The position numbers and the translations under genes were made by a program. From Chthoniobacteraceae bacterium (GTDB lineage Bacteria > Verrucomicrobiota > Verrucomicrobiia > Chthoniobacterales > Chthoniobacteraceae), in NCBI GenBank assembly GCA_947471505.1, contig CANIWM010000049.1:1-47165 (forward strand): a stretch of 47,165 nucleotides of DNA, in the 5' to 3' direction. Below, one piece after another: positions 1 to 47,165 of this stretch (its first letter is position 1; every line of letters starts with the position of its first letter). The notes beneath the pieces were generated by a model. It ran no database searches. It saw nothing but the letters and a program-made list of their open reading frames with translations, and was not told the origin of the DNA.

Positions 1-144
1 CTCATCCACCACCCAAAACTCAGGTTCTGGGTCGTTGAACATCCTCCAACCAACATTTGGCCCCCTATTCTCGGCGCTTTTTCTCTGTAAAACACGGTCC
101 GCTTTTGTACCGGCAAGAATTCCGCTTTTGTACCGTCGCCGACA
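1..144 (-). mobile_element. Probable end of an IS21-family insertion sequence, running out of the window
   Basis: Two exact 15-bp direct repeats, TCCGCTTTTGTACCG, lie at 98-112 and 121-135 with a 23-bp period. Read on the minus strand, the edge begins TGTCGGCGACGGTACAAAAG at 144 and then repeats the GGTACAAAAGCGGA core. Multiple internal GTACAAAAGCGG-like repeats and a terminal TGT are typical of IS21-family ends, where IstA binds. Beyond the repeats, minus-strand positions 60 to 1 stay open (a possible coding start near 38) and run out of the window, which would suit an istA-like gene, but too little is visible to name it. The element would end about 85 bp upstream of rpoZ. Confidence 0.55.
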
Positions 145-230
145 GTTCTGAAAGGAGTGTTTGACAAAGAGCGGCACCGCCACCACCTTCCGCTCCCTTT
201 TTCCCGGAACAGAATAACCTTTTTACTATT

Positions 231-440
231 ATGATGAGTCACCTTGTTGATGAAGCTGCAAAGAAAGTCGGGAGCACTCCGCTGCTCGTGAATATCGTGT
301 CCAAGCGGGTCCGGCAGTTGAACTCGGGCCACAAGCCAATGGTCACTGTGACCGGGCGCATGGGCCTCGCTGATGTCGCGTTGACCGAGATTATCGAAGG
401 CAAGCTCACGCACGAAGCGAAGCCGAAGGAAGGGCAGTAA
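231..440 (+). CDS. rpoZ: DNA-directed RNA polymerase subunit omega
   Basis: Small protein of 69 residues matching the RpoZ/Rpb6 family: the segment with NIVSKRVRQLNSG followed by the 'P...VALTEIIEGKL' region is the conserved omega core that latches the beta-prime subunit and helps assemble RNA polymerase. Two ATG codons in a row (231 and 234) could serve as start; no strong Shine-Dalgarno is visible. A TTGACA hexamer at 161-166, just outside the IS21-like end, may be part of the promoter, but there is no convincing -10 at the right spacing. smpB follows after 27 bp in the same direction, so the two are probably co-transcribed. Confidence 0.88.
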   Translation: MMSHLVDEAAKKVGSTPLLVNIVSKRVRQLNSGHKPMVTVTGRMGLADVALTEIIEGKLTHEAKPKEGQ

Positions 441-467
441 GCCCCCGAAGAGCGGGGATTTTGAGCT

Positions 468-929
468 ATGGGCGCCGACATCTCGGTTAATCGCAAGGCG
501 CTTAGGGACTACCATATCCTCGCCCGGTATGAGGCAGGGATTGAACTCAAGGGCACCGAGGTAAAGTCGATCCGTGCCGGGAAGGCGAACGTGAACAGCG
601 CGTTTGCGCGGGTGGAGAATGGGCAGGTGTGGCTCTACGATGTGGACATTCAGGCGTATGAGAAGGCGAGCTTCGAGCAGCATGAATCCAAGCGGATGCG
701 GCGGCTCCTTTTGCACAAAGCAGAGATCGCGAAACTGGCGGAAAAGAGCCTCGTGGACGGCTGCACGCTCGTCGCGCTGCGGATGTATTGGAAAGACGCG
801 AGGGTGAAGATCGAGATTGGCGTGGGCAAAGGCAAAGACGCCCATGACAAGCGCGATGCGATCAAAGCAAAGGTCGAAAAACGCGAGGCCGATCGTGTCG
901 TCGCTGGCTTCAATAGAAAGAACGGCTGA
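468..929 (+). CDS. smpB: SsrA-binding protein SmpB
   Basis: 153 residues, the usual SmpB length. The N-terminus with NRKALRDYHIL and YEAGIELKGTEVKSIR, the central NGQVWLYDV beta-barrel segment, and the basic C-terminal tail (KRDAIKAKVEKREADRVV, then NRKNG) are diagnostic. SmpB binds the tRNA-like domain of tmRNA and carries it to stalled ribosomes for trans-translation; its basic tail reads the empty mRNA channel. No tmRNA gene is visible in the window. It lies 27 bp after rpoZ and 46 bp before the glycosyltransferase start, with a heptamer tandem repeat in that second gap. Confidence 0.95.
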   Translation: MGADISVNRKALRDYHILARYEAGIELKGTEVKSIRAGKANVNSAFARVENGQVWLYDVDIQAYEKASFEQHESKRMRRLLLHKAEIAKLAEKSLVDGCTLVALRMYWKDARVKIEIGVGKGKDAHDKRDAIKAKVEKREADRVVAGFNRKNG

Positions 930-940
930 CGTGGACAGTC

Positions 941-968
941 TCTCAACTCTCAACGCTCAACCCTCAAC
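941..968 (+). repeat. Tandem heptamer array, four units of NCTCAAC
   Basis: Four contiguous 7-bp units (TCTCAAC, TCTCAAC, GCTCAAC, CCTCAAC) differing only in the first base fill the gap between smpB and the glycosyltransferase, ending 7 bp before its ATG. The same heptamer, again four units on the same strand, recurs at 24190-24217 inside a coding region. Confidence 0.85.
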
Positions 969-975
969 AAACTCG

Positions 976-1926
976 ATGCTCTCCATCACCATCCCAATTT
1001 ACAACGAAGCCGGCAGCGTCGGCACCCTCTACGACAAAGTCCGCACGGCCATGGAAAAGCAGCCACAGCCGTGGGAACTCATCCTCGTGAATGACGGCAG
1101 CACCGACGGCACCGACGAGTTGCTCGACGAAATCGCGGCGCGCGACGAGCGCGTGAAAGTGGTCCATTTCCGCCGGAACTTCGGGCAGACTGCGGCGATG
1201 ATGGCGGGGTTCGATTTCGCAAAAGGCGACATCATCATCCCGATGGATGGCGACTTGCAGAACGACCCGGAAGACATCCCGCTCCTGCTGGCAAAACTCG
1301 ACGAGGGCTTCGATGTCGTGAGCGGCTGGCGCAAAGACCGGCAGGATAACGCCATCAAGCGTAACGCCCCCAGCATCATGGCCAACCGGCTCATCTCCTG
1401 GGTCAGCGGCGTGCGGCTGCACGACTTCGGGTGCTCGCTCAAAGCGTATCGCCGCGAAGTCATCGAAGGCGTGCGGCTCTACGGCGAGATGCACCGCTTT
1501 CTCCCCATCTATGCAAAGTGGCACGGCGCGGAGATCACCGAGGTCGTCGTGCGCCACTACGCGCGGAAGCACGGCGAGTCGAAATACGGATTGGAGCGTG
1601 TGCTCAAAGTCATCGCGGATTTGGTGACGGTGAAGTTCCTCGACCGCTTCCAGCAAAAGCCGATGTATATCTTCGGCGGCGCGGGGTTGCTCATGTTCAT
1701 GATCAGCTTCGCAGCCGGAGCGCTCGCCTGTTTCTTCAAATGGATATGGCATCCCTCCAAGCCGTTCATCGAGACGCCGCTGCCCGTCCTCTGCCTCGTC
1801 GCGGGCGCTGCCGGGATGCTCTGCATCCTTCTCGGACTGCTCGCGGAAATGATCGTCCGCACCTTTTACGAGAGCCAAGGCAAGCGCGTGTACATCGTCC
1901 GCGCAGCGCGGAATGTGACGCAATAA
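976..1926 (+). CDS. Membrane-anchored family 2 glycosyltransferase (DPM1/GtrB/ArnC-like)
   Basis: 316 residues from the ATG at 976. I prefer this start because the sequence immediately becomes the GT2 opening MLSITIPIYNEAGSVG, while the longer open frame upstream runs through smpB and the heptamer repeat. Catalytic features are VNDGSTDGT and the DxD-type MDGDLQNDPEDIP motif, followed by a conserved RKDRQDN loop and the HKHGESKYG-like region (here ARKHGESKYG). Two hydrophobic helices near the C-terminus (about 235-260 and 275-300) anchor it in the membrane. This architecture is that of enzymes moving a sugar from a nucleotide donor to a polyprenyl phosphate for lipid A, O-antigen or glycoprotein modification. 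The sugar cannot be told from sequence. Confidence 0.88.
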   Translation: MLSITIPIYNEAGSVGTLYDKVRTAMEKQPQPWELILVNDGSTDGTDELLDEIAARDERVKVVHFRRNFGQTAAMMAGFDFAKGDIIIPMDGDLQNDPEDIPLLLAKLDEGFDVVSGWRKDRQDNAIKRNAPSIMANRLISWVSGVRLHDFGCSLKAYRREVIEGVRLYGEMHRFLPIYAKWHGAEITEVVVRHYARKHGESKYGLERVLKVIADLVTVKFLDRFQQKPMYIFGGAGLLMFMISFAAGALACFFKWIWHPSKPFIETPLPVLCLVAGAAGMLCILLGLLAEMIVRTFYESQGKRVYIVRAARNVTQ

Positions 1927-1996
1927 TGGCGCTCTTCGCGTCTTTCTTCACCACGGCAATTGCCATTTCTAAAAAGCCCGCCTACACAGCAGCCGA

Positions 1997-3622
1997 ATGA
2001 GCGATAAATCTGGTGAACTTGATCTGAAATTTCTGCCCGACTGGCTAAAAGAAAGCCCGTCTGCGCCTGCCAACCGTTATGCCAATTTTGAAGGCGAACC
2101 CGCAGGACGTGGCGACCGGCGGAGCTTTGGCAGTGGGGGCGGACGGCCCGGCGGCCCGCGGCCCGGCGGTCCTCGCCCAGGTGGCCCCGGCGGGCCGCGC
2201 CGCGATGATCGTGGACCTCGCCCCGGCGGTGGAAATCGCGATAGCCGTGGCCCCGGCCCCGGTGGGCAACGCCGCCCCGGTGGACCGCAAGATCGCGACC
2301 GCGACCGCGAGCCGCGTCCGCCGCAGGAGCCCGTGCGGCAGGTGATTCGCGTGGAAGTTTTGCCCGAGCCGATGATTGCATTGAGCATCGCGAAGCAAGT
2401 GAAGGCGAGTGGCCGCGCGTGCGGCGTATTCCGTCTGGCGAAAATGTTTTTGGAACATCCTGATCGTCTGCGCATCCGCGTCACGGCGTTGGAAAAAGAC
2501 GCGGTGATGTACCAGATCGGCGATGGCATCGTGGCGTTCGATCGCACCGTGCTGGAGCGCGGCGCGTATGCGCAGTTCAAGAAAGACTTTTACGAGACCG
2601 AGCAGATCGAAGGCGAGCCGCCCAAGGGCAAATACACCTCCGTGGCGCGCGAGCGCATGAGCGGCGTCCTCCTCGGGCCGTCCAGCCACCACGGCTACCA
2701 AGTCGCCATTCGCAAACTCTACGAAGAGCGCTTCTCCCGGCGGATGGACTTCGCTGATTTCCAGCGCAACATCGAGATGGTCAACGACCCCGTCGTCTTT
2801 GAGCAGTGGAAGAAACAGGCCAGCACCGTCACCGTCATCAAAACGCGCGTCGCAGCCGGCGAAGAGCCCGTCACTTTCAAAGACGACTACGAGGCCGAGC
2901 AGCATTTTAAGCTGAACCATCTGCCGAACCTCATCCGCACCGGCACCACGCTGGAGATGACGGGCACGGCGATGAACTGGTTCCCCGAGCGCAACGTCGC
3001 CTTCAACGTCCGCGACGCCATTGACCGCGAGCACCGCTTCCCCGGCCAGATGGTGAATGCGCTGCGCCCCATCTTCTCGGAAGCCGGGCTGCACCACTTC
3101 AAGTGGAAGAAAAAAATCCTCTTCGTCTCCGCCATCCGCCCTGTGCGGCACAATGCGGGCGAGGCGTTCAGCGACGGCATGGCCTTCATCCTCACCACCG
3201 TGAACGAGCACCCCGGCATCCCGCGCCCAGACCTCTTGCTCCGCCTCCTCGCGGGCATCGCGCCGGACTCCGAAGAAGGTCTCGCGAAAAAAGAAGCGCT
3301 CGCCTCCGACCTCCACTACCTCATCCACGTCGGCCACGTCGTAGAGTTCCAAAACGGAGCCCTCGAACTCCCACTCGACCGCCGCGCACAAAACGCGGAG
3401 CAACAACACGAAGACGGCCGCATGGACGCCAACGCCGAGATGGCCGAGATGGCCGAAAAGCCGCAACAGCAGCAGCAGCGCAAAGGTGGGAACCCACAGC
3501 AGAAGCAAAACCCACCGCGCCAACAACAGCAACCCGGGCAGCAACAGCCACGGCAACCGCAAGGCCCACGCGGGAGACGCGACTCCGGCTACCTCGCGCT
3601 GATGCCTGCGGTGCTGTTGTAA
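1997..3622 (+). CDS. Unknown protein with Gly/Pro/Arg-rich N-terminus and Gln-rich C-terminus
   Basis: 541 residues, family not recognised. After a short start containing DLKFLPDWLKE, residues about 35-110 are low complexity with repeated RPGGPRPGG and RDDRGPRPGG-type runs. Residues about 115-450 look folded: QVIRVEVLPEPMIALSIAKQ, then HPDRLRIRV, a GPSSHHGYQ segment, FPERNVAFNVRDAI and a hydrophobic ILFVSAIRPVRH stretch. Residues about 450-530 are Gln/Pro/Arg-rich. RGG-like tails often mark RNA-binding proteins, and the gene sits with translation and transcription genes, so an RNA-related role is possible but is only inference. No signal peptide or membrane helix is seen. Confidence 0.75.
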   Translation: MSDKSGELDLKFLPDWLKESPSAPANRYANFEGEPAGRGDRRSFGSGGGRPGGPRPGGPRPGGPGGPRRDDRGPRPGGGNRDSRGPGPGGQRRPGGPQDRDRDREPRPPQEPVRQVIRVEVLPEPMIALSIAKQVKASGRACGVFRLAKMFLEHPDRLRIRVTALEKDAVMYQIGDGIVAFDRTVLERGAYAQFKKDFYETEQIEGEPPKGKYTSVARERMSGVLLGPSSHHGYQVAIRKLYEERFSRRMDFADFQRNIEMVNDPVVFEQWKKQASTVTVIKTRVAAGEEPVTFKDDYEAEQHFKLNHLPNLIRTGTTLEMTGTAMNWFPERNVAFNVRDAIDREHRFPGQMVNALRPIFSEAGLHHFKWKKKILFVSAIRPVRHNAGEAFSDGMAFILTTVNEHPGIPRPDLLLRLLAGIAPDSEEGLAKKEALASDLHYLIHVGHVVEFQNGALELPLDRRAQNAEQQHEDGRMDANAEMAEMAEKPQQQQQRKGGNPQQKQNPPRQQQQPGQQQPRQPQGPRGRRDSGYLALMPAVLL

Positions 3623-3791
3623 ACGGCAGCCGATAGCGCAAAAGTTTGTGCTCCATCGTGGATTTTCGCAGGGGCGCTTCGCAAACGGAGCCGCTCGCAT
3701 TCATCGCGATTCGGTTACGTTCTGGTGAGCTTTGGCCTTTGCGGAATTGGAAAGTTCTGTATGTTTCACCGACTCTGTCACCCGTCCACTC

Positions 3792-6700
3792 ATGATTCTT
3801 CGTTTTCTCTCGCTCGCCTTCGCCTGCTCTGTTGCCCATAGTCAGGTCGTCATCAATGAATTCGCCGCGGCTTCGAGCGACCGGCTGTTGCGCTGGACGG
3901 CGGATGGCTCGCCTCGCCTGGGGACGGGGATTCCTTGGCAGGATTCGGCTTTTTCCGATACGGCTTGGCTAACGGGGACGCTCCCTGCGGGCTGGGGGAC
4001 TTCGGTGGCGACGAATTTGCAGGCGGCGATGCAGAATAAGACGCCGAGCGCTTACTTTCGGAAGACGTTTTCGGTTTCTCCGGCGCAGGCTGCCTTGACG
4101 GCTCCGCTGACTTTGCAGGTGGAGGCGGACGACGGGTTTGTGGCTTTTATCAACGGCGTGGAAGTGGCTCGGGCAAACGCGGGCGGGGTGAAGCATTTCG
4201 TATATGCGGCGCAGGCTGCCTACAATGCGGCGGCGGCGGCGGGGGTGAGTGAGTTCACGCTGCCGGCGACGAATACGCTACTTCTTCCGGGGAATAATGT
4301 GCTGGCGATTCAGGCGCTCAATAACACGATCGGGTCGAATTTCCGGCTCAATGCGGGGCTGAAGGTCGTGACTTCGACGACGCCGATTCAGTTGACGAAG
4401 GCGTTCTATGATTTCGACGCCGCGACGGGAGCGACGAAGACGCGGCAGCGGACGGGAACGACGGATACGAACTCCAGCTCGGGCACTCCTATCTCAAGCG
4501 GGTGGCTGGCGACGGCGACGGACCCGACGACGACGGGGACTTGGACGAGCTTGAATATCGTGACTGGAGAAATCGCGGGCGCAGGCCTGGGCGGGTCGGG
4601 AGGGTTGCGCTATACGATTTCGCAGACGGGGGCAAATGGGACGGCGGCGTGGCTGCGAGCGCCTGCCATCAATATGGTAAATGCGTGGTCGGCGGGTTCG
4701 CTGAATTCGGCTTCGCTTTCGCAAACGACGCTGAGTTTCCGCTATCGGACGACGGGCGATCTTCAGTTTGCCCTGCGTATGGACCCGGCGCTGGGCCAGG
4801 AGGCGAATAGCACCGATGGCTTCCCTATTTTGGGGCTGCCGATTGGCGGGACGCCGGACTACGTGTGGCCGAGCAACACAAACGGATACTACGGGAAAAC
4901 AATAAACGCTGCGGGCGCTCAGTCCGTGATCAACGGCAACACGATCAATATCGGCAACTACGAGGTCAATGTGAACACCGGAGCGACCAGCGGACAGATC
5001 ACTGCCAATGAGGACAACACCGCAGGCGCGGGACCAGGAGGCAACACGGGCATTTTTACCGGACTCATGGATATTTGGCCGACGGGCGTCACCTCGATGA
5101 ATCTCGGGGTGAAGAATATCGTGATGACGGAGTGGACTGCGGGCTCGGTAACGCTCGCTCAATTTCAAGCGACGCGCGTGAGCTTCCGGTGGAAACTACC
5201 CGTCGGGCGACAGATGCACTTTGCGCTGGAAGAGAACAATACGACCTCCCCGATCGAAACGGCAGACCGTGCAAATATCGGCATTTTGAACGGAACAGGA
5301 AACTGGGAGGCGTTCACGGCGAGTCTGTCGGACCTCAATAATTCCACGGCGCTGAGGACGAGGCTGAACAACAACTTTAGCAAAACGATGAAGCTCACGA
5401 TGCACTACACGGGAGTGCCGTTTGTGACGGGCGAGAAGGTGCAATTGGACGATCTGAGTCTTTACACAGAAGTCGCGGGGCAGACCCTTGATGAGAATCT
5501 AGCAAATACGTTCTCGCTGGCTTCCGGCGGGACGGTCACTCGGACGGTCACGGGCGCGGGCGTGGGCAGTAGCGCGACGACGGGCACGCTGGTCAATACC
5601 ATCACGGCGTTTCAAGACCCAGGAGTGACGGGGATGGCGTTCCGCATGGTAGAGTCTAGCGCGGCGGGCTCGGATGGGACGCCGGGGCACCTGCGCTGCG
5701 AAGTGACGGATACTCCGGACACTGGGGCACCGTGGGGTTTCAGTATCGCAGGGCCGACGATTCGGAATTGGACGAAGGGCGCAATCACCGTGCAGCAACT
5801 CAGCGAAGTGTCGCTGGTGCTGAGCACGAAAATCCCGTCGGGGGTGACGGTGCAGCTCTATGGCGAACGCGTGGGCGGCTCGTCGAGCAATCGCGTGAAC
5901 CTCGGGACGCTGACGGGCAACGGGACTTGGCAAAGCGTGACGAAGGAATTCGCTGGGGCGGGAAATGTGGAGGCGTTTCGCACGGACTTGAACACTGCGA
6001 ACAGCACGCAGTTCCAGCTCACCTTCATCTTCCCTTCAATCCCCTCACTGGGCGACCAACTCGCGCTGGACGATGTGCGCATCTTGCCGTGGCGGCTCTA
6101 CAGCTCGCTGCTCACGGGCGGCACCGTGGGAAATCAGCAGCGGTTCCTCGACTACCTGAACACGAACACGCTCATCACATTTTTCCCCACGTTCATTAAA
6201 AATACCGCCGCTCCAGCCGCGGGCGGCACGTTCTCCTTGGACAACTTCCAAGTCAGCTATTTCGGACCGGACCCGAACGCGGCGCAGCAAATCGTCGCGC
6301 TGGCGGGCACGGGCTGGAAATACTTCGTGGGCCTCGCAGAGCCGAGCGGCGGGCTCTTTGACCCTGCGCTCCTCACGGGCTTCCCAATCCCGCCCGGCGA
6401 GGAAGACCTGTACGATAATCCGCAGAACTTCCGCGACTGGGTGGAACTGTATAATGCGGGCGGCACCGCTGTGAATATCGGCGGCTGGGGGCTGAGCGAT
6501 GAGGCCGACACGCCGTTGAAATGGACGTTCCCGGTGAACACCATGATCCCGGCGGGCGGCTACTTCATCGTGATGTGCGACGACCGCGATGAGTCGAACG
6601 GCACGGCGACTTATCTACACGCGAGCTTTTCGCTGTCTGCGAGCGGCGAGGCGATCCGGCTCTACAATGCAGCGGGTGTCCTGCAATCCGCAGTCACAGG

Positions 6701-9635
6701 CGTGCCGAAACAGGACGCCTTCCACTCGTGGGGGCGCAATCCGAACAACGACGGCACCTACGGTTTCCTCGACACGGCGACGCCCGGCGTGGCGAACACG
6801 GGCGCCTTTTACTCCGCACGCGTGAAAACGCCGGACTTCTTCGCGGCAGACGGCGTCACGCCTTCCGCGGGCGGATTTTTTACCGGCGCTCAGACGCTCA
6901 TTTTGAAAACGGACACCGTCGGCGCGACTATCCGCTACACGACGGACGGCAGCGACCCGACGGAGACAGTCGGCACGGTTTACAGCGCCCCTATCACGCT
7001 CACTCCGCCTGCGGATGCGAAGAGCAGCATCGTCATCCGGGCACGCGCATTCCTCTCGGGACTCGTGCCTTCGGACTCAAAGACGCGGAGCTACCTGCTC
7101 AGCGTGAATGCTGCGCTGAAGACGCTTCCCACGATTCAGCTCAGCGGCGACGCGGGGCGGAACTTCTTCGACCCGCACGGCATCGGTGCCGTCGTCGGCG
7201 GCACCGTCAGCAGCGGTAGCCAATGGGTGAACAGCGGGCCGCAATCCTACGACATCGCAGTGACCCACGGCGACCCTGCGGAGCGCAAGGTGACCGCGGA
7301 ATGGTACTTCCCCAACGGCCAAGACGGCTGGCGCGACGATGTGGGCATTCGCCTTTCATCCAGCCCCTACTCGCGGCCCTACGTGCGGCTGAACTTCTTC
7401 ACCGAATCGCCTTGGCGGCTCGACCATGCGGAGAAGCCTTCCTTTAACCTCAAGTGGCGCGACGACTACGGCTCCAGCGAACTGAGCAACGCCTTTATGA
7501 TCCCCGGCAACGACACGAACACCTACAACGAACTCCGCATCCGCGCGGGGAAGAACGACATCGGCAACCCGTTCATCATCGATGAAGTCTCGCGCCGGAT
7601 GTATCGCGAGATGGGCTGGTTCTCGCCCATCGGCACGCTGGCCTCGCTGTATATCAACGGCTCGTTCAAAGGCATCTACAACCCCACCGAGCGCATCCGC
7701 CAAAAGATGTTCCAGCAGCACTACCGCACCACGAACGACTTCGACGTGCGCTACATCGGCGAGATGGTGGATGGCGACGCCACGTTCTTTAACAGCGGGT
7801 ACAACGCCCTCAACACCCTCCAGACCACGCCCACGCTGGCGAACTACAACGCTGCCAACGCCTACTTCGACCCGGTGAACCTCGCCGACTACTTCCTCGT
7901 CTGCATCTACATCGAATACAACGACTGGCCCGGCAACAACTACGCCCTCCAGCGCGAGCGCATCGCAGCGGGCCGCTACCGCATGGTCATGTGGGACGCC
8001 GAGGGCGCTTGGCAGAGGTTTGGCCTTTCGAGTGGCTACGACACGCTCGGGCAAAAAGTCCTCGGCGGCGGCACGGAATGCGGCGAGCTTTTCCGGCGCT
8101 ACTACGCCAGCCCCGAGTTCAAGATTCTCGTTGCCGACCGCATCAACAAGCACTTCTTCAACAACGGCCAGCTCGACGACCGCGCCACTAACGCGCCGAT
8201 GAAAGTGCTGCGCGATTCGCTCAAGGCGCAGGTCCAACCGATGATGACGTTTGTGATGAACCAGACCATTGATGACTCATGGTTCAACAACCACATCAAC
8301 GGCATCGCAGGCAACGCCGACTGGCCCCCTCGCCGCACCGCGCTCTTCAACGGCTACACCGCCGGCAACGCCGTCTTCCAGCAGCCCATTTTCTCCGCCG
8401 CACGCGGCATCTGGCCCGCCACACAGCCCGCCACCTTCAGCCAACACGGCGGCATCGTCTCGGGGAACTACCCGCTCGTCATCACCTCCCCCAGCGGCGG
8501 CACCGTCTATTACACCCTCGACGGCAGCGACCCACGGCTCGCCGGCGGCGCAGTCTCCGGCACCGCCACCGTCTATACAGGCGCGGTCAATTTGAACTCC
8601 CTCGGCACTGTCAAAGTCCGCGTGAAGAGCGCAGGCGGCGAATGGAGCGCGCTCACCGAGGCATACTTCCAGCCCGGAGCCGTCCTCCCGACATCGAGCA
8701 CGCTTCTCATTACCGAAATCAACTACCACCCGCCAGCGCCCACCGCCGCCGAGGAGGCACTCGGCTACACGGACGCCGACGACTTCGAGTTCATCCGCCT
8801 CACCAATATCAGCGCAAACCCTCTGGACCTCCGCGACGTGCAATTCACCGGCGGCATCACCTTCACCTTCGGCACCGGTGCCATCCTCGCGCTCCCACCC
8901 GGCGGGCAAGTCCTCCTTCTCAAAAGGCGCGTCGCATTTGAAGCCCGATACGGCACCAGCTTCGGCGCGCTCATCGCCGGCGAATACGGAGGCAGCCTCA
9001 ACAATGGCGGCGAGCAACTCCGCCTCGACATCGTCAGCCCCAGCGTCGTGAACCTCGCGCTCTTCTCCTACAAAGACGACAGCGATCCTACGTGGCCCGC
9101 CACTCCCGACGGCTACGGCCCATCCCTCGTCCTCAAAGCGCCCGCCACACTCCCCAACCCCGCCCTCGGCGCGAGCTGGATGGCCAGCGCCCAGCCCGGC
9201 GGACTACCCGGCGGTGTTGTCCGCCTCCTCAACTACAACTCGTGGAAAGGACTCTCCTTCGACCCCGGCGACGCCGCCAACAACGCCATCTCCGGCCTCA
9301 CTGCCGACCCCGATGGCGATGGCATCAACAACCTCATCGAATACGGCCTCGGCGGAAACCCGCTATTCAACGACGCCGCCTCGCTCCTCAGCCCTGCCAC
9401 CATCCAGAGCAACTACCTCACTTACAGCTACCGCGTGAATGCCGGAGCCAGCGACGCCACCATCACCCCACAAATCTCCAGCGACCTCACAAACTGGCTC
9501 AGCGGTCCGGCGAACATCCTCACCCTCAGTGGCCCCACCGCCCGCGAAGACGGCGTGAACCTCTACACTGTCCGCGACACCACGGTCGCCGCAGGTGGCA
9601 ATCGCTACATCCGGCTCCGTATGGTCGCGCCGTAA
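3792..9635 (+). CDS. Giant secreted protein with CotH-kinase-like, lamin-tail and chitobiase-like domains
   Basis: 1947 residues from the ATG at 3792, which starts a clear signal peptide (MILRFLSLAFACSVAHSQ). The N-terminal ~850 residues are beta-rich and poorly defined. A lamin-tail-like domain lies around 850-980 (RDWVELYNAGGTAVNIGGW). A chitobiase C-terminal-like module is near 1040-1070 (IRYTTDGSDPT). A CotH-like region is around 1180-1490 (LRIRAGKNDIGNPF, IYNPTERIRQKMF, MVMWDAEGAW). A second YYTLDGSDPR module is near 1570, a second lamin-tail-like domain near 1640 (LLITEINYHPP), and a DPDGDGINNLIEYGLGGNP motif near 1840 precedes a final beta domain. This assembly is typical of very large secreted proteins in Verrucomicrobiota and Planctomycetota, probably surface-located; the substrate is unknown. 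Confidence 0.85.
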   Translation: MILRFLSLAFACSVAHSQVVINEFAAASSDRLLRWTADGSPRLGTGIPWQDSAFSDTAWLTGTLPAGWGTSVATNLQAAMQNKTPSAYFRKTFSVSPAQAALTAPLTLQVEADDGFVAFINGVEVARANAGGVKHFVYAAQAAYNAAAAAGVSEFTLPATNTLLLPGNNVLAIQALNNTIGSNFRLNAGLKVVTSTTPIQLTKAFYDFDAATGATKTRQRTGTTDTNSSSGTPISSGWLATATDPTTTGTWTSLNIVTGEIAGAGLGGSGGLRYTISQTGANGTAAWLRAPAINMVNAWSAGSLNSASLSQTTLSFRYRTTGDLQFALRMDPALGQEANSTDGFPILGLPIGGTPDYVWPSNTNGYYGKTINAAGAQSVINGNTINIGNYEVNVNTGATSGQITANEDNTAGAGPGGNTGIFTGLMDIWPTGVTSMNLGVKNIVMTEWTAGSVTLAQFQATRVSFRWKLPVGRQMHFALEENNTTSPIETADRANIGILNGTGNWEAFTASLSDLNNSTALRTRLNNNFSKTMKLTMHYTGVPFVTGEKVQLDDLSLYTEVAGQTLDENLANTFSLASGGTVTRTVTGAGVGSSATTGTLVNTITAFQDPGVTGMAFRMVESSAAGSDGTPGHLRCEVTDTPDTGAPWGFSIAGPTIRNWTKGAITVQQLSEVSLVLSTKIPSGVTVQLYGERVGGSSSNRVNLGTLTGNGTWQSVTKEFAGAGNVEAFRTDLNTANSTQFQLTFIFPSIPSLGDQLALDDVRILPWRLYSSLLTGGTVGNQQRFLDYLNTNTLITFFPTFIKNTAAPAAGGTFSLDNFQVSYFGPDPNAAQQIVALAGTGWKYFVGLAEPSGGLFDPALLTGFPIPPGEEDLYDNPQNFRDWVELYNAGGTAVNIGGWGLSDEADTPLKWTFPVNTMIPAGGYFIVMCDDRDESNGTATYLHASFSLSASGEAIRLYNAAGVLQSAVTGVPKQDAFHSWGRNPNNDGTYGFLDTATPGVANTGAFYSARVKTPDFFAADGVTPSAGGFFTGAQTLILKTDTVGATIRYTTDGSDPTETVGTVYSAPITLTPPADAKSSIVIRARAFLSGLVPSDSKTRSYLLSVNAALKTLPTIQLSGDAGRNFFDPHGIGAVVGGTVSSGSQWVNSGPQSYDIAVTHGDPAERKVTAEWYFPNGQDGWRDDVGIRLSSSPYSRPYVRLNFFTESPWRLDHAEKPSFNLKWRDDYGSSELSNAFMIPGNDTNTYNELRIRAGKNDIGNPFIIDEVSRRMYREMGWFSPIGTLASLYINGSFKGIYNPTERIRQKMFQQHYRTTNDFDVRYIGEMVDGDATFFNSGYNALNTLQTTPTLANYNAANAYFDPVNLADYFLVCIYIEYNDWPGNNYALQRERIAAGRYRMVMWDAEGAWQRFGLSSGYDTLGQKVLGGGTECGELFRRYYASPEFKILVADRINKHFFNNGQLDDRATNAPMKVLRDSLKAQVQPMMTFVMNQTIDDSWFNNHINGIAGNADWPPRRTALFNGYTAGNAVFQQPIFSAARGIWPATQPATFSQHGGIVSGNYPLVITSPSGGTVYYTLDGSDPRLAGGAVSGTATVYTGAVNLNSLGTVKVRVKSAGGEWSALTEAYFQPGAVLPTSSTLLITEINYHPPAPTAAEEALGYTDADDFEFIRLTNISANPLDLRDVQFTGGITFTFGTGAILALPPGGQVLLLKRRVAFEARYGTSFGALIAGEYGGSLNNGGEQLRLDIVSPSVVNLALFSYKDDSDPTWPATPDGYGPSLVLKAPATLPNPALGASWMASAQPGGLPGGVVRLLNYNSWKGLSFDPGDAANNAISGLTADPDGDGINNLIEYGLGGNPLFNDAASLLSPATIQSNYLTYSYRVNAGASDATITPQISSDLTNWLSGPANILTLSGPTAREDGVNLYTVRDTTVAAGGNRYIRLRMVAP

Positions 9636-9689
9636 GCGGGAAGAAAAAGTTTGAATACGCGGAGAGATGGGTGCGTCTCTGTGCTTCCT

Positions 9690-10037
9690 ATGAACATCCG
9701 CACTCTGCTCATCGCTGCCGCCCTCTTTGTCACCACCGCTTTCGCCCAGCCGCCCGATTTGGAACGCTTGGATGCGAAGCGCATCCTCGAACACATGGAG
9801 TGGAAAGAGGTGAACGTCCTCGCCATCCGCCAAGGCGTGAACTCCAAGGGAGAGGTCGCGCCGATTTACGCCACGGTGGTGGGTTTGGCGACGCGCGACA
9901 CTCGGCACCAGCAGGTGTGCCAGACGTTTATTTTCGACAAAGAGCTAGGCTGGCACCACTTGGAGGTCTTGGAAAAATCGGCGCGGCTGTGGACAAAAGA
10001 GGGGTATAAAGAGACGAAGTTTTGGGGGACTTGGTAG
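9690..10037 (+). CDS. Small secreted protein of unknown function
   Basis: 115 residues. The ATG at 9690 is chosen because it opens a good signal peptide (MNIRTLLIAAALFVTTAFAQ); the longer open frame only adds an implausible N-terminus. The mature part of about 95 residues has alternating charged and hydrophobic stretches (VNVLAIRQGVN, YATVVGLATRDTRH, KELGWHHLEVLEK) and a short tail TKFWGTW. I do not recognise the family. It lies 54 bp after the CotH-type gene, so may be co-transcribed with it, and is tail-to-tail with the DUF2459 lipoprotein gene (1-bp gap). Confidence 0.7.
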   Translation: MNIRTLLIAAALFVTTAFAQPPDLERLDAKRILEHMEWKEVNVLAIRQGVNSKGEVAPIYATVVGLATRDTRHQQVCQTFIFDKELGWHHLEVLEKSARLWTKEGYKETKFWGTW

Positions 10038-10038
10038 C

Positions 10039-10722
10039 TCAAAGCTGGTCCTGCTGCTTGGTGCGAACGGCGAGGAGGCGCCCGTGCTTGCGGCCTTGCC
10101 AGCACAGATTGTCGGCGACGATGGCAGCGGTGACGCGGATAGGGACGCCGGTCACATGGAGCTGCGAGGCCGCCCACAGGTTGCAGGTTTTTGGGAAGAA
10201 ATAGGTCTCTGTGCCGTCGAAGAATTTACTCATCGGGAGCTTGCCCTGCCCGGCGAGGAGGGGCTTGCCGTTTGGGTCGCGCTTGAATGCGAGGAGGAGG
10301 CGTTTACGGAGGCGTTCGAGCCCTTGCTCCGTCACGTCGAATTCGATGATTTCGCTGTTCGGGCATTCTTTTACGAGCGTGGTCTTAATCGGAATGACGT
10401 GAAGCGCACTGCTCGTAGGGAGAACGAGGGAGGTGAACATGCGCCAAGGATTGTGCATGTTTCTCCACATGTAAAAATCGGCCCCGCCCCAGCCGATGAC
10501 GAGGTAGTGGGAATCAGGGGCAAAGGCACGCAGCTCGGGCGTGGCGTCGGCGGTGCGCATGGCGATGGATGTGTGCCAGCCGTTGCTGACGAGCCAGACT
10601 TTTGCGGGCGGCTTTTTCGCGGCTCGGCGCTGCTGGCGCTCGATGCGGGCGTCCATCGAGCAACCCCCGGAGCACAGAGCGATGAGCGCGAGGATGAAAC
10701 TGAAGACGCGAGTGAATGACAT
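10039..10722 (-). CDS. DUF2459/TIGR02117-like lipoprotein
   Basis: 227 residues. The N-terminus is a lipoprotein signal: hydrophobic segment then ALCSGGC with the modified Cys at residue 21. The mature part has VWLVSNGWHTSIAM, YLVIGWGGADFYM, and near the C-terminus TCNLWAASQL followed by a GVPI segment. The NGWHT, GWG-DFY and TCN-W motifs match the DUF2459 (urease-region conserved) family, whose His and Cys residues suggest a papain-like or NlpC-like hydrolase fold. The function of that family is not established. It is transcribed toward the small secreted protein gene. Confidence 0.75.
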   Translation of the reverse strand: MSFTRVFSFILALIALCSGGCSMDARIERQQRRAAKKPPAKVWLVSNGWHTSIAMRTADATPELRAFAPDSHYLVIGWGGADFYMWRNMHNPWRMFTSLVLPTSSALHVIPIKTTLVKECPNSEIIEFDVTEQGLERLRKRLLLAFKRDPNGKPLLAGQGKLPMSKFFDGTETYFFPKTCNLWAASQLHVTGVPIRVTAAIVADNLCWQGRKHGRLLAVRTKQQDQL

Positions 10723-10831
10723 TGGGCAGTTTCTTTAATGGGAAGTGGGGCGACGGTTCAAGAATGCGGCGAGATTATGAACAGAAATGTTTTTCCAAGA
10801 GATGCGCGGCTGTGGAATCGTCGCCTGACCA

Positions 10832-13390
10832 ATGCGCCACATACTCACCGCCATCATCGCCACGCCCACACTCGTTTTCGCCGCCCCTAAACTGCCCGAG
10901 AGCCTGCCACCCGCTCGCCCTCTTCCGGCGGTTTCAGCGACGGAGGAACTGAAGACGATCCAGCTCGGCGACGGCTACTCGCTAGAATTGGTGCTGAGTG
11001 AGCCGGATATTAAAGAACCGATGGCGATGGCTTTCGACGGCAACGGGCGGCTCTACGTCGTGGAGATGCGCACGTATATGCAGGACATCGAGGGCACCGA
11101 TGAACTCACGCCGAAGTCTCGGGTTTCGCGCCACGAGATGACGAACGGGGTCTTCACTAAGCACACGATTTTTGCCGATGGCCTGCTCGTCCCACGCATG
11201 GTGCAGCCGTTGCAGGACGAGGTGCTCATCGGCGAGACGAACACGAACGACATCATGGCGTGGTCGGACAAAAACGGCGACGGCGTCGCGGAGGCGAAGC
11301 GTCCTTTCTACGAAGGCGGGCCGCGTGGTGGGAACATGGAGCACCAGCCAAGCGGGCTGACTTGGGCGATGGATAATTGGCTCTACACGACTTACAACGC
11401 CTACCGGCTGCGCTGGTCGCCGGACGGCAAAACCGTGAAGGAACCCACCGCGCCAAACGGCGGGCAATGGGGGCTCGCACAGGATGATTGGGGTAAGCTA
11501 TGGTTCTCCAATGCAGGCGGCGAAAAGGGCGTATGGAACTTCCAGACGCACATCGCATACGGCGCGGTGAACGTGCCGCAGCAGTGGGACGAATCGTGGA
11601 TGGCCGTGTGGCCCGCCATCGGCCTGTGCGACGTGCAGGGCGGCACCGGGCGGTATCGGAAGGAGGACTTCACGCTCAACCATTTCACCGCGACATGCGG
11701 GCAGGAAATCTTTCGCGGCGACCGCCTGCCGCTCGATGCGCGGGGGAATGTATTCCTGCCAGAGCCCGTCGGACGCTTGATCCGCCGTGGCATCGTGGAA
11801 GTCAAAGACGGCATCACCACGCTGCGCAACTCGAACCCAAATGGGGAGTTCATCCGCAGCACCGACGCGAACTTTCGCCCCGTGGATATGAAGACGGGGC
11901 CCGACGGCTGCCTCTACATTTGCGATGCGTATCGCGGCATCATTCAGGAAGGAAACTGGACACGTGCCGACTCGTTCCTGCGCCCCATGATCCAGCGATA
12001 CGGGCTCGACAAAAACATCGGGCGCGGGCGCATCTGGCGGCTCGTCCACAAAGACTTCAAGCCCGGCCCGCAGCCGAAGATGCTCGACGAAAAGAGCGCC
12101 GAACTCGTCGCCCACCTCGCGCACCCGAACGGCTGGTGGCGCGACACCGCGCAGAAACTCCTCGTCGTCCGGCAGGATAAAAGCGTCGTCCCTGCGCTGG
12201 CGAAAATGGCGCGCGAAGACAAGAGCCCGCTGGCCCGCGCCCACGCGATGTGGACGCTCGAAGGGCTCGGCGCACTCGACGCCGCACTCGCCCGCGTCGC
12301 GCTGAAGGACGCCAGCCCGCGAGTCCGCGAAAACGCTCTGCGCGCCACGGAGACACTCGTGAAAGCGGGCGACAAAACCCTCGCGCCGGACTTGCTCGCG
12401 CTCGCGCAGGACGCAGACCCGAACGTCGTCATCCAAGCCATCGCCACCGCAAAGGCGCTCAATTTACCCGACTGGCAGACGCTCGCGCAGTCCGTGTTCT
12501 CCACGACGAAAAGCGTGGGTGTGAAAGCCATCGGCGAGCAACTCATCAAGGTCGAGAAGCCGCAACTCGACGGTTACGCCCCGGCGGAACTCGCGCGGCT
12601 GAAAAAGGGCGAGGCGATTTACAAAGAGCTGTGCTTCGCCTGCCACGGCCCCGACGGCAAAGGTACGCCCATGCAAGGCCAAGCGGCTGGCGTCACAATG
12701 GCCCCGCCGCTCGGCGGCTCGAAGACCGTCACCGGCCACCCGGACGGCGCGCTGCTCGTCCTCCTCCACGGCCTCGCCGGCCCGGTGAACGGCAAAACCT
12801 ACGAAGCGCAAATGGTCTCAATGGCCACAAATGACGACGCGTGGCTCGCGGCTATCACCAGCTACGTACGCGTGAGCTTCGGCAATCGCGGCAGCCTCGT
12901 CACCGAGCCCGATGTCGCCCGCCTCCGCGCTGCCACAAAGGCGCGCACGCAGCCGTGGACGGAAAAAGAACTGCGCGACTCCCTCCCTGCCCCGCTAAAA
13001 AACGCGAAGGACTGGAAGCTCTCCGCCAGCCTGCAATCTACCGGTTGCTCCGCCGTCGCGGACGGAAAAGCCGACACGCGCTGGGACACCGGCGCTTCGC
13101 AAAGCCCCGGCCAATGGTTCCAAATCGAGCTGCCCGCCGAGCTGAAAGTCGCGGGCCTGCGCCTCGACTGCGCGAAGTCCGGCAACGATTACCCGCGCGG
13201 CTACAAAGTCGAGCTAAGCAGCGACGGCACCACCTGGAGCAAGCCCGTCGCCGAAGGCAAAGGCAGCGCGCCCATCACCGAACCCGTCTGGCCCGCGACA
13301 CCGGCGCGCTTTATCCGAATCACGCAGACCGGCTCGGTGAACGGAAAGTTCTGGAGCATCCACGAACTCGCGGTACTGGCAGGGAAGTAA
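10832..13390 (+). CDS. PVC-type secreted dehydrogenase/cytochrome c with beta-propeller, HEAT and discoidin-like domains
   Basis: 852 residues with an N-terminal signal peptide (MRHILTAIIATPTLVFAA). Residues about 40-420 form a sugar-dehydrogenase-like beta-propeller (LVLSEPDIKEPMAMAFDGNGRLYVVEM is split over the first blade; later GPDGCLYICDAYRG). Residues about 430-590 are HEAT-like helical repeats. A class I cytochrome c domain follows with the haem motif CFACH at 601-605. The last ~125 residues (about 725-852) look like an F5/8 type C domain (GYKVELSSDGTTWSKPV, RFIRITQTGS). This order is characteristic of the PVC 'membrane-bound dehydrogenase / haem-binding' family, presumably periplasmic sugar oxidation feeding electrons to the haem. 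It ends 5 bp from the convergent histidine kinase gene. Confidence 0.88.
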   Translation: MRHILTAIIATPTLVFAAPKLPESLPPARPLPAVSATEELKTIQLGDGYSLELVLSEPDIKEPMAMAFDGNGRLYVVEMRTYMQDIEGTDELTPKSRVSRHEMTNGVFTKHTIFADGLLVPRMVQPLQDEVLIGETNTNDIMAWSDKNGDGVAEAKRPFYEGGPRGGNMEHQPSGLTWAMDNWLYTTYNAYRLRWSPDGKTVKEPTAPNGGQWGLAQDDWGKLWFSNAGGEKGVWNFQTHIAYGAVNVPQQWDESWMAVWPAIGLCDVQGGTGRYRKEDFTLNHFTATCGQEIFRGDRLPLDARGNVFLPEPVGRLIRRGIVEVKDGITTLRNSNPNGEFIRSTDANFRPVDMKTGPDGCLYICDAYRGIIQEGNWTRADSFLRPMIQRYGLDKNIGRGRIWRLVHKDFKPGPQPKMLDEKSAELVAHLAHPNGWWRDTAQKLLVVRQDKSVVPALAKMAREDKSPLARAHAMWTLEGLGALDAALARVALKDASPRVRENALRATETLVKAGDKTLAPDLLALAQDADPNVVIQAIATAKALNLPDWQTLAQSVFSTTKSVGVKAIGEQLIKVEKPQLDGYAPAELARLKKGEAIYKELCFACHGPDGKGTPMQGQAAGVTMAPPLGGSKTVTGHPDGALLVLLHGLAGPVNGKTYEAQMVSMATNDDAWLAAITSYVRVSFGNRGSLVTEPDVARLRAATKARTQPWTEKELRDSLPAPLKNAKDWKLSASLQSTGCSAVADGKADTRWDTGASQSPGQWFQIELPAELKVAGLRLDCAKSGNDYPRGYKVELSSDGTTWSKPVAEGKGSAPITEPVWPATPARFIRITQTGSVNGKFWSIHELAVLAGK

Positions 13391-13395
13391 ACGAC

Positions 13396-14646
13396 TCACC
13401 CGACCGGCAGGCGGACGTGAATCGTCGTGCCTTTGCCGTACTGGCTGGTGGCAGAAACATCGCCGCCGTGGGCTTTGATGATGTGTTTTACGATACTAAG
13501 GCCGAGGCCGGTGCCGCCGTGTTCGCGAGAGCGTGCTTTGTCTGCGCGGTAGAATCGCTCGAAGATGTGGACGAGGTCGGCGCTGAGGATGCCGGGGCCG
13601 CTGTCCTTTACCCAGAGCTGCACAAAGTCGCCTTCACGCCGCGCGCCAAGAGTGATCTCTCCGCCGGATGGAGTGTATTTAAAGGCGTTGTCGAGGAGGT
13701 TGGTGAAGACTTGTTCGATGCGCAGGCGGTCCACCGAGACTTCGGGGACATCGGAGGCGAGTTCAAGGCGGAGGTTCACTTGTTTACTGCCGCTACGGGT
13801 GGTCCAGTCGCGGACGAGTTCGCCGAGGAATTCGGCGATTTGAAGGGGCTGGCGCTCGAGATCTTCGCGGCGGGCTTCGAGGCGGGCTAAAGTGAGGAGG
13901 TCTTCGACGAGGGCGTTGAGCCGTTTGCTGTGCTTTTGCAGGACGGAGAATGCGGTAGCCTGATCTTCGCGGGGCATCTCGGGGTTATCTTGCAGGTTCT
14001 CGACCCAGCCTTGGAAGATGGCGAGCGGGGTGCGGAGTTCGTGGGAGACGTTGGCGACAAAATCGCGGCGGACGTGCTCCAGCCGCGTGAGGAGGGTGAC
14101 GTCGCGAAAAAGAACAAGCGCCCCCTTTTCGCCGGAGGCGTCGCGCATGGGGGCGGCAGAAACGGCTAAAACGATCTCCGTGCTGGAGCGGATGATGGAG
14201 AGTTCGCTCTCTTGCGGCTGGCCCGTGTCGAGGGCGACGGCGATCATTTTGTCCACATCGGGCTCGCGAAGGACTTCTAGGACGGGTTGTCCGAATACTT
14301 CGGATGAGAGTTCGAGGAGCTTGCGCAGAGAAGGGTTGACGAGGCGGACAGTGCGACGGCTGTCGGCGACAAGAACGCCATCCTGCATGGAAGAGAGGAT
14401 GATTTGAAGGTTGGCCTCGGCGAGTCTGCGCTGCTGGCGAAGATGGGCTTTTTCATCTTCAACGGCCTCGAGCTTCGGGGAGAGCGCGGCGAGCGGAGCC
14501 TCGATATGGAAGGATTGTGGGTTGTCACCCGCAGCGATCGTTTCGAGGATGTGGATGACCCTTTTCTGAGCAGACCGGAGCGCTCGCTCGCGGGCGAACC
14601 ACACGCTGATTACGACGACTAAAATGAATCCGAACAGCCAAGGCAT
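13396..14646 (-). CDS. PhoR-like sensor histidine kinase
   Basis: 416 residues from the ATG at 14646. The longer open frame starting at 14700 reads through the hairpin repeat and is rejected. One N-terminal membrane helix (PWLFGFILVVVISVWF), a linker, then a PAS domain (about 80-185; DGVLVADSRRTVRLVN). The HisKA box is DFVANVSHELRTPL with phospho-His at about 202. The HATPase domain has the N box NLLDNAFKYTP, G1 DSGPGI and G2 GGTGLGLSIVKHI. The single helix and cytoplasmic PAS suit a PhoR-type kinase that senses through partner membrane proteins, such as phosphate status via Pst; the signal is inference. It lies downstream of its response regulator, 70 bp apart with an inverted heptamer repeat between. 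Confidence 0.92.
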   Translation of the reverse strand: MPWLFGFILVVVISVWFARERALRSAQKRVIHILETIAAGDNPQSFHIEAPLAALSPKLEAVEDEKAHLRQQRRLAEANLQIILSSMQDGVLVADSRRTVRLVNPSLRKLLELSSEVFGQPVLEVLREPDVDKMIAVALDTGQPQESELSIIRSSTEIVLAVSAAPMRDASGEKGALVLFRDVTLLTRLEHVRRDFVANVSHELRTPLAIFQGWVENLQDNPEMPREDQATAFSVLQKHSKRLNALVEDLLTLARLEARREDLERQPLQIAEFLGELVRDWTTRSGSKQVNLRLELASDVPEVSVDRLRIEQVFTNLLDNAFKYTPSGGEITLGARREGDFVQLWVKDSGPGILSADLVHIFERFYRADKARSREHGGTGLGLSIVKHIIKAHGGDVSATSQYGKGTTIHVRLPVG

Positions 14647-14661
14647 GATGCGTGGTGTAAT

Positions 14662-14714
14662 TGACGAATGACGAATGACGAAACTTGCGAACTTCGTCAT
14701 TCGTCATTCCGTCA
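14662..14714. repeat. Inverted heptamer repeat inside the two-component operon
   Basis: Left arm is three tandem TGACGAA units (14662-14682); right arm is two TTCGTCA units plus one TTCCGTCA (14693-14714); the loop is the 10 nt ACTTGCGAAC. The arms are reverse complements apart from one inserted base, so the transcript can fold into a hairpin with about 21 base pairs. It sits just after the response-regulator stop codon and 15 bp before the kinase ATG, so it could affect the ratio of the two proteins. Confidence 0.9.
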
Positions 14715-14716
14715 TT

Positions 14717-15412
14717 TTACACATCGTGCATCCGATAGCCGAAGCCACGGATGGTCTCGATACAGTCGGCGGATTTGCCAAGTTTTTCGCGAAGGCGGCG
14801 GACGTGAGTATCCACAGTGCGAGTGTCGATGGCGCTCTCGTAGCCCCATACATCGTTGAGGAGAACGTCCCGGCTTTGCACACGCCCACGCCGCTCGATC
14901 AGTGTAGCGAGGAGCTTGAACTCGGTGGCGGTAAGCTCGATTTCCTTGCCGCGCAGTCTGACTTGATGGCGGACGCGATCCACGGTGATGTCGCCGAGCT
15001 TCAACGTGTCTGCGGGCTCAATGGGAGTATTCGTGCGGCGCAGAACGCTCTGGACGCGGAGCGCAAGTTCACGCGGCGAAAAGGGCTTGGTCATATAGTC
15101 GTCGGCGCCCAGTTCAAAGCCGAGGATGCGGTCCACTTCGTCGGCTTTCGCGGTGAGCATGATGATGGGGATGTGCTTCGTGGTGGTGTCGGATTTGAGA
15201 GCCTTACAGACCTCAAGCCCGCTCATGCCGGGGAGCATCAAATCGAGCACGATGAGCGCGGGTAGATGTTCTCTGGCGCTTGCGAGCGCGGCGGGTCCGT
15301 CATCGGCATTGAGCGTGGAATAGCCTGCGGACTTCAGGCTATTGGTGACGAGCGCGAGCACGTCTTCCTCGTCGTCTGCCACCAGGATTTTTTTGCTTGG
15401 TGTTTTTGTCAT
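14717..15412 (-). CDS. PhoB-like (OmpR family) response regulator
   Basis: 231 residues from the ATG at 15412 (MTKTPSKKILVADDEEDV). Receiver domain with acidic pocket D13/D14, phospho-acceptor D57 (LIVLDLMLPGMSG), the conserved Thr/Lys region MLTAKADE, and the KPFSPREL turn. The C-terminal winged helix has LTATEFKLLATLIERRGRV, RDVLLNDVWGY, and TVDTHVRRLREKLG. This matches PhoB/OmpR regulators that bind direct repeats at promoters. The kinase gene follows 70 bp downstream in the same direction, so they form a cognate pair. Phosphate control is a reasonable guess from the PhoR-like kinase but no pst or pho genes are beside it. Confidence 0.92.
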   Translation of the reverse strand: MTKTPSKKILVADDEEDVLALVTNSLKSAGYSTLNADDGPAALASAREHLPALIVLDLMLPGMSGLEVCKALKSDTTTKHIPIIMLTAKADEVDRILGFELGADDYMTKPFSPRELALRVQSVLRRTNTPIEPADTLKLGDITVDRVRHQVRLRGKEIELTATEFKLLATLIERRGRVQSRDVLLNDVWGYESAIDTRTVDTHVRRLREKLGKSADCIETIRGFGYRMHDV

Positions 15413-15508
15413 GAAATCGAGGCGGAGGTTACAATATGCAGACGAACGAGCAAGCGGCACGTTGTGACATTCGGGAAACGGCGAGACTGCCGTAACGTCA
15501 CGCGGAAA

Positions 15509-16840
15509 TCAGGGCGCGGCGATCTGTTTCAGGCCAATCTCGATATCTGCCAGCAGTTGCGCGCCATCCTCAAAGGCGGGAGATTTTGTGCGTATTTGCT
15601 GGATGAGTTGGCGAGCGTTTTCAAAGCACTTACGGGCGTCTGCGGGCGACGCGATCCGGGAAGAGAGGAGCCCGAGGCGCTGCTGAATCTCGGCGGCGCG
15701 GAGTAGGTGCTCGGGCGCGGATTCGCTCTTTCGGATCGCATCTCCCGCGATGTCGGCAGCTTGTTTTAAGATCGCGTGGGATTCTTCGTTGTCGCCCTTT
15801 TTCATCCGCGTCTCAGCAAGAAAAAAAAGCCGATCTCGACGCTCCAAGAGTGTGCGAAATTCACGCGTATCAGTCTCGGGATTTACACTTGATGCAGATA
15901 TCGGCGGCTTGGCCGGCGTATCGCTAGAAGGGACGACAGAAACGGCAACAACAGGCTCGCCGGGCTTCCACGCAGATTGGTCTGGATCGAGCCTCTTCAC
16001 ACTCGCTGAGCGTTGCGTGCTGGAGGCGTTTACTGTGGACGGGGGTAACCCGAGCTTCCAAAAAACCGCTCCAGTGACGACGAAACCCGCGGCGATAAGG
16101 ATCGATATAGTCTCCCACTTCCTGCTTTTTATTTGCGGCTGCTCTGCATTTTCGCACATCGGCAGCGCTAGTGCCGCCTGCACCGTATCCGACGTAATGC
16201 TTGGGCGCGTGCTAGGGCGAGGGACAATGCCGAGTTCGCTCAGTTGCTCCTCCGGCACTTCCAGCATCGCAGCGAGAAGTTGCGCACGCACTTCGCCGAG
16301 CGTGGCGACACCCATACGAGCATCGACGACGAACGGTTCAGTCCGGTCCGCAGTGGCAAACCCGGCTTCCGACAAGCGCCAGTTCAGCCATTGCGGCATC
16401 CACTCCCGATCATCCAAAGACGCTGGCTCCGCCATCGGCGAAGCAGGCTCACCTTTCACAACCAGCGCAACGATTCTCTCCTCGCCCCCCGCCGCACGAA
16501 AAGCGCGCATCTGTTCTTGAATGAGTTCCGAGCGCCCCGACGTCGGGGAAATGACTACGATGAGGTGCTGTGCGAAGCGCAAAGTCTCGGCGTAGGTTTC
16601 CAGTTGCACTGGGTCCGCCGGGTCGGGGCTGATCGAAAGTCGGTCAGGGTACGGGAGTCCATGCTTACTGGGGCGATGGATGAGTGGTCGAGGCACACGC
16701 AACCCATCGAACTCTCGATACAACCAATCGCACCAGAACGCATCCTCGAAGCAAAAACTAACACCCGCCCATGCAGGCTCGGCATCAACGATGGACGTGC
16801 TGGCGTTTGGCTCAGATTCACAATGGAGCGACAACGGCAT
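15509..16840 (-). CDS. TIR-like domain protein with one transmembrane helix and helical C-terminus
   Basis: 443 residues from the ATG at 16840; a longer frame would need a TTG start. Residues about 25-180 resemble the bacterial TIR-like domain often fused to TPR modules: WLYREFDGLRVPRPLI, ETYAETLRFAQHLIVVISP, then SGRSELIQEQMRAF, where the Glu at about 109 aligns with the conserved or catalytic Glu of TIR NADases, and IVALVVKGEP. A membrane helix is at about 245-264 (ISILIAAGFVVTGAVFW). The C-terminal ~130 residues are helical and TPR-like (FFLAETRMKKGDNEESHAIL, AEIQQRLGLLSS). TIR proteins can cleave NAD+ in defence or act in signalling; which applies here is not shown. No obvious defence partner lies next to it. 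Confidence 0.65.
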   Translation of the reverse strand: MPLSLHCESEPNASTSIVDAEPAWAGVSFCFEDAFWCDWLYREFDGLRVPRPLIHRPSKHGLPYPDRLSISPDPADPVQLETYAETLRFAQHLIVVISPTSGRSELIQEQMRAFRAAGGEERIVALVVKGEPASPMAEPASLDDREWMPQWLNWRLSEAGFATADRTEPFVVDARMGVATLGEVRAQLLAAMLEVPEEQLSELGIVPRPSTRPSITSDTVQAALALPMCENAEQPQIKSRKWETISILIAAGFVVTGAVFWKLGLPPSTVNASSTQRSASVKRLDPDQSAWKPGEPVVAVSVVPSSDTPAKPPISASSVNPETDTREFRTLLERRDRLFFLAETRMKKGDNEESHAILKQAADIAGDAIRKSESAPEHLLRAAEIQQRLGLLSSRIASPADARKCFENARQLIQQIRTKSPAFEDGAQLLADIEIGLKQIAAP

Positions 16841-17010
16841 AATATTGAGAAAGTGCTTAGCAGCAATGGGGCCAGCCTCCGCGGCCAAATTTCACCCAAA
16901 CTCCGCGCTTGCCAGAAAAAGCGCCGAGGGCATAGTGCGCGCCCTTTTTCCGGCACCAAGATGGTGTGCGGGAATCAACTGAAACCTTTTACTTTTACTC
17001 TCTACCGACC

Positions 17011-17568
17011 ATGGCCAACGCCAACGATCTCCGCAAAGGAATGTGCATCCGCTATAACAGCAACCCCGCAATCGTGCTGGAAGTCATGCACCGCACACCG
17101 GGCAACCTCCGCGCCTTCGTCCAAGTCATCATCCGCTACATCGGCACCGGCAAAAGCGCCGATGTGCGCTTTGGCAGCACCGATAAAGTGGACCTCGTGG
17201 AAGTAGAGCGCACCAAGCTCGACTTCAGCTACAAAGACCATTCCGGCTACCAGTTCATGGACCCGGACTCGTTCGAGACGATCACGTTCGATGAATCGTT
17301 CGTCGGCGACGTAAAAGATTACCTCTCCGAGAATCAGCGCGTAGAAATCCTCTACGTCGAAGGCAAAGCCGCCAGCATCGAACTCCCCACCACCGTCTTC
17401 CTCACCGTCACCGAATCGCCCGAAGGCGTGCGCGGCGACAGCGCGAATAACGTGCAAAAGATGGCCGTCCTGGAAACCGGCAAAGCCATCCAAGTCCCGC
17501 TCTTCATCAAAGAAGGCGAGAAAATCAAAGTCAGCACGACAGACGGCGGCTATCTCGGACGGGCTTAA
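17011..17568 (+). CDS. efp: Elongation factor P with Asn at the loop-tip position
   Basis: 185 residues, the normal length. The ATG at 17011 gives MANANDLRKGMCIRYN, the usual start. Domain I has IVLEVMHRTPGNLRAFVQV, domain II KADVRFG-type text (here SADVRFGSTDKVD) and domain III ends PLFIKEGEKIKVSTTDGGYLGRA. EF-P binds between the P and E sites of the ribosome and rescues polyproline stalls. In E. coli the tip is PGKGQAF with beta-lysylated Lys34; here the aligned residue is Asn (PGNLRAF), so lysylation by EpmA or rhamnosylation by EarP is not possible at that site. It is divergent from the TIR-like gene. Confidence 0.93.
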   Translation: MANANDLRKGMCIRYNSNPAIVLEVMHRTPGNLRAFVQVIIRYIGTGKSADVRFGSTDKVDLVEVERTKLDFSYKDHSGYQFMDPDSFETITFDESFVGDVKDYLSENQRVEILYVEGKAASIELPTTVFLTVTESPEGVRGDSANNVQKMAVLETGKAIQVPLFIKEGEKIKVSTTDGGYLGRA

Positions 17569-17913
17569 TTACGCGACTGCGATTTGGCGGGGCTTTGGCG
17601 CTTCGACGTGAGGGAGGAAGATTTGTAGGACTCCGGCCTCGGCCCGAGCGTTGATGCGGCTGATGTCGATCTCGGCTTCCAACACGAACGCTCGAAGGTA
17701 ATCGTGAGGGCGGCTTTCGCGGTGGATAGGCGCGCCATGATTCGTCGCGGTTCGGCGACCTGCGATGGTGAGGATGTTCTTTTCCACCGTGAGCTGGATG
17801 CCTTCGCGGGATACGCCAGGCATGTCGCATTCGATGACGAAGCCGTCTGGGCGATGGATAACGCTGGCGGCTGGGCGGACGGTTTTTACGCAGGATTGTG
17901 TGTTGGTGTTCAT
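17569..17913 (-). CDS. Hsp20 family small heat shock protein (shorter paralogue)
   Basis: 114 residues with an almost bare alpha-crystallin domain: the core has FVIECDMPGVSREGIQLTVEKN, ILTIAGRR and the late GVLQIFLPHVE strand in place of the usual A-x-x-x-NGVL motif. The N-terminal arm is very short (about 15 residues), so oligomer size and substrate capture may differ from its neighbour. It follows the longer hsp20 gene by 62 bp on the same strand and is probably in the same heat-shock operon, acting as an ATP-independent holdase in the cytoplasm. It ends directly beside the convergent efp stop. Confidence 0.88.
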   Translation of the reverse strand: MNTNTQSCVKTVRPAASVIHRPDGFVIECDMPGVSREGIQLTVEKNILTIAGRRTATNHGAPIHRESRPHDYLRAFVLEAEIDISRINARAEAGVLQIFLPHVEAPKPRQIAVA

Positions 17914-17975
17914 GTGTTTTTAGGTAAGAAAACTTTCCCGGCGGGCGGGATTGCCGCTCGCCGGGGATTTGAGTT

Positions 17976-18425
17976 TTACGAGATTTTGACCTCGATAGAT
18001 TTGGGTTTGGCTTCTTCGGCTTTTGGGAGCTCGATTTGGAGCACGCCGTCTCTGTAGGAAGCGGCGACGGCATCGGCCTTGGCGGTCGTGGGGAGGCTCA
18101 CGCTACGGGTGAATTTCCCGTAGAAACGCTCGGAGCGATGGACGGTGCCAGTTTGGGAGTTTTGGTCGCTCTTGCGCTCGCCGGTGACGGTGAGGACGCC
18201 GTCGTGAACGGTGACGGCGATGTCTTCCCGCTTCATGCCCGGCAGTTCGAGAGAGACTACGTATTTGTCTTTGTCCTCGAAGGCGTCGAGCGCCGGTGAC
18301 CAGTCGCCAAAGGACTCCGGCGCACGAGTCGCCGAAAGGTCGAAGAGGCGGTGAAGCTGATCGCGCAGACTGTTGTAAGGCGACCGTGGATTTAGTTCAG
18401 GTATGATTGTGTTTAGTATGCTCAT
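17976..18425 (-). CDS. Hsp20 family small heat shock protein
   Basis: 149 residues from the ATG at 18425 (MSILNTIIPELNPRS); the open frame continues upstream but without Hsp20-like sequence. It has a typical N-terminal arm with LRDQLHRLFDL, an alpha-crystallin domain with YVVSLELPGMKREDIAVTV, LTVTGERK, RFYGKFTRSVSLP and GVLQIELPKAEEAKPKSIEV. It is a cytoplasmic chaperone that holds unfolding proteins for later refolding. The upstream 224 bp (18426-18649) is relatively AT-rich and probably holds the promoter; I see no CIRCE element and no clear sigma-32 promoter there. Confidence 0.92.
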   Translation of the reverse strand: MSILNTIIPELNPRSPYNSLRDQLHRLFDLSATRAPESFGDWSPALDAFEDKDKYVVSLELPGMKREDIAVTVHDGVLTVTGERKSDQNSQTGTVHRSERFYGKFTRSVSLPTTAKADAVAASYRDGVLQIELPKAEEAKPKSIEVKIS

Positions 18426-18649
18426 GGTTTGTTTTAGTTGTTGTGTTTGCTTGTCGTTGTCAGAACGACGAATAACTAATGAGCTTACGGAATGCCGTGC
18501 GTTTTCAGGCGGCAAAAAATTTTCACAAGTATCTAAAAATAAGCATGATATGAAATACACGAAAAATTACCCAGCAATCAGAAAGAGCCAGTCTGACGCA
18601 TTTTCCGCTCTTACCCTGCGTCGGACAATGAGCCGTTTTGGCGCTATTT

Positions 18650-19132
18650 CTATCCTTTTTCCAACCGCCGAGTCAGCGCCAGCACTCGCCACAGCGGGAT
18701 CGCTCCGAAAACGCCGAACGACGCATCAATGAGCTGCCAATAGAACGGAATCCCTCGAATCGGCCCACAGGCAAAAACCATCACCACCACCCCGGCGCAG
18801 GCGATGACCCCGGATTGGATGATCCACACATTTCGCACCGGATCGCGGTAGGGACCGATGAAGAATACGGCGATGACGACATGCGCAAACGCCAGCCAAT
18901 CCGTGCCGTAGCCGAGCCAAGGATAGCGCGAATACGTGTCGTTCAGCCCGTCGCGAATCGTCCGAAACCACCATTGCAGGCCGTTCTCCGGAATGCCCGG
19001 CGCATCAACGTGGAACCATTCGCCGAGCAGCCGCAGCTCCGTCGCGAGGGGAAACGCGGTCAGCCCGCTGACGACGAGGGCCACGACGAAAAATGCCGTC
19101 CAACAGCGAAGTTCGCGCAAGTCGCGGCTCAC
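18650..19132 (-). CDS. Four-helix integral membrane protein of unknown function
   Basis: 160 residues with about four hydrophobic helices: WTAFFVVALVVSGLTAF near the start, WLAFAHVVIAVFFIGPY in the middle, NVWIIQSGVIACAGVVVMVF, and a final FYWQLIDASFGVFGAIPLW. The loop between helices 1 and 2 contains WWFRTIRDGLNDTYSRYPW. I do not recognise a named family. Its start codon overlaps the stop of the L,D-transpeptidase gene upstream by 4 bp, so the two are translationally coupled, which hints at an envelope role; the exact function is open. Confidence 0.72.
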   Translation of the reverse strand: MSRDLRELRCWTAFFVVALVVSGLTAFPLATELRLLGEWFHVDAPGIPENGLQWWFRTIRDGLNDTYSRYPWLGYGTDWLAFAHVVIAVFFIGPYRDPVRNVWIIQSGVIACAGVVVMVFACGPIRGIPFYWQLIDASFGVFGAIPLWRVLALTRRLEKG

Positions 19133-19677
19133 CGTGCGTCCCCCGGCAGCGGGCGATTGCGAATGTCCACGGTGGCTCCGACGCCGACGGTATTAAAAAG
19201 CTGAATGACATCGCGCGAGCGCATACGGACGCAGCCGTAGCTGGCGAGCGTGCCGATGCGCCATTCTTCGGGCGTTCCGTGGATGTAGATGCAGCGGGCA
19301 AAGCTGTTGCGGTTTTGCCGCTCCAGCCCGCGCAGCCAGAGGATGCGCGTGACTATCGGGTCGCGACCGGGAGCATTGGGGCGGACGATTTCGCCTGTGG
19401 GGCGACGGCTTTTGAACTTCATCCCCGAAGGCTGTCCGCCGCCGATTTTCTTCGCGATTTCGTGGAGCCCGAGCGGCGTGCCGTTCGTGCCTGGCGAGCA
19501 GCTCACGCAGAACTTCGACGTGGAGACATCGTAGGTGCGGAGGAGCTTGCCCTTGCGATAAAGCGCCATCTTTTGCTGCGGGATGCTGACGACCATCGTG
19601 TGGACGCGGTCCTTGGCGCAGGCGGCGAAGAAAAGGGCAAAAACGACGGCGAGAAGTCGGGTAGCGTTGGCAATCAC
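19129..19677 (-). CDS. L,D-transpeptidase (YkuD family) lipoprotein
   Basis: 182 residues. Lipoprotein signal with LFFAAC (Cys20). The YkuD fold is visible from VVSIPQQKMALYRKGKLLRTY, GTPLGLHEIAKKIG, to the catalytic signature IHGTPEEW followed by SYGCVRMRSRDVIQLF, with the nucleophile Cys in SYGC. Such enzymes make 3-3 peptidoglycan cross-links or attach lipoproteins to peptidoglycan in the periplasm. A short tail INRPLPGDAR-like end follows. It is the first gene of a two-gene operon with the four-helix membrane protein (4-bp overlap) and is divergent from the nfeD-type gene. Confidence 0.9.
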   Translation of the reverse strand: MIANATRLLAVVFALFFAACAKDRVHTMVVSIPQQKMALYRKGKLLRTYDVSTSKFCVSCSPGTNGTPLGLHEIAKKIGGGQPSGMKFKSRRPTGEIVRPNAPGRDPIVTRILWLRGLERQNRNSFARCIYIHGTPEEWRIGTLASYGCVRMRSRDVIQLFNTVGVGATVDIRNRPLPGDAR

Positions 19678-19752
19678 GCAGCGGGAGATAAAGCGCCGCG
19701 CCGCGAAAGAAAAGTCCCTATTCTCCGCGCGCCTGCTAAAGTGCTCGGGACG

Positions 19753-21138
19753 ATGAACGCATTTTTGAAAAGACTCCTATCGCTCTGGCTCATGGCGCTG
19801 CTCGCGGCTCCAGCCGTTCTTTTTGCCGATGAACCTACCGCGAACGTGACCGCTCCTGCCTACGTATTCCCGCTCAAAGGCGGCGTGGACGAAGTGCAGC
19901 TCATGCTCCTCCGACGCGCTCTGAAAGAGGCGGAGAAGGCGGGCGCATCGGCCTTCATCATCGATATGGATACGCCCGGCGGCGATATGATCGTGACGAT
20001 GGAAATCCTCGAATTGCTCCGCAAGACGAAGCTGCCGACGCTGACCTTCGTGAACCCGAACGCGGTTTCGGCGGGCGCATTGATCTCCCTCGGGACGAAG
20101 AAAATCTACATGCGAAAAGATGGCGTGATCGGCGCGGCGGCAGTGGTGACGAAGGAGGGTAGGGACTTGGAGAAAACGATGAGGCAGAAAGTGGACTCCT
20201 ACGACACGGCAAAGATGCGCGCGGTGTCGGCAGAAAACGGCCACAATCCCGCCATCGCCGAGGCGTTCATGGTCGCGGAGAAAGAGCTGAAAATGGGCGA
20301 CACCGTGCTGGATGGAAACGCGACGCTTCTGAGCCTGAATGGTGGCGAAGCCGTGCGCCTCTACGACGGCAAGCGATTGCTCGCCGAGGGCCTCGCAGAG
20401 ACGATGGACGAGGTGCTGAAGCTGGAGCACCTCACGGGCGGGATGACCCGTATGGTGCCGACGGGCTTTGAGTCTGCGGCACTGTGGATCACGCACATTT
20501 CTTGGCTGCTGCTACTCGGCGGAATCGTCGGCGCATACATCGAGATGAAGGCGCCGGGCTTCGGGCTCCCTGGCATCGCGTCGCTCGTCTGTTTCGCGTT
20601 CTTTTTCCTCGGGCACTACATCGCCGCACTCTCGGGCTGGGAGGCGACGGTCGTCTTCGTCATCGGCGCGATGCTCGTGGTCGTGGAGATTTTCCTCATA
20701 CCGGGCACGGTGATCCCCGGAATGGTCGGCGCGCTCATGGTCTTCGGCTCCATCGTGTGGGCGATGGTGGACCATTGGCCCAGCCAGCCCGGCACGCTGC
20801 ACGGCGCGGATTTTGAAAAGCCGATGCTCAACCTCGTCATCGCGCTCGCCGGCTCCGCAGTCGTCGGGGCGCTCCTCGCGAAGCTCCTTCCGCACACGTC
20901 CCTCTACCGCAAAATGGTGCTCGTCGGCGAGCCCAGCAGCATCCCCGAAACGTGGAAGCCCACCGTGAATCTCGGCGATACCGGCGTGGCGACGACCACC
21001 CTGCGCCCAGCGGGCAAGGCGAAGTTCGGCGAGCACGTCGTGGATGTGATGAGCGACGGCACTTTTATCCCCGCTGGGGCAAGCCTTCGCGTCGCGTCCA
21101 TCGAAGGGATGAAAGTGATCGTCGAGTCCGCAGGCTGA
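19753..21138 (+). CDS. NfeD-type membrane-bound ClpP-class serine protease
   Basis: 461 residues from the ATG at 19753, chosen because it opens a signal peptide (MNAFLKRLLSLWLMALLAAP); the much longer open frame upstream is antisense to the L,D-transpeptidase. The protease domain (about 35-220) has AFIIDMDTPGGDM, LPTLTFVNPNAVSAGALISLG with the catalytic Ser near residue 105, and GVIGAAAVV. Several membrane helices lie at about 240-380. The C-terminal ~70 residues form the OB-fold NfeD domain (GDTGVATTTLRPAGKAKFGEH, then IPAGASLRVASIEGMKVIV). This is the long (1b-like) NfeD class, usually paired with a stomatin/flotillin-type partner for membrane protein quality control; no stomatin gene is seen next to it. 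Confidence 0.87.
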   Translation: MNAFLKRLLSLWLMALLAAPAVLFADEPTANVTAPAYVFPLKGGVDEVQLMLLRRALKEAEKAGASAFIIDMDTPGGDMIVTMEILELLRKTKLPTLTFVNPNAVSAGALISLGTKKIYMRKDGVIGAAAVVTKEGRDLEKTMRQKVDSYDTAKMRAVSAENGHNPAIAEAFMVAEKELKMGDTVLDGNATLLSLNGGEAVRLYDGKRLLAEGLAETMDEVLKLEHLTGGMTRMVPTGFESAALWITHISWLLLLGGIVGAYIEMKAPGFGLPGIASLVCFAFFFLGHYIAALSGWEATVVFVIGAMLVVVEIFLIPGTVIPGMVGALMVFGSIVWAMVDHWPSQPGTLHGADFEKPMLNLVIALAGSAVVGALLAKLLPHTSLYRKMVLVGEPSSIPETWKPTVNLGDTGVATTTLRPAGKAKFGEHVVDVMSDGTFIPAGASLRVASIEGMKVIVESAG

Positions 21139-21211
21139 CGGGCACGGCGTTTGCAAGGGCGTTTAGCGCGTTTGACCTCCCGGAGGCCAGACGCCACACT
21201 CTCGCAAACGC

Positions 21212-22063
21212 ATGGAAATCCGAAAAGCAGTCATCACCGCCGCTGGCAAAAGTCAGCGCCAACTCCCGCTCCAATCCCTCGTGGACCGAGACGGGCAGAC
21301 GAAGAGCGCGCTCGCCATTATTATAGAAGAAGTCCTCAGCGCGGGCATCGAGAGCATCGCCGTAGTCATCAGCCCCGGAGACTCGGCAGCCTTTCGCGCT
21401 GCGGCTGGGCCACACGCCCAACGGCTCACATTTATCGAGCAAACGCAGCCGCTCGGCTACGCACACGCCGTCCACTGCGCGGCGGAGTTCACGGGCGGCG
21501 ACGCCTTTCTCCTGCTCGTCGGCGACCACCTTTATCTCTCACACACCGGCCAAGGTTGCGCCGCCCAACTCGTCGCCCTCGCTCGCGCAGAAAAGTGCGC
21601 GATTTCCGCCGTTCAAAGCACTCACGAAAGCCAGCTCGCCTACTACGGCGCAGTCGGCGGCAAGCTCGTGGACGCCGCACGCCGCCTCTACCAAGTGGAC
21701 ACCGTCCTCGAAAAACCCACGCCTACCGAGGCCGAGCAAAAGATCGACGTTCCCGGCCTGCGAGCGGGCTACTATTTGTGCTTCTTCGGGATGCACGTCC
21801 TCACCCCCGCCGTCCACCGCGTGCTCGCCGGGATGTTCAAAGAAAACGCCGGGCGCGAAACCAGCGTCCACCTCCGCGCCGCACTCGCCCAGCTCGCCGA
21901 AAGCGAACGCTACGTAGCCGCCGAACTCGACGGACGCCGCTACGATTTCGGAGTAAAATACGGCCTCCTCACCGCCCAACTCGCCCTCGCTCTCGCCGGA
22001 AAAGACCGCGACGAAGTGCTGCGAGGGATGGTGGAACTGCTGGCGACAGCGCAGACGAAGTGA
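21212..22063 (+). CDS. GalU-like sugar-1-phosphate nucleotidyltransferase
   Basis: 283 residues. The Rossmann start is [17 protein letters not shown], followed by [19 protein letters not shown], the [15 protein letters not shown] segment and the metal-site loop [10 protein letters not shown]-terminal parts include [27 protein letters not shown] and [17 protein letters not shown], all as in GalU-type UTP-glucose-1-phosphate uridylyltransferases. The usual GxGTR nucleotide loop is altered to GKSQR, so base or sugar preference may differ. It overlaps the next gene by 1 bp (TGATG), so the two are translationally coupled and likely act in one pathway of nucleotide-sugar supply. Confidence 0.85.
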
Positions 22064-25000
22064 TGACTCTCATAGACCTTATCACCAGCCCCGACGCTGC
22101 CACTCGCGATCTGTCTCTCGACGAGCAAATCGCCGGGCTCACGCTCACTCAACTGCTCGCCGAGTGCGATGCGCTGGAGACTTTTCGGCGGCAGGCGGAC
22201 AACCTTTACGAGCGCGTGCGGGCGCTGTTTTTTCTCGCGGCGATTCATCGGTATCATCTGCCGGAGCGGATGGTTACGGCTGAGACGCCGGGGTTGATCC
22301 CCTTCCACGGCTTCGAGCACCTACTCGCCCGCCGCTTCGAGGAAGCCATCGAAGTGTTCCTCGAAAATCAGCGCACCAACGGCCCGAGCGATTCCATCTC
22401 CAGCGCACTCGCGGCGGCTTACCACCGACTCGCATTCCAGACGCTCGCGGACCAAGTCCGGCGCAGCGTGCGCACGGTGCGCGGCAATCAATGGATGTTC
22501 AGAATGGGGCACCCAAAAGACCAGCCGCTGCGCTTTCGGCCAGAGCTGCTGGCGCGTGCGAGCGATGGCACATTCCCCATTTTGCGCGAGCGCACGCCCG
22601 TCCGCATGGACCTCACGCACAGCGCGTGGAGCGACATTTTTTTCCTCGGCATGGATTTCCCCGAAGGAGCGAAAGTGCTGAACATCAGCGTGGATTTGGG
22701 CGTGCATAAACGGGACGCGGAGCCGCAGCCGCCCGTCAGCGCGTGGCTGCGCGTCATCGAGAAACCGGTGATCCGCCTCGTCTCCGTGGACCTCATGGCT
22801 TCGGCGGAAATTGATTCGCTGGGCGAGGTGTTCGACTTTGCAAAAGACTACCTCGGGCTGCTGAAGGCCGCCGTCATCGCCAGCGGCATCGTGCCGCCGG
22901 GCATCGAAGGCAGCGGGCAATCGCTCGGCGACTTGCTGGCGCAAATGCTCGGGCCGGGGCGCGGCATCGAACTCGTCTCGTCCGTGAACGACATCCCGAA
23001 AGGCTCGCGCCTCGCCGTTTCCACGAACTTGCTGGCCGCGCTCATCGCCGTGCTCATGCGGGCGACGGGCCAAGCGGAGTCGCTCACCGGCCCGCTGCGT
23101 GAACCAGAACGCCGTCTCGTCCTCGCCCGCGCACTGCTCGGCGAATGGATCGGCGGCAGCGGCGGTGGCTGGCAGGATAGCGGCGGCGTGTGGCCCGGCA
23201 TCAAGCTCATCGAGGGCGTTCCAGCTTGCGAAGGCGACCCGGAATTTTGCATCTCGCGCGGGCGGCTCATGCCGAAACACCACGTCTTTTCCCGCGACGA
23301 AATCCCCGACAGCGCACGCCTCGCGCTGCAAGACAGCCTCGTCGTCGTCCACGGCGGCATGGCGCAAAACGTCGGCCCGATTTTGGAGATGGTGACGGAA
23401 AAATACCTCCTCCGCAGCGCAGCCGAATGGCGCGGCAGAAAAGAAGCACTCGGCTTCCTCGACGGCATCATTGACGCGCTGAAAATTGGCGACATCCGCA
23501 AAGTCGGCCAGCTCACCACGGACAACTTTCGCGGCCCCATCCAAGCCATCATCCCGTGGGCGACGAACTATTACACCGAGCGGCTCATCGAGCAGGTGCG
23601 CGGCGAGTTTGGCGAAGACTTCTGGGGCTTCTGGATGCTCGGCGGGATGAGCGGTGGCGGCATGGGTTTCATCGTCGCACCGCATCGAAAATCGGAGCTG
23701 CAAGAGCGGCTGCAACTCATCATGTCCGCCACAAAAAAGGCGCTCTCCGACAGCTTGCCCTTCGCGATGGAGCCGGTGGTGTATGATTTCCGGATCAACG
23801 AAAACGGAACCTTCGCCGACATCCTCGCCGCCGACGCCGCGCTGATGCCCAAAGGCTACTACCTCCTGCTCGCCCCGCAACTCCTCCGTCGCGACCTCAA
23901 AGACCTCCCACCCGCCACGCGCACGGAGCTAGACCGCTTCGCCGGCGCGTGCCGCACCAAGCCCGAGCTACGTGGCGTCGTGCAAGAGCTGTTCGACGCC
24001 ATGCTCCCGCGCACCAAAGGCGGCAAAGCAGGCGACCAAACCCTCGACGAACTGCTCGCCGAAAACGGCTTCGACCTCGAAGCGCACAACGCCATCCGCG
24101 CAGACTTGCGAGCAGGCCGCATCGGCCTCGCGCAAAATCGCCTACCGGCGAACACCGTCATCGAAGACGTGAAAGCGGGCGACGTGAACTCTCAGCTCTC
24201 AACTCTCAGCTCTCAACTAAAGCGCGGCCTCGCGTCCCTCGCCGCTGGCGAAGTCGCCGTCGTCACCCTCGCGGCGGGCGCGGCTTCGCGCTGGACGCAG
24301 GGTGCGGGCGTAGTGAAGTCGCTGCATCCTTTCTGCAAACTCGGAGGACGCCACCGCACCTTCCTTGAAGTCCATCTCGCTAAGTCGCAGAAGACCGCCA
24401 GCGTAGCAGGGATGCCGGTGCCGCACGTCTTCACCACGAGCTTCCTCACGCACGGGCCGCTCTCCGCTTTTCTCGCGAACGCGGGCAACTACGGCTACGA
24501 CGGTCCGGTGATTTTCAGCAAGGGCAAGAGCGTCGGGCTGCGGCTCATCCCGACCGCTCGCGACCTCCGGTTTGCGTGGGAGGAAATGCCGCAGCAGACG
24601 CTCGACGAACAGCAGCAAAAAGTCCGCGAATCCCTCCGCGCCGCGCTGCTGCGCTGGGCGGAAGCGGCGGGCGAAGCGGGCGAGTATCGCGACAACTTAC
24701 CGCTGCAATGCCTGCACCCCGTCGGCCATTTTTACGAAGTCCCCAACATGCTGCGCAACGGCACACTGGCCGCGCTGCTCCGCGAGCGCCCGCAGCTTCG
24801 CACACTGATGCTGCACAACATCGACACTACCGGCGCAAACCTCGACCCCGAGATTCTCGGCCAGCATTTGGAAAGTGGCGCGACGCTCAGCTTCGAAGTC
24901 ATCACCCGTCGTCTCGATGATCGCGGCGGCGGTCTAGCCCGCGTGGATGGCCGTCCGCGCTTGGTCGAAGGACTCGCGATGCCTCGCGAGGAAGTGGAGT

Positions 25001-25398
25001 TTGACCTCACTTACTACAACACGATGACGACGTGGATTGACGTGGACGGCTTCCTCCGCGCCATGAACCTCAGCCGAGAAGACGTGCTGGCTGGTGACGA
25101 GGAAAAAATCACCGCCGCCATCCGCAATCTCGCCGCGAAAGTGCCCACCTACATCACGCTCAAAGATGTGAAGAAACGTTGGGGCCACGGGCAAGAAGAC
25201 GTCTTCCCCGTCGCACAATTCGAGAAACTCTGGAGCGATCTTACCGCACTGCCGGAGATCCAGAGCCGCTTCATCGTTGTTTCCCGCCAGCGTGGCCAAC
25301 AGCTCAAGGACCAAGCCCAGCTCGACGGTTGGCTGCGCGACGGCTCGGCTCGATTCGTCGAGGATCTTTGCGAGTTTGACAGCTCCGACACCCGATAA
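22063..25398 (+). CDS. Fusion of GHMP-type sugar kinase and UDPGP-type nucleotidyltransferase
   Basis: 1111 residues from the ATG at 22063; the frame stays open further upstream but there overlaps the galU-like gene in another frame. Residues 1-150 are a helical N-domain. Residues about 160-640 resemble GHMP kinases: a substrate loop DLTHSAWSDIFFLGMDFPEG, an ATP loop ELVSSVNDIPKGSRLAVST near 304-322, GGSGGGWQDSGGVWPG near 364-380 and GGMSGGGMGF near 527-536. From about 725 a UDPGP-type domain begins: VAVVTLAAGAASRW, then GAGVVKSL, later LMLHNIDTTGANLDP and FDLTYYNTMTTWIDVDG. The natural reading is sugar phosphorylation followed by activation to a nucleotide sugar. Plant FKGP has the opposite domain order. 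A heptamer repeat sits in the linker. Confidence 0.8.
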   Translation: MTLIDLITSPDAATRDLSLDEQIAGLTLTQLLAECDALETFRRQADNLYERVRALFFLAAIHRYHLPERMVTAETPGLIPFHGFEHLLARRFEEAIEVFLENQRTNGPSDSISSALAAAYHRLAFQTLADQVRRSVRTVRGNQWMFRMGHPKDQPLRFRPELLARASDGTFPILRERTPVRMDLTHSAWSDIFFLGMDFPEGAKVLNISVDLGVHKRDAEPQPPVSAWLRVIEKPVIRLVSVDLMASAEIDSLGEVFDFAKDYLGLLKAAVIASGIVPPGIEGSGQSLGDLLAQMLGPGRGIELVSSVNDIPKGSRLAVSTNLLAALIAVLMRATGQAESLTGPLREPERRLVLARALLGEWIGGSGGGWQDSGGVWPGIKLIEGVPACEGDPEFCISRGRLMPKHHVFSRDEIPDSARLALQDSLVVVHGGMAQNVGPILEMVTEKYLLRSAAEWRGRKEALGFLDGIIDALKIGDIRKVGQLTTDNFRGPIQAIIPWATNYYTERLIEQVRGEFGEDFWGFWMLGGMSGGGMGFIVAPHRKSELQERLQLIMSATKKALSDSLPFAMEPVVYDFRINENGTFADILAADAALMPKGYYLLLAPQLLRRDLKDLPPATRTELDRFAGACRTKPELRGVVQELFDAMLPRTKGGKAGDQTLDELLAENGFDLEAHNAIRADLRAGRIGLAQNRLPANTVIEDVKAGDVNSQLSTLSSQLKRGLASLAAGEVAVVTLAAGAASRWTQGAGVVKSLHPFCKLGGRHRTFLEVHLAKSQKTASVAGMPVPHVFTTSFLTHGPLSAFLANAGNYGYDGPVIFSKGKSVGLRLIPTARDLRFAWEEMPQQTLDEQQQKVRESLRAALLRWAEAAGEAGEYRDNLPLQCLHPVGHFYEVPNMLRNGTLAALLRERPQLRTLMLHNIDTTGANLDPEILGQHLESGATLSFEVITRRLDDRGGGLARVDGRPRLVEGLAMPREEVEFDLTYYNTMTTWIDVDGFLRAMNLSREDVLAGDEEKITAAIRNLAAKVPTYITLKDVKKRWGHGQEDVFPVAQFEKLWSDLTALPEIQSRFIVVSRQRGQQLKDQAQLDGWLRDGSARFVEDLCEFDSSDTR
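24190..24217 (+). repeat. In-frame heptamer array, four units of TCTCARC
   Basis: Four contiguous units, TCTCAGC and TCTCAAC alternating, lie inside the kinase/nucleotidyltransferase gene and encode a Ser/Thr/Gln/Leu-rich stretch (SQLSTLSSQL) at about residues 709-719, in the linker between the two domains. The same heptamer family, four units, same strand, occurs at 941-968. Confidence 0.85.
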
Positions 25399-25464
25399 AC
25401 GCCTCGTTTTTCGCCACCGACCGACATCCGCCAGAAAAATAATCCCACAAATCGGAAGTCTCGC

Positions 25465-25493
25465 TTGACGGATGCGGGGGCATCCGCGTTATA
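25465..25493 (+). promoter_or_regulatory. Predicted sigma-70 promoter of rpoD with palindromic spacer
   Basis: TTGACG at 25465-25470 and GTTATA at 25488-25493 are separated by 17 bp, a near-consensus vegetative promoter about 80 bp before the rpoD ATG. The spacer starts with the inverted repeat GGATGC-GGGG-GCATCC (25470-25485), which could be an operator or a supercoiling-sensitive element. Confidence 0.6.
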
Positions 25494-25574
25494 TCCCGCT
25501 CCTTTTTTCCCGCTGCTGGCTGCATTGTGTAGTCCGCGGTGGGTATTTTCATCTCTATATACTTCGCGGAAACA

Positions 25575-27596
25575 ATGCCGAACACCAACGCAAAAGCAGC
25601 CAAAACCAAAGCAAAGTCCTCGAAGAAAACGCCCGCAGCGAAGAACACAAAGGCAGCCAAGAAGGCTCCTAAAGTCAAAGGCCCCGAGAAAAAGCAACCC
25701 GCAAAGGCACAGAAGCCAGCCAAGGCGGTCAAAACAGCCAAGCCCAAACCTGCGAAGAAGGCTAAACCCGTAAAAGCGGTTAAAGCGACCAAGACTCCGA
25801 AAGCAAAACCGGCGAAAGAGCCGAAAGGCAAAAAGATTCATTCCAGCCTCATTGGGATCAGCGCCAAGCTCGCGGAAAAGCTCAATCTTAACGTCAAGGC
25901 GTCTGTCCCGCTCAAGCCGGGCCAGAGCATTCTGGACACCCCCGAAGGTCAGGAGAAACTACGCGAGCTTGTCAAAATCGCCAAGGATCAGGGCTATCTC
26001 ACTTTTGACGACCTGAACGAAAACCTGCCCGAGTCCGTCAGCGACCCGGAGGAGATGGAACTCGTCATGAACCGCCTTCGCGGCATGGAGATTGACATCA
26101 TTGATGCCTCGCAGGTGGATAATTACAAGGTTGGCCCGAAGGATGGCGACCAGCAGCAATCCGGCACGAAAGACGAGGAAGAGCCCGAGAAATCGAACGA
26201 CAAGCTCGACATCCTCGACGACCCCGTCCGCATGTATCTCAAGCAGATGGGCCAAGTCCCGCTGCTCACCCGCGAGCAGGAGGTGGAAATCTCCATGCGC
26301 ATCGAAGATGCCGAGCTCAACGTGCAGAAATTCGTCAACAAGTTCGGCTTTATCCCACGGGCTTACTTGGAACTCGCCCAAAAGCTCATTGACGGTCGCG
26401 AGCGTTTCGACCGCGTGATTCTTGACAAGAAAATCGAGAGCCGCGAGCGCTTCATGAAGGCGCTTCCGAAGATGATGAAGCAGCTTGAAGACGCCTCGAA
26501 CGAAGCCGTCAAAACCTACAAAGCCTTTATGGCTCACGGCGGCACGAACCGGGACAGCAAGACATACCAAGACTTCGTAAAAGCCACGTTCTCCGTGCAG
26601 AAGCTCTACCCGAAGTTCTTCTTCAAACAGAAGGTCACTGAGGATTTCGTCGTCATCGTCGAAGAGCAGCACCGCGTCGTCACCGCACTTTCCCACGAGC
26701 TAAACAAGCCCAAGAAAGACCAACAGCGAGCCGTCGGCGGAGTGAAGGTGGACTACGGCACCAAGCTCAAAGAAGTGCAGGCCCGCGTTTGGATGTCCAC
26801 GGAGGAATTCCTCGCGGAGTTCCAAGAGCTACGCAAGTGGCTGCGCAAGGCCCTCAAGGCCAAGACCGAGATGGTCGAGGCCAACCTGCGCCTCGTCATT
26901 TCCATCGCGAAAAAGTACACCAATCGTGGCCTGTCGTTCCTCGACCTCATCCAAGAAGGCAATATGGGCCTGATGAAAGCGGTCGAGAAATTCGAGTATC
27001 GTCGCGGCTATAAATTCTCCACGTATGCAACGTGGTGGATTCGCCAAGCGATCACCCGCTCCATCGCTGACCAAGCCCGCACGATCCGCATTCCGGTCCA
27101 CATGATCGAGACGATCAACAAGCTGATGCGCGTGCAGAAGCAGCTCGTCCAAGATTACGGACGCGAGCCCACGCCGGAGGAAGTCGCGGAGGAAATCAAC
27201 CTGCCCGTCGAGCGCGTCCGTGCCGTGCTCAAGATGGCGCAGCAGCCCATCTCCCTGCAAAGCCCCGTCGGCGATAGCGACGACACAAGCTTTGGCGATT
27301 TCATCCCCGACCAAACGGCGGAAGACCCCTCCGATGTCACCGCGATTGCTCTTTTGAAAGAGAAAATCCGCGACGTGCTGGACACGCTCACCGAGCGCGA
27401 GCGCCAAGTGCTCGAACAGCGCTTCGGCCTTGTGGACGGCTACAGCCGCACGCTGGAAGAAGTCGGTCGCCAGTTCAAAGTCACCCGCGAGCGCATCCGC
27501 CAAATCGAGGCGAAAGCACTCCGCAAAATGCGCCACCCGACCCGCATCCGGCAGCTCGAAGGCTTCCTCGAAGCGTCGGACATGCACTTGGCGTAA
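25575..27596 (+). CDS. rpoD: Housekeeping RNA polymerase sigma-70 factor with Lys/Ala/Pro-rich tail
   Basis: 673 residues from the ATG at 25575 (GCGGA 5 nt upstream). Residues 1-87 are a histone-H1-like tail with 32 Lys plus Ala and Pro (repeats such as [18 protein letters not shown]). Residues about 90-170 are region 1.1 ([13 protein letters not shown], ...[14 protein letters not shown]). Region 1.2 is [22 protein letters not shown] large non-conserved insert follows, then region 2 near 430-500 ([60 protein letters not shown]), region 3, and region 4 ([35 protein letters not shown]). Essential primary sigma factor for promoter recognition. A strong promoter lies upstream. Confidence 0.95.
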
Positions 27597-27636
27597 GGGG
27601 TTCATTGATCCGGCTAAGAGGGCGTTCTAGGCGCGC

Positions 27637-27654
27637 TTGTGAAAAGTTTCACAA
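27637..27654. promoter_or_regulatory. Perfect Rex operator upstream of nuoB
   Basis: The 18-bp palindrome TTGTGAAAAGTTTCACAA matches the Rex consensus TTGTGAA-N4-TTCACAA at every fixed base. It is centred about 54 bp before the nuoB ATG. Rex is a repressor released by a high NADH/NAD+ ratio and is known to control NADH dehydrogenase, cytochrome and fermentation genes, so the site fits its target. The rex gene itself is not in the window. Confidence 0.85.
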
Positions 27655-27698
27655 ATTCGCCTTGCCGCATTCTGTGCCGCTCGTAGTCTCCGCACATC

Positions 27699-28217
27699 AT
27701 GTCCACGCAAGCCGCTTACGACTCAAAAATCGAGGGCAACATCATCTTTACCAAGGTCGATGCCGCCATCAACTGGATGCGCAAAAACTCGCTCTGGCCC
27801 ATGCCCATGGGCCTCGCTTGTTGCGCCATCGAGCTGATGGCGACAGGCGCATCGCGCTACGACATCAGTCGCTTCGGTGCGGAAGTCATGCGGTTTTCTC
27901 CACGCCAGAGCGACGTGATGATCGTCGCAGGCACCGTGACTTACAAAATGGCGCTGGCCGTGAAACGTATCTGGGACCAGATGCCCGAGCCGAAGTGGTG
28001 CATCGCGATGGGCGCGTGTGCCAGCAGCGGCGGGATGTATCGCAGCTACGCCGTGCTTCAGGGCATTGACCAACTCATCCCGGTGGACGTTTACATTTCC
28101 GGTTGCCCTCCACGCCCCGAGGCGCTCATCGAAGGACTCCTGCGCCTCCAGCGGAAGATTGATACGGAAAAATCGCTCTCCGAGCAAAAGGGCGAACTCA
28201 CTGCGGCGCTGGCGTAA
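27699..28217 (+). CDS. nuoB: NADH-quinone oxidoreductase subunit B
   Basis: 172 residues. The four Cys ligands of the N2 iron-sulfur cluster are visible: the tandem pair in [11 protein letters not shown], one in [10 protein letters not shown], and one in [19 protein letters not shown]. Other signatures are [20 protein letters not shown] and AGTVTYKMA. NuoB passes electrons to quinone at the junction of the peripheral arm and membrane arm of complex I. It is preceded by the Rex box at 27637-27654 and followed 12 bp later by nuoC. Unlike the usual order, nuoA is not upstream. Confidence 0.96.
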
Positions 28218-28229
28218 TCCCTTTTCAAT

Positions 28230-28814
28230 ATGGCCACGAAAAAAGAAGACGCCGACGCGATCTGCGCGAAATTCACGGGAGTAAAGCGGAGCGAGTTTCG
28301 CGGAGAAACCACGCTCACGGTGACGCGCGACCAGTTTCGCGAAATCGCGGAATTTTGCCGCGCGATGGACTACGATTATCTCATCGATGTGAGCAGCGTG
28401 GACCACATGGGCCAGGAGCCCCGTTACGAGATGGTCTATGAGCTGCAATCGCTCGCGCACGTCGGGCACCTCCGACTGAAATACACGGTGAGCGAGGACG
28501 ACTGCACCGCGCCAAGCGTAGTCGATATTTGGGCGACGGCCGATTGGCACGAGCGCGAAGTTTTCGACATGATGGGCATCCATTTCCCCGCGCACCCAGA
28601 CGTGAAGGAAGTCGGCCATCTGCGCCGCATCCTCATGTGGGACGGCTATCCTTTTCACCCGCTCCAGAAAGATTTCCCGCTCGCCGGTCGCGCGAGCAAT
28701 ATGCCGGATGTCGCGTTCAGCGACGCTGCGCCGCTGGCTGGTGGCCCGTTCGTGACTTCGCCGAGCACGGCAGGCACGGCGGAGCGTGAGCCGCGTTCGC
28801 GGGAGATGGAGTAG
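28230..28814 (+). CDS. nuoC: NADH-quinone oxidoreductase subunit C
   Basis: 194 residues of the 30-kDa subunit family: DYDYLIDVSSVDHMG, RYEMVYELQSLAHVGHLRLK, then the signature WHEREVFDMMGIHFPAHPD and RRILMWDGYPFHPLQKDFPL. NuoC is a structural part of the hydrophilic arm that contacts NuoB and NuoD. It starts 12 bp after nuoB and shares its Rex-controlled transcript. A nuoD gene, the usual next gene, is absent; a di-haem cytochrome gene follows after 137 bp. A C-terminal extension of about 30 residues (AGTAEREPRSREME at the end) is Ser/Pro/Ala-rich. Confidence 0.94.
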   Translation: MATKKEDADAICAKFTGVKRSEFRGETTLTVTRDQFREIAEFCRAMDYDYLIDVSSVDHMGQEPRYEMVYELQSLAHVGHLRLKYTVSEDDCTAPSVVDIWATADWHEREVFDMMGIHFPAHPDVKEVGHLRRILMWDGYPFHPLQKDFPLAGRASNMPDVAFSDAAPLAGGPFVTSPSTAGTAEREPRSREME

Positions 28815-28881
28815 CTGCGGCTCCCCTTTTACGCCCCCATTACAATTTCCCGCAGGGTCGCTCACAGACCCATTACAATCA

Positions 28882-28951
28882 GATGCTTTGTTGCGTGGAC
28901 AAGCGGTGGCTCGTGCTTCCGTGAGTCACAAAAACTAAAATACAAAGCATC
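28882..28951 (+). promoter_or_regulatory. Perfect 9-bp inverted repeat framing the leader of the di-haem cytochrome gene
   Basis: GATGCTTTG at 28882-28890 and CAAAGCATC at 28943-28951 are exact reverse complements, the second ending on the base before the ATG at 28952. Folding would pair the region where a ribosome binds, and no separate Shine-Dalgarno is visible. A role in translation control is inference; chance is not excluded. Confidence 0.35.
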
Positions 28952-30214
28952 ATGAAAACAATCCTCACACAAAGCATCGCCACCGCCGCCCTGATCTTCA
29001 TCGCGGCAAATACCACCATCGCGCAGGGTCCACAGCGACCGGCACATCGCCCACCGCCTCCGCACCGCCCAATGCCGCCCGGTCAGATGCCCCCACCGCC
29101 GCCACAACAACAACCGCCGCAACAAGCAGGTGCTCCCCTACCCGGCCTTACAGCGGAGCAACTCGCCGATTTCTTGGCAGGGCGCGATGAGTTCGTGAAC
29201 GTGGAGACTGCGGCCGGCGGACTCGGCCCCATCTTTAATAATGTGTCGTGTGTCGCGTGCCACCGACAGGCCGGCACGGGCGGCGCAGGCACGATCAACG
29301 TCGTCCGCTTTGGCCGAACGACCGACGGCGCATTCGACCCACTCGCCAACCTCGGCGGATCGCTACTCCAGCGGTTTTCTATCGCTGTCGGGACTCGGGA
29401 GATCGTGCCGCCCGAGGCAAATGTGCGCGCGGAACGGCAGACGAGCGCGCTCTTCGGGCTCGGGCTCATAGAAGCCATCCCGGAGGAGACAATCATCGCA
29501 GGCGTCAAGCGCCCACTTTCCACCGCAGTGCGAGGACGTGTGGCGATGATCAGCGATCCGCTCAGCGGCACAACGCGCGTCGGGCGCTTCGGGTGGAAGG
29601 GCCAGCACTCGTCCGTCGAGGCGTTTTGCGGCGACGCCTATTTGAATGAGATGGGCATCACCAACGCTCTCTTCCCTACGGAGAACGCGCCCAACGGCCG
29701 CGCCGATGTGCTCGCACGGCTCGATACCGTCGCCGACCCGGAGGACGAAGCCGACCCCGAGACGGGAAAGGCGGACTTTCAACTCGCTGCGGATTTCGTG
29801 AAATACCTCGGCGCACCACCACCGCGCCCACGCAACGCTGATGCTCTCGCCGGCCAGACGCTTTTCGCAACCGTAGGCTGCGCCGATTGCCACACGCCCA
29901 CGATGAAGACGGGCGCGAACTCCGTCTCTGCGTTAAGCGAAAAGGACGTGCCGCTCTACTCCGACTTGCTCCTTCACGACATGGGCGCGCTCGGCGACGG
30001 CATCGTGCAAGGCCCGACAACAGGTCGCGAGTTCCGTACGCCGCCGCTCTGGGGACTCCGCTCCAGCGCCCCGTACCTGCACGACGGACGCGCCCGCAAT
30101 GTGGACGCATCCATCCGCCTCCATGACGGTCAGGGAAGCAGCGCACGCGATAAATACGCCGCGCTAAATGCCACACAACGCCGACAGATGCTCGCGTTCC
30201 TCGATACATTGTAA
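28952..30214 (+). CDS. Secreted di-haem cytochrome c peroxidase-like oxidoreductase (DUF1111 family)
   Basis: 420 residues. Signal peptide (MKTILTQSIATAALIFIAA... ending in AQG), then a Pro-rich linker (residues about 28-65). Two haem c motifs are present, CVACH near residue 99 and CADCH near 310. Family segments include FNNVSCVACHRQ, RFGWKGQHSSVEAFCGDAY, GITNALFPTEN, FRTPPLWGLRSSAPYLHDGR and a closing RRQMLAFLDTL. This is the di-haem (thiol) oxidoreductase family, periplasmic, of uncertain substrate. It follows nuoC but is probably a separate unit, ending at a good terminator. Confidence 0.87.
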   Translation: MKTILTQSIATAALIFIAANTTIAQGPQRPAHRPPPPHRPMPPGQMPPPPPQQQPPQQAGAPLPGLTAEQLADFLAGRDEFVNVETAAGGLGPIFNNVSCVACHRQAGTGGAGTINVVRFGRTTDGAFDPLANLGGSLLQRFSIAVGTREIVPPEANVRAERQTSALFGLGLIEAIPEETIIAGVKRPLSTAVRGRVAMISDPLSGTTRVGRFGWKGQHSSVEAFCGDAYLNEMGITNALFPTENAPNGRADVLARLDTVADPEDEADPETGKADFQLAADFVKYLGAPPPRPRNADALAGQTLFATVGCADCHTPTMKTGANSVSALSEKDVPLYSDLLLHDMGALGDGIVQGPTTGREFRTPPLWGLRSSAPYLHDGRARNVDASIRLHDGQGSSARDKYAALNATQRRQMLAFLDTL

Positions 30215-30220
30215 CCGTAC

Positions 30221-30258
30221 AAGCCGGGGCGTGCAGCCGATGCGCGCTCCGGCTTTTT
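30221..30258 (+). terminator. Rho-independent terminator after the di-haem cytochrome gene
   Basis: Stem AAGCCGGGGCG (30221-30231) pairs with CGCTCCGGCTT (30245-30255), one G-U pair, loop of 13 nt, followed by a T-run to 30258. It begins 6 bp after the stop codon. Confidence 0.8.
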
Positions 30259-30323
30259 GCTGCCGCGACATCTCGAAGTAATGATTCGACTCCCCCGCGA
30301 AATGCCTGCCAATCTCCGGGCAT

Positions 30324-31094
30324 ATGAAGCTCCTATCCATCGCCGCATTCGCCCTCGTCGCCACCGTATCCACCTTCGCCCGCGACCTCACAGTTTCCAC
30401 GAACGGCACTGGTGCCGTCGAACGCTCGGGCGTGGAAGACAACAACGTCGCAAAAGCCAATCTCGTCCTCGAAGCCAACGGCGACTTCACCATCGGCCTC
30501 GTGGGCAATGTGGACTATCGCTTTAAGGGAACCGCGCAATCGGTGGACCGCGACACCCTGCGGCTGAACGTCACGAGCGCATTCGGAAAAGACGCCGCTG
30601 GCACCGGCACGCTAGTTCTCGATGACCGCCGCACCGGCCCCGTCGTTGGTAAAGTGAGCCTTTCAGGGAATGGGCGCGCTGGCTCGTTCAAGGCGCGCTT
30701 CCAAGGCGACCGTGAAGCCTTCATCCAAGTCCCCGGCCTCACTCGTCCGCCACAACCGCCGCCAGTCGTGCTCGTAGATTCTCTGCGTGGAGGCTCAGGA
30801 AATATGCGCATCAGCGGGCAAGCACCCTACAAACTCAGCCAAGTATATGTGAGCCTCAAAGCGGACGGCTCCGCGCTCGTGAACATCTACGGCGAGGCTA
30901 CAGCGGGCTATGTCGGCACTTGGCAGCCAGCGGGACCAAACACGTATCAACTCTCCGTGCGCGGCGGCTTTGCAGGCGAGCGCATCTCCGGCGCAGTCAC
31001 CATCGCACCCGGTGGCCGCACCTACTCGCGCGTCGAGTTGAGCGGCACCAGTCTGCGCGTCTATTACTCGTTCGCCTTCGAGCCCAACCGCTAA
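30324..31094 (+). CDS. Secreted beta-rich protein of unknown function
   Basis: 256 residues with a signal peptide (MKLLSIAAFALVATVSTFA). The mature part is rich in short polar beta strands. It seems to be two modules: about 20-140 (VLEANGDFTIGLVGNVDYRF, TLRLNVTSAFG) and about 160-256 (SGNMRISGQAPYKLSQVYVS, YVGTWQPAGPNTYQLSVRGG, GRTYSRVELSG), joined by a Pro-rich linker RPPQPPP. I do not recognise a family. It stops 9 bp before the DUF58 operon, so it could be its first gene, perhaps an envelope protein handled by that system; this is inference. Confidence 0.7.
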   Translation: MKLLSIAAFALVATVSTFARDLTVSTNGTGAVERSGVEDNNVAKANLVLEANGDFTIGLVGNVDYRFKGTAQSVDRDTLRLNVTSAFGKDAAGTGTLVLDDRRTGPVVGKVSLSGNGRAGSFKARFQGDREAFIQVPGLTRPPQPPPVVLVDSLRGGSGNMRISGQAPYKLSQVYVSLKADGSALVNIYGEATAGYVGTWQPAGPNTYQLSVRGGFAGERISGAVTIAPGGRTYSRVELSGTSLRVYYSFAFEPNR

Positions 31095-31103
31095 AGCGCG
31101 GAC

Positions 31104-32006
31104 GTGATCGCTGTAACCGACGCCTCGCTCTTTGACTCGGCGTTTCTCGCCAAGCTCGAGCAACTCCATCTCCTCGCTCGCCGCCTCTTTCGCGGTGAGC
31201 AGCGAGCGGAGCGTCGCAGTCGCCAGCTCGGCAGCAGTCTGGAGTTTGCCGACTACCGCGAATACTCGGCGGGCGACGAGCTGCGGGCGATTGATTGGCC
31301 CGCTTACGCACGGCTGGAGCGACTCTTCGTGAAGCTCTACGAGCAAGAGCAGGACTTGGCCGTGAGCTTCCTTGTGGACACCAGCGCGAGTATGCGGTGG
31401 CGCTCGGCTGGCTTTTCAAAATTCGACACAGCCCGGCGAATCACCGCCGCCCTCGCCTACATCGCCCTCGCAAATCTCGACCGCGTAAGCGTTCACTTTT
31501 TCGCCGCTGGGCTCGTCTCCGAACTCGGCGTCATGCGAGGAAAAGCGCAGTTTCACAGCATCCTCGACTTCCTCCGAGATACGCCTCCTGATGCAAAACC
31601 GACGAGCCTCCTCGCCAGCGCCCGCGCATTTTCCCAACGGCAAAAACGCAGCGGCATCGTCTTTCTCCTCAGCGATTTCTTCGACCCCGCAGGCTACGAA
31701 GAGCCGCTGGCCTTGCTCCAGCACGGGCAGCACGATGTCCACGCCATTCAAATCCTCGACCCCGCCGAACTCGCCCCAACCGAAACTGGTGACCTCCGCC
31801 TGCTCGAAATCGAAACGGGCGCAGGACTCGAAATCACCGCCAACGAAGCCGTCCTCAAACGCTACCGCGAAGAAATCGCTGCCCACAACACAGCGCTCGA
31901 ATCCTACTGCCACAAGCGCGCCATCGGCCACGCCAGCGTGACGTGCGACCTGCCCTTTGAAGACGTAGTCCTGAAAACCCTCCGCGATGGAGCCATGCTG
32001 AAATGA
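31104..32006 (+). CDS. DUF58 domain protein (first copy in the cluster)
   Basis: 300 residues. The DUF58 signature is clear: SRQLGSSLEFADYREYSAGD followed by ELRAIDWPAYARLERLFVKLYEQEQD, then a VWA-like core with FLVDTSASMRW, RITAALAYIALANLDRVSVH and GIVFLLSDFFDPAGY. DUF58 proteins act with MoxR AAA+ ATPases and VWA proteins in envelope maturation or stress. The gene overlaps the next one by 4 bp (ATGA), so the four genes from 31104 to 37193 form one translationally coupled operon. A second, divergent DUF58 gene closes the operon. No MoxR gene is adjacent. Confidence 0.88.
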   Translation: MIAVTDASLFDSAFLAKLEQLHLLARRLFRGEQRAERRSRQLGSSLEFADYREYSAGDELRAIDWPAYARLERLFVKLYEQEQDLAVSFLVDTSASMRWRSAGFSKFDTARRITAALAYIALANLDRVSVHFFAAGLVSELGVMRGKAQFHSILDFLRDTPPDAKPTSLLASARAFSQRQKRSGIVFLLSDFFDPAGYEEPLALLQHGQHDVHAIQILDPAELAPTETGDLRLLEIETGAGLEITANEAVLKRYREEIAAHNTALESYCHKRAIGHASVTCDLPFEDVVLKTLRDGAMLK

Positions 32007-33727
32007 CCTTCCTCTCGCCCTGGGCTCTATGGTTCCTCGCTGGTGTGCCGGTCGTCGTCGCGCTGTATTTCCTCCGCTTAAAGCGCCGCGCGATCACGGT
32101 GAGCACGCATCTTTTTTGGCAGCGGGCGCTCCAGCAGACGAGCCGCAATGCCTTCTTCCAACGGCTCCGGCACTTGTTCTCGCTGCTGCTGCACGTCCTC
32201 ATTTTGCTCCTGTTCGTCGGCGCACTTGCGCGGCCTGTGCTCGATCACTTCATCCACGAAGGTGCCAGCGTCGTGCTCATCCTCGACAGCCGCGCACGGA
32301 TGCAGGCGACCTCCGCCGACGGCACGACGCGCTTCGCACGCGCCCTCGCCGCCGCCACCAGTTACGCCCGCGAAGCCAACGATGCGCGGCAGTTCGCCAT
32401 CATCAAAGTGGACGCCGCTCCGTCCGTCGTCGTCCCATTTACCGGCGATGAAAAACCGCTGCTCGACGCCCTCGCCAGCGCGCAGCCAAGCGACGCCGCT
32501 GGCGAAATGGACGGCGCGCTCAACCTCGCGAGCGCGCTGCTCGACGCCCGCAAAGGAGCCCGTCGCATCATCCTCCTCAGCGACCGCGCGCCGAGCGTCG
32601 AACCACGCTTCCCACTCACCACACACGCATTTCCATCCAGCACGGAGAACGCCGCAATCACCCGCTTCGCCACGCGCCCGCTGCCCGCAAATCCCGAGAC
32701 GAGTGAAGTGCTGCTGGAGGTCCGCAACTTCGGCAAATCGCCCGTCCGCACCAACGTCGAGCTGACCTACGACGGCAAGCCACTCGACGTAAAACCCATC
32801 GCCCTCGCGCCCGGCGCGACTAGCCTTACCGTATTCCCTGCGCTCACAAAACCAAGCCGCACCGCACGCGGCTGGCTCACCGCCCGTCTCGATGCCGCCG
32901 ATGCGCTCGGCGTGGACAACACAGCCTTCGCCACGCTCCCTCCCGTCCGCGCCAAGCGCGTGCTCCTCATCAGCAAAGGCAGTTTCTTTCTCGAAAAAAT
33001 GCTAGAGGCCGACGCCACGGTGAAGTTCGAGCTACTCACGCCCGACGCCTACTCCCCTGCCCTCGGCGCGAAGTTCGCCGCCGTGATTTTCGATGGCATC
33101 GTGCCGCCCGCCTTCGACCTTGCGAAAGCCGAAGGGAACTTCCTCTTTATAAAAAGCACGCCGTTTCCCGCCGGGGCCATCGTGGACCAACCACTCGTCA
33201 CCGACGTGGACGCCGCGCATCCGACCACGCGCAACGTGAGCCTGCAAAACGTCACCATCCTCCACGCCCCGACGCTCGCCGTCCCGCCGCCCGCCGACGG
33301 CTGGACGTTCGCCGCGCCGCTGCGCTCTTTCGACAACGCGCTGCTCATCACAGGCCAACGCAGAACCCAGCGCCTCGCCGCGTTGGCGTTCGATGTCACG
33401 GACTCCGACCTTCCCCTCCGCGTCGCATTCCCGCTGCTCATCAGCAACACCGTCCACTGGCTCGCAGGCGACGAGCCCGACGCGCTCCCCTCGCTCCCTG
33501 CCGGGCAGACGCTGCGCAACGGATTTCACCAAGTCGGCGATGCGTGGCTCGCCGTGAACACCTTCTCCGCCGCCGAATCCGCGCTGCAAACCTCCGCCGA
33601 AACCTCCCTCGCTAATTTGCCCAGCACCCCACTCACCGGCTGGCCGCTCTGGCAATGGCTCGCCCTCGCCGCCTTCGCGCTGCTCGTAGGCGAATGGTGG
33701 CTGCACCACCAAAGGAGGACGGAATGA
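32003..33727 (+). CDS. BatA-like membrane protein with degenerate VWA domain
   Basis: 574 residues. N-terminal BatA module with two helices: FLSPWALWFLAGVPVVVALYF is the first region and LFSLLLHVLILLLFVGALA the second, flanking the RLKRRAITVSTHLFW segment. A VWA-like domain (about 85-190) has VVLILDSRARMQ, where the DxSxS metal site is altered to DSRAR, so metal binding is doubtful. The middle is beta-rich (EVLLEVRNFGKSPVRTNVEL), and a last helix WQWLALAAFALLVGEWW is at the C-terminus. Likely an inner membrane scaffold facing the periplasm. It overlaps both neighbours by 4 bp. Confidence 0.83.
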   Translation: MTFLSPWALWFLAGVPVVVALYFLRLKRRAITVSTHLFWQRALQQTSRNAFFQRLRHLFSLLLHVLILLLFVGALARPVLDHFIHEGASVVLILDSRARMQATSADGTTRFARALAAATSYAREANDARQFAIIKVDAAPSVVVPFTGDEKPLLDALASAQPSDAAGEMDGALNLASALLDARKGARRIILLSDRAPSVEPRFPLTTHAFPSSTENAAITRFATRPLPANPETSEVLLEVRNFGKSPVRTNVELTYDGKPLDVKPIALAPGATSLTVFPALTKPSRTARGWLTARLDAADALGVDNTAFATLPPVRAKRVLLISKGSFFLEKMLEADATVKFELLTPDAYSPALGAKFAAVIFDGIVPPAFDLAKAEGNFLFIKSTPFPAGAIVDQPLVTDVDAAHPTTRNVSLQNVTILHAPTLAVPPPADGWTFAAPLRSFDNALLITGQRRTQRLAALAFDVTDSDLPLRVAFPLLISNTVHWLAGDEPDALPSLPAGQTLRNGFHQVGDAWLAVNTFSAAESALQTSAETSLANLPSTPLTGWPLWQWLALAAFALLVGEWWLHHQRRTE

Positions 33728-36306
33728 TCGAAGTCGCTCGCCCGTGGATGTTCGCCCTGCTGCTTGCGCTGCCGCTGCTGTGGCTCGGGATGCTCGGCTC
33801 TATCGCGGGGTGGACGGCCACACAGCGTCGCGTCTGCACGGCGATGCGGATCGTGCTACTTGCGGCTATTGCAATGGCTCTGGCGGAGCTGCGGATGCTG
33901 CGTCCGTCTTCGGAAACTTCCGTGCTCTTTGTCGTTGATGCCTCCGCTTCCATCTCACCGGAAGCGGCGAATGCGGCGCGTGAGTTTGTCGCCAAGTCGT
34001 TGGCCGAAAAACGAAGCAGCGACACTGCGGGTATCGTCGGCTTTGCGGAGACAGCGCAACTTTGGCATCCGCCGAGCGAGAGCACACCGCTCGCGGAATG
34101 GCCCGCGCTCGAAACACGAAAGGCGACGAACATCGGCGCGGCGCTCGATTTCGCCAGCGCGCTTTTCCCCGCCGACCAAGCTCGCCGCGTCGTCTTGCTG
34201 TCCGATGGAAACGACACCGCAGGCCGTGCGAACGAAGCGTCAGCAAGGCTTGCGGCGCAGGGTGTGGAGGTTTGGACGGTGCCGCTGCGCAATCCGCAGA
34301 AGCCCGAGGTGCTCGTCGAGCGGGTGGAGATTCCGCGTCGGCTGAAGCAAGGCGAGCCGTTCGATCTCACGGCGAATATCCGCAGCAACGTGGAGACAAA
34401 AGCGAAGGTGCGGCTTTACCAAAGCCAGTTCCTCGTCGCTGAAAAGACGATGACGCTGAAGGTCGGCGACAACGAGTTCCGTGCGCCGAATCTCCAGCCG
34501 GATGGGAACTTCGTCCCATTCGATGTCGAGGTGCTGCCCGACGCAGACACTGCGCCGGAAAACAACCGCGCCTCCGCCATCGCCAGCCTGCGCGGGCAGC
34601 CGCGCGTGCTCATCGTGGATGGCGAATCCGACAAAGCCCGCCCGCTCGCCGACGCGCTGCGCAACGCCCGCATCGCCGTGGACCTCCGCGACGGACGCGG
34701 TGCGCCGAAGACGATTGATGACTTGCAGCAGTTCGACCTTTTCATCCTCAGCGACCTCTCCGCGCTCACGTTATCGCGGGCGCAGATGGAGCTGTATCGC
34801 CGATGGGTGCAGGATTTCGGCGGCGGCTTCCTCATGCTCGGCGGCGAGAGCAGCTTCGGTGTCGGCGGCTATTTCCGCTCGCCCGTGGAGCAAATGCTGC
34901 CGGTGAAAATGGAGCACAGCGACCGGCAGGAACTCCCCACTGTCGCGCTGCTCATCGTTCTGGATCGCTCCGGCTCCATGACCGCGCAAGTCGCCGGGCA
35001 GACGAAAATGTCCCTCGCCAACCAAGGCGCGGCACTGGCGCTCAACGTCCTCGGCCCGCGCGATTACTTCGGCGTGCTGGCCGTGGATACGCGGGCACAC
35101 GTCGTCGCCGCGCTGGCTCGCCACGGAGCGAAAGAACCCGTCGCCCAGAAAATCCTCTCCATCACCGCAGGCGGCGGCGGCATCTACATCTACACGTCGC
35201 TCGCGGAATCCTTCCAAGCCCTCCGCGACATCTCCGCACGCATCAAGCACGTCATCCTTTTTTCCGACGCCGCAGATGCCGAAGAAAAGAACGCGGGCGA
35301 GCAGCAAGACGGCGCGAAAGGCAGCGGCACTTCGCTCGATCTCGTCACCGCGATGGCCTCCGCGAAGATCACCACCAGCGTCGTCGCGCTCGGCTCCGAG
35401 GCGGATAAAGACTCTGCATTTCTCCGCCAGCTCGCCGAGCGCGGGCAGGGGCGATTTTACCTCACGAGCGACGCCACTACGCTGCCGCAGATTTTTTCCA
35501 CCGAGACGCTGAAGGTCGCGCAAGCCTCGCTCATCGAAGAACCCACGCTCGCCGTCATCGCCGGGAAATCGCCCATCACTGCCGGGATTGATTGGGCGCA
35601 AAGCCCACTGCTGCTGGGCTACAACGCCACGAAAGCGAAGCCCACCGCCGACATCCTGCTCGCCACCGAGCGCGGCGAACCACTACTCGCGACGTGGCGC
35701 TACGGCCTCGGCCAAGCCGCCGCATTCACCAGCGACGCGAAATCGCGCTGGGCGGGCGAGTGGCTGAACTGGCCGGGCTACGGCAAGTTTTGGCCGCAAG
35801 TCGTGCGCGGCCTTTTGCGCAAAAGCGACGCCGCAGCCTTCGAGGTCACGACCCGCGAAAACGGCGGGATGCTCGACTTGCAAATTGATGCCGTCACGCC
35901 CGACGGCACGTTCCGCAACCGTCTGCCCATCACCATCGCCACACGCGGCGAAGGCGACGCCGCCGCGCAATTCCCCGCCGTGCAAAGCGCACCGGGCCGC
36001 TACACCGCCAGCATCCCGCTGCCGAGCGAAGGCACCACCGTCATCAGCGTGAACTCGCCCGAGCTGCCCGACGGCGGCATCGCCCTCGCCCACACGCGCA
36101 GCTACCCGCGAGAGTTCCTCGCCAGCGCCACCAACGAGCCGCTCCTCCGCAGCATCGGCACGCGCTTTGACCCACAGCCCAGCGAGGTTTTCACGCCCAG
36201 CGCCCGCCAAACACCGCGCCGCAAAGACCTCAGTAATTATTTCCTCATCGCCGCCCTCAGCTTGCTCCCGCTAGACATCTTCCTCCGCCGCCGCACTTGG
36301 AAATGA
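33724..36306 (+). CDS. Membrane protein with two VWA domains and a glutamine-amidotransferase-like domain
   Basis: 860 residues from the ATG at 33724, overlapping the previous stop by 4 bp. N-terminal helices at about 8-30 and 42-58. The first VWA domain begins LFVVDASASISPEAA (intact DxSxS), the second LLIVLDRSGSMTAQ (intact). Between them is a GATase1-like segment, RVLIVDGESDKARPLADALR, FDLFILSDLSALT and GGGFLMLGGESSFGVGGY. A C-terminal helix ends NYFLIAALSLLPLDIFLRRR. Such proteins are common in planctomycete and verrucomicrobial DUF58/MoxR loci. The two working metal sites contrast with the degenerate VWA of the neighbour. The GATase-like part probably lacks catalysis, as no Cys nucleophile elbow is visible. 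Confidence 0.83.
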   Translation: MIEVARPWMFALLLALPLLWLGMLGSIAGWTATQRRVCTAMRIVLLAAIAMALAELRMLRPSSETSVLFVVDASASISPEAANAAREFVAKSLAEKRSSDTAGIVGFAETAQLWHPPSESTPLAEWPALETRKATNIGAALDFASALFPADQARRVVLLSDGNDTAGRANEASARLAAQGVEVWTVPLRNPQKPEVLVERVEIPRRLKQGEPFDLTANIRSNVETKAKVRLYQSQFLVAEKTMTLKVGDNEFRAPNLQPDGNFVPFDVEVLPDADTAPENNRASAIASLRGQPRVLIVDGESDKARPLADALRNARIAVDLRDGRGAPKTIDDLQQFDLFILSDLSALTLSRAQMELYRRWVQDFGGGFLMLGGESSFGVGGYFRSPVEQMLPVKMEHSDRQELPTVALLIVLDRSGSMTAQVAGQTKMSLANQGAALALNVLGPRDYFGVLAVDTRAHVVAALARHGAKEPVAQKILSITAGGGGIYIYTSLAESFQALRDISARIKHVILFSDAADAEEKNAGEQQDGAKGSGTSLDLVTAMASAKITTSVVALGSEADKDSAFLRQLAERGQGRFYLTSDATTLPQIFSTETLKVAQASLIEEPTLAVIAGKSPITAGIDWAQSPLLLGYNATKAKPTADILLATERGEPLLATWRYGLGQAAAFTSDAKSRWAGEWLNWPGYGKFWPQVVRGLLRKSDAAAFEVTTRENGGMLDLQIDAVTPDGTFRNRLPITIATRGEGDAAAQFPAVQSAPGRYTASIPLPSEGTTVISVNSPELPDGGIALAHTRSYPREFLASATNEPLLRSIGTRFDPQPSEVFTPSARQTPRRKDLSNYFLIAALSLLPLDIFLRRRTWK

Positions 36307-37193
36307 CGTCACCACTTCTCGATCCCGAAGCCATTCAAAAAGCCGAATACCTCGGCCTCCAAGCGCGCACCATCGTCGAGGGCTACATGGCCGGCGCGCA
36401 CAAATCGCCGTTTCGCGGATTCGCCATCGAGTTTGCCCAGCACCGCGAATACGTCCCCGGCGACGATACCCGGCATCTCGACTGGAAAGTGCTCGGGCGC
36501 AGCGACCGCTACTACATCAAGCAATACGAGCAGGAGACAAACTTCGTCGCCCATCTCCTCCTCGATGGCAGCGAGAGCATGAAATACGGCAGCAGCCGCG
36601 TCGCCAAAATCGACTACGCCAAAGTCATGGCCGCGTGCCTCGCCTACCTCATCCTGCTCCAGCGCGACGCCGCCTCCGTCACCATCTTCGACGACGCCCC
36701 CCGCGAACACTTCCCCCGCACCGACAGCCTCGCCAAAATCAACGCCCTCTGCACCCTCCTCTCCCGCTTCGCCCCCTCCGATAAAACCTCCATCGCCGCG
36801 AGCATGGAAGCCCTCGCGCAGAAGACGCGGCGGCGCGGCATCGTCATCCTCATCAGCGACCTCATGGACGATGAAGACAAAGTCCTGCGGGGCATCCAGC
36901 ACCTCCGCTTCGCCGGGCACGAAGTCATCGTCTTCCACGTCCTCGACCCCTTCGAGGTGACGTTCCCCTTCCAAGGCACCGTCGAATTTGTCGGGCTAGA
37001 GCAGCAAGGGAAAGTGCTCACCCGCCCCGCTGAAATCCGCAAAAGCTACCTCGCCGAATTCGGCGCCTTCCTCGACCGGGTAAAAAGCACCTGCGACCGC
37101 AACGGATGCCCCTACATCCGCATCACGACCGACCAGCCCTGGCACGAAGTCCTCACCGCCTACCTCGGCACGCGCCAGCACCGGTACGGCTAA
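36303..37193 (+). CDS. DUF58 domain protein (second copy)
   Basis: 296 residues from the ATG at 36303, which overlaps the previous stop by 4 bp; a TTG two codons upstream is less likely. Signature: GFAIEFAQHREYVPGDDTRH followed by LDWKVLGRSDRYYIKQYEQE, VWA-like core LLLDGSESMKYG, YLILLQRDAASVTIFDD, and GIVILISDLMDDEDKVL. This copy is closer to the classic MoxR-associated DUF58 sequence than the first. Its TAA overlaps the TAG of the convergent SGNH hydrolase gene (shared CTAA at 37190-37193), leaving no room for a terminator between the two. Confidence 0.9.
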   Translation: MTSPLLDPEAIQKAEYLGLQARTIVEGYMAGAHKSPFRGFAIEFAQHREYVPGDDTRHLDWKVLGRSDRYYIKQYEQETNFVAHLLLDGSESMKYGSSRVAKIDYAKVMAACLAYLILLQRDAASVTIFDDAPREHFPRTDSLAKINALCTLLSRFAPSDKTSIAASMEALAQKTRRRGIVILISDLMDDEDKVLRGIQHLRFAGHEVIVFHVLDPFEVTFPFQGTVEFVGLEQQGKVLTRPAEIRKSYLAEFGAFLDRVKSTCDRNGCPYIRITTDQPWHEVLTAYLGTRQHRYG

Positions 37194-37876
37194 ATTCCCA
37201 GCGCCTTTAGCAAGACCGGCATCATCACTTGCTCGCAGCCCTTGGCGTTCGGATGGATGCCGTCGGGCATGAGGGCTTTCCACGACGCCTCGCCTTTTGC
37301 GATCTCCGCGGCCCATTGCGGCGCGTGGTCGATAAGGCGGAGGTTTCGCGCTTTGGCGACTTCGCGATAGACTTGCTCGTAGTCAGCGATTTTCGGGCGG
37401 CGCTCAAGGTGGACGCCGGTGGGCGGGTTCATCACTTGCAGAATGATTTCGCACTTCGGATGCGCGGCGAGAATGCGGTCAAGCATTGTGTTCAAATTTG
37501 CCCGGCAATCGTCGGGCGATGTCTTGTATTCGAGGAACGCGTCGTTGATGGACCACTCGATGAGCACGGCATCGGGCGCTTTGGAAATCACGCGCTTGTC
37601 GAGATTGTCGAGCCCCCACTTCGACCACATCCCGCCCGCACCGCTGTTGATGACCGTGGCCCGTCCGGGGAACTTCGCTTCGAGCGCCTTTGTCAGTTGC
37701 CCCACCCACGCGCCGCCCGCTGTGAGACTCGTTCCGTAGGCGACAATCGTCTGCTTTTTCTCCGCGAGCGCCGTGACAAATGCGGCTGGCTTTTCCGGCA
37801 CGGCGGCGTGTGCGCCGACGGTTGCGAGAATTGCGAGTGCGAGCCAAGAACGGCGGTTCAGTGAGTGGATATCCAT
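37190..37876 (-). CDS. Secreted SGNH/GDSL-type hydrolase
   Basis: 228 residues from the ATG at 37876, which opens a signal peptide (MDIHSLNRRSWLALAILATV...). SGNH blocks are visible: block I YGTSLTAGG with the catalytic Ser, block II VINSGAGGMWSKWG (Gly), block III IEWSINDAFLEY (Asn), block V MPDGIHPNAKGCE with the Asp-His pair. Such enzymes are esterases or acetylhydrolases acting on carbohydrates or lipids outside the cytoplasm. It is convergent with the DUF58 gene and 94 bp from the PhoD-like gene upstream on the same strand. Confidence 0.88.
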   Translation of the reverse strand: MDIHSLNRRSWLALAILATVGAHAAVPEKPAAFVTALAEKKQTIVAYGTSLTAGGAWVGQLTKALEAKFPGRATVINSGAGGMWSKWGLDNLDKRVISKAPDAVLIEWSINDAFLEYKTSPDDCRANLNTMLDRILAAHPKCEIILQVMNPPTGVHLERRPKIADYEQVYREVAKARNLRLIDHAPQWAAEIAKGEASWKALMPDGIHPNAKGCEQVMMPVLLKALGI

Positions 37877-37970
37877 GGGGCTTTTGAAAACGATTGAGCC
37901 GCCGGATGCAACGGGCAATCCCATCTTCTCGCCACCGACGACGAATCGACGGGACTGAAAGCAGCGGGCT

Positions 37971-39368
37971 CTACTTCGCCTTTTTCGCCGCAGGCGTTGC
38001 GCCTTTTGGGAGCGGTGGGGATGAGGGAATCTTGGCGCGGCTATTCACTTCATCCCATGTGAGTTCGCGGCGCTCGGTCATGCCGCCGGTGGTGTGCCAT
38101 AGCTCGTAGGCGAGCTTAGGTTGGGGGGAGGTGGTATCTACCTCGAAGATGCTCCACATTTTGCCCTCGCTGCATGAGAGCCATACTTCGGGGCTTTGGG
38201 GGCAGGTGGCGTTGCCGCTGCCGAGGGGGCCGCTGGTGATTTCGATCCAGCGGTTTTCGACTTGGTAGCCTGCGGTGAAGTGGCGGTCGCCGCTGAGGAA
38301 GATGACGCCGTCCATGTCCTTGAGGAAATCGAGAAGTGCGCGGCGCTCTGCGGGGTAGCTGGCCCAGGAGTCGAGCGGCCCGCCGGTCTCGATGACGCTG
38401 CCGCCTGCGATGAATTTAACCTTTGCTTTGCTGGCGGTGAGTTCGCGCTTGAGCCACGCGAGCTGCTTCTCGCCGAGCATGGTTTTTTGGTCCGTTTTCT
38501 CCGCGGCATCGGGGGAGCGGTAGTAGCGCACGTCGAGCATGAAGAAGTCCACGTCGCCGCGCGTGAACTTGAAGTAGCAGCCGGGGTTTCCCTCTTCGCC
38601 AAAGGCGGGATTCGCCCACACTTCGCGGAAGGCTTTGAGGGAGTTTTCCTTTCCCGGCTGGGAACCGTCGGAGTCGTTCACTCCGTAGTCGTGGTCGTCC
38701 CAGACGCCGACGCATGGGACCTTCGCAGTGAGGGCGCGGAAGCCCGGCGGCTGACGGTGCATGAGGTAATTGGCGCGCTGTTTGGCGAGGTCGGAGGTGT
38801 TGCCGTAGTGGTTGTCGCCGAGCTGGAGGAGCAGCTCGAAGTTTGGCCGCGCAGCCATATCAGCCCACGACGCTGCGACCATGTAGTCGCGGTAGCCGGA
38901 GCAGGAGACGAATGCGAACCGCAGCTTCCCGGCGGTGCCGGGGGCGGGCGGCGTCTGGAAAAATGCGTGGGGCCGCAAGGTGGCAGCTTCGCCGTCGAGC
39001 TGCACACTGTAGTAATAGCGTTTGCCCGGCTCTAGCTCGGGAATCTCAATGGTCCCGGCGAACGCGGTATCGGCAGTGAGCTTGGGGCCGGAGATGGTGC
39101 GCGCCTTTTTCAAATCGGAAGTAGTGCCGACTTTAAGCGTCACATTTCCCGCGTTACTGGCCTTTACCCAGACGAGTGCGCGGTCGTGGGCGACATGCCC
39201 GACCATGGGCCCGGCGCGGAGGAAAAGCGGGCCATCCACAGGCTCATCCGGCGGCACAGGCGGGAGCGCGGCCTCGTTGCTGGGGTGGGTCGTATTGATC
39301 GCGGCGAGCCCAGACGTCGCGAATGGGATAAGTGTTGCGGTAAGGAGTTGTCGGCGGGTGATATTCAT
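37971..39368 (-). CDS. PhoD-like alkaline phosphatase (Tat-type export signal)
   Basis: 465 residues from the ATG at 39368. The N-terminus MNITRRQLLTATLIPFATSG has a twin Arg before a hydrophobic stretch, a plausible Tat signal. An Ig-like N-domain (about 45-150) is followed by the metallophosphatase core: FAFVSCSGYRD, LLLQLGDNHYGN, GVWDDHDYGVNDSDG, and IFLSGDRHFTAGY, all metal-binding segments of PhoD enzymes. It hydrolyses phosphate mono- or diesters outside the cytoplasm. A Lys/Ala/Pro tail ends the protein. The two-component PhoB/PhoR-like pair in this window might control it, but no Pho box was identified. Confidence 0.88.
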   Translation of the reverse strand: MNITRRQLLTATLIPFATSGLAAINTTHPSNEAALPPVPPDEPVDGPLFLRAGPMVGHVAHDRALVWVKASNAGNVTLKVGTTSDLKKARTISGPKLTADTAFAGTIEIPELEPGKRYYYSVQLDGEAATLRPHAFFQTPPAPGTAGKLRFAFVSCSGYRDYMVAASWADMAARPNFELLLQLGDNHYGNTSDLAKQRANYLMHRQPPGFRALTAKVPCVGVWDDHDYGVNDSDGSQPGKENSLKAFREVWANPAFGEEGNPGCYFKFTRGDVDFFMLDVRYYRSPDAAEKTDQKTMLGEKQLAWLKRELTASKAKVKFIAGGSVIETGGPLDSWASYPAERRALLDFLKDMDGVIFLSGDRHFTAGYQVENRWIEITSGPLGSGNATCPQSPEVWLSCSEGKMWSIFEVDTTSPQPKLAYELWHTTGGMTERRELTWDEVNSRAKIPSSPPLPKGATPAAKKAK

Positions 39369-39428
39369 TGCGCGAAGCTGCGGGAGAACCGTCTCGCCAC
39401 GCAAGCCAGCAATGGCAATCTTCTGCGC

Positions 39429-39980
39429 ATGACTGATCTATTTACCGTGATGGAACTGCCGCGTGCCGCGTGGCTCGATGCCGAGGTGCTGAAGGAGCGA
39501 TTCCACCGCCTGAGCGCCGTGCGCCACCCGGATGCGCCGGGCGGCTCTGGTGCGGCGTTCGCGCTGCTCAATGAAGCGTGGCAGACCTTGCGCGAGCCCG
39601 TCTCGCGGCTCCGGCACTTCCTCCTCCTCACAGACCCGGAGTCCCTCGCTGCGCATCACCAGACGCCTGCGGAGCTGGGCGATATGTTTATGGACATCGC
39701 AGCGGCCACGCACTCGGGCACGCAGCTCGCCAGCGCCCGCGAGAAGGCCGCATCCCCGCTCGCTCGCGCATTGCTAGAGCCGCAGCGACTGGCGCTCCTC
39801 GGCAAAGTAAAGGCCATCGAAGCCCGCTTGCGCCCCGCCATCGAGGAAGCCCACGCCACCATCCGCGCCGACGACGAACTGGCTGCCACACTTCACCGGC
39901 TCACGTTCCTGAGCCACTGGCTGCGTCAAATCGAGGAGCTACTCCTGGCGCTCGGCGTTCAGCCCGCACACCGCGATTGA
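39429..39980 (+). CDS. HscB-like J-domain co-chaperone
   Basis: 183 residues from the ATG at 39429. The first ~65 residues form a J-domain: LFTVMELPRAAWLDAEVLKE, HRLSAVRHPDAPGG with the HPD motif, and FALLNEAWQTLREPVSRLRH. The rest (about 80-180) is helical, as in the HscB C-terminal domain that binds the IscU scaffold: MFMDIAAATHS, ALLGKVKAIEARLRPAI, FLSHWLRQIEELL. HscB brings the iron-sulfur scaffold to HscA. No isc genes lie beside it, so the assignment rests on domain layout. A long inverted repeat starts at its stop codon. Confidence 0.75.
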   Translation: MTDLFTVMELPRAAWLDAEVLKERFHRLSAVRHPDAPGGSGAAFALLNEAWQTLREPVSRLRHFLLLTDPESLAAHHQTPAELGDMFMDIAAATHSGTQLASAREKAASPLARALLEPQRLALLGKVKAIEARLRPAIEEAHATIRADDELAATLHRLTFLSHWLRQIEELLLALGVQPAHRD

Positions 39981-40102
39981 AACCGCAGATAAACGCAAAT
40001 CAACGCAGATAGATGGCACGTATGGATTGTCGCTCTATTTTCCTGAATAGAGGGCGCGCAATCCTCCGTTATCTGCGGAGATGTGCGTTTATCTGCGGTT
40101 TA
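39980..40102. repeat. 32-bp imperfect inverted repeat (CGCAGATAAACG type)
   Basis: Left arm at 39980-40012 begins AAACCGCAGATAAACGCA; the reverse complement of the right arm (40069-40102) matches it over 32 bp with three mismatches. Arms carry internal tandem copies of the ACGCAGATAA-like unit, and the spacer is about 55 bp. It lies between the HscB-like gene and recJ and could fold into a transcript-ending or RNA-stabilising hairpin. Confidence 0.85.
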
Positions 40103-40169
40103 AAAGCGGCGTTCGGGTTTAGCCAACTTCCGCTTGAACTTTCCTCTCCGCCTTCCCAATCCTGTGCCC

Positions 40170-40220
40170 ATGCAATTTCTCGACAACTCCCACGGGCTCC
40201 ACCGCGAGCTTTCCCGCTAA
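40170..40220 (+). CDS. Possible 16-residue leader peptide upstream of recJ
   Basis: A short frame, MQFLDNSHGLHRELSR, ends with TAA immediately followed by the GTG start of recJ (TAAGTG). Such head-to-tail contact would allow translational coupling. There is no obvious Shine-Dalgarno before it and no codon-use argument can be made at this length, so it may be chance. Confidence 0.25.
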   Translation: MQFLDNSHGLHRELSR

Positions 40221-41909
40221 GTGCGCTGGTCCCTGCCGTCTCCCATCGACTCTGCTCGCGCTGCCGAACTGGCAGCGGAGGCGGGCATCGCGCCGTGGGT
40301 CGCGGAGGTGATGCTCCGGCGCGGAATGGGCGCGGCTGCCGATGCGCGCAAGTTTCTCAGCCCGCTCCTGCGCACGCTCAGCGATCCCTTTCTCCTGCCG
40401 GGGATGGATGCCGCAATCACCCGCATCATCGCCGCGCTGGAGGCGAAAGAACGCATCGCGCTCTACGGCGACTACGATGTGGACGGCGTCACTTCGCTCA
40501 CCATCCTCGCGCGAGTGCTCCGAGCTTCCGGCGGAGAAGTGACGACGTTTTTGCCCCACCGCGTCGATGAAGGCTACGGGCTCTCGGCAGACGGCGTCGC
40601 CCGCTGCGTGGCCATCCACGCCCCACGGCTGCTCATCGCCGTCGATTGCGGCACCACCTCCGTCGCAGAAATCACCGGTCTCCGCGAGCAAGGCATCGAC
40701 ACCATCGTCCTCGACCACCACGAGCCGAAAGACACGCTCCCACCCGTCGTCGCGCTCGTGAACCCGAAGGTCAGCGGCGAAGACTTCCGCTACCTGTGCA
40801 GCGCGGGCATCGCCTTCAAAGTCGCCCACGCGCTGCTGAAGAGCAGACCCGTCGCGGGCTTCGATCTCAAAAGCGTGCTCGACCTCGTCGCCCTCGCCAC
40901 CGTCGCCGACATCGTCCCCCTCGTGGGCGAAAACCGCGCCCTCGTCCGCGCGGGCCTAGAGCGGCTGGAGCAAACAAGCTGGCCCGGCCTGCGCGCCCTC
41001 ATAGAAGTCGCCGCCATCAAGCCCCCGTTCGACAGCGGCCACATCGGCTTCGCGCTCGGCCCACGGCTCAACGCATCGGGCCGCCTCGCCTCCGCCGAAG
41101 CCTCCCTCGAACTCCTCCTCACCGACCACCCCGCCCGCGCCACCATCCTCGCCAAACTCCTCGACCAGCAAAACCGCGAGCGCCGCGAAGTCGAAAACGA
41201 CGTGTGTGTAAAAGCCGAAGCGCAACTCCACAACCGCTTCACCCCCGAGACCGACGCCGCCATCGTCGTCGGCGGCAGCGAGTGGCACCCCGGCGTCGTC
41301 GGCATCGTCGCCTCCCGCCTCCAGCGCAAACATCACCGCCCCGCCATCGTCATCGGCTTCGACACGATGGGCATGGGCAAAGGAAGCGGACGCAGCATCG
41401 AAGGGCTCTCCCTCATCGCCACCCTCGGCCAATGCGCCGACCTCATGGAGAAATTCGGCGGACACGAAATGGCCGCCGGGCTCACCATCCGGCAGGAGAT
41501 GTTCGATGAGTTTCGCGCCCGCTTTGCCACCGCCGCCCGCGCCGTGCTCACGCCCGAGCAGCTCATCCCCCACATCCAGCTCGACGCCGAACTCTCCCTC
41601 AGCGCAGTCAATTTCAAACTCCTTGAACAACTCGCCGCCATGCAGCCCTTCGGCACCGACAACCGCCAGCCCGTCTTCTACGCCCGCAAAGTCATGCACG
41701 TCGGCGAACCCCGCATCATGAAAGAGCGCCACTACTCCATCACCCTCCGCCAAGGCCGCGCCGACACCCGCGCCGTCTGGTGGGGAGCCGCCGAAACTCC
41801 GCTCCCCCCGCTCCCGTGGGACGTCGCGTTCACCGTCTCCCGCAACGAATGGAACGGCAACGTGAGCGCGCAAATCGAGATCAAAGATCTTCGGACAAGC
41901 GTGGACTAA
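40221..41909 (+). CDS. recJ: Single-stranded-DNA-specific exonuclease RecJ
   Basis: 562 residues with a GTG start at 40221. DHH-family motifs are all present: YGDYDVDGVTS (motif I-like), LIAVDCGTTS, IVLDHHEPKD (the DHH), the SAGIAFKVAHALL segment, and the DHHA1 domain with GSEWHPGVVGIVASRL, GSGRSIEGLSLI and GGHEMAAGLTI. The C-terminal OB-like part ends EIKDLRTSVD. RecJ digests ssDNA 5' to 3' in recombination and repair. The convergent membrane-protein gene overlaps its 3' end by 29 bp. Confidence 0.95.
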   Translation: MRWSLPSPIDSARAAELAAEAGIAPWVAEVMLRRGMGAAADARKFLSPLLRTLSDPFLLPGMDAAITRIIAALEAKERIALYGDYDVDGVTSLTILARVLRASGGEVTTFLPHRVDEGYGLSADGVARCVAIHAPRLLIAVDCGTTSVAEITGLREQGIDTIVLDHHEPKDTLPPVVALVNPKVSGEDFRYLCSAGIAFKVAHALLKSRPVAGFDLKSVLDLVALATVADIVPLVGENRALVRAGLERLEQTSWPGLRALIEVAAIKPPFDSGHIGFALGPRLNASGRLASAEASLELLLTDHPARATILAKLLDQQNRERREVENDVCVKAEAQLHNRFTPETDAAIVVGGSEWHPGVVGIVASRLQRKHHRPAIVIGFDTMGMGKGSGRSIEGLSLIATLGQCADLMEKFGGHEMAAGLTIRQEMFDEFRARFATAARAVLTPEQLIPHIQLDAELSLSAVNFKLLEQLAAMQPFGTDNRQPVFYARKVMHVGEPRIMKERHYSITLRQGRADTRAVWWGAAETPLPPLPWDVAFTVSRNEWNGNVSAQIEIKDLRTSVD

Positions 41910-43119
41910 TCCCCCACCCCGCGCCTGTCTCACTCGCGACGCTTCCCCTGCAGCGACGGGCACAGCACACCACGCCCACCACCCACCACGCCACACACGG
42001 CACCCACGCGACGTAAGTCCACGGCAACCAGTGCGGCGTCGTCTCCGCATTGCTCACACCGAGAATCCACGGCCAGCCCTTGCACAGCGCCGTATAAAAC
42101 GCCGCGAGAAATACCGAGCAACCCAGCGTGACAAACGCAAACCCACGCGCCGAGAGCAGCAGCAGAAAAGGCGCGGGCCACACGAGGTACTGCGCCGCAA
42201 CCCCCGGCGCAAACACCAGGAACACCAGCCACACCGCCCCCACCGTCGCGAAAACATCCTGCTTCCGCCGCACCCAAGCGAGCCCGAGCGTGCTCACGAC
42301 GACGATCCCCTTCAGCACCTTCGCCACCAGCACTTGCGCGGCGGTCAGATTGATAAATGAGACGCGCGAAAAGTCCGGCAGCCCCGTATCCCGCAGCACG
42401 CTCGTGAACCCCCAGATGCCCCAGAATCCCCCGTATCCGAGCACGTTCGTCAGAAACTCCTTCGGACACACCATGAGCGGAAACGACCATCCCACCAGCG
42501 TCGCCACCAGCGCAGTCCCAGCGAACACCGCCGCCCCCCGAGGGCTCTGCGCCAGCGCCCACAGGCCCAAAACCGGAACGACCAACAACGGCGACACCTT
42601 CAAGTTGCAAGCCAGCGCCAGCGCCAGCCCGGCGAGAAGCCACCGCTTCTCCGACAGCGCCAGCACCGTGAAAAACAACGCCGCAACCAGCATCGAGTCG
42701 ATATTCCCGTGGAACCCCGACACCATGATCGACACCGGACTCACCGCGAACAGCGCCAGCGCCCACGTCGGAATCTCCACCCCATTTCTCACCACCCGCA
42801 GCAGCCCCAGCACCACCGTCACATCCGCGACAATCCCCCCGAGCCGGAACCAAAACGCAAAAGCCGACACCTCCCCCCCCGACAACTTGAGCACCCCCAC
42901 CATGTAAGCACTCGTCAGCGGCGTGTGATTAAAAAGCGCCGTGTGCCGATACATCCCCGCCAGCCCCTCGCTGTCGATGTACTGCGCGAACCACCGGAAC
43001 ACCAACAAGTCGTTCGACCCGATACTCGTCCCAGCCAGCCACAGCTTCGCCAGCGTCCCCACGACGAGTGCGAGCAGGACGATCGCACGCGGCGACAGAC
43101 GAGTGAATGAATTGGGCAT
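41881..43119 (-). CDS. Polytopic membrane protein, GT-C mannosyltransferase-like
   Basis: 412 residues from the ATG at 43119, about 10-11 hydrophobic helices. The first helix is followed by a loop with GSNDLLVFRWFAQYIDSEG, an acidic-aromatic first periplasmic loop as in GT-C glycosyltransferases that use polyprenyl-phosphate sugars. Later HGNIDSMLVAALFFTVLAL and NLKVSPLLVVPVLGLW are typical of the same superfamily, and AAQYLVWPAPFLLLLSARG lies near the end. The sugar and acceptor are unknown. Its last 29 bp overlap the 3' end of recJ on the other strand. Confidence 0.72.
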   Translation of the reverse strand: MPNSFTRLSPRAIVLLALVVGTLAKLWLAGTSIGSNDLLVFRWFAQYIDSEGLAGMYRHTALFNHTPLTSAYMVGVLKLSGGEVSAFAFWFRLGGIVADVTVVLGLLRVVRNGVEIPTWALALFAVSPVSIMVSGFHGNIDSMLVAALFFTVLALSEKRWLLAGLALALACNLKVSPLLVVPVLGLWALAQSPRGAAVFAGTALVATLVGWSFPLMVCPKEFLTNVLGYGGFWGIWGFTSVLRDTGLPDFSRVSFINLTAAQVLVAKVLKGIVVVSTLGLAWVRRKQDVFATVGAVWLVFLVFAPGVAAQYLVWPAPFLLLLSARGFAFVTLGCSVFLAAFYTALCKGWPWILGVSNAETTPHWLPWTYVAWVPCVAWWVVGVVCCARRCRGSVASETGAGWGISPRLSEDL

Positions 43120-43172
43120 GGCTCCCACTTAGCAATCCCTCTGCCGGGTGCGATGAAAAGTGGCTTGGGCGA

Positions 43173-43287
43173 GAAAAGTAGCTCGCGAGTCCCTTCGCGA
43201 CTGAACACTGCTCGCGAAGCGACCAATCATTGAAGTGTCGCTCCGCGAGTAGCGGAATGCCGCGAGGGACTCGCGGGCTACTTTCCC
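43173..43287. repeat. Palindromic intergenic element (27-bp arms)
   Basis: The left arm (43173-43199, starting GAAAAGTAGCTCGCGAGT) and the right arm (43261-43287) are reverse complements with a few mismatches. A second pair lies inside: CGCGAAGCGAC with GTCGCTCCGCG. The element fills most of the gap between two divergent genes, the GT-C-like membrane protein and the LRR protein. Confidence 0.85.
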
Positions 43288-43372
43288 ATATCGCGACATC
43301 GAGGATGAAAACGACACTCCCAACAATTCTTTGCGCCCTCCGAGTCATTGGGGTTAAAAGAGCCAACCGCAC

Positions 43373-44386
43373 ATGACCACCGACCCACCACCACCGCGCC
43401 GCAACTGGCACTTCACCCGCTGGCTCCTCCTCCTCGCCATCGCCATGCTCGGCTGGAGCGGATGGCGGGCTTACGCATTTCGCTCCGCGCTTTCGCAGGC
43501 AAAGGCGCTGGGTTGGACGGTGCGATACACCGACCCCGTCGAAGAGATTCGTGCAAACTGGAAAGCGGCATTCGAGAAAGACACGTGGCTGGATGGCGTG
43601 ATACACGTAAGCATCCCTACGAGCGAATCGTTTGTGAAGAACGTCGCCATCGTCCATCGGCTGAATCCGAGGAGGCTGATCATCGAAGACGCGAGCACCT
43701 TGCGCGACCTCTCCGCGCTCACCCCGCTCACCCGGCTGCAAATCGTCTCGCTCGGCAGCAGCACTGTCCTCACGAATGTGGACGCGCTCAAGTACCTCTC
43801 CGCTCTGCAAACGGTCTATCTCGACGGCTGCAAAGGGCTCACGAATGTGGATGCGCTCAAGAGCCTTTCCTCTCTGCGAGAGGTCTCGCTCTTCGGCTGT
43901 ACGACGCTTACGAATGTGGACGCGCTCAAGAACATCTTCGCCCTGCAATCGGTCGCTCTCCGCGAATGCACGGGGCTGGCAAATATGGACGCGCTCAAGA
44001 ACCTGCCAGCTCTGAAAAACGTCGTGCTCAACGACTGCACTGGGCTGACGAATGTGGACGGGCTCAAGAACCTCTCCACTCTGCAAGGCGTCTCGCTCGA
44101 CGGCTGCGCAGGGCTCACGAATGTGGACGCGCTGAAGAACCTGCCCGCTCTGCAAGCGGTCTGGGTCGCCAACTGCACAGGGCTGACGAATGTGGACGCT
44201 CTCGAGAACCTCTCGGTCCTGAAAGAGGTCCATCTCGAAGGCTGTACAGGGCTGACAAATGTGGACGGTCTTAAGAACCTCACCGCGCTGAAAATGGTCT
44301 TTCTCAACGGCTGCACCGGGCTGTCAAAGGAGAGCGTCGCGGCGCTGAAGGCGGCGCTGCCAAACGCAAACATCATCGGCCCATAG
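43373..44386 (+). CDS. Membrane-anchored leucine-rich-repeat protein
   Basis: 337 residues. Residues about 15-35 (WLLLLAIAMLGWSGWRAYAF) form a membrane anchor after a Pro-rich start. A spacer to about 120 precedes tandem 23-residue leucine-rich repeats of the type GCTGLTNVDALKNL...L..V.L, about eight copies, closing with a capping helix ESVAALKAALPNANIIGP. The fold should be a short solenoid outside the membrane, probably for protein binding. The DNA repeats are nearly identical, a sign of recent expansion. The gene is flanked by two unrelated palindromic elements. Confidence 0.85.
   Translation: MTTDPPPPRRNWHFTRWLLLLAIAMLGWSGWRAYAFRSALSQAKALGWTVRYTDPVEEIRANWKAAFEKDTWLDGVIHVSIPTSESFVKNVAIVHRLNPRRLIIEDASTLRDLSALTPLTRLQIVSLGSSTVLTNVDALKYLSALQTVYLDGCKGLTNVDALKSLSSLREVSLFGCTTLTNVDALKNIFALQSVALRECTGLANMDALKNLPALKNVVLNDCTGLTNVDGLKNLSTLQGVSLDGCAGLTNVDALKNLPALQAVWVANCTGLTNVDALENLSVLKEVHLEGCTGLTNVDGLKNLTALKMVFLNGCTGLSKESVAALKAALPNANIIGP
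43826..44308 (+). repeat. Seven 69-bp tandem units within the LRR gene
   Basis: Units start at 43826, 43895, 43964, 44033, 44102, 44171 and 44240, each opening on the codon for Gly or its replacement and carrying GGGCTSACGAATGTGGACG-like DNA. Partial units flank both ends. The strict 69-bp spacing means copy number can change by slippage or recombination without breaking frame. Confidence 0.85.
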
Positions 44387-44406
44387 CCATGCGCGAATGC
44401 GTGGAG

Positions 44407-44709
44407 GACCAAAGGTCCGGCGACATACCAGCCTAGGGCAACGCCCTACGCCGAAGGCGTTGAATCATCCAGCCCAAGGTTGCGAGGAACGAGCTACCTT
44501 GGGGCACCGCGCCACGCGGAATATACCCAAAGGGTTTTATTAAAACGCCCGCCACGGATGAAACCCCTTCGGGGTAAATACCGCATGATGGATGACCCAA
44601 GGTAGATGCTCGTTCCTCGCATCAACCATTGGGCTGATTGATTCAACGCCTTCGGCGTAGGCCTTTATTCGACAGGCTGCCAGGCTGGTATGACATCGGA
44701 CCTTTGGCC
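44407..44709. repeat. 300-bp near-complete palindrome
   Basis: The left arm (44407-44505) contains ACCAAAGGTCCG, CATACCAGCCT, CTACGCCGAAGGCGTTGAAT, CAGCCCAA and GCGAGGAACGAGC; the right arm (44595-44709) has the same blocks in reverse complement and reverse order with small indels. The centre continues the symmetry: GCGGAATATACCC (left) against GGGGTAAATACCGC (right), around ACCCCTTCGGGGT. It occupies the 458-bp gap between the LRR gene and the NtrC-type gene; nothing else is seen there. Confidence 0.9.
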
Positions 44710-44845
44710 CACACTGGAAGCCTGCCTTACTTTGAATCCCCCCGAATCCGAGCGGTGAATGTTTTTGCTCCCCCTATCACGAGCGGGCCGCTATTCACCC
44801 CGCTCGCGCTTTCCCTGAAAGCCACATTTCTCTACTACCGTCACG

Positions 44846-46264
44846 ATGCCAAAAGGTCACACCGTCCTCATTGCCGATCCCGAAACCGACTTCACCGAGT
44901 GGGCTACCAAGCAGCTCGCTGCGGCGGAAATCCGCGTCATCTCGGCCACCCGCGCCGATGAGGCATTCACTCTATTCACCAAGGAGAAGCCCGACCTTGT
45001 CATCGTCGATACGCACATTCAGCCCTTCTCCGGTATGGAGCTGCTGACGCGCATCCGCGACCGCGACTCGAATGCGTTCGTGCTGCTCATCAGCCAGTTT
45101 GGGACGACCCAGGCCGTCATCGAGGCGATGAAGCTCGGCGCGTTCGACTTCGTGCGAAAGGAGACGCTGCCGTTTAATTTCCGCGTCATTGTCGATACGG
45201 CGTTGCGCGAGCGCGCCCAAGTCCGCGCGGCGACGGCCAGCGTGCCGAAGCTGACGGTGGAGCAAAACAAAGACAGCATCGTAGGCCAGAGCGCGGCGAT
45301 GCAGACGGTGTTCAAATTGGTAGGCCGCGTGGCGGGCTCCGATGCACCCGTGATGATCACCGGCGAGAGCGGCACGGGCAAAGAGCTGGTGGCCCGCGCC
45401 ATCCATCACCATTCGCAGCGCAGCGCGAAAACGTATGTCGCCATCAACTGCGCCGCCATCCCCGAGCAACTGCTGGAGAGCGAGCTGTTCGGCCATGAAA
45501 AGGGCGCGTTCACCGGCTCGACCGGGCAGCGCATCGGGCGCTTCGAGCAATGCGATGGCGGCACGCTTTTCCTCGACGAAATCGGCGACATGCCGCTGCC
45601 GCTCCAAGGCAAAATCCTGCGCGTCTTGCAGGACGGCGAGATCATCCGCGTCGGCGGCAACCAGTCCGTCCGCACGAACGTCCGCATCGTCGCCGCGACG
45701 AACCGCAACCTCGAAACGGAAGTCACCGAGAAGCGGTTCCGGGAAGATCTTTTCTACCGCCTGAACGTCGTCCGCATCCAGCTCCCGCCGCTGCGCCAGC
45801 GCATCGAGGACATCCGCATTTTGGCCGAGCACTTCGTGCAAAAAGTGGCCATCGAGCAACGGCTGCCGCGCCTGAAGTTGAGCGAAGATGCCGTCCATGT
45901 GCTCGAAGCGCACAGTTGGCCCGGCAACGTGCGCGAGCTGGAGAACACCATCCAGCGGGCGTGCGTGCTCTCCACGAGCGACTTGCTCATGCCCAAGGAC
46001 ATCCCGCTCGGCCAGATGAGCGCCGAGCCACTCCCCGGCGGCTCCACGACGAAGGAAGAGGCCATCGAAGCCCTCTTCCGCGCCGCGCAGGCCGACCCAA
46101 GCATCGAGCTTCTCCCGTGGCTAGAGCGCGAGTTCACCGTCCACGCGATGCGCCAAACCGGCGGCAACCAAGTCCGCGCCGCCAAGCTCCTCGGCGTCAC
46201 CCGCGCAACCCTGCGCAAGCGGCTAGAGCGCTTCGGAGTCACGCGGGAGTTGGTGATCGAGTGA
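44846..46264 (+). CDS. NtrC-family sigma-54-dependent response regulator
   Basis: 472 residues. Receiver domain 1-125 with D55 as phospho-acceptor (LVIVDTHIQPFSGM). The AAA+ domain (about 145-370) has Walker A GESGTGKELVARAIH, the sigma-54 contact loop GHEKGAFTGST (GAFTGA family, last residue Ser), Walker B GGTLFLDEIGDMP, and the sensor/arginine-finger part REDLFYRLNVVRIQLPPLR. A Fis-type helix-turn-helix ends the protein (NQVRAAKLLGVTRATLRKRL). It activates sigma-54 promoters when phosphorylated. No histidine kinase lies next to it, so it is an orphan in this window. Confidence 0.93.
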   Translation: MPKGHTVLIADPETDFTEWATKQLAAAEIRVISATRADEAFTLFTKEKPDLVIVDTHIQPFSGMELLTRIRDRDSNAFVLLISQFGTTQAVIEAMKLGAFDFVRKETLPFNFRVIVDTALRERAQVRAATASVPKLTVEQNKDSIVGQSAAMQTVFKLVGRVAGSDAPVMITGESGTGKELVARAIHHHSQRSAKTYVAINCAAIPEQLLESELFGHEKGAFTGSTGQRIGRFEQCDGGTLFLDEIGDMPLPLQGKILRVLQDGEIIRVGGNQSVRTNVRIVAATNRNLETEVTEKRFREDLFYRLNVVRIQLPPLRQRIEDIRILAEHFVQKVAIEQRLPRLKLSEDAVHVLEAHSWPGNVRELENTIQRACVLSTSDLLMPKDIPLGQMSAEPLPGGSTTKEEAIEALFRAAQADPSIELLPWLEREFTVHAMRQTGGNQVRAAKLLGVTRATLRKRLERFGVTRELVIE

Positions 46265-46372
46265 CGAGCGTTTCGGCGAAACCGCCGCAGATTTCCCCGC
46301 CCACAGTTTCCCCCGCTGACACCATCTTTCAGCAATTAAGAGACGCGACAGCGGAGACAAATCGATAGGGGT

Positions 46373-46402
46373 AGGGACGGCGCATTGGGTTGCGCCGCCC
46401 CT
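46373..46402 (+). terminator. Strong hairpin after the NtrC-type gene, no T-run
   Basis: AGGGACGGCGCA (46373-46384) pairs with TGCGCCGCCCCT (46391-46402), one mismatch, loop 6 nt. It is stable enough to stop or protect transcripts but lacks the T-run of a classic intrinsic terminator. Confidence 0.5.
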
Positions 46403-46674
46403 CCTTCCGAACCGGACTGGCGGCTCTCTCCCGACGTGTCGGGACTCTCCAGTCAGCAGGTGACTGCTTTTCGCAGACTGATGATTTCTTCGCGTTGGGT
46501 CGCCGGTCTGTTGTGGCCGAATCGTGTTCACTTTATGTTGCTGTCTATCAGGTTCTTTTCGTTGCTCTCCACCCCGCCTCGCGGCGACGCAGTTACTTCA
46601 AGTTCTCAGCCGGCTTACGCTCCAACTGGCCGGTGTCTTTCACACCAGAGGGTCGTGCTGCTTCACAGCGCACT
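46403..46674. other. Non-coding stretch with nested hairpins
   Basis: Nested pairs GACTGG/CCAGTC (46415-46420 with 46449-46454) enclose CCCGAC/GTCGGG (46430-46435 with 46438-46443). AGTCA/TGACT (46451-46465) and GGTGT/ACACC (near 46632-46646) follow. Open frames here have no recognisable protein and I reject them. The region may be a remnant of a structured repeat or an RNA; nothing more can be said. Confidence 0.4.
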
Positions 46675-46790
46675 AGCGGGGCTTCCCTAAGCCCCGTCTG
46701 CGCCGAAGGTGCAGCCAAGCCCCGAGTGCTCAGGGAGACATCCGCCTGCGGGTGCCGCTTCGCGGCAACGGGGCTTAGGAAAGCCCCGCT
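46675..46790. repeat. Palindromic element with 21-bp arms
   Basis: The left arm, starting AGCGGGGCTTCCCTAAGCCC at 46675, and the right arm at 46770-46790 are reverse complements with one mismatch. The interior holds a small GCCGCTTCGCGGC hairpin. It directly precedes the 21-bp tandem array. Confidence 0.88.
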
Positions 46791-46808
46791 CCTTTCGCGC
46801 ACGCCTCT

Positions 46809-47018
46809 TTTGTCACGAAACCGGATAAGCATGGTTCCGACGGACATTTGCCCGCCTCCGAATAAACCTTGTCCCGCTTGGACAAGGGCTTTGCCGGGCT
46901 GGACAAGCATTAATCCGCACGAGATGGACTTTTCTCCGCCCGGTTTGCGGCTTTTCCACGATGGATTGACCTTTATCCGCGCCGAATGAGCCTTTATCCC
47001 GCCCGGACAAAACATTAT
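46809..47018. repeat. Ten-unit degenerate 21-bp tandem array
   Basis: Cutting the sequence every 21 bp from 46809 gives ten aligned units. The plus-strand consensus begins YCCGCCCGGACAAG and ends CCTTTAT; units 4, 7, 9 and 10 are closest to it. Because 21 is a multiple of 3, the minus strand stays open through the array, encoding a seven-residue pattern close to xxLVxPG. The copies are strongly diverged but the register is exact. Confidence 0.85.
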
Positions 47019-47071
47019 ACTAAATTTCATAATTAAAGTGACATTTTAGAGTAAAAAGGCAAAAAAACGAA

Positions 47072-47165
47072 ATGGCGGGAGTGAAACTCAAACTTGGACT
47101 ACCGGAAATTGCAGCGATCATAGACGAGCGGCACGCGAACGAACCCGATGGGTGGAGCAAAAACC
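47072..47165 (+). CDS. Start of a gene cut by the window edge, possibly a transposase
   Basis: An ATG at 47072 opens a frame of 31 codons to the end of the window (MAGVKLKLGLPEIAAIIDER, then HANEPDGWSKN). The 5' region from about 47010 is markedly AT-rich compared with the rest of the window, as often seen at insertion-sequence edges. The short N-terminus resembles what I would expect from helix-turn-helix transposases of IS630 type, but the visible part is too short to assign. Confidence 0.35.
   Translation, partial: MAGVKLKLGLPEIAAIIDERHANEPDGWSKN

Follow-up and report, generated by a model that had tools for sequence, protein, structure and literature searches.

The nuoB-nuoC locus

The window, i.e. 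the whole stretch of 47,165 nt that was analysed, is contig C49 of the host genome G000, which comprises 6.07 Mb in 153 contigs and is 96.7% complete. The following features lie at the locus.

27637..27654, no strand: predicted Rex operator TTGTGAAAAGTTTCACAA, agreeing with 14 of the 14 fixed consensus bases
27662..27667, + strand: presumed -35 element TTGCCG, separated from the operator by 7 nt, placed by its CTTG spacing and by an identical block in relatives
27684..27689, + strand: presumed -10 element TAGTCT after a 16 nt spacer, placed by reading the sequence and the set of nuoB leaders
27699..28217, + strand: nuoB, complex I 20 kDa subunit, 172 aa (PF01058; NF011390 at 333 bits, cut-off 281)
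28230..28814, + strand: nuoC, complex I 30 kDa subunit, 194 aa (PF00329, 4.8e-35)

These family matches bear out the first-pass annotation, in which nuoB and nuoC were taken for a complex I pair. It had also described a palindrome agreeing with the Rex consensus just upstream of nuoB, and this is exact: pattern matching gave 0 mismatches between TTGTGAAAAGTTTCACAA and TTGTGAANNNNTTCACAA, all 14 fixed bases of TTGTGAA-N4-TTCACAA being present, and 44 nt separate the end of the box from the nuoB ATG at 27699. When the window was scanned at up to 3 mismatches, TTGTGAAAAGTTTCACAA was the only perfect match; a single second match had 3 mismatches, shuffled sequence averaging 0.83. With the four bases taken as equally frequent, a simple calculation gives ~2e-4 random matches to the 14 bases in 47 kb. 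As judged by the position of the presumed -10 element, transcription would start ~0-3 nt before the nuoB ATG, and since this element ends 9 nt before the ATG, the nuoB transcript may be nearly leaderless.

A primary-sigma-factor-like gene, in which all sigma-70 regions were recognised by Pfam, lies directly before nuoB (25539-27596). The open frame after nuoC (28952-30214) reads as having a signal-like start, a proline-rich stretch and a CVACH haem-binding motif.

The rex gene of the host genome

The first-pass annotation had proposed a search for a rex gene with Rossmann and winged-helix domains, and one clear copy was found. The only G000 gene with a PF06971 match above the cut-off lies on contig C120 (L001:1036-1656) and encodes a protein of 206 aa with the winged-helix N-terminal domain (PF06971, 1.3e-16) and the Rossmann CoA_binding domain (PF02629, 8.3e-15), both above the cut-off. 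It passes the NCBIfam Rex equivalog NF003993 (243.2 bits, cut-off 217) and matches eight distinct solved Rex sequences. According to work on Thermotoga maritima Rex (PMC8836258), DNA is read by Arg48, Lys49, Arg60 and Gly61, and Tyr100 and Asp191 are NAD(H) residues; as read from the alignment, R49, K50, R61, G62, Y101 and D193 of the G000 protein stand at these functional columns. Near relatives of the protein in named contigs are from Verrucomicrobiota metagenome-assembled genomes labelled Spartobacteria, Chthoniobacteraceae, Verrucomicrobiaceae or Prosthecobacter, labels that conflict below the phylum level.

The rex gene and nuoA lie on opposite strands ~0.6 kb apart, separated by a tRNA and an open frame of 104 aa. 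In this region (L126:4036-5648) rex is divergent from the 104-aa frame and nuoA, and L214 and L215 share these neighbours. A full box was not found at G000 rex, where the best match had 4 mismatches. Autoregulation via a full box was rejected, as none is present at rex in the family and only a half-site precedes the start. In many members of the family (e.g. L001, L065, L054 and L055), this half-site, TTTCACAA, immediately precedes the start codon of rex, and in some of them another TTTCAC is found 11-12 nt ahead of it; weak autoregulation through the half-site is possible.

Six perfect boxes in the host genome

Across the whole G000 genome, the box occurs 6 times in perfect form and 11 times with 2 mismatches, no copy having 1 mismatch; the backwards control pattern gave 4 at up to 2 mismatches. 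The further copies that the first-pass annotation had suggested looking for are therefore present, and all six perfect boxes precede respiratory operons:

Box 1: before nuoB-C
Box 2: before nuoD
Box 3: before a 131-aa protein and nuoE/F-nuoG-nuoH-nuoI
Box 4: before an operon for a multihaem cytochrome, a large molybdopterin-like/iron-sulphur protein and an NrfD-like membrane protein
Box 5: before a polyprenyl-diphosphate synthase gene, named ispB here
Box 6: before atpB-atpE and further ATP synthase genes

The scope is wider than that given in the first-pass annotation, nuoB-C being one of six targets. From its gene order, we take the operon after box 4 (act) to encode an alternative complex III. 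Every NCBIfam match of ispB was under its cut-off; the product probably makes the quinone tail.

Boxes in related genomes

Boxes at up to 1 mismatch numbered 169 in the 40 family genomes, as against 4 for the backwards control (summed by hand). A sample of 132 perfect boxes was drawn from 44 genomes; it covered part of the boxes of the 40 family genomes, together with boxes from four further genomes of the order or class. In this sample, 121 of the 132 boxes precede the reference operons (atpB 32, act 27, nuoD 21, ispB 17, nuoE/F 15, nuoB 6 and nuoG 3). The actC entry of the reference set contained the actB sequence, which affects none of these assignments. The other 11 had no match to these operons. 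Three of them precede mqnE of menaquinone synthesis (G023, G025 and G296; TIGR03700 above the cut-off), two are near sdhC-sdhA and lack the promoter layout described below, one lies between gap and pgk, and three have no assigned gene (G026, G028 and G273). The remaining two precede what is presumably an NDH-2 gene, all NCBIfam matches of which were sub-cut-off. At L138:1459 (G026) and L145:1501 (G028), the perfect box is followed by a common TGTTGCAATC stretch and there is no shared nearby gene; no Rfam match was obtained near these two boxes, the only RNA found being the tRNA beside rex.

Full sampling covered 25 family genomes. In 22 of these, one or more complex I operons have a perfect box; by target, the number of genomes with a perfect box is 23 for atpB, 21 for act, 14 for nuoD, 12 for ispB, 11 for nuoE/F and 3 for nuoB.

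The site at nuoB itself is less constant. nuoB is present in 35 family genomes, and its leader was read in 30 of these, G000 included: seven have a box with at most 1 mismatch, G021 has 3 mismatches, G039 has 4, and 21 have at least 5. Thus, the box is absent from most leaders (at least 4 mismatches in 22/30), which counts against the model of Rex control set out below. The expectation that close relatives keep the box before nuoB held in part. It is present in two of the eight readable same-genus leaders (G032 and G025) and absent from six (G027, G028, G029, G030, G031 and G033), and five of the six have a perfect box at nuoE/F, which suggests that the conserved unit is the regulon and not the nuoB site. 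In the class outside the family, where 3 of 30 nuoB leaders were not located (G296 misplaced; none for G078 and G084), the box is perfect in 11 of the 12 readable leaders from genomes with rex, G282 having two mismatches, and the best match has 4-6 mismatches in the 14 readable leaders from genomes without rex. Being perfect in most rex-bearing class leaders and absent from most family leaders, the nuoB box appears to be an old site that was repeatedly lost. The control point of complex I shifts between nuoB, nuoD and nuoE/F across genera, a regulatory rewiring with the output conserved.

Co-occurrence of boxes and rex

The class set comprised 94 genomes, those of the order and G000 included. 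All 16 with a strong rex hold 4-11 perfect boxes. Of the 78 without one, which include four with weak, sub-cut-off PF06971 matches, 75 have no box and three have one each (G111, G164 and G243). At least two perfect boxes are thus found in 16/16 rex genomes versus 0/78 others, i.e. in the class the boxes track rex. Outside the class, a rex match was obtained in 155 of 194 genomes and a perfect box in seven, one each; this counts against the model, and the relation between box and rex cannot be extended to the phylum. Three family genomes with boxes and no rex match (G018, G019 and G024; 84, 73 and 88% complete, respectively) also count against it.

Genus g48 is a near-natural experiment. Both rex and perfect boxes are present in G282 (five boxes) and G293 (six), and G253 has no rex match and no perfect box. 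In G253 (98% complete; L255, L278 and L287), only the right half-site is left at nuoB, the atpB box is eroded and the nuoD box has one mismatch, the last of which counts against the model in a genome with no rex match. The pattern fits a recent loss of rex with decay under way, or the absence of rex from the assembly.

Promoter architecture

Unexpectedly, of the 104 boxes that do not belong to the ispB set, 101 are followed by CTTG at a distance of 5-8 nt, the gap from box to TTG being 5 nt in 41, 6 nt in 15, 7 nt in 44 and 8 nt in one. In these 101, the TTG is always preceded by C, and in 92% the next base is C. In the opposite flank, 15/104 boxes have any TTG at a distance of 3-9 nt. An AT-rich, -10-like stretch lies 17 nt downstream of the CTTG element. 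In the class nuoB leaders of G273, G226, G276, G256 and G105, which were not part of this count, the box is followed by GTTGC or GTTGT, and hence the C before TTG is not universal. CTTGC was also considered as a general -35 element of G000: in 64 upstream regions, a set that includes the box promoters and is too small for a decision, CTTGC occurs 20 times and its opposite-strand control 14 times, the corresponding numbers for CTTGA being 13 and 6. The combination of the box and a CTTG at 5-8 nt is a motif by which the regulon may be predicted in unannotated genomes.

The ispB box of family members is placed differently, following a TTGACT-like -35 element (the upstream stretch reads TTGACT or TTGACA) and a -10 element and lying over the presumed start; the mqnE boxes are close before the ATG. 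ispB may start at a GTG within its own operator. Strengthening of the promoter in dependence on the box was considered and rejected, as nuoB promoters score alike with and without it: boxless nuoB promoters retain CTTGCC and have a mean score of 5.18 (n=22), as compared with 5.38 (n=8) for boxed ones (p 0.19), under crude weights.

Proposed regulation and alternatives

The palindrome at 27637-27654 is very probably a Rex-binding site. Rex would be an NAD(H)-sensing winged-helix/Rossmann regulator with the palindrome as its operator. While NAD+ prevails, a Rex dimer would occupy the DNA just upstream of the nuoB-C -35 element and hinder RNA polymerase; on build-up of NADH, Rex would be released and nuoB-C transcription would rise. 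The five other promoters of G000 would be under Rex control likewise, so that complex I (nuoB-C, nuoD and nuoE/F-I), the alternative-complex-III-like oxidoreductase, the polyprenyl synthase and ATP synthase would be set jointly by the NADH/NAD+ ratio. We infer Rex binding, the NADH response, the direction of the effect and the transcription start, and induction at high NADH, which the first-pass annotation had predicted for nuoB-C, would follow if this protein behaves like known Rex proteins. Overall, NADH-relieved repression of six respiratory promoters by Rex is the reading in which we have good confidence. A compact respiratory Rex regulon, in which most of the respiratory chain is adjusted together, is likely; in this little-studied group, it would put a single NADH sensor in charge of the split complex I, a quinol-oxidising complex, ATP synthase and the making of the quinone tail.

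That the operator is predicted on firm ground follows from the rex gene, the shared targets, the co-occurrence of boxes with rex and the failure of CRP-type regulators to track the boxes. The consensus of Escherichia coli CRP is TGTGA-N6-TCACA, and by inspection this exact core, which CRP-type sites share, is present inside the box; G000 also has one strong HTH_Crp_2 gene (C105:16986-17198). However, strong HTH_Crp_2 genes (E < 1e-9, the weaker matches that bring the tally to 54/66 being left out) occur in 10/37 box-bearing and 9/29 other genomes (Fisher p 0.79), whereas a strong rex occurs in 37/37 and 0/29 of the same genomes. Furthermore, the targets are all respiratory, and two far relatives outside the class (G201 and G095), whose Rex is 37% identical, have one perfect box each, which lies ~30 nt ahead of rex. 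Binding by a CRP-family regulator is therefore rejected as very improbable. Still less credible is a random palindrome without any regulator, to which the many relatives lacking a box before nuoB might point. In G000, G032 and G025, the box and the -35 element lie within one unbroken identical block, the 34 nt from box to -35 being the same while the upstream sequence of G025 differs. The split of class nuoB leaders by the presence of rex and the ~2e-4 matches expected in the window also argue against chance, which was rejected on the counts in the window, in G000 and across the family, set against their controls.

The direction of the effect is a separate matter. With its centre ~50 bp upstream of the presumed start, the operator could serve Rex as an activator site, and NADH would then turn the respiration genes off. 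This minority reading arises from the position upstream of the -35 element: the operator abuts a sub-consensus CTTGC -35, a common activator placement, with the near-constant gap and the one-sided TTG described above, and the ispB promoter, where the box covers the start, has TTGACT/TTGACA upstream instead. It is weakened by the finding that boxless nuoB promoters are no stronger than the others, and the ispB and mqnE boxes, at or past the start, are in a repressor position. The Rex proteins in the papers compared here are repressors, at nuo and atp as well, and in S. aureus repression is also exerted from sites lying a few bases ahead of promoters (PMC2883068). We consider activation unlikely. 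About equally unlikely is that Rex of this class is dual by operator position, contacting polymerase from ~50 bp upstream at the complexes and covering and repressing the start at ispB and mqnE; the upstream contact, under the same low expectation, would be either activating or a block of the upstream contacts of polymerase. If this were so, one NADH signal would shift quinone supply and complex supply differently, even oppositely. Repression by hindrance of polymerase is the likeliest effect at both positions, given that S. avermitilis and S. aureus sites repress.

Comparison with known Rex systems

A literature search found no paper on Rex in the phylum Verrucomicrobiota. Ravcheev and colleagues are reported to have made a comparative study of Rex in 2012. 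The papers compared here are on Rex of Gram-positive bacteria and Thermotoga.

A close likeness is to Streptomyces avermitilis, in which, according to PMC5355995, Rex binds and represses the nuo and atp operons via the same motif and NADH weakens binding; the consensus and the nuo and atp targets are shared. In that species the operators carry 1-3 mismatches and lie over the -35 element (as at nuo and atp) or the start, whereas the boxes here are perfect and in nearly all cases upstream of the -35 element, a placement that counts against the model. The same text lists cydABCD, rex-hem, hppA and ndh2 as further targets; here, the alternative-complex-III-like operon and the polyprenyl synthase gene are included and rex has no full box. 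In Staphylococcus aureus, the box is the same (TTGTGAAW4TTCACAA) and, according to PMC2883068, repressing sites lie within promoters or a few bases beside them. The targets given there are anaerobic or fermentative (ldh1, pflBA and adhE), whereas the six perfect sites in G000 are all respiratory.
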